The notes under the pieces are model-generated. The model made no database searches and was not told where the DNA came from. It was given only the letters and a program-made list of their open reading frames with translations. From Candidatus Taylorbacteria bacterium RIFCSPHIGHO2_12_FULL_45_16 (GTDB taxonomy: Bacteria; Patescibacteriota; Minisyncoccia; Phycocordibacterales; PALSA-1337), in the NCBI GenBank assembly GCA_001821055.1, contig MHRT01000005.1, forward strand, positions 1 to 39,781: a stretch of DNA of 39,781 nucleotides, written 5' to 3'. Positions 1 through 39,781 of the stretch are shown one piece after another (the stretch's first letter is position 1; each line of letters begins with the position of its first letter). The position numbers and the translations under genes were made by a program.

Positions 1-834
1 GTTGGCGACTATTGTCCAGTTGACCAAGTTAGTTGAAGACTCCACCCTAGCCAACGCCCCGCGAGCGAATGAGGCGGTGACACACTCATTAGTCATTGCC
101 ACCACAGGAGGAGTATCTAAAGCGTCTCCGAATTGTGTATATCTCCTGGTCTTTCCTCCAGCTTTTATCGTGAATCTGACTTCGTTGGTGCCAAGTGAAT
201 ACCACGGATTCAGGATGACCACATTGTTGGTGGTTCGTTCTGGTGGGAAATACGGCAGGACCGATTCAACTCGTGACCGTGACGATTGGTTGATTGGTGC
301 TGGCCAAGAATTCGTGTAGATGTTTTTGACCTCGACCATGAACTGTTGAAGACCTTGGACAGGGACAATCGCGCAAATGTTGGTCGGGTTGAACGCATTG
401 GCAAAGGTGTTTGATGTTACTGAAGACACGGTGCCAATTTTTGTGTCACATACCAGACTGTTGAATGTGTTTCCAAGACTTTGCTCGCCGAATCCCACAT
501 AAATTCTCCAACGTAGAACTTTATTTGGATCCATTTCGGGTCTGAACTGGCTAAACATCCAAAAAGTGTTGCTGATGGTATACGCCTTGTATGTTGCAAA
601 CGATTGGAATTGTGTGCCTAAGCCAGATGTCCTTGAATCAAATACTCCTGCATTATTCGTGTAATACAGAGTTGTTCCAAATGATTGTCCGTTGATAGTG
701 ACCGCGCCTTCGTTGAGGGCGGTGAAACTTCCAATTGACAACCGTGCTGGTAGTGTCGGCAAATCTACTCCCTCAGTGTCAACAACACAGAGGAAGAACG
801 TGACTACTAGAGTCGCGATGAGAAGATTTCTCAT
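1..834 (-). CDS. Secreted/signal-peptide-bearing hypothetical protein (partial, runs off left edge)
   Basis: Minus-strand ATG at 834 with AGAAAGGA upstream; frame open to position 1 (278 codons): MRNLLIATLVVTFFLCVVDTEG...RVESSTNLVNWTIVAN. Missing from the ORF track because it has no stop in the window. Confidence 0.75.
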   Translation of the reverse strand, partial: MRNLLIATLVVTFFLCVVDTEGVDLPTLPARLSIGSFTALNEGAVTINGQSFGTTLYYTNNAGVFDSRTSGLGTQFQSFATYKAYTISNTFWMFSQFRPEMDPNKVLRWRIYVGFGEQSLGNTFNSLVCDTKIGTVSSVTSNTFANAFNPTNICAIVPVQGLQQFMVEVKNIYTNSWPAPINQSSRSRVESVLPYFPPERTTNNVVILNPWYSLGTNEVRFTIKAGGKTRRYTQFGDALDTPPVVAMTNECVTASFARGALARVESSTNLVNWTIVAN

Positions 835-1015
835 ATCGTTATCCTTTCTGTACGGTGTTGTTTTCCGAGGTGGAACCTCGGTTCGATATACTTCATCTCG
901 TTGTCAACGAAACTAAGCTATCTGATTATAGACTAGCATATATCACAATGATTGTAAAGTAGTTGTCAACTATGATCATCTGTGGAGAAGATGGGGATAG
1001 AGGATTATTTTGAGA

Positions 1016-2323
1016 TTATTTGATTCCTGTATAACTCAACGCCATTTTTTGTTCCTTAGTGTCAAATAAAGTGATTTTGAATGGATATGTTTTGCCGAGT
1101 TCCAGCGTTTTGCGGAGTTTTTCTTCTGAACCGAATTCGGAGACATGGACTAGTCCGGCGACTCCTTCTTCAATGGAAGCCAGCGCCCCATGTTTGTTGA
1201 ACTTGATGATGACACCGGTTACCGCCATGTCCTTCTTGTATTTTTTGGCGGCCTCGCTCCACGGATTTGTCTTCATCTGCTTCAGTGAAAGTGAAATTTT
1301 ACCATCCTTGATTTCAATGATCTTTGCGACAATCTTTTGACCGACTTTGACGAAATTGCGCGGGTCATCGACGAGTCCCCAATCAATCTCTGAAATATGT
1401 ATAAGTCCCTCGAGGCCTTCTTCAAGTTTGACGAAGACGCCAAAATCGACGACGCCGGTGACGAGACCGTCAACTTCGTCCCCAACCTCGTACTTGCTGG
1501 CTACTCTCTCTTTTTCTTTGATCTCCTGACCTTTTTCGGAGAAGATAAGCTTGCCTTCTTTGGGATCAGCGGTGATGATGGCCACTTGCATCCTGGTGCC
1601 GACGAACTTTTTGAGTTCTTCTAGGATTTTATCTTTGTCACCGTCGGCGACTTTTGGATAGTGTTCCGATTTGAGTTGTGAAGCGGGGAGAAACCCGACG
1701 ATTCCTTGCCACTCAATCATCAAACCACCCTTGTTAGCTTCTTTGACCAGAAGATCAAGAGTCTTCTTTTCATTGATGGCTATTTCGGCTTCGTTCCAGA
1801 TGAGTGCTTGACGGGCTTCTTTCAACGACAGTTCATAATATCCGTCCTTGTGAGCGGTGTCGACTATCTTGGCTGCGATGACATCACCGATATTGATTTT
1901 CTTGATGACATCGCGGGCAACGATGAATTCGCGGCCGTAGATGATACCGGTGCCAAATGGCGCGAGGTCAATGAAAACCGACGATTTTTCTATGGCTATT
2001 ACTGGTCCTTCTATGAGATCTCCGATGACCGGTGGTTTCTTCATCGTCGCCACAAGACCACCCATGATGCTTGATTTTTGGGCGTCAGTCAGTTCCATGT
2101 CCTCTTTTTTCTTTGCTTCGCCAGCGGATTTGGTCCTCTTGATCTCTGATTTATTGTTGGATTTTGATTCTGAATTTGAAACTATGAAAGTTTTGCGCAC
2201 CTTTGGCGAATAACTCCACGCTATTTTATCTGATGCTTGCACCGGAATTTCGGTGATTGACTCTTTTGTTTCCAGCATTTCACCTTTGCGTCCTACCAGC
2301 GTTTCTTTTAATTTTTTAAACAT
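1016..2323 (-). CDS. rpsA: S1 RNA-binding domain protein / 30S ribosomal protein S1
   Basis: 435 aa with repeated S1 motifs (VGDEVDGLVTGVVDFGVFVKLEEGLEGLIHISEI, GVIIKFNKHGALASIEEGVAGLVHVSEF). Confidence 0.9.
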   Translation of the reverse strand: MFKKLKETLVGRKGEMLETKESITEIPVQASDKIAWSYSPKVRKTFIVSNSESKSNNKSEIKRTKSAGEAKKKEDMELTDAQKSSIMGGLVATMKKPPVIGDLIEGPVIAIEKSSVFIDLAPFGTGIIYGREFIVARDVIKKINIGDVIAAKIVDTAHKDGYYELSLKEARQALIWNEAEIAINEKKTLDLLVKEANKGGLMIEWQGIVGFLPASQLKSEHYPKVADGDKDKILEELKKFVGTRMQVAIITADPKEGKLIFSEKGQEIKEKERVASKYEVGDEVDGLVTGVVDFGVFVKLEEGLEGLIHISEIDWGLVDDPRNFVKVGQKIVAKIIEIKDGKISLSLKQMKTNPWSEAAKKYKKDMAVTGVIIKFNKHGALASIEEGVAGLVHVSEFGSEEKLRKTLELGKTYPFKITLFDTKEQKMALSYTGIK

Positions 2324-2527
2324 GTTATTTTCGCGCTCCGCTTTTTAAATTATTAATGAATCCATTTGTCTTTGACCAAACGGACCGCCCTAGCTTATGG
2401 CTGTAGCGTGTCAAGTGCGGGATGACGCGGAATTTGTAAGAGCTAGCAAACAATTTTCGTACCCAATGAATGTACGGGGCCTTTTGCCTTGAGTCTTGAT
2501 AATAACGCAGAGTTGCTTTTTTGTCTA

Positions 2528-2556
2528 TTGGCGGGACCTTTTTTATTTGATAGAGT
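2528..2556 (+). promoter_or_regulatory. Predicted promoter TTGGCG-17-TAGAGT for the MBL-fold gene
   Basis: -10 ends 9 nt before the ATG at 2566; likely leaderless. Confidence 0.5.
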
Positions 2557-2565
2557 ATTACCATC

Positions 2566-3198
2566 ATGATCATCAACTACCTCGGCGGGCAATTCGTCAA
2601 GATCCAATTCGGCGATACTATCTTGGCCTTCAACCCCATCTCCAAGGATTCCAAACTGAAGCCGGCGAAGTTCGGCGCCGATGTCGTCCTCTCCAGCGTC
2701 AATCATCCGGACATGAATGGTATCGACCAGGTCACATTTGGCGACAAGAAGCCTTTCACTATTTCTGGTCCGGGAGAATACGAAGTCAAAGGAATTTTCA
2801 TCAAAGGTTTCGCCTCCGAGTCGGGCTATGATGGCGAGAAGAGAATCAACACTATATATACGGTCGCGCTCGAAGGCATGAACATTTGTTTTTTGGGCGC
2901 ATTGAATACCAGCGAATTGCCGAAAGAAGCTGATGAGGGAATAGACGCAGTGGACATTCTATTTGTGCCGATCAGTGGCGATGGTGTCTTGGATCCAGCC
3001 AAGGCCTACAAGTTGGCGGTTTCGATTGGTCCGAAGATTATCATTCCGGTGAATTACGGCGACAGTGGCGACAAGGATGCCCTGAAGAAATTTTTGAAGG
3101 AAGCCGGTGAAAACCCAAAGCCGGAGCCGAAGTTGACGCTCAAAAAGAAGGACTTGGAAGGGAAGGAAGCTGATGTGGTGGTTTTGGAGAGGGAATAA
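2566..3198 (+). CDS. MBL-fold (UlaG-like) metallo-hydrolase-like protein
   Basis: 210 aa; MIINYLGGQFVKIQFGDTILAFNPISK...VVLSSVNHPDMNG...FTISGPGEYEVKGIFIKG pattern typical of the family. Confidence 0.7.
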   Translation: MIINYLGGQFVKIQFGDTILAFNPISKDSKLKPAKFGADVVLSSVNHPDMNGIDQVTFGDKKPFTISGPGEYEVKGIFIKGFASESGYDGEKRINTIYTVALEGMNICFLGALNTSELPKEADEGIDAVDILFVPISGDGVLDPAKAYKLAVSIGPKIIIPVNYGDSGDKDALKKFLKEAGENPKPEPKLTLKKKDLEGKEADVVVLERE

Positions 3199-3244
3199 TT
3201 CAGCTTGCGCAGAAAGACTGCAGTGTTAGAATTAACCTGTAAAT

Positions 3245-3544
3245 ATGGCCTTACAAACTACCCTCGAAAACCTCCGTGCTAAGCCAGAACACATCCGCAA
3301 GCGTGTAGCTTTCTGGACTTCTTTCGGCATCACAGCCATCATCTTCGCATTCTGGCTGGCTTCATTCTCCATAACAGGTAGCACGGCGAATACAGCCGTC
3401 GCCACTGCTGTCGCCAAAGCCGGCAATCCTGGAAGCTCACTCATTGCTGGTGTCGGAAACTTTTTTGTTGATATCAAAGAAATGATTTTTGGCGCCAGGA
3501 AGATCAAGTATAGCGAAGTGGAGGTTAGGGCGGGGGATAGGTGA
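3245..3544 (+). CDS. Hypothetical single-TM protein
   Basis: 99 aa with hydrophobic segment FWTSFGITAIIFAFWLASFSI; stop codon lies at the first bases of the left RAYT palindrome. Confidence 0.6.
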   Translation: MALQTTLENLRAKPEHIRKRVAFWTSFGITAIIFAFWLASFSITGSTANTAVATAVAKAGNPGSSLIAGVGNFFVDIKEMIFGARKIKYSEVEVRAGDR

Positions 3545-4118
3545 GGTCGGACCTCCAGATCTGGAGGTCCGACCTCAAGATAGAGCTCTGCTGCCGAATT
3601 TCGCCTAAATAATCTTTGAAACTGGAATATTCATATGTTTTTGAATATTCAATTGCTTCATTACTAAATTCTTGTCTCGATTCTCTTGTAAGATTTGGAC
3701 TCTCAATTCCAAATGGATTTAGATGAATGTAATTTATGAGGATGCGGAGATACTCCTCATCCATAACGGATTTAGCTTTGTATTTTCCTTGGAATATAGT
3801 TCCTGAATGTTTGTATTTGATATTGTAGTACATTGAATAACCGGTGCATATTTTCCTAATAAAGCGTGTCATTCCATCAGGGACGCACTCTCTTAGTGCG
3901 ATATGAAAATGGTTTGGCATTAGGCAATAAGCTACAATTTCTACTAGCATTTTTTCACGATATATTTTGAAAATACTTATTTCTGCGTGGTCTGCCAGTT
4001 GAAATGGATTGTGATTATTTCCTATATATAATAAATACAGAAAACGCCAATAATCTTGTTGATCATTGAAAATAAGTGCCCTATGAGCGCCTCGATTGTA
4101 TATGTGGTAATAGTCCAT
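3525..4118 (-). CDS. REP-associated tyrosine transposase (Y1_Tnp / RAYT family)
   Basis: 197 aa; YYHIYNRGAHRALIFNDQQDYWRFLYLL and VAYCLMPNHFHIALRE (HxH) hallmarks. Confidence 0.9.
   Translation of the reverse strand: MDYYHIYNRGAHRALIFNDQQDYWRFLYLLYIGNNHNPFQLADHAEISIFKIYREKMLVEIVAYCLMPNHFHIALRECVPDGMTRFIRKICTGYSMYYNIKYKHSGTIFQGKYKAKSVMDEEYLRILINYIHLNPFGIESPNLTRESRQEFSNEAIEYSKTYEYSSFKDYLGEIRQQSSILRSDLQIWRSDLTYPPP
3542..3577. repeat. 36-bp perfect palindrome (left RAYT flank)
   Basis: TGAGGTCGGACCTCCAGATCTGGAGGTCCGACCTCA equals its own reverse complement. Confidence 0.95.
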
Positions 4119-4160
4119 CGGTGAGGTCGAACCTCCAGATCTGGAGGTCCGACCTCACCG
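4119..4160. repeat. 42-bp palindrome with one mismatch (right RAYT flank)
   Basis: CGGTGAGGTCGAACCTCCAGATCTGGAGGTCCGACCTCACCG; abuts the RAYT ATG (4116-4118). Confidence 0.95.
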
Positions 4161-4211
4161 TATCAGATAGCGATAAAGATTCGCTGAAGAAGTGATAAAG
4201 TTTTGCTGAAG
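4160..4211 (-). promoter_or_regulatory. Site A: four 11-bp-phased repeats plus TGATAC -10-like hexamer, pointing to RAYT
   Basis: GATAAAG/GCTGAAG units start at 4172, 4183, 4194, 4205; 6 nt to GTATCA (minus TGATAC) at 4160-4165. Confidence 0.65.
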
Positions 4212-4219
4212 TTGTAGAT

Positions 4220-4259
4220 AAAAAAAGACCGCAGGCGACAGGGTTTGTCGCGCGCGGTG
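4220..4259 (-). terminator. Intrinsic terminator of the 4279-4743 gene
   Basis: ACCGC/GCGGT plus CGACA/TGTCG stems followed on the minus strand by CTTTTTTTATC. Confidence 0.7.
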
Positions 4260-4278
4260 AGATGTTGGAGAAAACAAG

Positions 4279-4743
4279 CTAGTCAATTTCTGCGACGCTT
4301 TTTTTGAGTGAAGCGGCGAATTGGTTCTGACTGATTCTGGCGATGGCGTTAAATTCAATATTATCGAGTTCGCCGACATCGTGTGCGATTACCAATGTGC
4401 ATGCCTCGTCCCATTCCTCCGGTAATCCAGAGAAGGAGAAGATGAATTGCGACGATCGGATAGCCCCGCCCCACATATCTTCTCTTGGGTTACGACTTTG
4501 CCAACTACTCACGTGCTGAGAATGTTTGGATAGACGGACCGCCTTCTCTTGCGCAAACTGAGCATACTTTGGTTTTTTCTTGTCAGGCACTTGCCCAATC
4601 TGAGTAAGAGTGATGAGCTGACCAAGATTGTCGGTTACGCATAAGTAGCCACCTTTTCTGTTGCTTTTTCCGATGAGATCACAAGCAATCTCGATCGCGT
4701 CGAATGCACATGCAATGGTATCTACAATCCTTGTTCTTTTCAT
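4279..4743 (-). CDS. Hypothetical protein
   Basis: 154 aa ORF with own terminator and a divergent promoter; family not recognised. Confidence 0.6.
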   Translation of the reverse strand: MKRTRIVDTIACAFDAIEIACDLIGKSNRKGGYLCVTDNLGQLITLTQIGQVPDKKKPKYAQFAQEKAVRLSKHSQHVSSWQSRNPREDMWGGAIRSSQFIFSFSGLPEEWDEACTLVIAHDVGELDNIEFNAIARISQNQFAASLKKSVAEID

Positions 4744-4809
4744 AATCTTCCGAATTCATTGTTTTGGAACTTCATGTCGATATAAACATAATTGTTGTTT
4801 ATAGTCAAG

Positions 4810-4838
4810 CTGACACCTCACCTCATTTTTGTTACAAT
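4810..4838 (+). promoter_or_regulatory. gyrA promoter CTGACA-17-TACAAT
   Basis: Near-consensus sigma70-like hexamers. Confidence 0.6.
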
Positions 4839-4932
4839 ATGAGTTAATTAAACAAAGGAACTAGATAACAATTCGGCAGTATGTGAATGAATTGTTGAAT
4901 GGTTCCTTTATTAAATTGTTGAATTTTATATC

Positions 4933-7470
4933 ATGGCCAAGAAGCAGGACAAAATCAGCGCGGAACTGGAACCGACAGCACGTGGAGCGGGCGCCGGTGT
5001 TGTGGCACGCAACATCACCACCGAGATGCGCGAGTCATTTCTTGACTACGCCATGTCCGTCATCACCGATCGTGCGCTTCCAGATGTGCGTGACGGTCTC
5101 AAACCGGTGCATCGCCGTATCCTCTACGCCATGCATGAGAAGGGTCTGACATTCTCCGCCAAGTTCCGCAAGTCCGCAGTCGTCGTCGGAGATGTGCTCG
5201 GTAACTATCACCCCCATGGCGACGTGGCTGTCTATGATTCCATGGTCAAAATGGCCCAGGATTTCACCATGCGCTATCCGCTCATTCAGGGACAGGGAAA
5301 CTTCGGCACGGTTGACGGCGACTCCGCCGCCGCCATGCGTTACACCGAGGCCAAAATGGCCCGTGTTTCCGCCGAACTTCTTCGCGACATGGACAAGAAA
5401 ACCGTTGATTTTCGTCCAAACTATGATGGCACACGTCAAGAGCCGACTGTATTGCCGACCGCGGTTCCGAATCTTTTGTTGAATGGCACGCTCGGTATCG
5501 CCGTCGGTATGGCCACCAACATCGCTCCGCACAATCTTCGCGAAGTTATTGATGCGACTATTCATCTGGTTGATAACAGTGATGCAACCACAGAAGATCT
5601 TTTTGCATTCATCAAAGGTCCTGATTTTCCAACCGGCGCCGTCATCTATGGCGAGAAAGACATTCATCACGCATACGCCACTGGCCGTGGTGGCGTGACA
5701 GTTCGCGGTGAGGCCGAGATAGTCGAAGATAAAAAAGGCCAGTATCAGATCGTCATTTCCTCCATTCCATACCGTGTCAATAAATCCGAACTGATCATCA
5801 AGATGGCGGACCTAGTTCGTGAGAAAGTCGTTGAGGGCGTGAAAGGTCTGCGTGATGAATCAGACAAAGAGATGCGCATCGTTCTTGATCTCAAGAATGG
5901 CGCCTATCCGGAGAAGATTTTGAACTTGCTTTACAAGCATACTCAGCTCGAAGAAGCTTTTCATATGAACATGGTGGCATTGGTCCATGGCGTGCCGCAG
6001 ACGCTCTCCATCAAATCTTTCTTGGAAGAGTTCGTCGAGCATCGCATCGAAGTCATCCGCCGCCGGACTAAATTTGACCTCGATGCCGCTGAAGCTCGCG
6101 AACACATTTTGCTCGGATTAAGAAAAGCTCTTGATCATATTGATGAAATAATCAAACTCATTCGCGCTTCAACTGATGTAGCTGATGCTCATGCCGGATT
6201 GATGAAACAATTCAAGTTTAGTGACAAGCAAGCCACAGCGATTCTCGAAATGCGTTTGCAGAAACTGGCTGGCCTGGAACGAAAGAAAGTTTTGGATGAG
6301 CTCAAAGAAGTTCAGACGCTCATCGAAGAATTGAGGAGCATTTTGGGCAGTGAGAAGAAAGTTCGCACCATCATCAAAACCGAACTTGGCCAGATCAAGG
6401 AGAAATATGGTGATGATCGCCGAACCAAGATTATCAAACACGGCGTCAAGGAATTCAATCCCGAAGATTTGATTGCTGATGAAGAGTCTGTGCTGGTTCT
6501 GACCAAAGGTGGCTATGTCAAACGCACCAATCCGGATGAGTACCGCAAGCAGAAACGCGGCGGTGTCGGCGTGGTTGATCTGGATACAAAGGAGGAGGAT
6601 TTCATTTCCCATCTTGTCTTTGCTTCAACTCACAATGATCTCCTGTTCTTTTCTGACAAAGGTAAGGCCTATCAGATCAAGATGTATGACATTCCGGAAG
6701 GCAAGCGGGCCACCAAGGGCAAGTCGTTGATGAATTTCCTGTCTCTGGCTGAAGGCGAGCATGTGACTTCTATTTTGCCGATGCCCAAGAATAAAAAGGA
6801 GGCTGAAGGACTTTCACTTATGATGGTCACCAAAGGCGGTACAGGCAAAAAATGTTCAGCTACTCATTTCAAAGACGTCCGCCGTTCCGGTTTGATCGCT
6901 ATCACGTTGGACGTCGGTGACGAGCTCATCTCTGCTTCTTTTGTTTCCAAAAATGACACTATCACCATCGCCACCAAAGAAGGCCAGTCAATCCGTTTTG
7001 CCGAAGATGATGTCCGCGAAATGGGCCGCAATGCCGCCGGTGTTCGCGTCATCAAGCTCGGCTCCGCCTCTCCTTCGCGAAATGCTTCTGAGGAGCGAGG
7101 CAAGGCTTCGGCGGACAAGAAAGGCGACCACGTTATTTCCGCCGATGTTGTTTCCAAAGATGCCAAGAATCCAGCTCTCTTCGTTATGGGTGCCAACGGC
7201 TATGGCAAAAAGACCAAGCTCGATGAATACAAAGTCCAGAACCGTGGCGGTTCCGGCATTCTCACTATGAATGTTACCGCCAAGACCGGTCCGCTCATCG
7301 CCGCCAAGGTCGTGACTGATGATGAGGAGGAGGTAGTCGCCATGTCAAAGAAGTCGCAGGTCATCCGCGTTGACCTCAAAGAAATCCCTACATTGTCGCG
7401 CGCTACGCAGGGTGTGAGGGTCATGAAGCTCCGCGAAGGGGATAATCTGGCGAGTTTGATTTGTTTGTAA
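4933..7470 (+). CDS. gyrA: DNA gyrase subunit A
   Basis: 845 aa; [66 protein letters not shown]. Confidence 0.98.
7065..7119 (+). repeat. 55-bp intragenic repeat, copy 1 (in gyrA)
   Basis: CGCCTCTCCTTCGCGAAATGCTTCTGAGGAGCGAGGCAAGGCTTCGGCGGACAAG; 52/55 identical to the reverse complement of 13363-13417. Confidence 0.9.
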
Positions 7471-7475
7471 GAACG

Positions 7476-7595
7476 ATGGGTACAAAATTTCCAAATGAAT
7501 ATGATCCAAAAGGCCACGGACTTATTCTGGGTTTCTTTTTCATTATTCTTATTCCGATTTTGGTAGTAATGTACGTTTCCTTTTTTAGAAATTAA
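7476..7595 (+). CDS. Small single-TM protein (39 aa)
   Basis: MGTKFPNEYDPKGHGLILGFFFIILIPILVVMYVSFFRN; below the ORF-track length cut-off. Confidence 0.45.
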   Translation: MGTKFPNEYDPKGHGLILGFFFIILIPILVVMYVSFFRN

Positions 7596-7621
7596 GTTAT
7601 ATTTACGTTTTTGTTTTAATC

Positions 7622-7649
7622 TTGACTCAACCACCCAAAAGAGTACAAT
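7622..7649 (+). promoter_or_regulatory. hicB promoter TTGACT-16-TACAAT
   Basis: -10 ends 6 nt before the hicB ATG; leaderless geometry. Confidence 0.65.
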
Positions 7650-7655
7650 TTAATC

Positions 7656-7961
7656 ATGTCAAAATCCGTAACCAAAATAAATTCCGTTCACCTAACCGTC
7701 CAATTTATCAAACACAAGGATGGTATTATTGCCTATGCCCCTTCCCTCGATTTATCTACTGTTGGCAAAACTTTGGCCAAGTCTCAACGAATGATTACCG
7801 AAGCGGTCAGTATTTTCTTCGATGACTTGGTTAAGTGCGGCAAATTAACTGAAGTGTTGTCAGGTCTAGGCTGGATTCAGCGGCGTTCCACGTGGAATCC
7901 TCCCCCTATGATCAAGGAGAAATCAATTTCCCTCAAATTACCAACACTTGTAACGGTCTAA
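7656..7961 (+). CDS. hicB: HicB-like antitoxin
   Basis: 101 aa; VHLTVQFIKHKDGIIAYAPSLDLSTVGKTLAKSQRMITEAVSIFFDDL. Confidence 0.75.
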   Translation: MSKSVTKINSVHLTVQFIKHKDGIIAYAPSLDLSTVGKTLAKSQRMITEAVSIFFDDLVKCGKLTEVLSGLGWIQRRSTWNPPPMIKEKSISLKLPTLVTV

Positions 7962-7964
7962 CGT

Positions 7965-8195
7965 ATGGCTGAGATCGATTCTATCAGCTGGAGAAAATTG
8001 GAAAAATTTCTTCTGTCTTATGGCTGTGTGTTTGTACGGGAAAAGGGAGATCATAGAGTGTATTCAAAATCAGGGCTTGTCCGCCCATTAATTGTTCCAC
8101 AATATTCGCGCATTCCCGCATTCATTGTTTTGAATAATCTTCGAGTCTTGGGTATTTCAAAAAAGGAGTTTTTGAAGAAAATTAAGAATCTTTAA
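7965..8195 (+). CDS. hicA: HicA-like mRNA interferase toxin
   Basis: 76 aa; SWRKLEKFLLSYGCVFVREKGDHRVYSKSG, next to hicB. Confidence 0.8.
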   Translation: MAEIDSISWRKLEKFLLSYGCVFVREKGDHRVYSKSGLVRPLIVPQYSRIPAFIVLNNLRVLGISKKEFLKKIKNL

Positions 8196-8197
8196 TC

Positions 8198-8803
8198 ATG
8201 AAAAAGCCCTCATCAATCCTCATCTTCGGAGACTCCACCGCTTGGGGTGCTTGGGACATGGAGAAGGGTGGCTGGGTGAACAGACTATGGCTCCATGTCG
8301 GCAATCGAGATGAGGACTATGTGGAGATTTACAACCAGAGCATTTCCGGCGGGAATTCAGAAACTATTTTGGAGAGATTTGAAAGAGAAGCGGAGGCGCG
8401 GGGTGCCGAGGCGATAATTTTTCAGACAGGAGGCAACGATGCTTCTTATAAAGGAGTTGATGGCAAGTGTTGGGTTTCAGAGGAAAAATTCAGGGAAAAT
8501 ATTGATGAAATAATAAAACGGGCCAGAAAGATTACTGACAAAATCGCGTTTATGGATCTCAAAAATTGTGATGAATCCAAGACCACGCCTGTATCTTGGG
8601 TTGATATCTATTTCACCAATGAGAATATGAGGAAATACGGTACTATCATGAAAGATGTTTGCCTGAAAAACAAGATACCTTTTATAGAAATAGATAAATT
8701 GGATGATTCAGACTTTGAAGACGGCCTGCATCCGAATGCCGAAGGGCATCGCAAAATTTTTGAACAAGTCAAAAGGTTTATGGTTGAGAGTGGGTGGGTC
8801 TGA
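8198..8803 (+). CDS. SGNH/GDSL hydrolase
   Basis: ILIFGDSTAWGAW, GGND and DGLHPNAEGH blocks. Confidence 0.85.
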   Translation: MKKPSSILIFGDSTAWGAWDMEKGGWVNRLWLHVGNRDEDYVEIYNQSISGGNSETILERFEREAEARGAEAIIFQTGGNDASYKGVDGKCWVSEEKFRENIDEIIKRARKITDKIAFMDLKNCDESKTTPVSWVDIYFTNENMRKYGTIMKDVCLKNKIPFIEIDKLDDSDFEDGLHPNAEGHRKIFEQVKRFMVESGWV

Positions 8804-8819
8804 TGTTTCCAGTGCATAG

Positions 8820-8845
8820 ACAAAACCCGCTTCGGCGGGTTTTGT
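8820..8845. terminator. Hairpin terminator
   Basis: ACAAAACCCGC-TTCG-GCGGGTTTTGT, perfect 11-bp stem. Confidence 0.75.
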
Positions 8846-8922
8846 AGACTCCAAACCATTTGTCGCCCCATAGGAGAAAACAATCACTCAAGAGATTATA
8901 CAAAAGTTTTTAGACAAATAAC

Positions 8923-9918
8923 CTATTTGCTTGCAGCTATAGAAATAACAAACTTCGCCCCTTTTCCTTTTTCGCTTGTAATCTGAATCGTTCCATTCAG
9001 ATCTTTTTCGACGATAGTCTTGACTGCCATAAGCCCTATGCCACTGCCACCACTCTTGGTGGTGAATTTTTCCTTGAACATTCGGGCTTGATTTGCCGAG
9101 GAAATGCCACAGCCGGTGTCTGATACTGATAATTCTATCAAAGATTTTCCGTCTATTTCTTTTCTGATCGCCGAAATAGTCACAAGATGTTCTGTTTTTT
9201 CCAATGAAGCCAAGTCTCGGACGCAGGCATCTATGGCGTTTGAGACCAGATTCAAGATCAATTGATGCAGTCGGACTGGATGAATCGGTAAAAGAATCTT
9301 TTCTTTTTGATGGACTTCAATGCCGACGCCGACCATCCGCGCCTTGTAACCGAGGATATCCTGAATAATTTCAATTTCTCGTCGCAGATCAGCTGTGACC
9401 ACGACATTCGTGTCCTTGATTTTTTCCTGTGATACGGAATCTACGCCTAAAGATCTCCGGACGCTTTCCATGAATGAATTCATCCGTTTGGAAGAGTCGA
9501 TCACCGTCCGTATCATCTCTTTGGTTTTTTCCGAATAACCTGGATTAGTTTCGAGTTGTTGAGCATATAAAGAAACGGCCGAAAGAGGACTAATGAGATC
9601 GTGAAATAATCCTTGCGAAAGCTTCCCAAACTCGGCGTTCTTTTGGAGTTCGATCAACCGCTGTTCTTCGGCGTGGACGAAGGCGGCTGTTCGCTCGGCG
9701 ATGCGACGCTCCAGCGAATCACGCTCGCTCTCCAGGCGTTTTTCCGATGTATTCAAATAATCTCGCGAAGTTTTGATGTGACGATTTGAGAGCCAAATGA
9801 TGACCATGATAAGAACGATTATCAAACCATACATGACTATGTCCACCGCCTGAATGGAGAGTATTCCTGCGGCGGACATTCCCTCGACATACACCTGCTT
9901 TGATGCGAGGGGAGTCAT
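8923..9918 (-). CDS. Sensor histidine kinase
   Basis: 331 aa; N-terminal TM, FHDLISPLSAVSLYAQQ (H-box), LILNLVSNAIDAC, DTGCGI, GGSGIGL. Confidence 0.9.
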   Translation of the reverse strand: MTPLASKQVYVEGMSAAGILSIQAVDIVMYGLIIVLIMVIIWLSNRHIKTSRDYLNTSEKRLESERDSLERRIAERTAAFVHAEEQRLIELQKNAEFGKLSQGLFHDLISPLSAVSLYAQQLETNPGYSEKTKEMIRTVIDSSKRMNSFMESVRRSLGVDSVSQEKIKDTNVVVTADLRREIEIIQDILGYKARMVGVGIEVHQKEKILLPIHPVRLHQLILNLVSNAIDACVRDLASLEKTEHLVTISAIRKEIDGKSLIELSVSDTGCGISSANQARMFKEKFTTKSGGSGIGLMAVKTIVEKDLNGTIQITSEKGKGAKFVISIAASK

Positions 9919-10010
9919 GTTATATCTGCGGCCAAAGGGAAGATACGCGTTTCATAAATGTCATTATGCACCTATTGATAAGGTTATGTCGACACATAAC
10001 TGGCATTACC

Positions 10011-10062
10011 ATATCAGTAGATGATAAAGAAATAATAAAGAAGTGATAAAGTTTTGCTGAAG
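10011..10062 (-). promoter_or_regulatory. Site B: four 11-bp-phased repeats plus TGATAT, pointing to the histidine kinase
   Basis: Units at 10023, 10034, 10045, 10056; 6 nt to ATATCA (minus TGATAT) at 10011-10016. Confidence 0.7.
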
Positions 10063-10080
10063 TTGTTAAAATATGGCTCA

Positions 10081-10752
10081 TTATAACGATATCATGTATC
10101 CACGACCAGTGACATTGCTAATCAAATCGGGTTTGCCGGCGATATTGAGCTTCTTTCGGATATTACGCATGTGTGTTTCTATGGTATTGGAAAGAATGTC
10201 GCTGTCGGCTGTCCAGACATGTTCCATGATGAGTACACGCGAGACCATGGTGCCTTGGTGGCGAATAAGATATTCAAGTACCCCAAATTCTTTCCGGGTC
10301 AGATTTATCGTTATTCCGCCGCGAGTAACCGTGCGTTTTTCCAGATTCATGACAATGTCTCCGACGTTCAGAGTTGTTTCGGGAGGTTTGATCTGCGGGC
10401 GACGATGCAGAGCTTCCAACCGCGCGTGCAATTCTTCCAATTCAAATGGTTTGACCAAATAATCATCGGCGCCATGATTGAGCGCGGCCACTTTTATTTC
10501 AAGAGAATCTATGATTGAAAGAAATATGATTGGGGTAGTGCGTCCGACACCCCTGATCTCTTTGCAGACATCCAAGCCGTTTTTCTTGGGCAGGGAATAG
10601 TCAAGCATGATGACATCATAATCGTAGCTTTTTCCGAGGAATGAACCTTCGCTCCCATCAACCGCCAGATCGACGGTATATTCTTTGGCGATCAAGCTTT
10701 TCTTGATTACTTGGGCGAGATTTGGATCATCTTCAACAATGAGTACTTTCAT
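10081..10752 (-). CDS. OmpR/PhoB-family response regulator
   Basis: 223 aa; VLIVEDDPNLAQVI receiver, C-terminal winged helix LTRKEFGVLEYLIRHQGTMVSRVLIMEHVW. Confidence 0.93.
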   Translation of the reverse strand: MKVLIVEDDPNLAQVIKKSLIAKEYTVDLAVDGSEGSFLGKSYDYDVIMLDYSLPKKNGLDVCKEIRGVGRTTPIIFLSIIDSLEIKVAALNHGADDYLVKPFELEELHARLEALHRRPQIKPPETTLNVGDIVMNLEKRTVTRGGITINLTRKEFGVLEYLIRHQGTMVSRVLIMEHVWTADSDILSNTIETHMRNIRKKLNIAGKPDLISNVTGRGYMISL

Positions 10753-10834
10753 TGGTCTGAATAATTAGTGCGCTAAATATAACATAGAGATGTAAGAAGT
10801 ACAGTCAACGCAAGCAAGGCCCGACTTTGGATTA

Positions 10835-10864
10835 TTGACACCCTCATTCTGACTATGCTAAGCT
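10835..10864 (+). promoter_or_regulatory. tuf promoter TTGACA-18-TAAGCT (extended TGC)
   Basis: Consensus -35, followed by about 165 nt of leader. Confidence 0.6.
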
Positions 10865-11029
10865 CCTCGGTATGCGCATATCCTGCGTTTTAGTATTGTT
10901 TCGTTTTATCAATTATTAGAACTAATAACAATTTATCCCCGAACTTGGTTTCGTCAATGGGTATTGAAGAATGGTATAAACTTCAACATCTGTTCACTGA
11001 TCCAAGCGAGAGGGCAATAAAATAATATT

Positions 11030-12214
11030 ATGGCAGAATTCAATCGCTCAAAGCCACACGTTAACGTTGGTACCATCGGACACGTCGACCACGGCAAGAC
11101 CACACTTACCGCTTCTATCCTTGCGGTGCAGGCCAAGAAAGGTCTGGCAAATCTGAAGGCTTATTCGGATATCGCCAAAGGTGGCACTGTTCGTGATGCC
11201 TCAAAGATCGTTACCATTTCTCTAGCTCACGTTGAATATGAGACGGCCGCTCGTCATTATGCCCACATTGATGCTCCGGGTCATGCTGACTATATCAAGA
11301 ACATGATTACTGGTGCCGCTCAAATGGACGGTGCCATCCTTGTCGTATCCGCCACTGATGGCGTGATGCCACAGACTCGTGAACACATTCTTCTTGCAAA
11401 ACAAGTTGGCGTGCCGAAAGTTCTAGTCTTCCTTAATAAGTGCGACATGGTTGCCGAAGCCGATTTGCTTGATCTAGTTGAAGAAGAAGTTCGCGAGCTT
11501 CTGACCAAAAATGGTTTTGACGGCAAGACTGCTCCAGTTATCCGCGGTTCGGCTTTGAAGGCTCTCGAAGGCGATGCCGTTTGGACACCCAAGATTGACG
11601 AGCTTATGAATGCCTTGGATACATTTATCCCTATGCCGATCCGTGATGTTGACAAGCCATTCTTGATGCCGATTGAGGACATCTTCTCTATTGAAGGCCG
11701 TGGCACTGTGGTTACCGGTCGTATAGAACGCGGTCAAGTCAAGATCGGTGATGAAGTGGAAATTATCGGCTTTCGGGATACTGTCAAAACGACTATTACC
11801 GGTATTGAAATGTTCAACAAGCAACTCAAAGAAGGTATTGCCGGAGACAACGCCGGACTTCTCCTTCGTGGTACCGCCAAAGATGATGTATCTCGCGGTC
11901 AGGTACTGGCCAAGACCGGTTCGGTCAAGCCTCACACCGAGTTTGAGTCTGAAGTTTATGTCTTGAAGAAAGAAGAAGGTGGCCGTCACACTCCATTCTT
12001 CACCGGATACAAACCTCAATTCTATATTCGTACTACAGATGTTACTGGTGAAGTAACTCTGCCAGAAAAGGTAGAGATGGTCATGCCGGGTGATACGATT
12101 ACCTTCAAGGTCAAGCTGGTTGCGCCAGTCGCTCTTGAAGCTCAGATGCATTTTGCCGTCCGCGAAGGAGGCAAGACGGTGGGCGCTGGAGTTATTACTA
12201 AGGTGATCGCGTAA
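11030..12214 (+). CDS. tuf: Elongation factor Tu
   Basis: [47 protein letters not shown]. Confidence 0.98.
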
Positions 12215-12224
12215 TTAAGTAATT

Positions 12225-12503
12225 ATGGACATTGTATTATTGATAGTTGGAGTCTTCTTGATTTGGAAAGGGAAAATGAAGATTTCAAAAAATAGAATCT
12301 TGGAAGGGAAGAGAGCTAGAATTATAGGAATTGTTGCCCTTATTCCTGCGGTTATCGATTTTGGTTCAATTTTTGCTGGTATTAGATTTGAAAGTTCAGC
12401 TGGGGATGTGGTTGCATTAATAACTTGGATTGCAATTCTAGCAGTATTAATTGGTGTCTTGTCCCTCAGTAAAAAAATTTCATCTGATGTAATAGCAAAT
12501 TAA
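12225..12503 (+). CDS. Hypothetical membrane protein
   Basis: 92 aa with hydrophobic segments. Confidence 0.5.
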   Translation: MDIVLLIVGVFLIWKGKMKISKNRILEGKRARIIGIVALIPAVIDFGSIFAGIRFESSAGDVVALITWIAILAVLIGVLSLSKKISSDVIAN

Positions 12504-12508
12504 TCATC

Positions 12509-12943
12509 ATGGCCACAGAACATAAAACAACTAAAAAAGAAGCACACCCTAAGCCAGTTGTCGCCAAGTCGGCCGCTGTCAAAGCAGTCCGAACACCTCG
12601 CGCACCTCGCGTCAAAAAATCCAAGGTTGTCGGCGAAGTACCGCATCTCCGAATTCGTGTGCGCGCCTATGAGCACAAGATTCTGGATACTTCATTGAAA
12701 CAGATTATGGATACGGCCGCTCGTTATGATGCCGAGATCCATGGTCCGGTGCCATTGCCGACGGAGATCAAGAAGTACACGGTCAACCGCTCGTCATTCA
12801 TCGACAAGAACAGCCGCGAACAGTTCGAGATGAGAGTGCACAAGAGATTGATCGACATTATAAATCCCAATCCGAAGGTCATCGAAGCGCTGACAAACTT
12901 GAGTCTTCCATCGGGAGTGAACATAGACGTGAAGATGATGTAG
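12509..12943 (+). CDS. rpsJ: 30S ribosomal protein S10 with basic N-terminal extension
   Basis: LRIRVRAYEHKILDTSLKQIMDTAARYDAEIHGPVPLPTEIKKYTVNRS. Confidence 0.96.
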   Translation: MATEHKTTKKEAHPKPVVAKSAAVKAVRTPRAPRVKKSKVVGEVPHLRIRVRAYEHKILDTSLKQIMDTAARYDAEIHGPVPLPTEIKKYTVNRSSFIDKNSREQFEMRVHKRLIDIINPNPKVIEALTNLSLPSGVNIDVKMM

Positions 12944-12946
12944 GGA

Positions 12947-13105
12947 AAATGGTGGTGTGCACTTTGATTTTATTCGCCTGCGGAACTCGCATCGGACAAT
13001 TGTAAGACATGTTCGGCTCGGAACGACAGAGCCTCCATGTCAAACAATTGTCGACGATGCTCAGACAGTCCTCGGCTTATAAAACCAAAGTGCACACCAC
13101 CATTT
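12947..13105. repeat. 159-bp near-perfect inverted-repeat (hairpin) element
   Basis: 20-nt perfect terminal arms AAATGGTGGTGTGCACTTTG / CAAAGTGCACACCACCATTT, with further complementary inner blocks. Confidence 0.93.
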
Positions 13106-13120
13106 GAGTGCAACAAAAAC

Positions 13121-13804
13121 ATGAAATTCATTTTAGGACGAAAACTGAATATGACCCAGATCTTCGACGCTTCCGGCGCTGCTTTGCCAGTGACCGCGGT
13201 TTCAGTGCGTTCAAATGTCGTTACCCAGGTGCGCACCAAGGATACAGATGGCTATGAAGCTCTCCAGGTTGGTGAAGGATCACGCAATCCAAACCGCATA
13301 GCCAAGCCGCAAAAGGGTCACTTCAAAGAACTTGGTTCTTTCGCTTCAGTTCGTGAATTCCGCTTGCCCGCCGTAGCCTTGCCTCGCTCCTCCGAAGCAT
13401 TTCGCGAAGGAGAGGCGAAGGCGGGCGATTTTACTCCAGGAGCAGGTACTCCAACACCCAAAGTCGGTGACAAAGTCGAGCTCTCCCAGTTCGCGGCCGG
13501 CGATGTCGTCACGGTGAGCGCCATTTCCAAAGGTAAAGGTTTCCAAGGCGTGGTCAAACGCCACGGCTTCGGTGGCGGACCTCGTTCTCACGGTCAGAAG
13601 CACTCCGAGCGCGAGCCTGGTTCTATCGGTGGCGGTCTTCGCACACGTGTGCCAGTCGGTATGCGCATGGCCGGACGCATGGGCTCTGACCGAATTACGG
13701 TGAAAAATCTGAAAATTGTTCATATCGATGCCGAAGAGAGTGTCATGTATGTTTCAGGAGCTATTCCAGGAAGGAGGGGGACGTTGGTGGAGATTGTTGC
13801 GTAA
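13121..13804 (+). CDS. rplC: 50S ribosomal protein L3
   Basis: MKFILGRKLNMTQIFDASG; SKGKGFQGVVKRHGFGGGPRSHGQKHSEREPGSIGG. The track start at 13037 lies in the hairpin. Confidence 0.95.
   Translation: MKFILGRKLNMTQIFDASGAALPVTAVSVRSNVVTQVRTKDTDGYEALQVGEGSRNPNRIAKPQKGHFKELGSFASVREFRLPAVALPRSSEAFREGEAKAGDFTPGAGTPTPKVGDKVELSQFAAGDVVTVSAISKGKGFQGVVKRHGFGGGPRSHGQKHSEREPGSIGGGLRTRVPVGMRMAGRMGSDRITVKNLKIVHIDAEESVMYVSGAIPGRRGTLVEIVA
13363..13417 (-). repeat. 55-bp intragenic repeat, copy 2 (in rplC, inverted)
   Basis: Reverse complement CGCCTCTCCTTCGCGAAATGCTTCGGAGGAGCGAGGCAAGGCTACGGCGGGCAAG. Confidence 0.9.
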
Positions 13805-13956
13805 ATTTTCATGTTGATTAATAAAAATATACAAACCTGGTCTGGATTCTCTGTTGCTGTCGCCATTTTTTCTGATTGCTAGAGTGACTTTACCGTTAAG
13901 TCCGGAAGCCACCCTATGGGCGGTTTTTGCAATCAAAAAAGAAATGGAGTCTATAT

Positions 13957-14577
13957 ATGCACCACGCAGTTAAAAATCGTATCGCAGTTCACCGTATTCA
14001 ATTACAACATTTACCAATCCCAGAAGAGAGAGCGTTGTTTATTCTCCAAGAAAAAGGAATTCGAGTCATTGAAGTAGATATTATTGCTATAGCGAAGGGT
14101 TTGATAGGAAAAGCATCGTGGAAATTTGGCGCGCGTCAACATGAAGCACCACTGTTTTTTGATTGTTCGAGTCTGACCAAATGGCTTTGTGGTCAGAGAG
14201 GAATCTGGATTCCTCGTCGCCCGACCCAACAGTTTATACACTGTCGTAGTCATGCGAACACTTTGCATTTGAGCGAGGCAAAACCAGGAGATCTCTTGTT
14301 CACGAATAGTCCATTCAAAAATGGTGTCATGTATGAGATCGACGACACGATCGGCCATGTCTTTTTTGTAACTGACAAAGAGACCGCAATCTGTGCCACA
14401 AATAGCGAGTTCGGCACAGGCATATTCGAGGTTTCATTTGCTGATATATTCAAGACTAGAAAGTTCTTGGATGTTGGTAGGGTCATGACTAATGACGTGG
14501 TCACATTCCTCACTCCACCCCATCGAGAGGTTGAAACATCAGATGATATAGTGCAAATTGTTCTTCAGTCTTTGTGA
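13957..14577 (+). CDS. NlpC/P60-like cysteine peptidase
   Basis: FFDCSSLTKWLCGQRGIWIPRRPTQQF (Cys), AKPGDLLFTNS, IGHVFFVTD (His). Confidence 0.7.
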   Translation: MHHAVKNRIAVHRIQLQHLPIPEERALFILQEKGIRVIEVDIIAIAKGLIGKASWKFGARQHEAPLFFDCSSLTKWLCGQRGIWIPRRPTQQFIHCRSHANTLHLSEAKPGDLLFTNSPFKNGVMYEIDDTIGHVFFVTDKETAICATNSEFGTGIFEVSFADIFKTRKFLDVGRVMTNDVVTFLTPPHREVETSDDIVQIVLQSL

Positions 14578-14583
14578 ACCATC

Positions 14584-14619
14584 GACGCTTTCTGTAAATT
14601 GAAAGCGTCGTTTATTTTT
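14584..14619 (+). terminator. Intrinsic terminator
   Basis: GACGCTTTC...GAAAGCGTC followed by GTTTATTTTT. Confidence 0.8.
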
Positions 14620-14660
14620 ACACCAAACTGATCTTCAACTCCACACCCAGCGCTTTGCGC

Positions 14661-14688
14661 TTGACAATTCATTTCAAGAGAATATAAT
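14661..14688 (+). promoter_or_regulatory. Consensus promoter TTGACA-16-TATAAT
   Basis: Perfect hexamers with no convincing downstream + strand ORF. Confidence 0.75.
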
Positions 14689-14693
14689 TGCAC

Positions 14694-14792
14694 CAATAAC
14701 TGCTTGTGGCCATTGGAGTTGCGCCCAAGATGGTACAATCGGCACTGTTGCTGATGGCAGGCACTATGACAAGCCCCTTTACGGGGCTTGTG
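14694..14792 (+). ncRNA. Candidate small RNA ending in a strong hairpin
   Basis: From the predicted TSS to ACAAGCCCC-TTTA-CGGGGCTTGT; internal stem-loop CCATTGG...CCAAGATGG. No T-run after the last hairpin. Confidence 0.35.
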
Positions 14793-15186
14793 CGCTTGTC
14801 GAGGATCTTCTGTCCATGACACTGAAAAAATGTTTGTTGCCGTTGTCTATTTGTCTGATTATGATTCGTATTCTCTTTTTGTTTTCAAAACGAGTGAATG
14901 TCCATGAATGTATAAATGATGATGCGTTGTTTCTGTTCGGTCCAGAATAATATTTTGAAAATGTTTGAGCCGTTTTAAGTATTGGTATCACTCTTTCAAA
15001 AAGTCTCATCCTGCGCATGCGATCAGATAGTGACCTGGGTTTTCCGTGTTTAAACATAAGATGGTAAAATCCATGGTAATTAAAAACAACCACTTGGCCA
15101 CCAAAAGCGGGGCAGATTGTGGAACTTACTTGATAGTAGATTCTCTTAGCTTCATCAATAAATGTTTGGTTTTCCTTGTCTTGCAT
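14779..15186 (-). CDS. Hypothetical protein, possible BECR-fold (RelE/EndoU/colicin-like) nuclease
   Basis: 135 aa; GFYHLMFKHGKPRS...RRMRLFERVIPILKTA...RIRIIIRQIDNGNKHFFSVMD. Family call is tentative. Confidence 0.5.
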   Translation of the reverse strand: MQDKENQTFIDEAKRIYYQVSSTICPAFGGQVVVFNYHGFYHLMFKHGKPRSLSDRMRRMRLFERVIPILKTAQTFSKYYSGPNRNNASSFIHSWTFTRFENKKRIRIIIRQIDNGNKHFFSVMDRRSSTSAQAP

Positions 15187-15195
15187 GTCCGAATC

Positions 15196-15236
15196 CTATC
15201 AAACTAGAATGAAGAAACAATGAAGAAATGATGAAG
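15196..15236 (-). promoter_or_regulatory. Site C: three 11-bp-phased repeats plus TGATAG, pointing to the 14779-15186 gene
   Basis: AATGAAG/AATGAAG/GATGAAG at 15208, 15219, 15230; 6 nt to CTATCA at 15196-15201. Confidence 0.65.
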
Positions 15237-15306
15237 ATTCTATAGTACGCCTAAAAATATAGCCTTTAGACAGATTATCGAGGGTTGGAATGGAAATAAA
15301 CCGAGT

Positions 15307-15335
15307 TTGACTTCATCTATCGCCTTTGCTACTAT
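15307..15335 (+). promoter_or_regulatory. rplD promoter TTGACT-17-TACTAT
   Basis: Hexamers and spacing; shares TTTGACTTC with the rpsS and rpsN promoters. Confidence 0.65.
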
Positions 15336-15410
15336 GTTCCAACACGCTCGCAAGGGCATTTTTGTTTCAAAACTCGTCAAATCCGCCCAAATTAAATTTC
15401 TAACTCTAAC

Positions 15411-16079
15411 ATGGAAGCCCCAATCTATAGTCAGGACGGCAAAACATCAGGGAAAATCACTCTTTCTGAAAGTATCTTCGGCGTGCCATGGAATGCCGAC
15501 TTGGTCCATGAAATCGTCCGTCTCATGAATTCCAATTCCAGGAACGCCATTGCTCACACCAAGACACGCGGTGAAGTGCGTGGCGGAGGCAAAAAGCCTT
15601 GGCAGCAAAAGGGTACCGGCCGGGCTCGTCACGGTTCCAGCCGTTCGCCGATCTGGGTTGGCGGTGGTGTGGCTCATGGTCCGCGCAATGACAAAAATTT
15701 CACCCGCAAGATCAACAAAAAAGCCAAAGTTCGCGCTCTCTACGCTATTCTTTCCAAAAAGTTCAAGGACGGCGAGATCCTCTTTGTTGATTCGATGAAT
15801 ATCACCACGGCCAAGTCCAAGGATGCCAAGAAAATCATTTCTTCTTTGGCCACAATCAAAGGCTATGAGAAGCTTGCAACCAAACCAACCAACGCGGCCA
15901 TGATTACCTTTGACAAGAAGACTGAGGCTCTCTCGAAAAGTTTCCGTAATTTCGGCAATGTGTCCGTGGAAGAATTTCGCAACATCAACCCGGTCTCAAT
16001 TCTCAATCATTCGTATCTGATCGTGACCAATCCAGAGGTATCGTTGAAGATGCTATCAGCTAAAATCAAGAGCGAATAA
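15411..16079 (+). CDS. rplD: 50S ribosomal protein L4
   Basis: HTKTRGEVRGGGKKPWQQKGTGRARHGSSRSPIWVGGGVAHGP. Confidence 0.96.
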   Translation: MEAPIYSQDGKTSGKITLSESIFGVPWNADLVHEIVRLMNSNSRNAIAHTKTRGEVRGGGKKPWQQKGTGRARHGSSRSPIWVGGGVAHGPRNDKNFTRKINKKAKVRALYAILSKKFKDGEILFVDSMNITTAKSKDAKKIISSLATIKGYEKLATKPTNAAMITFDKKTEALSKSFRNFGNVSVEEFRNINPVSILNHSYLIVTNPEVSLKMLSAKIKSE

Positions 16080-16095
16080 TTTTAAATTACAAAAT

Positions 16096-16557
16096 ATGGC
16101 ATTATTCTGGTCAAAAAAATCAAAAGCCGAAAAGATCTACGACAACAAGCCTATTGGAGTGGCCAAAAATTCTTCGCCAAAGACGGCAAAACCAGTCAAT
16201 CTCGGCAAATCAACCCCGACTGTTTCAAAAGAAGTTGCCGTTGCCAAGAAAAATGTCCCAGCTTTTCCGATCGGATCATTTTCCGGAGCCGCGGATGCTA
16301 TTATCCGTCCGCGTATCACCGAAAAATCTGGCGTCTTGAGCCAAATAGGCACATATACATTTGAAGTCACAAAAGGCGCCAACAAGAGTTCAATTGCCCG
16401 AGCGGTAAAGACCATGTACAAAGTCACTCCAGTCAAAGTCGCCATTTCGAATAATCCCGCCAAGAATGTCTTTGTCCGTGGTCGTCATGGGGTGGTCCCG
16501 GGAATCCGTAAGGCCCTGGTTACCTTGAAGAAGGGAGATAAGATAGATTTTGTTTAA
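16096..16557 (+). CDS. rplW: 50S ribosomal protein L23 with long N-terminal extension
   Basis: IIRPRITEKSGVLSQIGTYTFEVTKGANKSSIARAVKTMYKVTPVKV. Confidence 0.93.
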   Translation: MALFWSKKSKAEKIYDNKPIGVAKNSSPKTAKPVNLGKSTPTVSKEVAVAKKNVPAFPIGSFSGAADAIIRPRITEKSGVLSQIGTYTFEVTKGANKSSIARAVKTMYKVTPVKVAISNNPAKNVFVRGRHGVVPGIRKALVTLKKGDKIDFV

Positions 16558-16597
16558 TTGTTAAATAGTGGAATAGTTAAATCGTAGAATTAATATC

Positions 16598-17455
16598 ATG
16601 AAATCATTTCGCCCAACATCAAAATCACGCCGACACATGACGGTCTTGCCATTCAAGGAATACTTGACTGCTTCGGAGCCTCACAAGGCCCTGACCGGCG
16701 GCTGGAAGCGCGACATGGGACGCAATGCCTTTGGTCGCATCACCGTTCGCCACAAGGGCGGAGGCCACAAGAAGCTCTATCGCGACATTGATTTTATGTA
16801 TGACAAAAAGGACATGATGGCCACAGTCAAGACGGTCGAATACGATCCCTTCCGCACCGGCTACATCGGTATCGTCAACTACAAAGATGGCACCAAACGC
16901 TATGTTCTCCTGCCAAAGACCATGAAAGTTGGCAACTCATTTATCGTTTCCGAAACGGCTCCGATCCAGACCGGCAATCGCCTGCCTTTGAAAAATATTC
17001 CAGTCGGTACTTTTATTTATAATATTGAAATCAAGCCGGGTTCCGGATCCAAGCTGGTCCGTTCTGCCGGCTCATTTGCTCAAGTAGTCGCCAACGACGC
17101 TGGATATACGCACATCAAGATGCCTTCGACGGAAGTTCGCAAAGTTCACGAGAACGCTTGGGCATCAGTCGGCGCGGTTTCCAATGAAGAAAATCGCCTA
17201 GTCAATATCGGCAAAGCTGGTCGCACGCGCTGGATGGGCATTCGTCCGACAGTCCGCGGTACCGCCCAGAACCCGGTTGACCACCCATATGGTGGAGGTG
17301 AACAACGTCAAGGCAGGGGTCTGCGCCGTCTCAAGACTCGCTGGGGCAAGCCAGCAGGTAAAGGTCAGAAGACTCGCACTCCGAAAAAGTATTCCAATGT
17401 CTTCATCGTTTCCCGCCGCCAAGTTGGCAAGAAGAAGAGTGTAGCGGTGCAGTAG
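16598..17455 (+). CDS. rplB: 50S ribosomal protein L2
   Basis: GRITVRHKGGGHKKLYRDIDF; VRGTAQNPVDHPYGGGEQRQGRG. Confidence 0.98.
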   Translation: MKSFRPTSKSRRHMTVLPFKEYLTASEPHKALTGGWKRDMGRNAFGRITVRHKGGGHKKLYRDIDFMYDKKDMMATVKTVEYDPFRTGYIGIVNYKDGTKRYVLLPKTMKVGNSFIVSETAPIQTGNRLPLKNIPVGTFIYNIEIKPGSGSKLVRSAGSFAQVVANDAGYTHIKMPSTEVRKVHENAWASVGAVSNEENRLVNIGKAGRTRWMGIRPTVRGTAQNPVDHPYGGGEQRQGRGLRRLKTRWGKPAGKGQKTRTPKKYSNVFIVSRRQVGKKKSVAVQ

Positions 17456-17475
17456 GGTTGTATTTCATCATCAAC

Positions 17476-17503
17476 AAAAAGCCGGACAATGTGCCGGCTT
17501 TTG
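17476..17503 (+). terminator. rplB terminator
   Basis: AAAAGCCGG...CCGGCTTTTG. Confidence 0.75.
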
Positions 17504-17610
17504 TGTTCTTGACACATCCGAAATTATGAGTAGTGTTATACAAGAACTCAAGAAATAGCCAGCTTGTTGTTCCAAACAATACAAAGGCTACTTACAATCG
17601 AAGGACATTT

Positions 17611-18825
17611 GTGGCTAGGAAATCATTACTACTACCTGCTGGAGAAAATCTATTTCAGCGCGTCAAGAAACAATCATTGGCTGCCCAACAGGCAGGCATC
17701 GAACTCATCAAGCTATCGATTGGCCAACCTTCAGGCCCGGCCATCGAGGAAGCATGTTCAGCTACTGCTATTGCAGTTATGTCGCGCGAAGAAAACATGC
17801 ACGAGTATCAGGACAACGATTGTCCCGGCGTGCCAAACTTCGCCAAGCGCTTCGTGCAAGCACATGTGAAGACTGATCTGAAGTTATTGGATGGGACAGT
17901 TGAGTATCTGCCGATTCCAGGCATCAAGCCAATGCTTCACGTTCTTGTGGAGGCTCTTGGCACATGGGAATCAGGTCGCACTGCCCGAGTCTTCACTATG
18001 ACAAAGCCAGGCTACCCAACGCCGGCGGATGCTTGCAAACCGATCAAAGGAATCAAGCAGGTCCATCTTCCAATGGATCCGGCATGTGGGTTTTTATTCA
18101 ATATCCATGATGCGGAAATTCAGGCCCTCGGTGAACTTGCTGAAGGTGACATGATTATGTTGAACTTCCCGCACAATCCGACGGGAATCGTGGCGACTGA
18201 TTTATTTCTGCCTTATCTTTGCGCTTACTGCGCCAAGAAAGGAGTACGGATTTTCAATGATGCAGCATACTCCATTTTGTCTCACACGCACAATGCAGCA
18301 ACACTGACTGATGTCGCTTCGCGTTTTCCGTGCCTGAATTGGATCGAAGCGTTCTCGGCATCAAAGGCCGGTAATTTTACTGGTTGGCGTGTCGGTGCGA
18401 TGGTTGGGTCTCCAGAATTCATTGGTGATATCAAACGCATCAAAGGGAACACAGACAGCGGCTTTACGGCATTCTCTGCTGCTGGCATCCTGCATCTCTT
18501 TGAAAATCATCGTGACAAGATCGAAGCGGTACGGGAATTGTATGATTCTCGGATCAAGCTTGTCATTCGGAACCTGATTGATTGTGGCATGCGTCTCGCC
18601 GTCGAGCCGGAAGCGGGATTCTTCCTGCTGTTTAATTGCCCGAAGAAAGCTTTCGGGCAGGAAATCAACGACGCGGAGCAGTTCAATGCCTTAATGATCC
18701 AGAATACCGGTATCGTCGGCGTGCCGTTCGGTAAATGGATTCGTTACGCCATCTGCGCAGCTGATGTACATGCTCTGCGCGATGAGATCCGCAGAGCTTT
18801 TGAAAAAGCCGAGGTGTCCTACTGA
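17611..18825 (+). CDS. PLP aminotransferase class I/II, LL-diaminopimelate aminotransferase-like
   Basis: GTG at 17611 with GAAGGA SD; IKLSIGQPSGP, MLNFPHNPTG, FSASKAGNFTGWRVG. The track start at 17533 lacks an SD. Confidence 0.8.
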   Translation: MARKSLLLPAGENLFQRVKKQSLAAQQAGIELIKLSIGQPSGPAIEEACSATAIAVMSREENMHEYQDNDCPGVPNFAKRFVQAHVKTDLKLLDGTVEYLPIPGIKPMLHVLVEALGTWESGRTARVFTMTKPGYPTPADACKPIKGIKQVHLPMDPACGFLFNIHDAEIQALGELAEGDMIMLNFPHNPTGIVATDLFLPYLCAYCAKKGVRIFNDAAYSILSHTHNAATLTDVASRFPCLNWIEAFSASKAGNFTGWRVGAMVGSPEFIGDIKRIKGNTDSGFTAFSAAGILHLFENHRDKIEAVRELYDSRIKLVIRNLIDCGMRLAVEPEAGFFLLFNCPKKAFGQEINDAEQFNALMIQNTGIVGVPFGKWIRYAICAADVHALRDEIRRAFEKAEVSY

Positions 18826-18850
18826 TCCTTCTTTCTCCACAAGCCATAGT

Positions 18851-18888
18851 AACCGCCTTGCATCGTCGTATGCGAGCGCGGTTTTTTT
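18851..18888 (+). terminator. Terminator of the aminotransferase gene
   Basis: AACCGC...ATGCGAGCGCGGTTTTTTT. Confidence 0.75.
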
Positions 18889-18898
18889 ATTCTTGTTC

Positions 18899-18927
18899 TT
18901 GACATTCTCTATGTTTATCAGTAATCT
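18899..18927 (+). promoter_or_regulatory. Promoter TTGACA-17-TAATCT
   Basis: Consensus -35, upstream of the LysA-like gene. Confidence 0.6.
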
Positions 18928-19012
18928 TCGAACCAGACACAGAGTGCCAGCAGTCTTTGCGTCGGTCTTTTCCAACTAAAACTGCGAAACAATCTAACTA
19001 GGGAGGCATACC

Positions 19013-20302
19013 GTGCCAATCTTGAAATCATTCAGCGATCGACTACATCCAGCTCTTCCGGCTATCATCAAAAAGTTCGGCACCCCATTTCTCATCTACG
19101 ATGAAGAGGGGATTCGAGATAGTTTGCGCCGGTTGAAACGCGCATTCTCAGCACATCTCATTCCATTCCAAGAGTTCTATGCGGTGAAAGCTCTGCCGAA
19201 GCCAGACATCATGGATATCATTCACAGCGAAGGCTGCGGCTTTGATTGCAGTTCGATACCGGAATTGCGCTTGGCCCGAGCTGCCGGCGCGAAACCGGAG
19301 AATATCATCTTCACTTCCAACAATACGGCGCCTGAAGAATTCGAGGAGGCGCTTGCCAATGGCGGGTGCATCCTCAATCTTGATGATGAAATATTCGTCG
19401 ACGAGATACCGGGACCGTTCCCTGAACTCATCTGTTTCCGCGTTCATCCGGGCAACCGTCATCCTGCTCCGGATCAGCAGAATAAGGTGGATGTCAGTTC
19501 AAAGTATGGCGTACCTTTCGAGCGAATCATTGAGGTCTTCAGGAAAGCCGAGATCAAGGGTGCCAAACGGTTCGGCATTCATGGAATGTTCTTCTCCAAT
19601 GATCTCGACTACCAACATTTGGTAGGCAGTGTTCGTCTACTTCTTGAACTTGCTGGTCAAATTTGGAGAGAGCTTCGTATTTCGCTTGAGTTTCTCGATT
19701 TTGGCGGCGGCATGGGTATTCCGTACCGTCCGACTGATCGCGAATTCGACGTTGAATCGTTTGCCTTTGAATGCGGCAAACTTCTCGGCAAGTTCCGACA
19801 TGATTACGGATTTGTTCCGAAGTTGTATGCAGAAAGTGGACGCTGGGTCACAGGAACACACGGAGTGCTCATCAATCGGGCCATGAACCGATATCGGAAG
19901 TACAGCGAATTCATTGGTGTCCAAGTGGCCATGCCGGCTTTGATGCGGGTTGCTATCTATTCGACGGCCTATCATCAGTGCAGTGTTCTTGATCCTAACG
20001 GGATTCCACGGGAAGGTCAGAGGGGTAAATTCACTGTTGCTGGATCGATATGTGAAGGTTGTGACGTCCTCGCCCGGGACATGGAGATGGCGGTAGCCTA
20101 TGAAGGGGATCTCATTCAAACTGACGATTGTGGAGCTCATGCGATCGCCATGGCCTTCAATTACAACGGCCGGTGTCGTCCTCAGGAGCTTTTGTGGAAG
20201 ATGCACAGTATTGTTCGCCGGATCTGTCGTGCGGAAACGTACGATGATCTCGACATGCGTCATCGTGGCCTCTGTAGCGATGAGCACGTTCTTCATCTCT
20301 GA
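19013..20302 (+). CDS. Diaminopimelate decarboxylase-like PLP enzyme (group IV, LysA family)
   Basis: FYAVKALPKPDIMDIIHSEGCGFDCSS, LDFGGGMGIPYRP, SICEGCDVLARD, DCGAHAIAMAFNYNGR; GTG start after GGGAGG. Confidence 0.8.
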   Translation: MPILKSFSDRLHPALPAIIKKFGTPFLIYDEEGIRDSLRRLKRAFSAHLIPFQEFYAVKALPKPDIMDIIHSEGCGFDCSSIPELRLARAAGAKPENIIFTSNNTAPEEFEEALANGGCILNLDDEIFVDEIPGPFPELICFRVHPGNRHPAPDQQNKVDVSSKYGVPFERIIEVFRKAEIKGAKRFGIHGMFFSNDLDYQHLVGSVRLLLELAGQIWRELRISLEFLDFGGGMGIPYRPTDREFDVESFAFECGKLLGKFRHDYGFVPKLYAESGRWVTGTHGVLINRAMNRYRKYSEFIGVQVAMPALMRVAIYSTAYHQCSVLDPNGIPREGQRGKFTVAGSICEGCDVLARDMEMAVAYEGDLIQTDDCGAHAIAMAFNYNGRCRPQELLWKMHSIVRRICRAETYDDLDMRHRGLCSDEHVLHL

Positions 20303-20325
20303 TTATTCTTCAATTTTCCCAACAA

Positions 20326-20353
20326 TGCGGTGCAGCAATGCACCGCGGTTTTA
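20326..20353 (+). terminator. Terminator of the LysA-like gene
   Basis: GCGGTGCA-GCAA-TGCACCGC-GGTTTT. Confidence 0.75.
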
Positions 20354-20355
20354 AT

Positions 20356-20383
20356 TTGACAAATTTTCACGTAAGAGTAATAT
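20356..20383 (+). promoter_or_regulatory. Promoter TTGACA-16-TAATAT
   Basis: Directly after the preceding terminator. Confidence 0.6.
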
Positions 20384-20431
20384 CGGAACCTGAACAGCAG
20401 TAAACAAAAAACAGTATTGAAAGCATAAATT

Positions 20432-21175
20432 ATGAGCACAACAAGTCATTTGATCATTGCCGGTCGGATCGGGACGGATGAGACAGGGAAGAAAAGGGGT
20501 GAAATGGCTCGGGAACTGTGCGAAATGTGTATTGGAGAACAGCTTCCTCACACACGCGTCGACGGTGCCCCCTTCACGTTTACTGATTTTCCGTTAAATT
20601 CCCACGTACTTTACTTGGGCAATTCTCCCGGGTTTCCACTGGTCCTCGAAGAATGTCAGAAACGCAACTTTCCACTCATTATCGCCTCGTCGGACTCAAA
20701 GATTGAAGTCCCGGCGGATGTGACGATTCCCGTCATCAAAGCCAAGAATCTCGGCCTGCTCATTCTCGCCCTGTTCGAGGTCTTGCCGCGACTTGGTCAG
20801 ATCGCCCAGAGTCTTGGTGCCAGATCATTGTGCGCCGAAGCTCACCAACAGGACAAGACATCTCCTCCAGGTACGATGCTGAAGATTGCTGCGATGTTTG
20901 GCATTCCGCAGGAGCTAGTTGGCTCCTTGAGAAATAATCTTCTCGCGGAGTTGCTTCTCGACATCCCATCGTCAAATACAAACGCTTTTGGGCACCATGT
21001 TTTGGTGTCAGAAGCACTCGGGGTCAGGATGAAGATTGAATTCCAAACTCTCGGCCGATCGGCGTATTTCTATGGTCTTCAGTTGATCCGCGGGGAAATC
21101 GAAAAACGCGGACCGCAGTTGCTTGCTGGAATTTATGAAGCCCACAAGCTCGTCTTTCCACCGGATCTGGTTTGA
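20432..21175 (+). CDS. Dihydrodipicolinate reductase (DapB)-like protein
   Basis: CAEAHQQDKTSPPGTML resembles the DapB EAHHxxKxDAPSGTA motif; C-terminal GIYEAHKLV. N-terminus divergent. Confidence 0.55.
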   Translation: MSTTSHLIIAGRIGTDETGKKRGEMARELCEMCIGEQLPHTRVDGAPFTFTDFPLNSHVLYLGNSPGFPLVLEECQKRNFPLIIASSDSKIEVPADVTIPVIKAKNLGLLILALFEVLPRLGQIAQSLGARSLCAEAHQQDKTSPPGTMLKIAAMFGIPQELVGSLRNNLLAELLLDIPSSNTNAFGHHVLVSEALGVRMKIEFQTLGRSAYFYGLQLIRGEIEKRGPQLLAGIYEAHKLVFPPDLV

Positions 21176-21332
21176 CAGAGATAGATTGGTGACACTTTCT
21201 CACTGGACGTTGAGCTCGCAACTTCGTGTCATGAAAACGTCAGACTGGCTTCATAATTGAAGGTGGCCTTCGAGGAAGTCCGTTCGTTCAAGCAAATGAC
21301 GGTCGCTTGATCCTGTATAGTGAATTCGCTTA

Positions 21333-21371
21333 ATCGAGAGTTGCACAGTCAAGTAGCTCTCGATTTCTTTT
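21333..21371 (+). terminator. Intrinsic terminator
   Basis: ATCGAGAG...CTCTCGAT then TTCTTTT. Confidence 0.7.
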
Positions 21372-21408
21372 ATTAAATAATTCTGTAACCCATGCTATAC
21401 TATTTCCT

Positions 21409-21492
21409 ATGTTCAAATTCTTCGTAGAAGCAACCAAGAAAATATTTGACAAAATCGCCACGATCATTGTCACCGGACAAATAATCGGCTAG
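21409..21492 (+). CDS. 27-aa amphipathic micropeptide candidate
   Basis: MFKFFVEATKKIFDKIATIIVTGQIIG; extended -10 TGCTATACT ends 7 nt upstream; followed by GTAAATTT/AAATTTAC hairpin. Confidence 0.35.
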   Translation: MFKFFVEATKKIFDKIATIIVTGQIIG

Positions 21493-21540
21493 TCAAGTTT
21501 TGTGCAGTTTTATGGGTCACCGTAAATTTTTTCCTGAAAT

Positions 21541-22368
21541 TTACTTGACTGTCTTTAGAATGATAGTGAACGTTGCACCCTTTCCTATCCCCTCTGAATG
21601 TACGTCAAGGTTGCCTTTGTGCCTGCGAACGATGGCTTGCGCCAGATAGAGGCCGACGCCGAAACCTTCTGTATCGGCGACGCGGGCATTTTCCGCGCGG
21701 AAGAATTTACTGAATAAGCGCGATATGTCCTTTTTGTCAATTCCAATACCATGATCTGTCACTGATATGATTGCCTCGCGTCCGGTTTTTTGTAAGATCA
21801 TGCTGACATCTTGACCCGGCGAAGTATATAAAAGAGCGTTTTCAAGCAGTGTCTGCAGGACGAACTCCAGGCGTGAAGGATCTACCTTCACATAGATATC
21901 GTCTATCGGACATTGTGCAGAGAAGAAAATATTTTTCTCGTGAAAGTCGCCTTTGAATGAATCACCGACGGTACGAACAAGCGAGCAAAGAGATATCCGT
22001 TCGAAGGTGTATGTGGCTACGGCTGTGTTGTCGGAATCAGTCAATTCGATAAGAGTGCCGGTTAGTTTTATCAACTTCTCGTTTGATCGTTGGATATCTT
22101 GCAGGCTTTGTTTTTTATAGGGATCGTTTTCATTTTTAACCAACTCATCGGCCGACCATTTGACATGAGTCAACGGGGTGCGGAATTTGTGGGCAATAAT
22201 GGTGATGAATTCGTATTTGAGAGACTCGTTTTTTCCAATTTTTTTGATCAAATAGTAGATTACAAGTGCAAAAAATATCAAAACCAAAATTCCAAAAATA
22301 ATCGCCGCTAGACTATTCTCTATGGAGACGGAAAAAGGGAGTAGATGAATCAGTTGTTTGTAATCCAT
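21541..22368 (-). CDS. Sensor histidine kinase (orphan)
   Basis: N-terminal TM; IIAHKFRTPLTHVKWSADEL (H-box), TLLENALLYTSPG, DHGIGI, GFGVGLYLAQAIV. ATG at 22368; track uses upstream TTG at 22380. Confidence 0.88.
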   Translation of the reverse strand: MDYKQLIHLLPFSVSIENSLAAIIFGILVLIFFALVIYYLIKKIGKNESLKYEFITIIAHKFRTPLTHVKWSADELVKNENDPYKKQSLQDIQRSNEKLIKLTGTLIELTDSDNTAVATYTFERISLCSLVRTVGDSFKGDFHEKNIFFSAQCPIDDIYVKVDPSRLEFVLQTLLENALLYTSPGQDVSMILQKTGREAIISVTDHGIGIDKKDISRLFSKFFRAENARVADTEGFGVGLYLAQAIVRRHKGNLDVHSEGIGKGATFTIILKTVK

Positions 22369-22431
22369 GATACCAGGCAAGTGCTGGGACTAGTATTATA
22401 ACATAGAATATTTTTATGTTATCATTGAATT

Positions 22432-23655
22432 ATGGATAAAAAAGCTGTTTTTGTATGGAGTTTATACGATTTTGCAAACTCGTTTGTATTCATCAGCTTT
22501 CTTGTCTATTTCTCAAAATGGCTGGTTATAAACCAGGGTCTATCCGATTGGTGGTATAACGCAACATTTATCATTGGTTCCATCGGCCTCATATTTTTGG
22601 CGCCATGGTTCGGTAATAGAGCTGACAAACTCAAGAAAGGTAAAAAGTATCTTATCTATTCGACCAGTGGGTGTTTTATTTTTTATGCATTGGCGATTGG
22701 GAGTGCAATTGGAGGACTGAACGTCTTCCTGTCGGCCCTTTTCTTTGGTCTCGGTAATTTTTTCTACCAGTTTTCTTTTGTATTTTACAACCCACTTCTC
22801 AATACAATTTCGCATGCCGGAAACAGGGGTAAAATATCAGGCATTGGTTTTCTCTCAAGTTATACCGGTCAAATCTGTGGTATTTTGGTCGCTCTGCCTT
22901 TTGTTCTCGGAAAAGTATCTTTGGGTATTGATCCCTTGGTAGCTGCGCTCATTCCTCAGGTGATTATATTTATACTATTATCCATCCCACTATTTCTCAA
23001 CAAAGAAATATTCACATCGACTTCGACGAAAGAACCTGGAGCCGACATGCTTGACTCCTTGAGAATATTGATAGCTCTGCCAGGCGTCCTCCTATTCCTG
23101 GTCTCATTCTTCTTTTTTAATGATGCGATTACGACGTTGGTAAATAACTTTTCCATATTCACCTCCTCAATATTTGGAGTCTCAGATGGACAAATAAGTA
23201 CGCTGACGTTGTTGGTGATCGTCTGTGCCGGTATCGGGGCGATGGGCTGGGGGTGGTTGGCTGATAAAATCGGCTCAAAGAAAACCTTACTATATATTAT
23301 TCTCAGCTGGGTTATTATTATTCCTATTATGGCGTGGGTCGGAAACTATCAAATATTCTTCATCTTTTCCATATTGGCCGGTTTGAGTATCGGAGGAACA
23401 CTTTCTACGTCTCGACTGGTACTTATTGAGTTGGTGCCGGAGCGTGTGCTCAATTCGAGTTTTGGCATCTATGCCATCTCTGAGCGTGCTGCAACTATTA
23501 TTGGCCCTCTGGCTTGGAGTATGGTTCTTTCGATTGGAGGCTATCGCTGGGCGATGTTTTCGATGGTTGTTTTTATGGTCGTTTCGGTGTTGTTTATGGT
23601 GAAGGTTTTTAGAAACAAAAAACCGCCATTACAATTGGCTTCTGTCGAACCTTAA
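22432..23655 (+). CDS. MFS transporter, UMF1/Atg22-like
   Basis: FVWSLYDFANSFVFISFLVYFSKWLV; PWFGNRADKLKKGKKYL; about 12 hydrophobic segments. Confidence 0.82.
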   Translation: MDKKAVFVWSLYDFANSFVFISFLVYFSKWLVINQGLSDWWYNATFIIGSIGLIFLAPWFGNRADKLKKGKKYLIYSTSGCFIFYALAIGSAIGGLNVFLSALFFGLGNFFYQFSFVFYNPLLNTISHAGNRGKISGIGFLSSYTGQICGILVALPFVLGKVSLGIDPLVAALIPQVIIFILLSIPLFLNKEIFTSTSTKEPGADMLDSLRILIALPGVLLFLVSFFFFNDAITTLVNNFSIFTSSIFGVSDGQISTLTLLVIVCAGIGAMGWGWLADKIGSKKTLLYIILSWVIIIPIMAWVGNYQIFFIFSILAGLSIGGTLSTSRLVLIELVPERVLNSSFGIYAISERAATIIGPLAWSMVLSIGGYRWAMFSMVVFMVVSVLFMVKVFRNKKPPLQLASVEP

Positions 23656-23658
23656 AAC

Positions 23659-23687
23659 GATAAAGATTTGCTGAAGATTTAATGATT
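23659..23687. promoter_or_regulatory. Site D: degenerate 11-bp-phased repeat upstream of the rpsS promoter
   Basis: GATAAAG 23659, GCTGAAG 23670, AATGATT 23681; no TGATAN hexamer at the expected place. Confidence 0.45.
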
Positions 23688-23697
23688 CTCAGGCAAT

Positions 23698-23726
23698 TTG
23701 ACTTCGCATCTCTCCTCTGTTAAGAT
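23698..23726 (+). promoter_or_regulatory. rpsS promoter TTGACT-17-TAAGAT
   Basis: Hexamers and spacing. Confidence 0.65.
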
Positions 23727-23822
23727 GCTTGGCGAGCTCAATAGAGCCTATTTTCATCGTTTTTCAGAGATGGGAGATGAACTCTTCCATTTTCATTTCA
23801 ATGAATTCCACCCAAACAAATT

Positions 23823-24170
23823 ATGGCACGATCACTTAAGAAAGGACCCTATATAGAAGAGCGACTCCTAAAAAAGATCGCCGGAAAGAAGGCGGCAACA
23901 GCCGGGGTTATTAAGACATGGTCACGTCGCTCCCAAATTTCCCCTGAAATGGTAGGCTTCACTTTTGGCGTACACAACGGAAAAATACATGTAGATGTTT
24001 TGGTCACCGAGGATATGGTTGGACACCGCCTCGGTGAATTTTCGCCTACCCGCAAGTTCGTCCGGCATGGAGGAAAGATGCAGAAGGAGATTGAGCTCAA
24101 GGCCAAGGAGGCAGAAGTTGCGGCCGCAAAGTCAGCCAAGGAAGCCGCCACCACGGCCACAAAAAAATAA
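23823..24170 (+). CDS. rpsS: 30S ribosomal protein S19
   Basis: [46 protein letters not shown]. Confidence 0.97.
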
Positions 24171-24177
24171 CAACATT

Positions 24178-24540
24178 ATGATTACCGCATCTCTCAAAAA
24201 TTATCGTATCTCTCCCCGCAAAATTCGCCTAGTCGCGGATATGATTCGCGGTAAAAATGTTAATTCAGCAAAAACAATTTTGACCAATGCCGTCAAGAAA
24301 GCCAAACACCCTCTGCGTGACCTTTTGGATTCGGCTATCGCCAACGCTTCACATAATCAAAAGATTGATTCAGAAAATCTTTTCGTGCGAGAGATTCGTG
24401 TCGATCAGGGCTTTGTCATGAAGCGTTCCATGCCGGTTTCACACGGTTCGGCTCATCCGATCAAGAAGAGAACTAGCAATATCAGTATTGTACTCGCTTC
24501 TCGTGCCATTAAGCTTGCCAAACCAGAAATTTCAAAATAA
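24178..24540 (+). CDS. rplV: 50S ribosomal protein L22
   Basis: NYRISPRKIRLVADMIRGKNV; ATG at 24178 rather than track start 23995. Confidence 0.95.
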   Translation: MITASLKNYRISPRKIRLVADMIRGKNVNSAKTILTNAVKKAKHPLRDLLDSAIANASHNQKIDSENLFVREIRVDQGFVMKRSMPVSHGSAHPIKKRTSNISIVLASRAIKLAKPEISK

Positions 24541-24600
24541 GCAAAATTGAAACAAGTGGCAAAACCAAAAACCATTAACTAATAACCATTAACTATTTTC

Positions 24601-25272
24601 ATGTCCCACACCGTCCACCCATATTCACACCGACTTGGCATCATCCGCGATTGGAAGAGTCGCTGGTTCGGTATGGATAAAGGATATCGTACAGCTCTCA
24701 AGGCGGATTTGAGCATCCGTGAATTTCTTCAGAAAGAGTTGCGTCCCAATTATATCGGTGGCATTGACATCGAACGCAACCAAAAAGTCCTGCGTGTAAT
24801 CGTCAAAACCTCACGTCCGGGCATGCTTATTGGCAAAGCGGGCGACGGGATAGTCAGACTTCACGGGAAGCTTGTCAGACTTTTACATGGAAATAAAGCG
24901 GAAGTGACTGGTCAAGAGCTCAAGATTGACATTGAAGAAGTTCGAAATCCGGAATCAAATGCGGCTATCGCGAGCATGATGGTCGCCGGAGCTATTGAAA
25001 AGCGCCTCCCGTTCCGACGCGTTATGAAACAGACGATAGAAAAAGTCATGGCCAACAAGGATGTCCAAGGTATTCGTATTCGTCTCGGAGGCCGTCTCGG
25101 TGGCGCCGAAATCGCACGCAGTGAGGAACTCAAAAAGGGCCGAGTTCCGTTACAAACCCTTCGCGCAGACATTGACTTTGCGCGCGAAAAGGCTCACATG
25201 ACATATGGAGATATTGGGATTAAGGTTTGGATTTATAAGGGGGAAATATTTAAGAAGGATCAGAAGCAATGA
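24601..25272 (+). CDS. rpsC: 30S ribosomal protein S3
   Basis: VHPYSHRLGIIRDWKSRWF; KH-domain GMLIGKAGDGI. Confidence 0.97.
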   Translation: MSHTVHPYSHRLGIIRDWKSRWFGMDKGYRTALKADLSIREFLQKELRPNYIGGIDIERNQKVLRVIVKTSRPGMLIGKAGDGIVRLHGKLVRLLHGNKAEVTGQELKIDIEEVRNPESNAAIASMMVAGAIEKRLPFRRVMKQTIEKVMANKDVQGIRIRLGGRLGGAEIARSEELKKGRVPLQTLRADIDFAREKAHMTYGDIGIKVWIYKGEIFKKDQKQ

Positions 25273-25277
25273 AACAT

Positions 25278-25344
25278 AGAGATTAGTAACTAGTAATTAG
25301 AAAAACAAAAAGTCCAAATCTCTAGTTACTAATTACTAATCTCT
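25278..25344. repeat. Inverted-repeat spacer 1 (rpsC-rplP)
   Basis: AGAGATTAGTAACTAGTAATTAG / CTAGTTACTAATTACTAATCTCT, 21/23 complementary. Confidence 0.85.
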
Positions 25345-25362
25345 AACTACTAAACTACTACC

Positions 25363-25788
25363 ATGTTATTCCCGAAAAAAGTTAAGCACAGAAAACACTT
25401 CACCAAACGCAAGAATCGCGTCAAGGAGGCTGGCAAACATGAAACCCGTGGCGTCACGGTGGCTTTCGGATCTTTTGGATTGAAAGCGATGACCTATGGT
25501 CGCGTCACTTCAAACCAGATTGAGGCAGCCAGAAAAGTCATGACTCGTTACGCCACGAAATCCGGAAAAGTCTGGATACGCATTTTCCCGGACATGCCAT
25601 TTACCCAAAAGCCGGCCGAAGTCAAAATGGGAAAAGGGAAAGGTGATCCAGTTGGATTTGTGGCCGAAGTCCGTCCGGGACGCGTCATGTTTGAAATTGA
25701 CGGTGTTGAGAACAAGACGGCGGCCGAGGCACTCCGCAAGGCGGGAACGAAATTGCCGGTCAAGACGAAGGTTGTGGCGAGGTTGTAA
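25363..25788 (+). CDS. rplP: 50S ribosomal protein L16
   Basis: MLFPKKVKHRKHFTKR; KVWIRIFPDMPFTQKPAEVKMGKGKG. Confidence 0.97.
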   Translation: MLFPKKVKHRKHFTKRKNRVKEAGKHETRGVTVAFGSFGLKAMTYGRVTSNQIEAARKVMTRYATKSGKVWIRIFPDMPFTQKPAEVKMGKGKGDPVGFVAEVRPGRVMFEIDGVENKTAAEALRKAGTKLPVKTKVVARL

Positions 25789-25859
25789 TTATACTTACGA
25801 CATACTCATGTAGAACCGAAAATCGTAGCGGTGAAATTATAAAGAAAATAGGCCTAAAA

Positions 25860-26060
25860 ATGAAAATCAAAGACATTTTAACCAAGACCCCATCTGACCT
25901 CAATCGCCTCGTTGCTGAGAAGCGTGAGGCACTTCGAGTATTCCGTTTCGGCTCGGCTGGTGCCAAGACCAAGAACGTCAAAGAGGGCATGCATATTAGA
26001 AAAGATATAGCTAGGATTTTGACGGTGCTTAACACCAAAAATAAACTACTAGACAAATAG
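25860..26060 (+). CDS. rpmC: 50S ribosomal protein L29
   Basis: 66 aa L29-like helical protein at the conserved position. Confidence 0.88.
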   Translation: MKIKDILTKTPSDLNRLVAEKREALRVFRFGSAGAKTKNVKEGMHIRKDIARILTVLNTKNKLLDK

Positions 26061-26086
26061 TCACAAATCAAGTAGTATCACAACTC

Positions 26087-26344
26087 ATGACAACCGCCGT
26101 CACAACCGAAAAAAAACTAAAGCGCCAGACATTTACCGGCGTTGTAACTTCTAACAAGATGAAGGATACGGTGGTCGTGGCCATAGAACGCTATGTCAGA
26201 CATGCCAAGTACCACAAGTATATGAACAAAAAGACCAAGCTCATGGTGCATGATGCGGGGAATATCAAAAATATCGGTGATACAGCGACCATAGAAGCCT
26301 GCAGACCGTTATCAAAGAATAAATCGTTCAGGGTAATCGCATGA
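26087..26344 (+). CDS. rpsQ: 30S ribosomal protein S17
   Basis: FTGVVTSNKMKDTVVVAIERYVRHAKYHKYMNKKTKLMVHD. Confidence 0.96.
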   Translation: MTTAVTTEKKLKRQTFTGVVTSNKMKDTVVVAIERYVRHAKYHKYMNKKTKLMVHDAGNIKNIGDTATIEACRPLSKNKSFRVIA

Positions 26345-26425
26345 AAAACAAGAGACTAATAATTAATAACTAGAGACTGGAAAAACACAGCAGAAGCAAT
26401 CTAATTACTAATCTCTCTTCAAACT

Positions 26426-26797
26426 ATGATCCAACCACGTTCCATCGTCAATATTGCAGATAATTCTGGAGCCAAGATCGGACGCATTTTCAAAGTGCTT
26501 GGAGCTTCGCATAAGCGCTATGCCGAAATCGGTGAAGTCGTGGTTCTTTCGGTCCAAAAAGCCGAGCCTCGCAAGACCATCAAGAAAAAGGATGTCCTTC
26601 ACGCTGTTGTTGTTCGTCAGACCAAAGCCACTCGTCGCAAGGATGGCTCCTATATCCGTTTTGATGAAAATGCCGTCGTCATCATAGAAAAAGGCAAGAA
26701 AGAGCCGGTTGCTGGTCGTATTTTCGGACCTATCCCGCGCGAAGTCGGCGAAGCGGGATTCAAGACTATCGCGTCTAAAGCTCCGGAGATTGTGTAA
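26426..26797 (+). CDS. rplN: 50S ribosomal protein L14
   Basis: MIQPRSIVNIADNSGAKIGRIFKVLG. Confidence 0.97.
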   Translation: MIQPRSIVNIADNSGAKIGRIFKVLGASHKRYAEIGEVVVLSVQKAEPRKTIKKKDVLHAVVVRQTKATRRKDGSYIRFDENAVVIIEKGKKEPVAGRIFGPIPREVGEAGFKTIASKAPEIV

Positions 26798-26880
26798 ACA
26801 AAAAAGATCAATAACTAGTAATTGGAAAAACCAGATCCCTAGTTACCAGTTACTAACTACTAATTACCAACTAACTACCA

Positions 26881-27098
26881 TGCATATCAAAAAAGGAGAT
26901 ACAGTAACTATTCTGTCAGGAGATGACAAAGGCAAAACCGGCAAGGTTGTCAAAGCTTTTCCAGCAGTCGGTAAGGTTGTCATTGAGGGCATGAACACAG
27001 TTCACAAACATCAACGTCCGACCAAGCAGGGCCAAAAGGGCCAAGTTGTGGATGTAGCCATGCCGATGTATGCGTCGAAGGTAGCAAAGAAAGAGTAA
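26881..27098 (+). CDS. rplX: 50S ribosomal protein L24
   Basis: MHIKKGDTVTILSGDDKGKTGKVVKAFP; ATG at 26881. Confidence 0.95.
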
Positions 27099-27167
27099 AA
27101 AAGTAATTGGTGACTAGTAATTAAAAAAAACACCATGATTCTCTAAAATTATTAGTCTCTAAATCAA

Positions 27168-27749
27168 ATGAAACACACCAACACATTGGAACTAAATAAA
27201 GGATCATTCAAAGCTCTCAAAGACAAGTTGGGTTTGAAGAATCCGATGCAAGCGCCTCGTTTGCTTAAAGTTGTCATCTCCAACGGCTTTGGCTCCACTA
27301 AGGACAAAAAGAAAATTGAACTCATCGCCGATCGCCTGGCCAAGATCACTGGTCAAAAGCCAGCTGTCCGTGTTACCAAGAAAGCCATTGCTACTTTCAA
27401 AACCCGTCAAGGCGACGCCATCGGCTACCAAGTCACTCTCCGTGGTCCGCGGATGTTTGACTTCATGGATCGTCTCATTCACATCGCTCTGCCTCGCACC
27501 AAAGACTTCCGCGGGCTCTCGCGTACATCAGTCGACGATATGGGTAATTTCACTATCGGCATCAAGGAGCACACTATTTTCCCGGAGACTTCTGACGAGG
27601 ATTTGAAGGATGTTTTTGGTCTTGCCATCACAATTGTCACGACTTCTAGCGACAAGAAGGCGACACTGGCTTTCCTGGAGCATATCGGGATGCCCTTGAA
27701 GAGGGAGCTCGCCTCTGTTGAATCCACGGCAAGCAAGGATGGGAGATAA
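27168..27749 (+). CDS. rplE: 50S ribosomal protein L5
   Basis: NPMQAPRLLKVVISNGFG; QKPAVRVTKKAIATFKTRQGDAIGYQVTLRG. Confidence 0.96.
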   Translation: MKHTNTLELNKGSFKALKDKLGLKNPMQAPRLLKVVISNGFGSTKDKKKIELIADRLAKITGQKPAVRVTKKAIATFKTRQGDAIGYQVTLRGPRMFDFMDRLIHIALPRTKDFRGLSRTSVDDMGNFTIGIKEHTIFPETSDEDLKDVFGLAITIVTTSSDKKATLAFLEHIGMPLKRELASVESTASKDGR

Positions 27750-27768
27750 AAACCTCAATCATACTTGT

Positions 27769-27797
27769 TTGACTTCCTGACTCCTATTTGCTACAGT
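27769..27797 (+). promoter_or_regulatory. rpsN promoter TTGACT-17-TACAGT
   Basis: Hexamers and spacing inside the ribosomal cluster. Confidence 0.65.
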
Positions 27798-27856
27798 ACC
27801 CCTACCTTAAACACAAAGGTTTTTCGCTGGAAAATACGATTGGAAGCACACCCTGA

Positions 27857-27895
27857 GAGGACTCGAAGGGATAGCTGACCAGTCCTCGTTTTTTT
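27857..27895 (+). terminator. Leader-embedded intrinsic terminator / candidate attenuator upstream of rpsN
   Basis: GAGGACT...AGTCCTC followed by GTTTTTTT, about 55-90 nt after the predicted TSS. Confidence 0.6.
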
Positions 27896-27949
27896 GAGAA
27901 AATTAGCCAAAATTTACCCAAGAGGCGCAAAGATACCCAAAGCTCATCC

Positions 27950-28135
27950 ATGGCCAAGACATCAGTCATCGTCAGATCAGAGAAGAAGCCGAAATTCAAA
28001 TCGCGCGTGGTTCGTCGTTGCTTTCGTTGTGGTCGCAAGCGTGGCTACATGAGAGACTTTGACCTTTGCCGCATCTGTTTCCGAGAGTTTGCCAATGAGG
28101 GTGTTATTCCTGGTATCAAGAAATCATCCTGGTAA
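27950..28135 (+). CDS. rpsN: 30S ribosomal protein S14 (zinc type)
   Basis: 61 aa; CFRCGRKRGYMRDFDLCRICFREFANEGVIPGIKKSSW. Confidence 0.97.
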   Translation: MAKTSVIVRSEKKPKFKSRVVRRCFRCGRKRGYMRDFDLCRICFREFANEGVIPGIKKSSW

Positions 28136-28164
28136 TATTTAATTTTCAATACCCAATTATTTTT

Positions 28165-28554
28165 ATGGTAACCGATCCAATTTCAAATCTAATTGTCCGC
28201 ATCAAGAATGCCAGCGACGCCAAGAAACCCGCTGTGACCATTCCGCAATCCAAGCTTGTGGAAAATGTCGCCCACGCGCTCAAGAAAAACGGTTATCTGT
28301 CAAGTGTTCAGAAAAATAACGATACTCGTGAAATTGAACTCGGCATAGTCTATTTTGATGGAGGAAAACCTCGTATCACCGGCATTGAACGCATTTCCAA
28401 GACATCACGCCGTGTATACCAGAAATCCAGCGATATCAGGGTATTCCGTAGTGGTTTCGGCAACACATTCTTTTCAACACCGAAAGGCATCATGGTTGAT
28501 ATGGACGCCAAAAAATTAAAGGTCGGAGGAGAAGTGTTATTTAAAATCTGGTAA
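28165..28554 (+). CDS. rpsH: 30S ribosomal protein S8
   Basis: DPISNLIVRIKNASDAKK; FFSTPKGIMVDMDAKKLKVGGEVLFKIW. Confidence 0.96.
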   Translation: MVTDPISNLIVRIKNASDAKKPAVTIPQSKLVENVAHALKKNGYLSSVQKNNDTREIELGIVYFDGGKPRITGIERISKTSRRVYQKSSDIRVFRSGFGNTFFSTPKGIMVDMDAKKLKVGGEVLFKIW

Positions 28555-28585
28555 CTATTGTACTAGCAAGCAGTTACCAATCAAT

Positions 28586-29119
28586 ATGTCAAGAATCGCC
28601 AAAAAACCCATAATAATTCCTCCGAAGACTGAAGCTTCTTTTTCAGGCGGTGTCATGACGATCAAGGGTCCTTTGGGCGTCTTGAGCAAGACCTTTCGTC
28701 CATATATCAACGTGGTTGTTGAAAATAGGGCTATCACTCTTACACCAAACGGCACTTCACTCCAAGCTCGTGCCTTGTGGGGTACATACGCTTCTCACAT
28801 CAAAAACATGCTCATCGGCGTCAATAAGCCATACGAAAAGAGGCTCGTTGTCGAAGGTATAGGTTTCAAGGCTGATGTCAAAGGAACAAATCTCGTTCTT
28901 GTCGTTGGTTTTTCCCATCCGGTCAATGTCCCGATTCCGACTGATCTCAAGGTAACTACTGAAAAGAATATTGTTGTCATTTCCGGCATGGATTGCGAAA
29001 GTGTCGGTCAATTTGCCGCGGTTGTCCGCGCCATGAAAAAGCCGGAACCGTATCTCGGGAAAGGCATTAGATATTCGGATGAAGTCATCAGGCGTAAGCA
29101 AGGAAAGAAGGCGGCGTAA
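28586..29119 (+). CDS. rplF: 50S ribosomal protein L6
   Basis: MSRIAKKPIIIPPKTEASFSGGVMTIKGPLG. Confidence 0.96.
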   Translation: MSRIAKKPIIIPPKTEASFSGGVMTIKGPLGVLSKTFRPYINVVVENRAITLTPNGTSLQARALWGTYASHIKNMLIGVNKPYEKRLVVEGIGFKADVKGTNLVLVVGFSHPVNVPIPTDLKVTTEKNIVVISGMDCESVGQFAAVVRAMKKPEPYLGKGIRYSDEVIRRKQGKKAA

Positions 29120-29159
29120 AAAATTGTCATTTTCCATCTTATTTTTTACTTTTACTATC

Positions 29160-29510
29160 ATGAATACTTTACAGAAAAAACATACGATATTCGCCCGCAG
29201 AAAGATCCGCATCCGCGCCAAGATTTTCGGCACGGCAGAACGTCCACGTTTGGCCATCTTCAAGTCCCATAAATATATTTATGCCCAAATCATTGACGAC
29301 GTCAAAGGCCACACTATTGTCGCTTTTGATTCACGCATGTCCAAAGCCAAAACTCCGGTGGAGCGCGCCAAAGAAGTCGGCGTGGAAATTGCCAAAATTG
29401 CCAAAGTTGCCAAAGTTGCCAAAGTCGTCTTCGATCGTGGTGGATATATTTATACCGGCAAAATCAAGATGGTCGCCGATGCTGCTCGTGAGGGAGGACT
29501 AGAATTTTAA
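29160..29510 (+). CDS. rplR: 50S ribosomal protein L18
   Basis: RKIRIRAKIFGTAERPRLAIFKSHKYIYAQIIDD; ATG at 29160. Confidence 0.95.
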   Translation: MNTLQKKHTIFARRKIRIRAKIFGTAERPRLAIFKSHKYIYAQIIDDVKGHTIVAFDSRMSKAKTPVERAKEVGVEIAKIAKVAKVAKVVFDRGGYIYTGKIKMVADAAREGGLEF

Positions 29511-29547
29511 TAATCAATAACACAGACTAGCGAATTATGTGAATACC

Positions 29548-30306
29548 ATGACAGCCAAAGACATAAAAACAAATATAGAGACGGAAGATGTGATTGTCCC
29601 TTCGACCGGCATTGATGTGGCGGTGGTCATTCCAGTTTCCGATACGGCCGTCGAGCCGGCCATTGAAGTCGCGGAAGCCAAAGATCTTTCCGCCTCGGTT
29701 GCCAACAAAATTACCCCCGGACGCAAGATTCGCGGGGACTCGGCCCGACGCGGTGGATCAGGCGGACGCCAAAGTCGCGGAGGTCAACGTGGAGGCGGTC
29801 GCAACGAACCGCGGGAACGCGTCAAACCGGAGTTTGATTCAAAGATTATTGATATCCGTCGTGTGACTAGAGTTACTTCTGGAGGTAGACGCATGAATTT
29901 CAGCGTCGCCGTCGTGGCCGGTGATCACAAAGGTCGTGTTGGCGTCGGTCTGGGTAAGAGTATTGATACTGCTTCCGCGGTTGAAAAAGCCACTCGTGAA
30001 GCCAAAAAAAACCTCATCAAGGTTCCTTTGTCGGTCCAGATGACTATTCCTCACGCGGTTGAAGCGAAATACGCCAGTGCGCGCATTATGATCTTCCCGG
30101 CTCGTGGTCGTGGCGTGGTGGCGGGTAGCTCGGCTCGCGCGGTCATCGAATTGGCCGGCATCAAAGATGTCTGTGCCAAGTTTCTGTCTGGCAGTAAAAA
30201 CCGTCTCAACAATGCCAAGGTTGCCATTGAAGCCCTAAAGAAGTTGAGCAAGGTCAGCCGCGCGATCATTACAAATAAGCAAACAAGCAAAGACACGTCG
30301 CAGTAA
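29548..30306 (+). CDS. rpsE: 30S ribosomal protein S5 with RGG-rich N-terminal extension
   Basis: RRVTRVTSGGRRMNFSVAVVAGDHKGRVGVGLGKS. Upstream GTG at 29539 is an alternative start. Confidence 0.95.
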   Translation: MTAKDIKTNIETEDVIVPSTGIDVAVVIPVSDTAVEPAIEVAEAKDLSASVANKITPGRKIRGDSARRGGSGGRQSRGGQRGGGRNEPRERVKPEFDSKIIDIRRVTRVTSGGRRMNFSVAVVAGDHKGRVGVGLGKSIDTASAVEKATREAKKNLIKVPLSVQMTIPHAVEAKYASARIMIFPARGRGVVAGSSARAVIELAGIKDVCAKFLSGSKNRLNNAKVAIEALKKLSKVSRAIITNKQTSKDTSQ

Positions 30307-30349
30307 TTTCGTTTCTTTGCTTATTTTCATCATTTCTTAACTAACCATC

Positions 30350-30919
30350 ATGCAATTCCATCAACTAAGACGAGATACGCCAAACAGAAAGCGCATGACA
30401 GTGGCGCGCGGCGGCAAGCGTGGCAAGACCGCTGGTCGCGGAGGTAAGGGTCAATCAGCTCGCGCCGGCAACAAGCGTCGACCGGAGTGGAGAGATGTTA
30501 TCAAGAAACTTCCGAAATTGCGTGGCCGCGGCGTCAATCAGAATAAACCAATCACTGATGAATTGGTAGTCATCAATACTGCTGTTCTTGAAGCTAATTT
30601 TTTGGCAAATGAAGCGGTCACCCCGACTATTCTCATTGAAAAGGGTTTGATCTCGACTACCTCTGGTATTATTCCATTTGTTAAAATTCTGGGTGACGGG
30701 GAAGTCACCAAGGTTTTCAATATTTCAGGCTGTGCCATATCCGGATCGGCAAAGGAAAAAATAGAAAAAGCCGGCGGTTCAGTCGCCGCCCTTGCTTCCC
30801 GGGTCGTGCCGAAGAGGAAAGGCCCGTCGAGTGAAAATGATAAGAATATTATTCCAGTCAAAGTTTCGAAAAAAGAGGTCAGAAAAGAAAAGAAAGAAAC
30901 AAAGTCATCCCATGAATAA
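30350..30919 (+). CDS. rplO: 50S ribosomal protein L15
   Basis: KRMTVARGGKRGKTAGRGGKGQSARAGNKRRPEW. Confidence 0.95.
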   Translation: MQFHQLRRDTPNRKRMTVARGGKRGKTAGRGGKGQSARAGNKRRPEWRDVIKKLPKLRGRGVNQNKPITDELVVINTAVLEANFLANEAVTPTILIEKGLISTTSGIIPFVKILGDGEVTKVFNISGCAISGSAKEKIEKAGGSVAALASRVVPKRKGPSSENDKNIIPVKVSKKEVRKEKKETKSSHE

Positions 30920-32183
30920 CATATCGCAAAAAATAGTCCTGGCTTTCAAAGATCAGATTCTGCGAAAAAGAGTCGGCTTTACATTGCTGGCGCTTGTGCT
31001 ATTTCGATTACTGGCCGCTATTCCAATACCAGGAGTTGACGCGGCAAACCTCTCTACACTTCTTGGTTCAAGCCAATTCTTCGGTTTCCTGAACATCTTC
31101 TCCGGTGGCGGTCTGTCCAATCTTTCCATCGTGATGTTGGGCGTTGGTCCGTTCATTACCGCTTCGATCGTCATCCAACTTCTCACCATGATGTTTCCAA
31201 AATGGAAGACGCTGATGCATGATGAGGGCGAAGCCGGTCGTCTGAAACTTTCAAATTATTCGCGATTACTTTCTGTTCCACTCGCCATTTTGTCGGCCAT
31301 TGGATTTCTCTCGCTCCTCCAATCGCAAAATATCATACCGTCTCTCGGTGTATTTTCGTTTTCCATAAATGTGTTGGTGATTACCGGTGGGTCGCTTCTT
31401 CTGATGTGGATTGGCGAACTCATATCCGAATTTGGCATTGGCAATGGCGCGTCGCTTATTATATTTGCCGGCATCGTCGCGTCACTGCCAAATACCGTGA
31501 CGCAATTGGTCGCTGGCTATGATGTTTCCAATATTCCTCTGTACATTGTGGCCTTGGTGATTGGTCTGGTTGTCATCGCCGGCGTCGTCTTTATCACTGA
31601 AGCTGAACGATCAGTTCCAGTCACCTATGCCAAACAAGTCAGAGGCAATAAAGTATACGGCGGCGCCTCCACTTATCTCCCGCTTCGCCTCAATCAAGCC
31701 GGCGTCATCCCAATCATTTTCGCACTTTCAATCCTTCTGTTTCCGCAGATAATTTCTAACTTCTTGTCACATGTCTCAAACCAAACAATTTCACACTATG
31801 CCACTTTGTTCACCTCCTTTTTCAATAATCCATGGGTCTATGGCAGTTTTTACTTTATTCTTGTCGTCGTTTTCACCTATTTTTACACGGCAGTTACTTT
31901 TGATCCCAAGCAGATTTCAGAGAACCTACAGCGCTCAGGCGCCTTCATTCCCGGCGTCCGTCCGGGAGACCATACCCGTGATCATTTGGCGTCAATTGTG
32001 ACTCGTATAACGCTTGTTGGTGCTTTGTTTCTAGGTATTGTGGCGGTCTTGCCACTCATTATGCAGGCGTTCACTTCTAACAAATCACTGGCGATTGGCG
32101 GTACGGCGTTGCTCATCGTCGTCTCGGTGGTGCTTGATTTGTTGAAGAAAATTGACGCGCAAGTATCTATGCGAGAGTACTGA
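30912..32183 (+). CDS. secY: Protein translocase subunit SecY
   Basis: MNNISQKIVLAFKDQILRKRVGFTLLALVLFRLLAAIPIPGVD; ATG overlaps the rplO stop. Confidence 0.97.
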   Translation: MNNISQKIVLAFKDQILRKRVGFTLLALVLFRLLAAIPIPGVDAANLSTLLGSSQFFGFLNIFSGGGLSNLSIVMLGVGPFITASIVIQLLTMMFPKWKTLMHDEGEAGRLKLSNYSRLLSVPLAILSAIGFLSLLQSQNIIPSLGVFSFSINVLVITGGSLLLMWIGELISEFGIGNGASLIIFAGIVASLPNTVTQLVAGYDVSNIPLYIVALVIGLVVIAGVVFITEAERSVPVTYAKQVRGNKVYGGASTYLPLRLNQAGVIPIIFALSILLFPQIISNFLSHVSNQTISHYATLFTSFFNNPWVYGSFYFILVVVFTYFYTAVTFDPKQISENLQRSGAFIPGVRPGDHTRDHLASIVTRITLVGALFLGIVAVLPLIMQAFTSNKSLAIGGTALLIVVSVVLDLLKKIDAQVSMREY

Positions 32184-32291
32184 GAGAATAATTAAAAATT
32201 AAAACATGGATAGCTAAAGTTAAAAACCAGAACATATAGAAAGCAGACGAAATTGACTTTAAGTGATTATTTTGATAAGGTAAATTCCAAT

Positions 32292-32978
32292 ATGGACAAG
32301 AAAACAATAGATAAAAAAAGCATTGAAAGCATGTTTGTTGCCGGTACGCATTTTGGTCTTGGCCGTTCACGTCGCCATCCGACCGTAACCCCGTTTATCT
32401 TTGGTACAAAGAATTCCACTGACATTTTTGATCTGGAGAAAACTTCCGAAACCTTCGAAAAGGCCAAGGCCATCGTCGCGTCCTTGGCCAAGGAAAGCAA
32501 AACTATTTTTTTTGTTGGCGGCAAGAAAGAGGCCTCAAGCGCCATCAAGAATGCAGCCATGTCCATCAATATGCCGTATGTTGATGGACGCTGGATAGGC
32601 GGGACATTGAGCAATTTTGGACAAATCAGAAAGCGCATTGACCGCTACGAAAAACTTGTCTCTGACCGCGAAAAAGGCGAACTTTCAAAATACACCAAGC
32701 GTGAGCGTATGCTTATTGACAAAGAGATTGCCTCTCTTGAAAAAATGTTTTATGGCATCGTTTCTTTGAAAAAGATGCCCGATGTCATGTTCATTATAGA
32801 TCCTCGTCGTGAAAAAAACGCCGTCAAAGAGGCGATTGACATGAATATTCCAGTTATTGCTCTGGCCGGCTCTGATTGCGACATCAGAAAAGTCACTTAT
32901 CCGATCGTCGGCAACGACGCTTCAAAGGCAAGCATAGGTTTTTTTCTGAATGAGATCGTCAAGTCGTATCATGTTTAG
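32292..32978 (+). CDS. rpsB: 30S ribosomal protein S2
   Basis: FVAGTHFGLGRSRRHPTVTPFIFGTKN; YVDGRWIGGTLSNFGQIRKRI. Confidence 0.95.
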   Translation: MDKKTIDKKSIESMFVAGTHFGLGRSRRHPTVTPFIFGTKNSTDIFDLEKTSETFEKAKAIVASLAKESKTIFFVGGKKEASSAIKNAAMSINMPYVDGRWIGGTLSNFGQIRKRIDRYEKLVSDREKGELSKYTKRERMLIDKEIASLEKMFYGIVSLKKMPDVMFIIDPRREKNAVKEAIDMNIPVIALAGSDCDIRKVTYPIVGNDASKASIGFFLNEIVKSYHV

Positions 32979-33153
32979 CCCATTCTTGTTGTGGAAATTG
33001 AATAAAGATTCACGCGACAAGAAACCGAGCCTGGACGTTTCTTTCTTGAGTGAGAATTTCAAGGCAAAAAAGGACCAATTATCAAAAAAGTTTTCAGTTC
33101 CAAATACGCCATCGGTAACAGATCAACCATCAATTATTAATCAAACAACCACC

Positions 33154-33750
33154 ATGTCATCACCTATTACCACAGAACAAGTAAAAGCTCTCCGTGACCA
33201 AACTGGTATATCAATTATGCAATGCAAAAAAGCGCTTGAAGAGGCGGGTGGAGACATCGAAAAAGCGCTGGTCATTCTACGTAAAAAGAGCGGTGAATTG
33301 GTCGCCAAAAAAAGTGATCGAACTTTCGGTGCGGGCACTGTTCAGGCATATATTCATGCGACTGGGACAGTCGGTGCCATCATTGAGCTTGATTGTGAGA
33401 CTGACTTTGTGGCCGACAATGAAGGATTCAAGACTTTGGCCCGCGATATCGCTATGCATGTGACTGCCACCAATCCAAAATTCTTGAATAAGACTGACAT
33501 TCATGAGGCTGACATGAAGTCTGCCCGCGAAGTATTTGAAGCGGAAGTCAAAGATAAACCTGCGGCCATGAAAGATAAGATTCTGAAGGGCAAGCTAGAT
33601 ACCTATTTCGCGGAAATGGTGCTTTCAAACCAACCATTTATCAAAAATCAAGACATAACTATCCAAGGTCTAGTCGATGCCGCCGTGCAGAAATTCGGCG
33701 AGAAAATAGCTGTCGCGCGATTCAAGAGATTCAAGGTGCTGGAAAATTAA
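33154..33750 (+). CDS. tsf: Elongation factor Ts
   Basis: ITTEQVKALRDQTGISIMQCKKALEEAGGDIEKALVILRKKS; TDFVADNEGF. Confidence 0.95.
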   Translation: MSSPITTEQVKALRDQTGISIMQCKKALEEAGGDIEKALVILRKKSGELVAKKSDRTFGAGTVQAYIHATGTVGAIIELDCETDFVADNEGFKTLARDIAMHVTATNPKFLNKTDIHEADMKSAREVFEAEVKDKPAAMKDKILKGKLDTYFAEMVLSNQPFIKNQDITIQGLVDAAVQKFGEKIAVARFKRFKVLEN

Positions 33751-33760
33751 GCATAACGTT

Positions 33761-34135
33761 ATGTACACTACTATTGTCTTATTTTACATTTCACTTGCTT
33801 TCATCTTCTTGATGATTCTATTCAAACACCGCGAAGTCAAAAGTGGTCATCCGACCGTTATATCCAAACTTGGTAGCGGAAGCGACCACATCTTCCATGA
33901 TATTTTTAGGACTGCCAAGAAAGGGTTATCATATCTCAACAGACACACATTTGTGGCCATTGGACACTGGATGGTTTTCCATATTCTAGTTCGGATTCGC
34001 AAGGTCTATGTTGAAATCAAAGCTTTATTTTTGGCTTTGCCCCAAGGCAGAAAAATGCTTGACGCGGTTCGTGGCCGTGGAGAAGTCAGTAATCACGGAG
34101 TCTCATTTTATCTAAGAAGGATTGCGGATAAATAA
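33761..34135 (+). CDS. Hypothetical membrane-anchored protein
   Basis: 124 aa; N-terminal TM MYTTIVLFYISLAFIFLMILF. Confidence 0.6.
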   Translation: MYTTIVLFYISLAFIFLMILFKHREVKSGHPTVISKLGSGSDHIFHDIFRTAKKGLSYLNRHTFVAIGHWMVFHILVRIRKVYVEIKALFLALPQGRKMLDAVRGRGEVSNHGVSFYLRRIADK

Positions 34136-34262
34136 ATTTGCGTACGCAGGGTAGGCCTATGCGATGAAAGTCTGCCGGATTTTTTGTTGCAGAAAGGCTA
34201 AAAAATTGATAGAGTTTGTCAAGTCAATTATTTTGGTTTGCATTTCTTCTCGTCAATTTTTC

Positions 34263-34335
34263 GCCATCTTAGCTCAGCTGGTAGAGCGCCACTTTTGTAA
34301 AGTGGATGCCCCCGGTTCGAATCCGGGAGATGGCT
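34263..34335 (+). tRNA. tRNA-Thr (anticodon TGT)
   Basis: GCCATCT...AGATGGC acceptor; CCACT-TTTGTAA-AGTGG anticodon arm; CCCGGTTCGAATCCGGG T-arm; no encoded CCA. Confidence 0.95.
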
Positions 34336-34394
34336 CTGAAATTCAGTTTTTATTATTAGTAATTTTATCTGTTATATAACAGATTCTTTAACAT

Positions 34395-34823
34395 ATGAGA
34401 AACATATGCATCTTTTGTAATAGACAATTAGAGACACGTCATCAAATTATATTCTGTTCAAATAAATGTCAGAAAAATCATGAATATCATTATTACATCG
34501 ATAGATGGAAGGAAGGTAAAGTAAAGGGTTCTGTTGGCATTACCTCAAAGACGATCTCTTGTTATATTCGTCGGTATTTGTTAGAGAAATATAAATCCAA
34601 ATGTTCAATATGTGGCTGGGATAAAGTCCATAGTGTTACCAAAAAGATTCCACTTGAGATTGATCATATTGATGGTAATTCAGATAATAATATAGAAAAC
34701 AATCTAAGACTTATTTGTCCCAATTGTCATTCTCTTACACCACATTTTCGTAATCTGAATAAAGGAAAAGGTAGGAAATGGAGAATGAAAAAATATATAA
34801 ATAATGGTCGAATTCATTTCTGA
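34395..34823 (+). CDS. HNH endonuclease
   Basis: 142 aa; CSICGWDKV...LEIDHIDGNSDNNIENNLRLICPNCHSLT; N-terminal CxxC zinc motifs. Confidence 0.88.
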   Translation: MRNICIFCNRQLETRHQIIFCSNKCQKNHEYHYYIDRWKEGKVKGSVGITSKTISCYIRRYLLEKYKSKCSICGWDKVHSVTKKIPLEIDHIDGNSDNNIENNLRLICPNCHSLTPHFRNLNKGKGRKWRMKKYINNGRIHF

Positions 34824-34863
34824 AATGGTGAAATATTCCTATTTTTCTGCTAAAGTATAAGGC

Positions 34864-35601
34864 ATGAATCCCGAAGCTAAATCTGCCCCAAAAACCCCAG
34901 CAAAAGGCCATCTTCATCCGATGACTCAGATCATCCGCGAGATCCAGACTGTCTTCGGAGAACTTGGCTTTGAAGTTGCAGATGGACCAGAACTCGAAAC
35001 TGAACATTTCAACTTTGATGCACTGAATGTTCCGGCAGATCACCCAGCTAGGGATATGCAGGATACATTTTGGATCAAACCTCTAAAAGGTTCACAAGAG
35101 AGGCCAGTTCTCCGGACTCATACCACCTCGGTTACCGCCAGAGCTTTGGCAGAATGTAAAGATCAATTTCCGATTCGCAAAATATTTCTTGGAAAGGTGT
35201 TTCGTAATGAAGCAACCGATATCACTCATGAAGCCCAGTTTTTTCAGTTGGATGGCGTCTATGTCGACAAAAATGTTTCCCTTGCTGATCTTAAAAGTAC
35301 TTTGCTTTATTTCTACAAAAAAATTCTTGGCGATGATGTCGAAGTCCGTTTCCGCCCGAGTTATTTCTCCTTCACTGAGCCTTCGGCAGAAGTCGATGTC
35401 AAATTTAAGGGCAAATGGTTGGAAATGATGGGTGCCGGAATGTTGCATCAAAATGTCTTCAAAGCCGCTGGAGTAGATCCTGATCTTTGGTGTGGTTTTG
35501 CTTTTGGCGGTGGAATCGACCGCCTCCTCATGGTCAAATATGGCATTGATGACATCCGTTCGCTCTATTCAGGGGATTTGAGGTTTGTTAATCAGTTTTG
35601 A
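34864..35601 (+). CDS. pheS: Phenylalanyl-tRNA synthetase alpha subunit (short form)
   Basis: HLHPMTQIIREIQTVFGELGFEVADGPELETEHFNFDALNVPADHPARDMQDTFW. Confidence 0.97.
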   Translation: MNPEAKSAPKTPAKGHLHPMTQIIREIQTVFGELGFEVADGPELETEHFNFDALNVPADHPARDMQDTFWIKPLKGSQERPVLRTHTTSVTARALAECKDQFPIRKIFLGKVFRNEATDITHEAQFFQLDGVYVDKNVSLADLKSTLLYFYKKILGDDVEVRFRPSYFSFTEPSAEVDVKFKGKWLEMMGAGMLHQNVFKAAGVDPDLWCGFAFGGGIDRLLMVKYGIDDIRSLYSGDLRFVNQF

Positions 35602-35606
35602 TTTTT

Positions 35607-35825
35607 ATGAAACTCGGAATATATAAACATTCAAAAAAGGGCAATTTATATCGTGTAATTGGTGTGGCCAAACATTCTGAAACTTTTGAGCCAATGGTTG
35701 TCTATGAAGCTCAATACGACAATCCAGTTTCCAAACTCTGGGTTCGACCGCTGGCGATTTTTGAGGACATAGTTGAAATAGAAGGCAAAAAAACACCACG
35801 TTTCCAATTTGTCAAAGAATCATAA
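35607..35825 (+). CDS. DUF1653 family protein
   Basis: GIYKHSKKGNLYRVIGVAKHSETFEPMVVYEAQY...LWVRPLAIFEDIVE. Confidence 0.75.
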   Translation: MKLGIYKHSKKGNLYRVIGVAKHSETFEPMVVYEAQYDNPVSKLWVRPLAIFEDIVEIEGKKTPRFQFVKES

Positions 35826-35830
35826 ATAAC

Positions 35831-37813
35831 ATGAAAATTTCCTACAACTGGCTCCAAACATATTTCGAAGACAAACTTCCGTCAGCTGAAAAACTGGCAT
35901 CAGAGATTACTTTCCGTGCTTGTGAAGTCGAAAGCGTTGAAAAAGTCGGAGATGATTCCGTTATTGATATCAATGTTTTGCCCGATCGGGCACCTTATGC
36001 TTTATCACATCGCGGTATCGCCGGGGAAGTTGCGGCCATATTTGGTCTCAGACTCAAAAAGAATAAATTTTCTGGTGACGATATTCTTTTGCCGAAAAAT
36101 ATTGACTCTGCAAAAAAACTGGACAGTTTAAAAAATAGCAGACTCGGTCAACCATCAATCCGGATAGATGATGAATCACTTTGCTCACGTTATTGTGCCA
36201 GATATATTGGCAATGTTAAAATCACTGAATCTCCAGATTGGCTCAAAAAGCCACTGACAGTTCTTGGTCAACGCTCGATCAATACGATCGTCGATGTTAC
36301 AAACTACTCTATGTTCGATATTGGTCAGCCGATGCACGCTTTTGACGCTGATAAAATAAAAGGCACATTCGTTTTACGTCGTGCCAGAACTGGGGAAAGG
36401 ATCATCCTTTTGGATGGCAAAGAAATCATACTTGATGAAACTATGCTTATTGAAGCTGATGACGATGGATTACTTGCCATCGCTGGTGTGAAAGGTGGTA
36501 AAAGGGCAGAGATTTCTCCGGAGACGAAAAATGTTATGCTCGTCAGTGGCAATTTCAATCCTGTCAACATTCGCAAGACTTCAACCAAGATTGGCATTCG
36601 GACTGATGCTTCGAAACGTTTCGAAAATGGCCTGTCAATCAAATTGCAACCTGAAGCGATTAATCAGGCTACAAAACTCATTTTGAATCTTTCAAAAGAT
36701 GTCATTATTGGAGATCTCGCTGATGCTTATCCAAAACCAATCTTACCAAAGAGTATTACTGCGAAAATAAATGACATCGTCGGTGTACTTGGGATTGATA
36801 TCTCTGATAAAGAAATTGTTGCCATTCTGGGGCGGTTGAATCTCGAAGTGGCCCAAAAAGGCAATACCTTGACCATTTCCATACCCCCATCAAGGCTCGA
36901 TATTCGTGATTGGCGCGATATTCCTGAGGAAGTCGGCCGAATGTATGGCTATGACAAAATCAAGGCCAATAATTCGGTTATTTCATCCCTAAAGCCGAAA
37001 GTTTCGAAAAACTGCTATTATGCCGAGAAAATCAAAAATGTACTAATTGAAGCTGGTTTTTCCGAGGTCTATACATATAGCTTAGTCGCAAAAGGTGTCT
37101 ATGAGATTGAAAAGCCTTTGGCGGCTGATAAAAATCATTTGAGGACAAACTTGGCCGATGGTTTGACAAAATCCCTTGAACTTAATGCCAAAAATGCCCC
37201 ATTGCTCAATTTGGATAAAATTAAAATATTTGAAGTCGGTCGGGTTTTTACTGATGATGGAGAAAAGATTTCTTTGTCGATCGGTGTGTCACCTGTGAAG
37301 AAAATCAAAGATTATTCAGCTGAACAGGAGATGAAGGAAGCAGTTTCACTGATCTCTAAGACCTTTGGCGGAGTTTCAGTCGAATTGAATACGAATCAGA
37401 AACTTATTGATGGCGCCGGAGTCGTTGCTGAAATTGATTTACAATCACTGATCAAAGATTTGCCAATTCCAAAATCTTACGATGATCTTCATTTTTCCAA
37501 AGCCGTATTGATTGAATACAAGAAGTTTTCATTGTATCCGTTTATCGTCCGTGATATTGCTGTTTTTGTCCGAGGTTCCACCCCGGACACAGAGGTCTCT
37601 AAATCAATCAAAAAGGGTATTGCTGTTGCCGGAGCTTCCGATTTGCTTGCCCGGTATTCATTATTTGACACCTTCAAAAAAGATGACAAAACATCATATG
37701 CCTTTCGGGTGGTTTTCCAATCAATGGAAAAAACTCTGACTGATGATGAGGCAAATTCAATTATGGAAAAGATTTATAGGGAGATGAAGAAGAATGGGTG
37801 GGAGGTGAGATAA
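35831..37813 (+). CDS. pheT: Phenylalanyl-tRNA synthetase beta subunit (short form)
   Basis: MKISYNWLQTYFEDKLPSAEKLASEITFRACEVESV...INVLPDRAPYALSHRGIAGEVAA; C-terminal anticodon-binding-like domain present. Confidence 0.96.
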   Translation: MKISYNWLQTYFEDKLPSAEKLASEITFRACEVESVEKVGDDSVIDINVLPDRAPYALSHRGIAGEVAAIFGLRLKKNKFSGDDILLPKNIDSAKKLDSLKNSRLGQPSIRIDDESLCSRYCARYIGNVKITESPDWLKKPLTVLGQRSINTIVDVTNYSMFDIGQPMHAFDADKIKGTFVLRRARTGERIILLDGKEIILDETMLIEADDDGLLAIAGVKGGKRAEISPETKNVMLVSGNFNPVNIRKTSTKIGIRTDASKRFENGLSIKLQPEAINQATKLILNLSKDVIIGDLADAYPKPILPKSITAKINDIVGVLGIDISDKEIVAILGRLNLEVAQKGNTLTISIPPSRLDIRDWRDIPEEVGRMYGYDKIKANNSVISSLKPKVSKNCYYAEKIKNVLIEAGFSEVYTYSLVAKGVYEIEKPLAADKNHLRTNLADGLTKSLELNAKNAPLLNLDKIKIFEVGRVFTDDGEKISLSIGVSPVKKIKDYSAEQEMKEAVSLISKTFGGVSVELNTNQKLIDGAGVVAEIDLQSLIKDLPIPKSYDDLHFSKAVLIEYKKFSLYPFIVRDIAVFVRGSTPDTEVSKSIKKGIAVAGASDLLARYSLFDTFKKDDKTSYAFRVVFQSMEKTLTDDEANSIMEKIYREMKKNGWEVR

Positions 37814-37890
37814 TAGAAACTTTTGTAAATTTTTCCAGATAATAATCTACAAAAATTCCATTTTTCGGAAAAGTCTGAGAAATAAAAGCA

Positions 37891-37917
37891 TCCCCGGACA
37901 CCATGTGTATCCGGGGA
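37891..37917. repeat. Hairpin in the pheT-gyrB spacer
   Basis: TCCCCGGA...TCCGGGGA perfect 8-bp stem. Confidence 0.75.
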
Positions 37918-38470
37918 CGACTGTAACCTGGTTTGCCCAACGTAGTGCCAATGTCAAATCGACACCTTGTCTTCTCAGAGGCAAATACCTTCTAAACATT
38001 GCCAAGATCCGTCGTCGATCTACTCTGCGTGTCTATGTGGTTGGTTTCACTCAACGTTAGTTTTTTGGGAATCTTATAGCAATAATCTTCCACTTTCTGT
38101 TGACTGATACAGTGTTCCACACTTTCACGAAGATATGCAATGGTCGAAGAGAAACGTTTTGCGGGATTCCTTTTTTCCCATAACTACGTAAACCCCTTGT
38201 CTCGACTGGGTTTCTAACTGTTAGGATCATAACCCTTTTATTATAAAAAGTCAAATCTACTCACATATTTTTATCCCCAACCACATCATTTTTCCACCAA
38301 ATAGTCGCTTCCTTTGATGGGGCAAACCTGCTATAATTAATGGCATAAAAACAATATTTCAGAGGTTCAAAATAACCCTTTATTGAGCCATATTTTGAGT
38401 CTTTTTCAAGAGTGTTTTTTATTTAATTCCGTTTTGATTTATTCAAACCTTACTTACCAAAAAAGCTCAC

Positions 38471-39781
38471 ATGGCAGCCGAAAAAGAAACCAAAAAATAC
38501 AAGAAAACCTTGACGAAAGAAACGACAAAAGAATCGGTAAAAGGCGCCGGTAAGGGCAAATATGATGCCTCCGCAATTACCGTCCTTGAAGGACTAGAAC
38601 CGGTCCGTAAGCGTCCTGGAATGTATATTGGCACAACCGGTCCTGATGGTTTGCATCATCTGATTACCGAGATTTTTGACAACTCCCGCGACGAGGCCAT
38701 GGGCGGATTCGCCAATGACATCGAGATCGCGCTTCTGCCGAACAATCGAGTCCGCGTTACCGACAATGGCCGCGGTATTCCTGTAGACATTCATAAACAG
38801 AGCAAGGTTTCGGCTTTGGAAATGGTCATGACCACGCTCCATGCTGGTGGCAAATTTGGCGGGGAAGACAGTGGCTACAAAGTTTCTGGTGGTCTTCACG
38901 GCGTCGGCGCTTCGGTCGTCAATGCCTTGTCGGTATATACCCAAGTACTTGTGCATAAGGAGGGGGGTATTTACATGCAGGAATATTCCATCGGCAAACG
39001 CAAGTCCGCGGTTAAGAGAATCGGTTCTACCAAACAACATGGAACCATTGTTACTTTCGAACCAGACGCCACAATTTTCAGAGAAGGTATTATTTTTGAT
39101 TTCAATCGCGTCGTCACTCACATGCGCCAGCAGGCCTATCTCGTTCCAGCTTTGCGGATCAGCGTCATTGACGTTCGCGGTCAATTTGCTGGCTTTGGTT
39201 GTGACAATGAATTGTTTTATATTCGCGATACCGGCGTCGATGCTCCGTCATACACTTTCTTCTTTGAGGGCGGCCTCGTTTCGCTCGTCAGGTTCACCAA
39301 TCAAGTTTACAAGCCCCTTCACAAGAATATTTTCTATGTCGAAAAGAAGGCTGAGGGAGTGGAATCGGTCGAAGTCGCTCTCCAATACGCTGACGATGTT
39401 TCCTCGCGCGTCATGGCCTTTGCCAACAACATTGCCAACCCTGAAGGTGGAACGCATGTGACCGGATTCAAGACCGCTCTCACTCGTTCGTTGAATACAT
39501 ATGCAAAAAATAACAATTTTTCAAAAGGCGAGAGCGATACGTTCATCGGTGATGATGCTCTGGAAGGTCTGACGGCGGTTATCTCGGTCAAACTCCTCGA
39601 AGTTCAGTTCGAAGGTCAGACCAAGGCCAAACTTGGGTCTACCGAGGCTCAAGGCGCGGTAGCAGGTATTTTTGGAGATGCGTTTGCCGCATTCCTGGAA
39701 GAGAATCCTGATGATGCCCGTGGTATTATCAACAAGGTTATTTTGGCCATGAAGGCCCGCAAAGCCGCCAAAGCCGCCAAG
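38471..39781 (+). CDS. gyrB: DNA gyrase subunit B (partial, runs off right edge)
   Basis: ITVLEGLEPVRKRPGMYIGTTGPDGLHHLITEIFDNSRDEA; GGLHGVGASVVNALS; open for 437 codons to the window end, so absent from the ORF track. Confidence 0.97.
   Translation, partial: MAAEKETKKYKKTLTKETTKESVKGAGKGKYDASAITVLEGLEPVRKRPGMYIGTTGPDGLHHLITEIFDNSRDEAMGGFANDIEIALLPNNRVRVTDNGRGIPVDIHKQSKVSALEMVMTTLHAGGKFGGEDSGYKVSGGLHGVGASVVNALSVYTQVLVHKEGGIYMQEYSIGKRKSAVKRIGSTKQHGTIVTFEPDATIFREGIIFDFNRVVTHMRQQAYLVPALRISVIDVRGQFAGFGCDNELFYIRDTGVDAPSYTFFFEGGLVSLVRFTNQVYKPLHKNIFYVEKKAEGVESVEVALQYADDVSSRVMAFANNIANPEGGTHVTGFKTALTRSLNTYAKNNNFSKGESDTFIGDDALEGLTAVISVKLLEVQFEGQTKAKLGSTEAQGAVAGIFGDAFAAFLEENPDDARGIINKVILAMKARKAAKAAK

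Follow-up and report, generated by a model that had tools for sequence, protein, structure and literature searches.

Site B, an array of 7-bp direct repeats lying between the genes for a response regulator and a histidine kinase, is very probably one of about 14 activator arrays in a competence/DNA-uptake regulon of that regulator (10081-10752). The array is found in a 39,781-nt stretch of DNA (the window) from the very small genome (754 kb, 98% complete, 12 contigs) of an uncultured member of the Patescibacteria. The arrays, their geometry, the genes behind them, their conservation and the covariation of an RNA hairpin at site B can be read directly from the sequence and are described below, followed by the model of regulation to which they point.

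Arrays of an 11-bp box mark about 14 promoters

Site B consists of four 7-mers separated on the minus strand by the linkers aaaa, actt and attt (Table 1). Their sequence, their coordinates and their exact 11-bp spacing are as originally predicted, and the related arrays that had been claimed at sites A and C are present. In the window, a pattern of two units followed by N6 and TGATA gave 9 matches with ≤3 mismatches, against 0.41 expected, and 0 shuffles attained 9. In the 754-kb genome, the same pattern gave 9 exact matches versus 0 for a reversed control pattern, and these matches sit at promoters. A mismatch-tolerant scan added arrays, leading to a count of about 14 promoters genome-wide. 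A further relaxed pattern, reduced to TAnnnT and allowing 3 mismatches, was uninformative genome-wide (127 matches vs. 132 for the control). On sequence grounds, this 11-bp repeat is a genuine control element at about 14 promoters.

The original prediction had placed a -10-like hexamer, TGATAT, 6 bp beyond the last repeat. This was mis-registered: the invariant positions in the alignment are those of TGn-TAnnnT, which rules out TGATAT as the -10 and is why we place the hexamer (TATGGT at site B) 9 bp past the last 7-mer, not 6. This element, an extended -10, is found in 13/13 aligned TG-type sites of the genome; the comEC site retains the 9-bp spacing, with a TACAAT hexamer and no TG. The distance from array to TAnnnT is 9 bp, occasionally 10, and TAnnnT is retained in 28 of the 29 loci orthologous to site B (positions located by script). 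This is the layout of a Pho-box-like operator, with 7-bp direct repeats every 11 bp in place of a -35 element and a fixed distance to the -10. The penultimate repeat overlaps the -35 position, which by analogy would correspond to the class II activation layout of PhoB-like proteins. Among comEC and comM orthologs, an ATG is found 6 nt past TAnnnT in 28 of 43 placeable promoters (17 others fell outside the scripted fixed register and were left unplaced), and their mRNAs are therefore predicted to be leaderless. In this genome, the promoters of comM, of a gene for the ComEC C-terminal domain and of site C also show a predicted leaderless ATG 6 nt past the hexamer.

Table 1. Features at sites A, B and C and elsewhere in the window, with the box-driven loci of a tRNA-like RNA
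Feature	Position	Strand	Remarks
Y1_Tnp transposase (IS200-like/REP-associated), under site A	3525-4118	minus	PF01797, 4.5e-8
Near-perfect palindrome	4119-4160	minus	two 21-nt arms, 95% complementary; between site A -10 and transposase ATG; 5' UTR hairpin
Site A array	4172-4211	minus	four units; extended -10 at 4157-4165; upstream of Y1 transposase gene
Histidine kinase	8923-9918	minus	PF02518, 1.9e-22; single N-terminal membrane helix; true start may be 9834
Predicted closing helix	CAUGACU 9913-9919 / AGUCAUG 9832-9838	minus	in minimum free energy and centroid structures
Rest of predicted RNA / kinase leader	9841-9982	minus	fold z = -3.65
Hairpin 3	9841-9877	minus	
Hairpin 2	9883-9909	minus	GCAGG loop
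Leader stretch AUCUUCCC	within 9937-9948	minus	
Leader stretch CUUAUCAA	9974-9982	minus	
5' hairpin GUUAUGU-GUCG-ACAUAAC	9983-10000	minus	at predicted transcription start
Site B extended -10, TGA-TATGGT	10008-10016 (hexamer 10008-10013)	minus	TGATATGGT
Site B array	10023-10062	minus	CTTCAGC (10056-10062), CTTTATC (10045-10051), CTTTATT (10034-10040), CTTTATC (10023-10029); 11-bp spacing; predicted regulator binding sites
Response regulator, OmpR/PhoB family	10081-10752	minus	receiver PF00072, 5.7e-26; winged helix PF00486 (Trans_reg_C), 1.6e-21
135-aa small protein, weak LPD3 similarity, under site C	14779-15186	minus	ATG 6 nt past -10, predicted leaderless
Site C array	15208-15236	minus	three units; extended -10 at 15193-15201
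Degenerate two-unit array	23648-23676	minus	at end of ORF 22432-23655; no matching -10
Box-driven tRNA-like RNA loci	L002 (C4:17506 of this genome), L132, L139, L240, L243, L245, L274		

The arrays precede genes for DNA uptake

The genes behind arrays in this genome include comEC (PF03772, 3.1e-46), a gene for a 337-aa protein with a PDB match to the C-terminal beta-lactamase-like domain of solved ComEC structures (5e-6), comM/yifB (YifB, TIGR00368), a PilB/ComGA-like T2SSE pilus ATPase, an N-methyl pilin, and rpsF (S6) followed by ssb. Since the ComEC C-terminal domain is encoded apart, by a gene that has a box to itself, comEC is split. The other targets are two Y1 transposases (one at site A), a lipase-like secreted protein, a short coiled-coil protein, two related small proteins (one at site C), a tRNA-like RNA and site B itself. 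The core competence gene dprA has no array upstream in this genome, and the targets include genes that are not classical competence genes, namely those for the Y1 transposase, the lipase-like protein and MazF-like toxins. From the box common to comEC, comM, the ATPase, the pilin, ssb and the ComEC C-terminal domain, as would be the case in a competence regulon, we infer that the array set is a natural-competence/DNA-uptake regulon, with transformation as its presumed phenotype. The genome-wide regulon of the original prediction is thus borne out at about 14 promoters, and its DNA-uptake character is an addition.

Several of these loci have further features. In the separate ComEC C-terminal domain (L010), the usual metal-binding His motif appears degenerate. 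Palindromes of the GGTTCCACC / GGTCGGACC type flank several arrays (window 4119-4160; L010, L013, L028), and palindrome-flanked arrays adjoin Y1 (REP-associated) transposases, which are themselves regulon members. The site C protein belongs to a family of ~125-aa proteins with weak LPD3 similarity that lie under the box in several genomes (window 14779-15186, L012, L149, L279, L281, L291, L250); its AlphaFold model is confident (pLDDT 89) and has no PDB match at E ≤ 0.001. In relatives, the box is also found ahead of a PemK/MazF-like toxin (L282; PF02452, 4e-10), of proteins that resemble this toxin by sequence (L265, L276, L242) and of a DUF3800 protein (L287, 2e-17).

The arrays are conserved across a genus and homogenised within genomes

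We measured self-similarity at a lag of 11 bp next to orthologous genes of relatives. The signal was z = 17.6 upstream of 30 comEC orthologs, z = 14.5 upstream of 30 comM orthologs and z = 17.5 downstream of 28 regulator orthologs (the site B loci), while neighbouring lags were flat and random windows gave -0.2 ± 1.0. A relaxed pattern produced 74 matches in 34 genomes of the genus versus 5 for the control, and strict patterns miss some relatives because the half-sites drift. Within this sample, in which many genomes are draft assemblies and our own scripts set several of the registers and unit counts, the array-bearing genes are the same set in about 30 species of the genus. In same-family genomes outside the genus, the comEC array is clear in one (G034, p < 0.005) and weaker in a second (G035, p = 0.015). 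An order-wide system was rejected, the comEC arrays of other families being unconvincing.

Within a single genome, the arrays ahead of different genes share 83% identity over 42 bp, compared with 58% between orthologous promoters of different species, in a comparison set drawn from pattern searches. Because such searches could bias the result, we repeated the test with comEC, comM and site B loci located via protein homology, and obtained a score of 28.0 within genomes versus 13.5 for the same gene between genomes (the largest of 1000 permutations was 15.9). The arrays are homogenised within genomes and divergent between them. Linker bases are also common to arrays of one genome (e.g., those of sites A and B), which means either that the preference of the regulator spans the linkers or that arrays were copied between promoters.

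Both identity comparisons, and the palindromes beside the arrays at comEC, the ComEC C-terminal gene and both Y1 genes, are what would be expected if the arrays were not a regulatory box but a selfish or RAYT-mobilised repeat that has spread into promoters. We consider this very unlikely: the spacing to TAnnnT is fixed, the arrays lie close to promoters, and one set of orthologous genes bears them in many species despite diverged array sequences. The arrays therefore track gene function, which a selfish repeat would not do. We favour a regulatory box, which copying may still renew.

The adjacent response regulator is the likely activator

The phospho-accepting Asp of the regulator is present in 29/29 orthologs, and its closest relatives are in UBA5187 and a Taylorbacteria genome. 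With a receiver, a winged helix and 7-bp repeats at 11-bp spacing, the description of site B as an OmpR/PhoB-type box array is accurate. As had also been foreseen, box and regulator are conserved together, an array lying directly behind the regulator gene in 29/29 same-genus orthologs examined. The recognition helix (SNTVEAHIRNLRKK) shows 89% mean conservation versus 75% across the DNA-binding domain, and its Arg-Asn is lost only in G008 and G012. In G008, G occupies position 2 of the half-site in 6/6 units versus 0/201 in other genomes; in G012, A occupies position 4 in 5/9 units versus 21/201, with part of these units mis-registered. G008, one of the two genomes without Arg-Asn, is thus the only one with differently beginning half-sites. 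This joint change of helix and half-site, correlative and mainly from one genome, is the best evidence that the regulator reads the boxes, and the regulator (10081-10752) is likely the activator of the arrays, which it would bind.

Binding being predicted, the arrays might be recognised by another regulator, such as a second OmpR-type protein encoded elsewhere, and the adjacency would then be incidental. Two genomes (G030 and G033, with assemblies only 87% and 76% complete, respectively) have arrays and no full-length match to the regulator. We nevertheless find this reading unlikely. Each same-genus regulator ortholog examined is followed by the array, the altered recognition helix of G008 coincides with a half-site change unique to that genome, and the five other matches to the regulator in the genome are partial, receiver-type and have E values no better than 2e-7. 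The adjacent regulator remains our candidate.

The regulon had also been proposed to be autoregulated. Direct autoregulation of the regulator is not supported: the stretch upstream of its gene carries no array and gives no periodic signal at 11 bp (z = 1.2). Any feedback would therefore pass via the kinase and the RNA described below. In relatives, several tblastn matches to the kinase begin at query residue 21-26 or later, which is the basis for a possible true kinase start at 9834.

Site B is predicted to yield a structured RNA

Site B had been described as the histidine kinase promoter. In the window, RNA from about 10000 would indeed read into the kinase. However, a kinase is found within about 0.8 kb downstream in only 15/29 loci, and some genomes (e.g., G016) have an intrinsic terminator after the RNA and no kinase nearby. 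A 5' hairpin begins 3-9 nt (mostly 6-7) past TAnnnT, at the predicted transcription start, in 29/29 loci. Since the hairpin is present in all loci and the kinase in barely half of them, the conserved product is the structured RNA, of which the kinase leader is one form.

The GUCG loop of the 5' hairpin is invariant in the 29 orthologous loci. In a 25-locus alignment, 6 of its 8 stem pairs differ on both sides, the covariation score being 0.35 versus 0.18 for shuffled alignments (0/500 reach 0.35), and in G009 the stem is switched to GCACCAU/AUGGUGC. Hairpin 2 has a G(G)CAG loop across loci and stems with a mean of 7.85 bp versus 4.14 bp when shuffled (0/200). In the predicted fold, the closing helix spans both candidate kinase start codons, so translational control of the kinase by the leader RNA is possible. 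A known RNA family was rejected because Rfam gave no match for the site B RNA (one locus has a below-cut-off match elsewhere). A peptide gene between regulator and kinase was rejected as well: by manual reading, the frames around a conserved CUUCC stretch disagree between G000 and G013, and we therefore prefer an RNA.

Since the hairpin stem doubles as a DNA inverted repeat at the start site, site B could be a kinase promoter only, with the hairpin serving as a DNA operator for a second repressor. This is improbable, because the asymmetric GUCG loop is invariant in 29/29 loci while the stems change compensatorily, even to the G009 form, and because the second hairpin, and in some genomes the terminator, is present without the kinase. 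These findings point to an undescribed structured non-coding RNA that site B would yield from the predicted transcription start.

In seven genomes, the box lies ahead of another RNA, with tRNA-like features, which in six is preceded by a 5' hairpin. Behind it lie a TTGAC(A/T)-type (sigma-70-type) promoter and a small RNA, which in most genomes has an evident intrinsic terminator. Stretches of this small RNA are complementary to parts of the tRNA-like RNA, over 12 nt with the anticodon arm in G000 and over 12 and 13 nt with the 3' end including CCA in G023 and G030, respectively. This CCA is untemplated, the genome reading CAA and CAT there in G023 and G030. The lengths of complementarity were reached in 0/300 shuffled controls for G000, G023, G009 and G030; complementarity is weaker in G003 and G021, and insignificant in G013 (0.077). 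The two RNAs may thus be a cognate pair, as their complementarity suggests.

Comparison with known systems

The unit of the Pho box is 7+4 bp. PhoB binds head-to-tail direct repeats that overlap the -35 region at a strict spacing from the core promoter (PMC3348028, PMC10294691). Our system resembles that of Escherichia coli in its OmpR-family regulator, its 7+4-bp head-to-tail direct repeats and its strict spacing to the core promoter. It differs in its half-site (CTTYATC-like vs. CTGTCAT), its number of units (up to four or more) and its extended -10. Its targets are those of DNA uptake (competence, pilus, ssb, small RNAs), and we identified no gene for phosphate uptake or scavenging among them. 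This, and a TIGR02154 score of 163.6 bits versus a cut-off of 296.2, led us to reject PhoB as the identity of the regulator.

CiaR of streptococci, also OmpR-type, recognises TTTAAG-N5-TTTAAG with an 11-bp period, 10 bp from the -10, and its regulon contains small RNAs (csRNAs) and is linked to competence (PMC3091779). The regulator type, the 11-bp direct repeat, the small RNA in the regulon and the competence link are all shared. In contrast, the half-site here is TTTATC/TTCAGC, the regulon contains the uptake machinery itself, and both the phylum and the recognition helix are different. The site B RNA, placed between regulator and kinase, has no recognised relation to csRNAs: the half-sites differ from the CiaR box that accompanies a csRNA core, and Rfam gave no match.

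In Southlakia (Saccharibacteria), comEC is required for natural transformation (PMC10633639). The Com/T4P uptake system of Saccharibacteria combines a channel of the ComEC type with parts of a type IV pilus, as here; what differs here is a candidate regulator, boxes and a target list, in another Patescibacteria lineage. A text search of PMC10633639 found neither a response regulator nor a two-component system.

A model for control of DNA uptake and its implications

In the model that we infer for phosphorylation, binding, activation, transcription start and the role of the regulon in transformation, the kinase would phosphorylate the regulator, which would then bind head-to-tail to the four direct repeats of 7+4 bp found in place of a -35 element. 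Bound regulator would activate RNA polymerase at the extended -10 (TGnTAnnnT) 9 bp downstream, in a PhoB- or CiaR-like manner. About 14 arrays, including those of comEC, the ComEC C-terminal gene, comM/yifB, the ATPase, the pilin and rpsF-ssb, would be switched on together. The site B RNA, with its GUCG-loop hairpin at +1, would here be the kinase leader and could fold over the kinase start codons, and feedback would take the path of RNA and kinase rather than that of the regulator's own promoter. Most likely, one regulator turns on the DNA-uptake genes jointly via the box.

To our knowledge, gene regulation in Patescibacteria is almost unknown, and in the open papers that we searched no competence regulator or regulon is described for them. 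We judge it an evenly balanced question whether this is a switch dedicated to competence in one Patescibacteria family, with operator arrays that evolve together at every target promoter of a genome, and whether it controls the uptake machinery together with two families of undescribed RNAs (the RNA with the GUCG hairpin, between regulator and kinase, and the tRNA-like RNA with its complementary small RNA). Competence is a handle for engineering the few cultured Patescibacteria, and our analysis offers a named candidate regulator, a box and a list of predicted targets with conservation in some 30 species. The homogenisation of operator arrays within genomes would also be of interest outside the Patescibacteria, as would the regulon's RNA partners.
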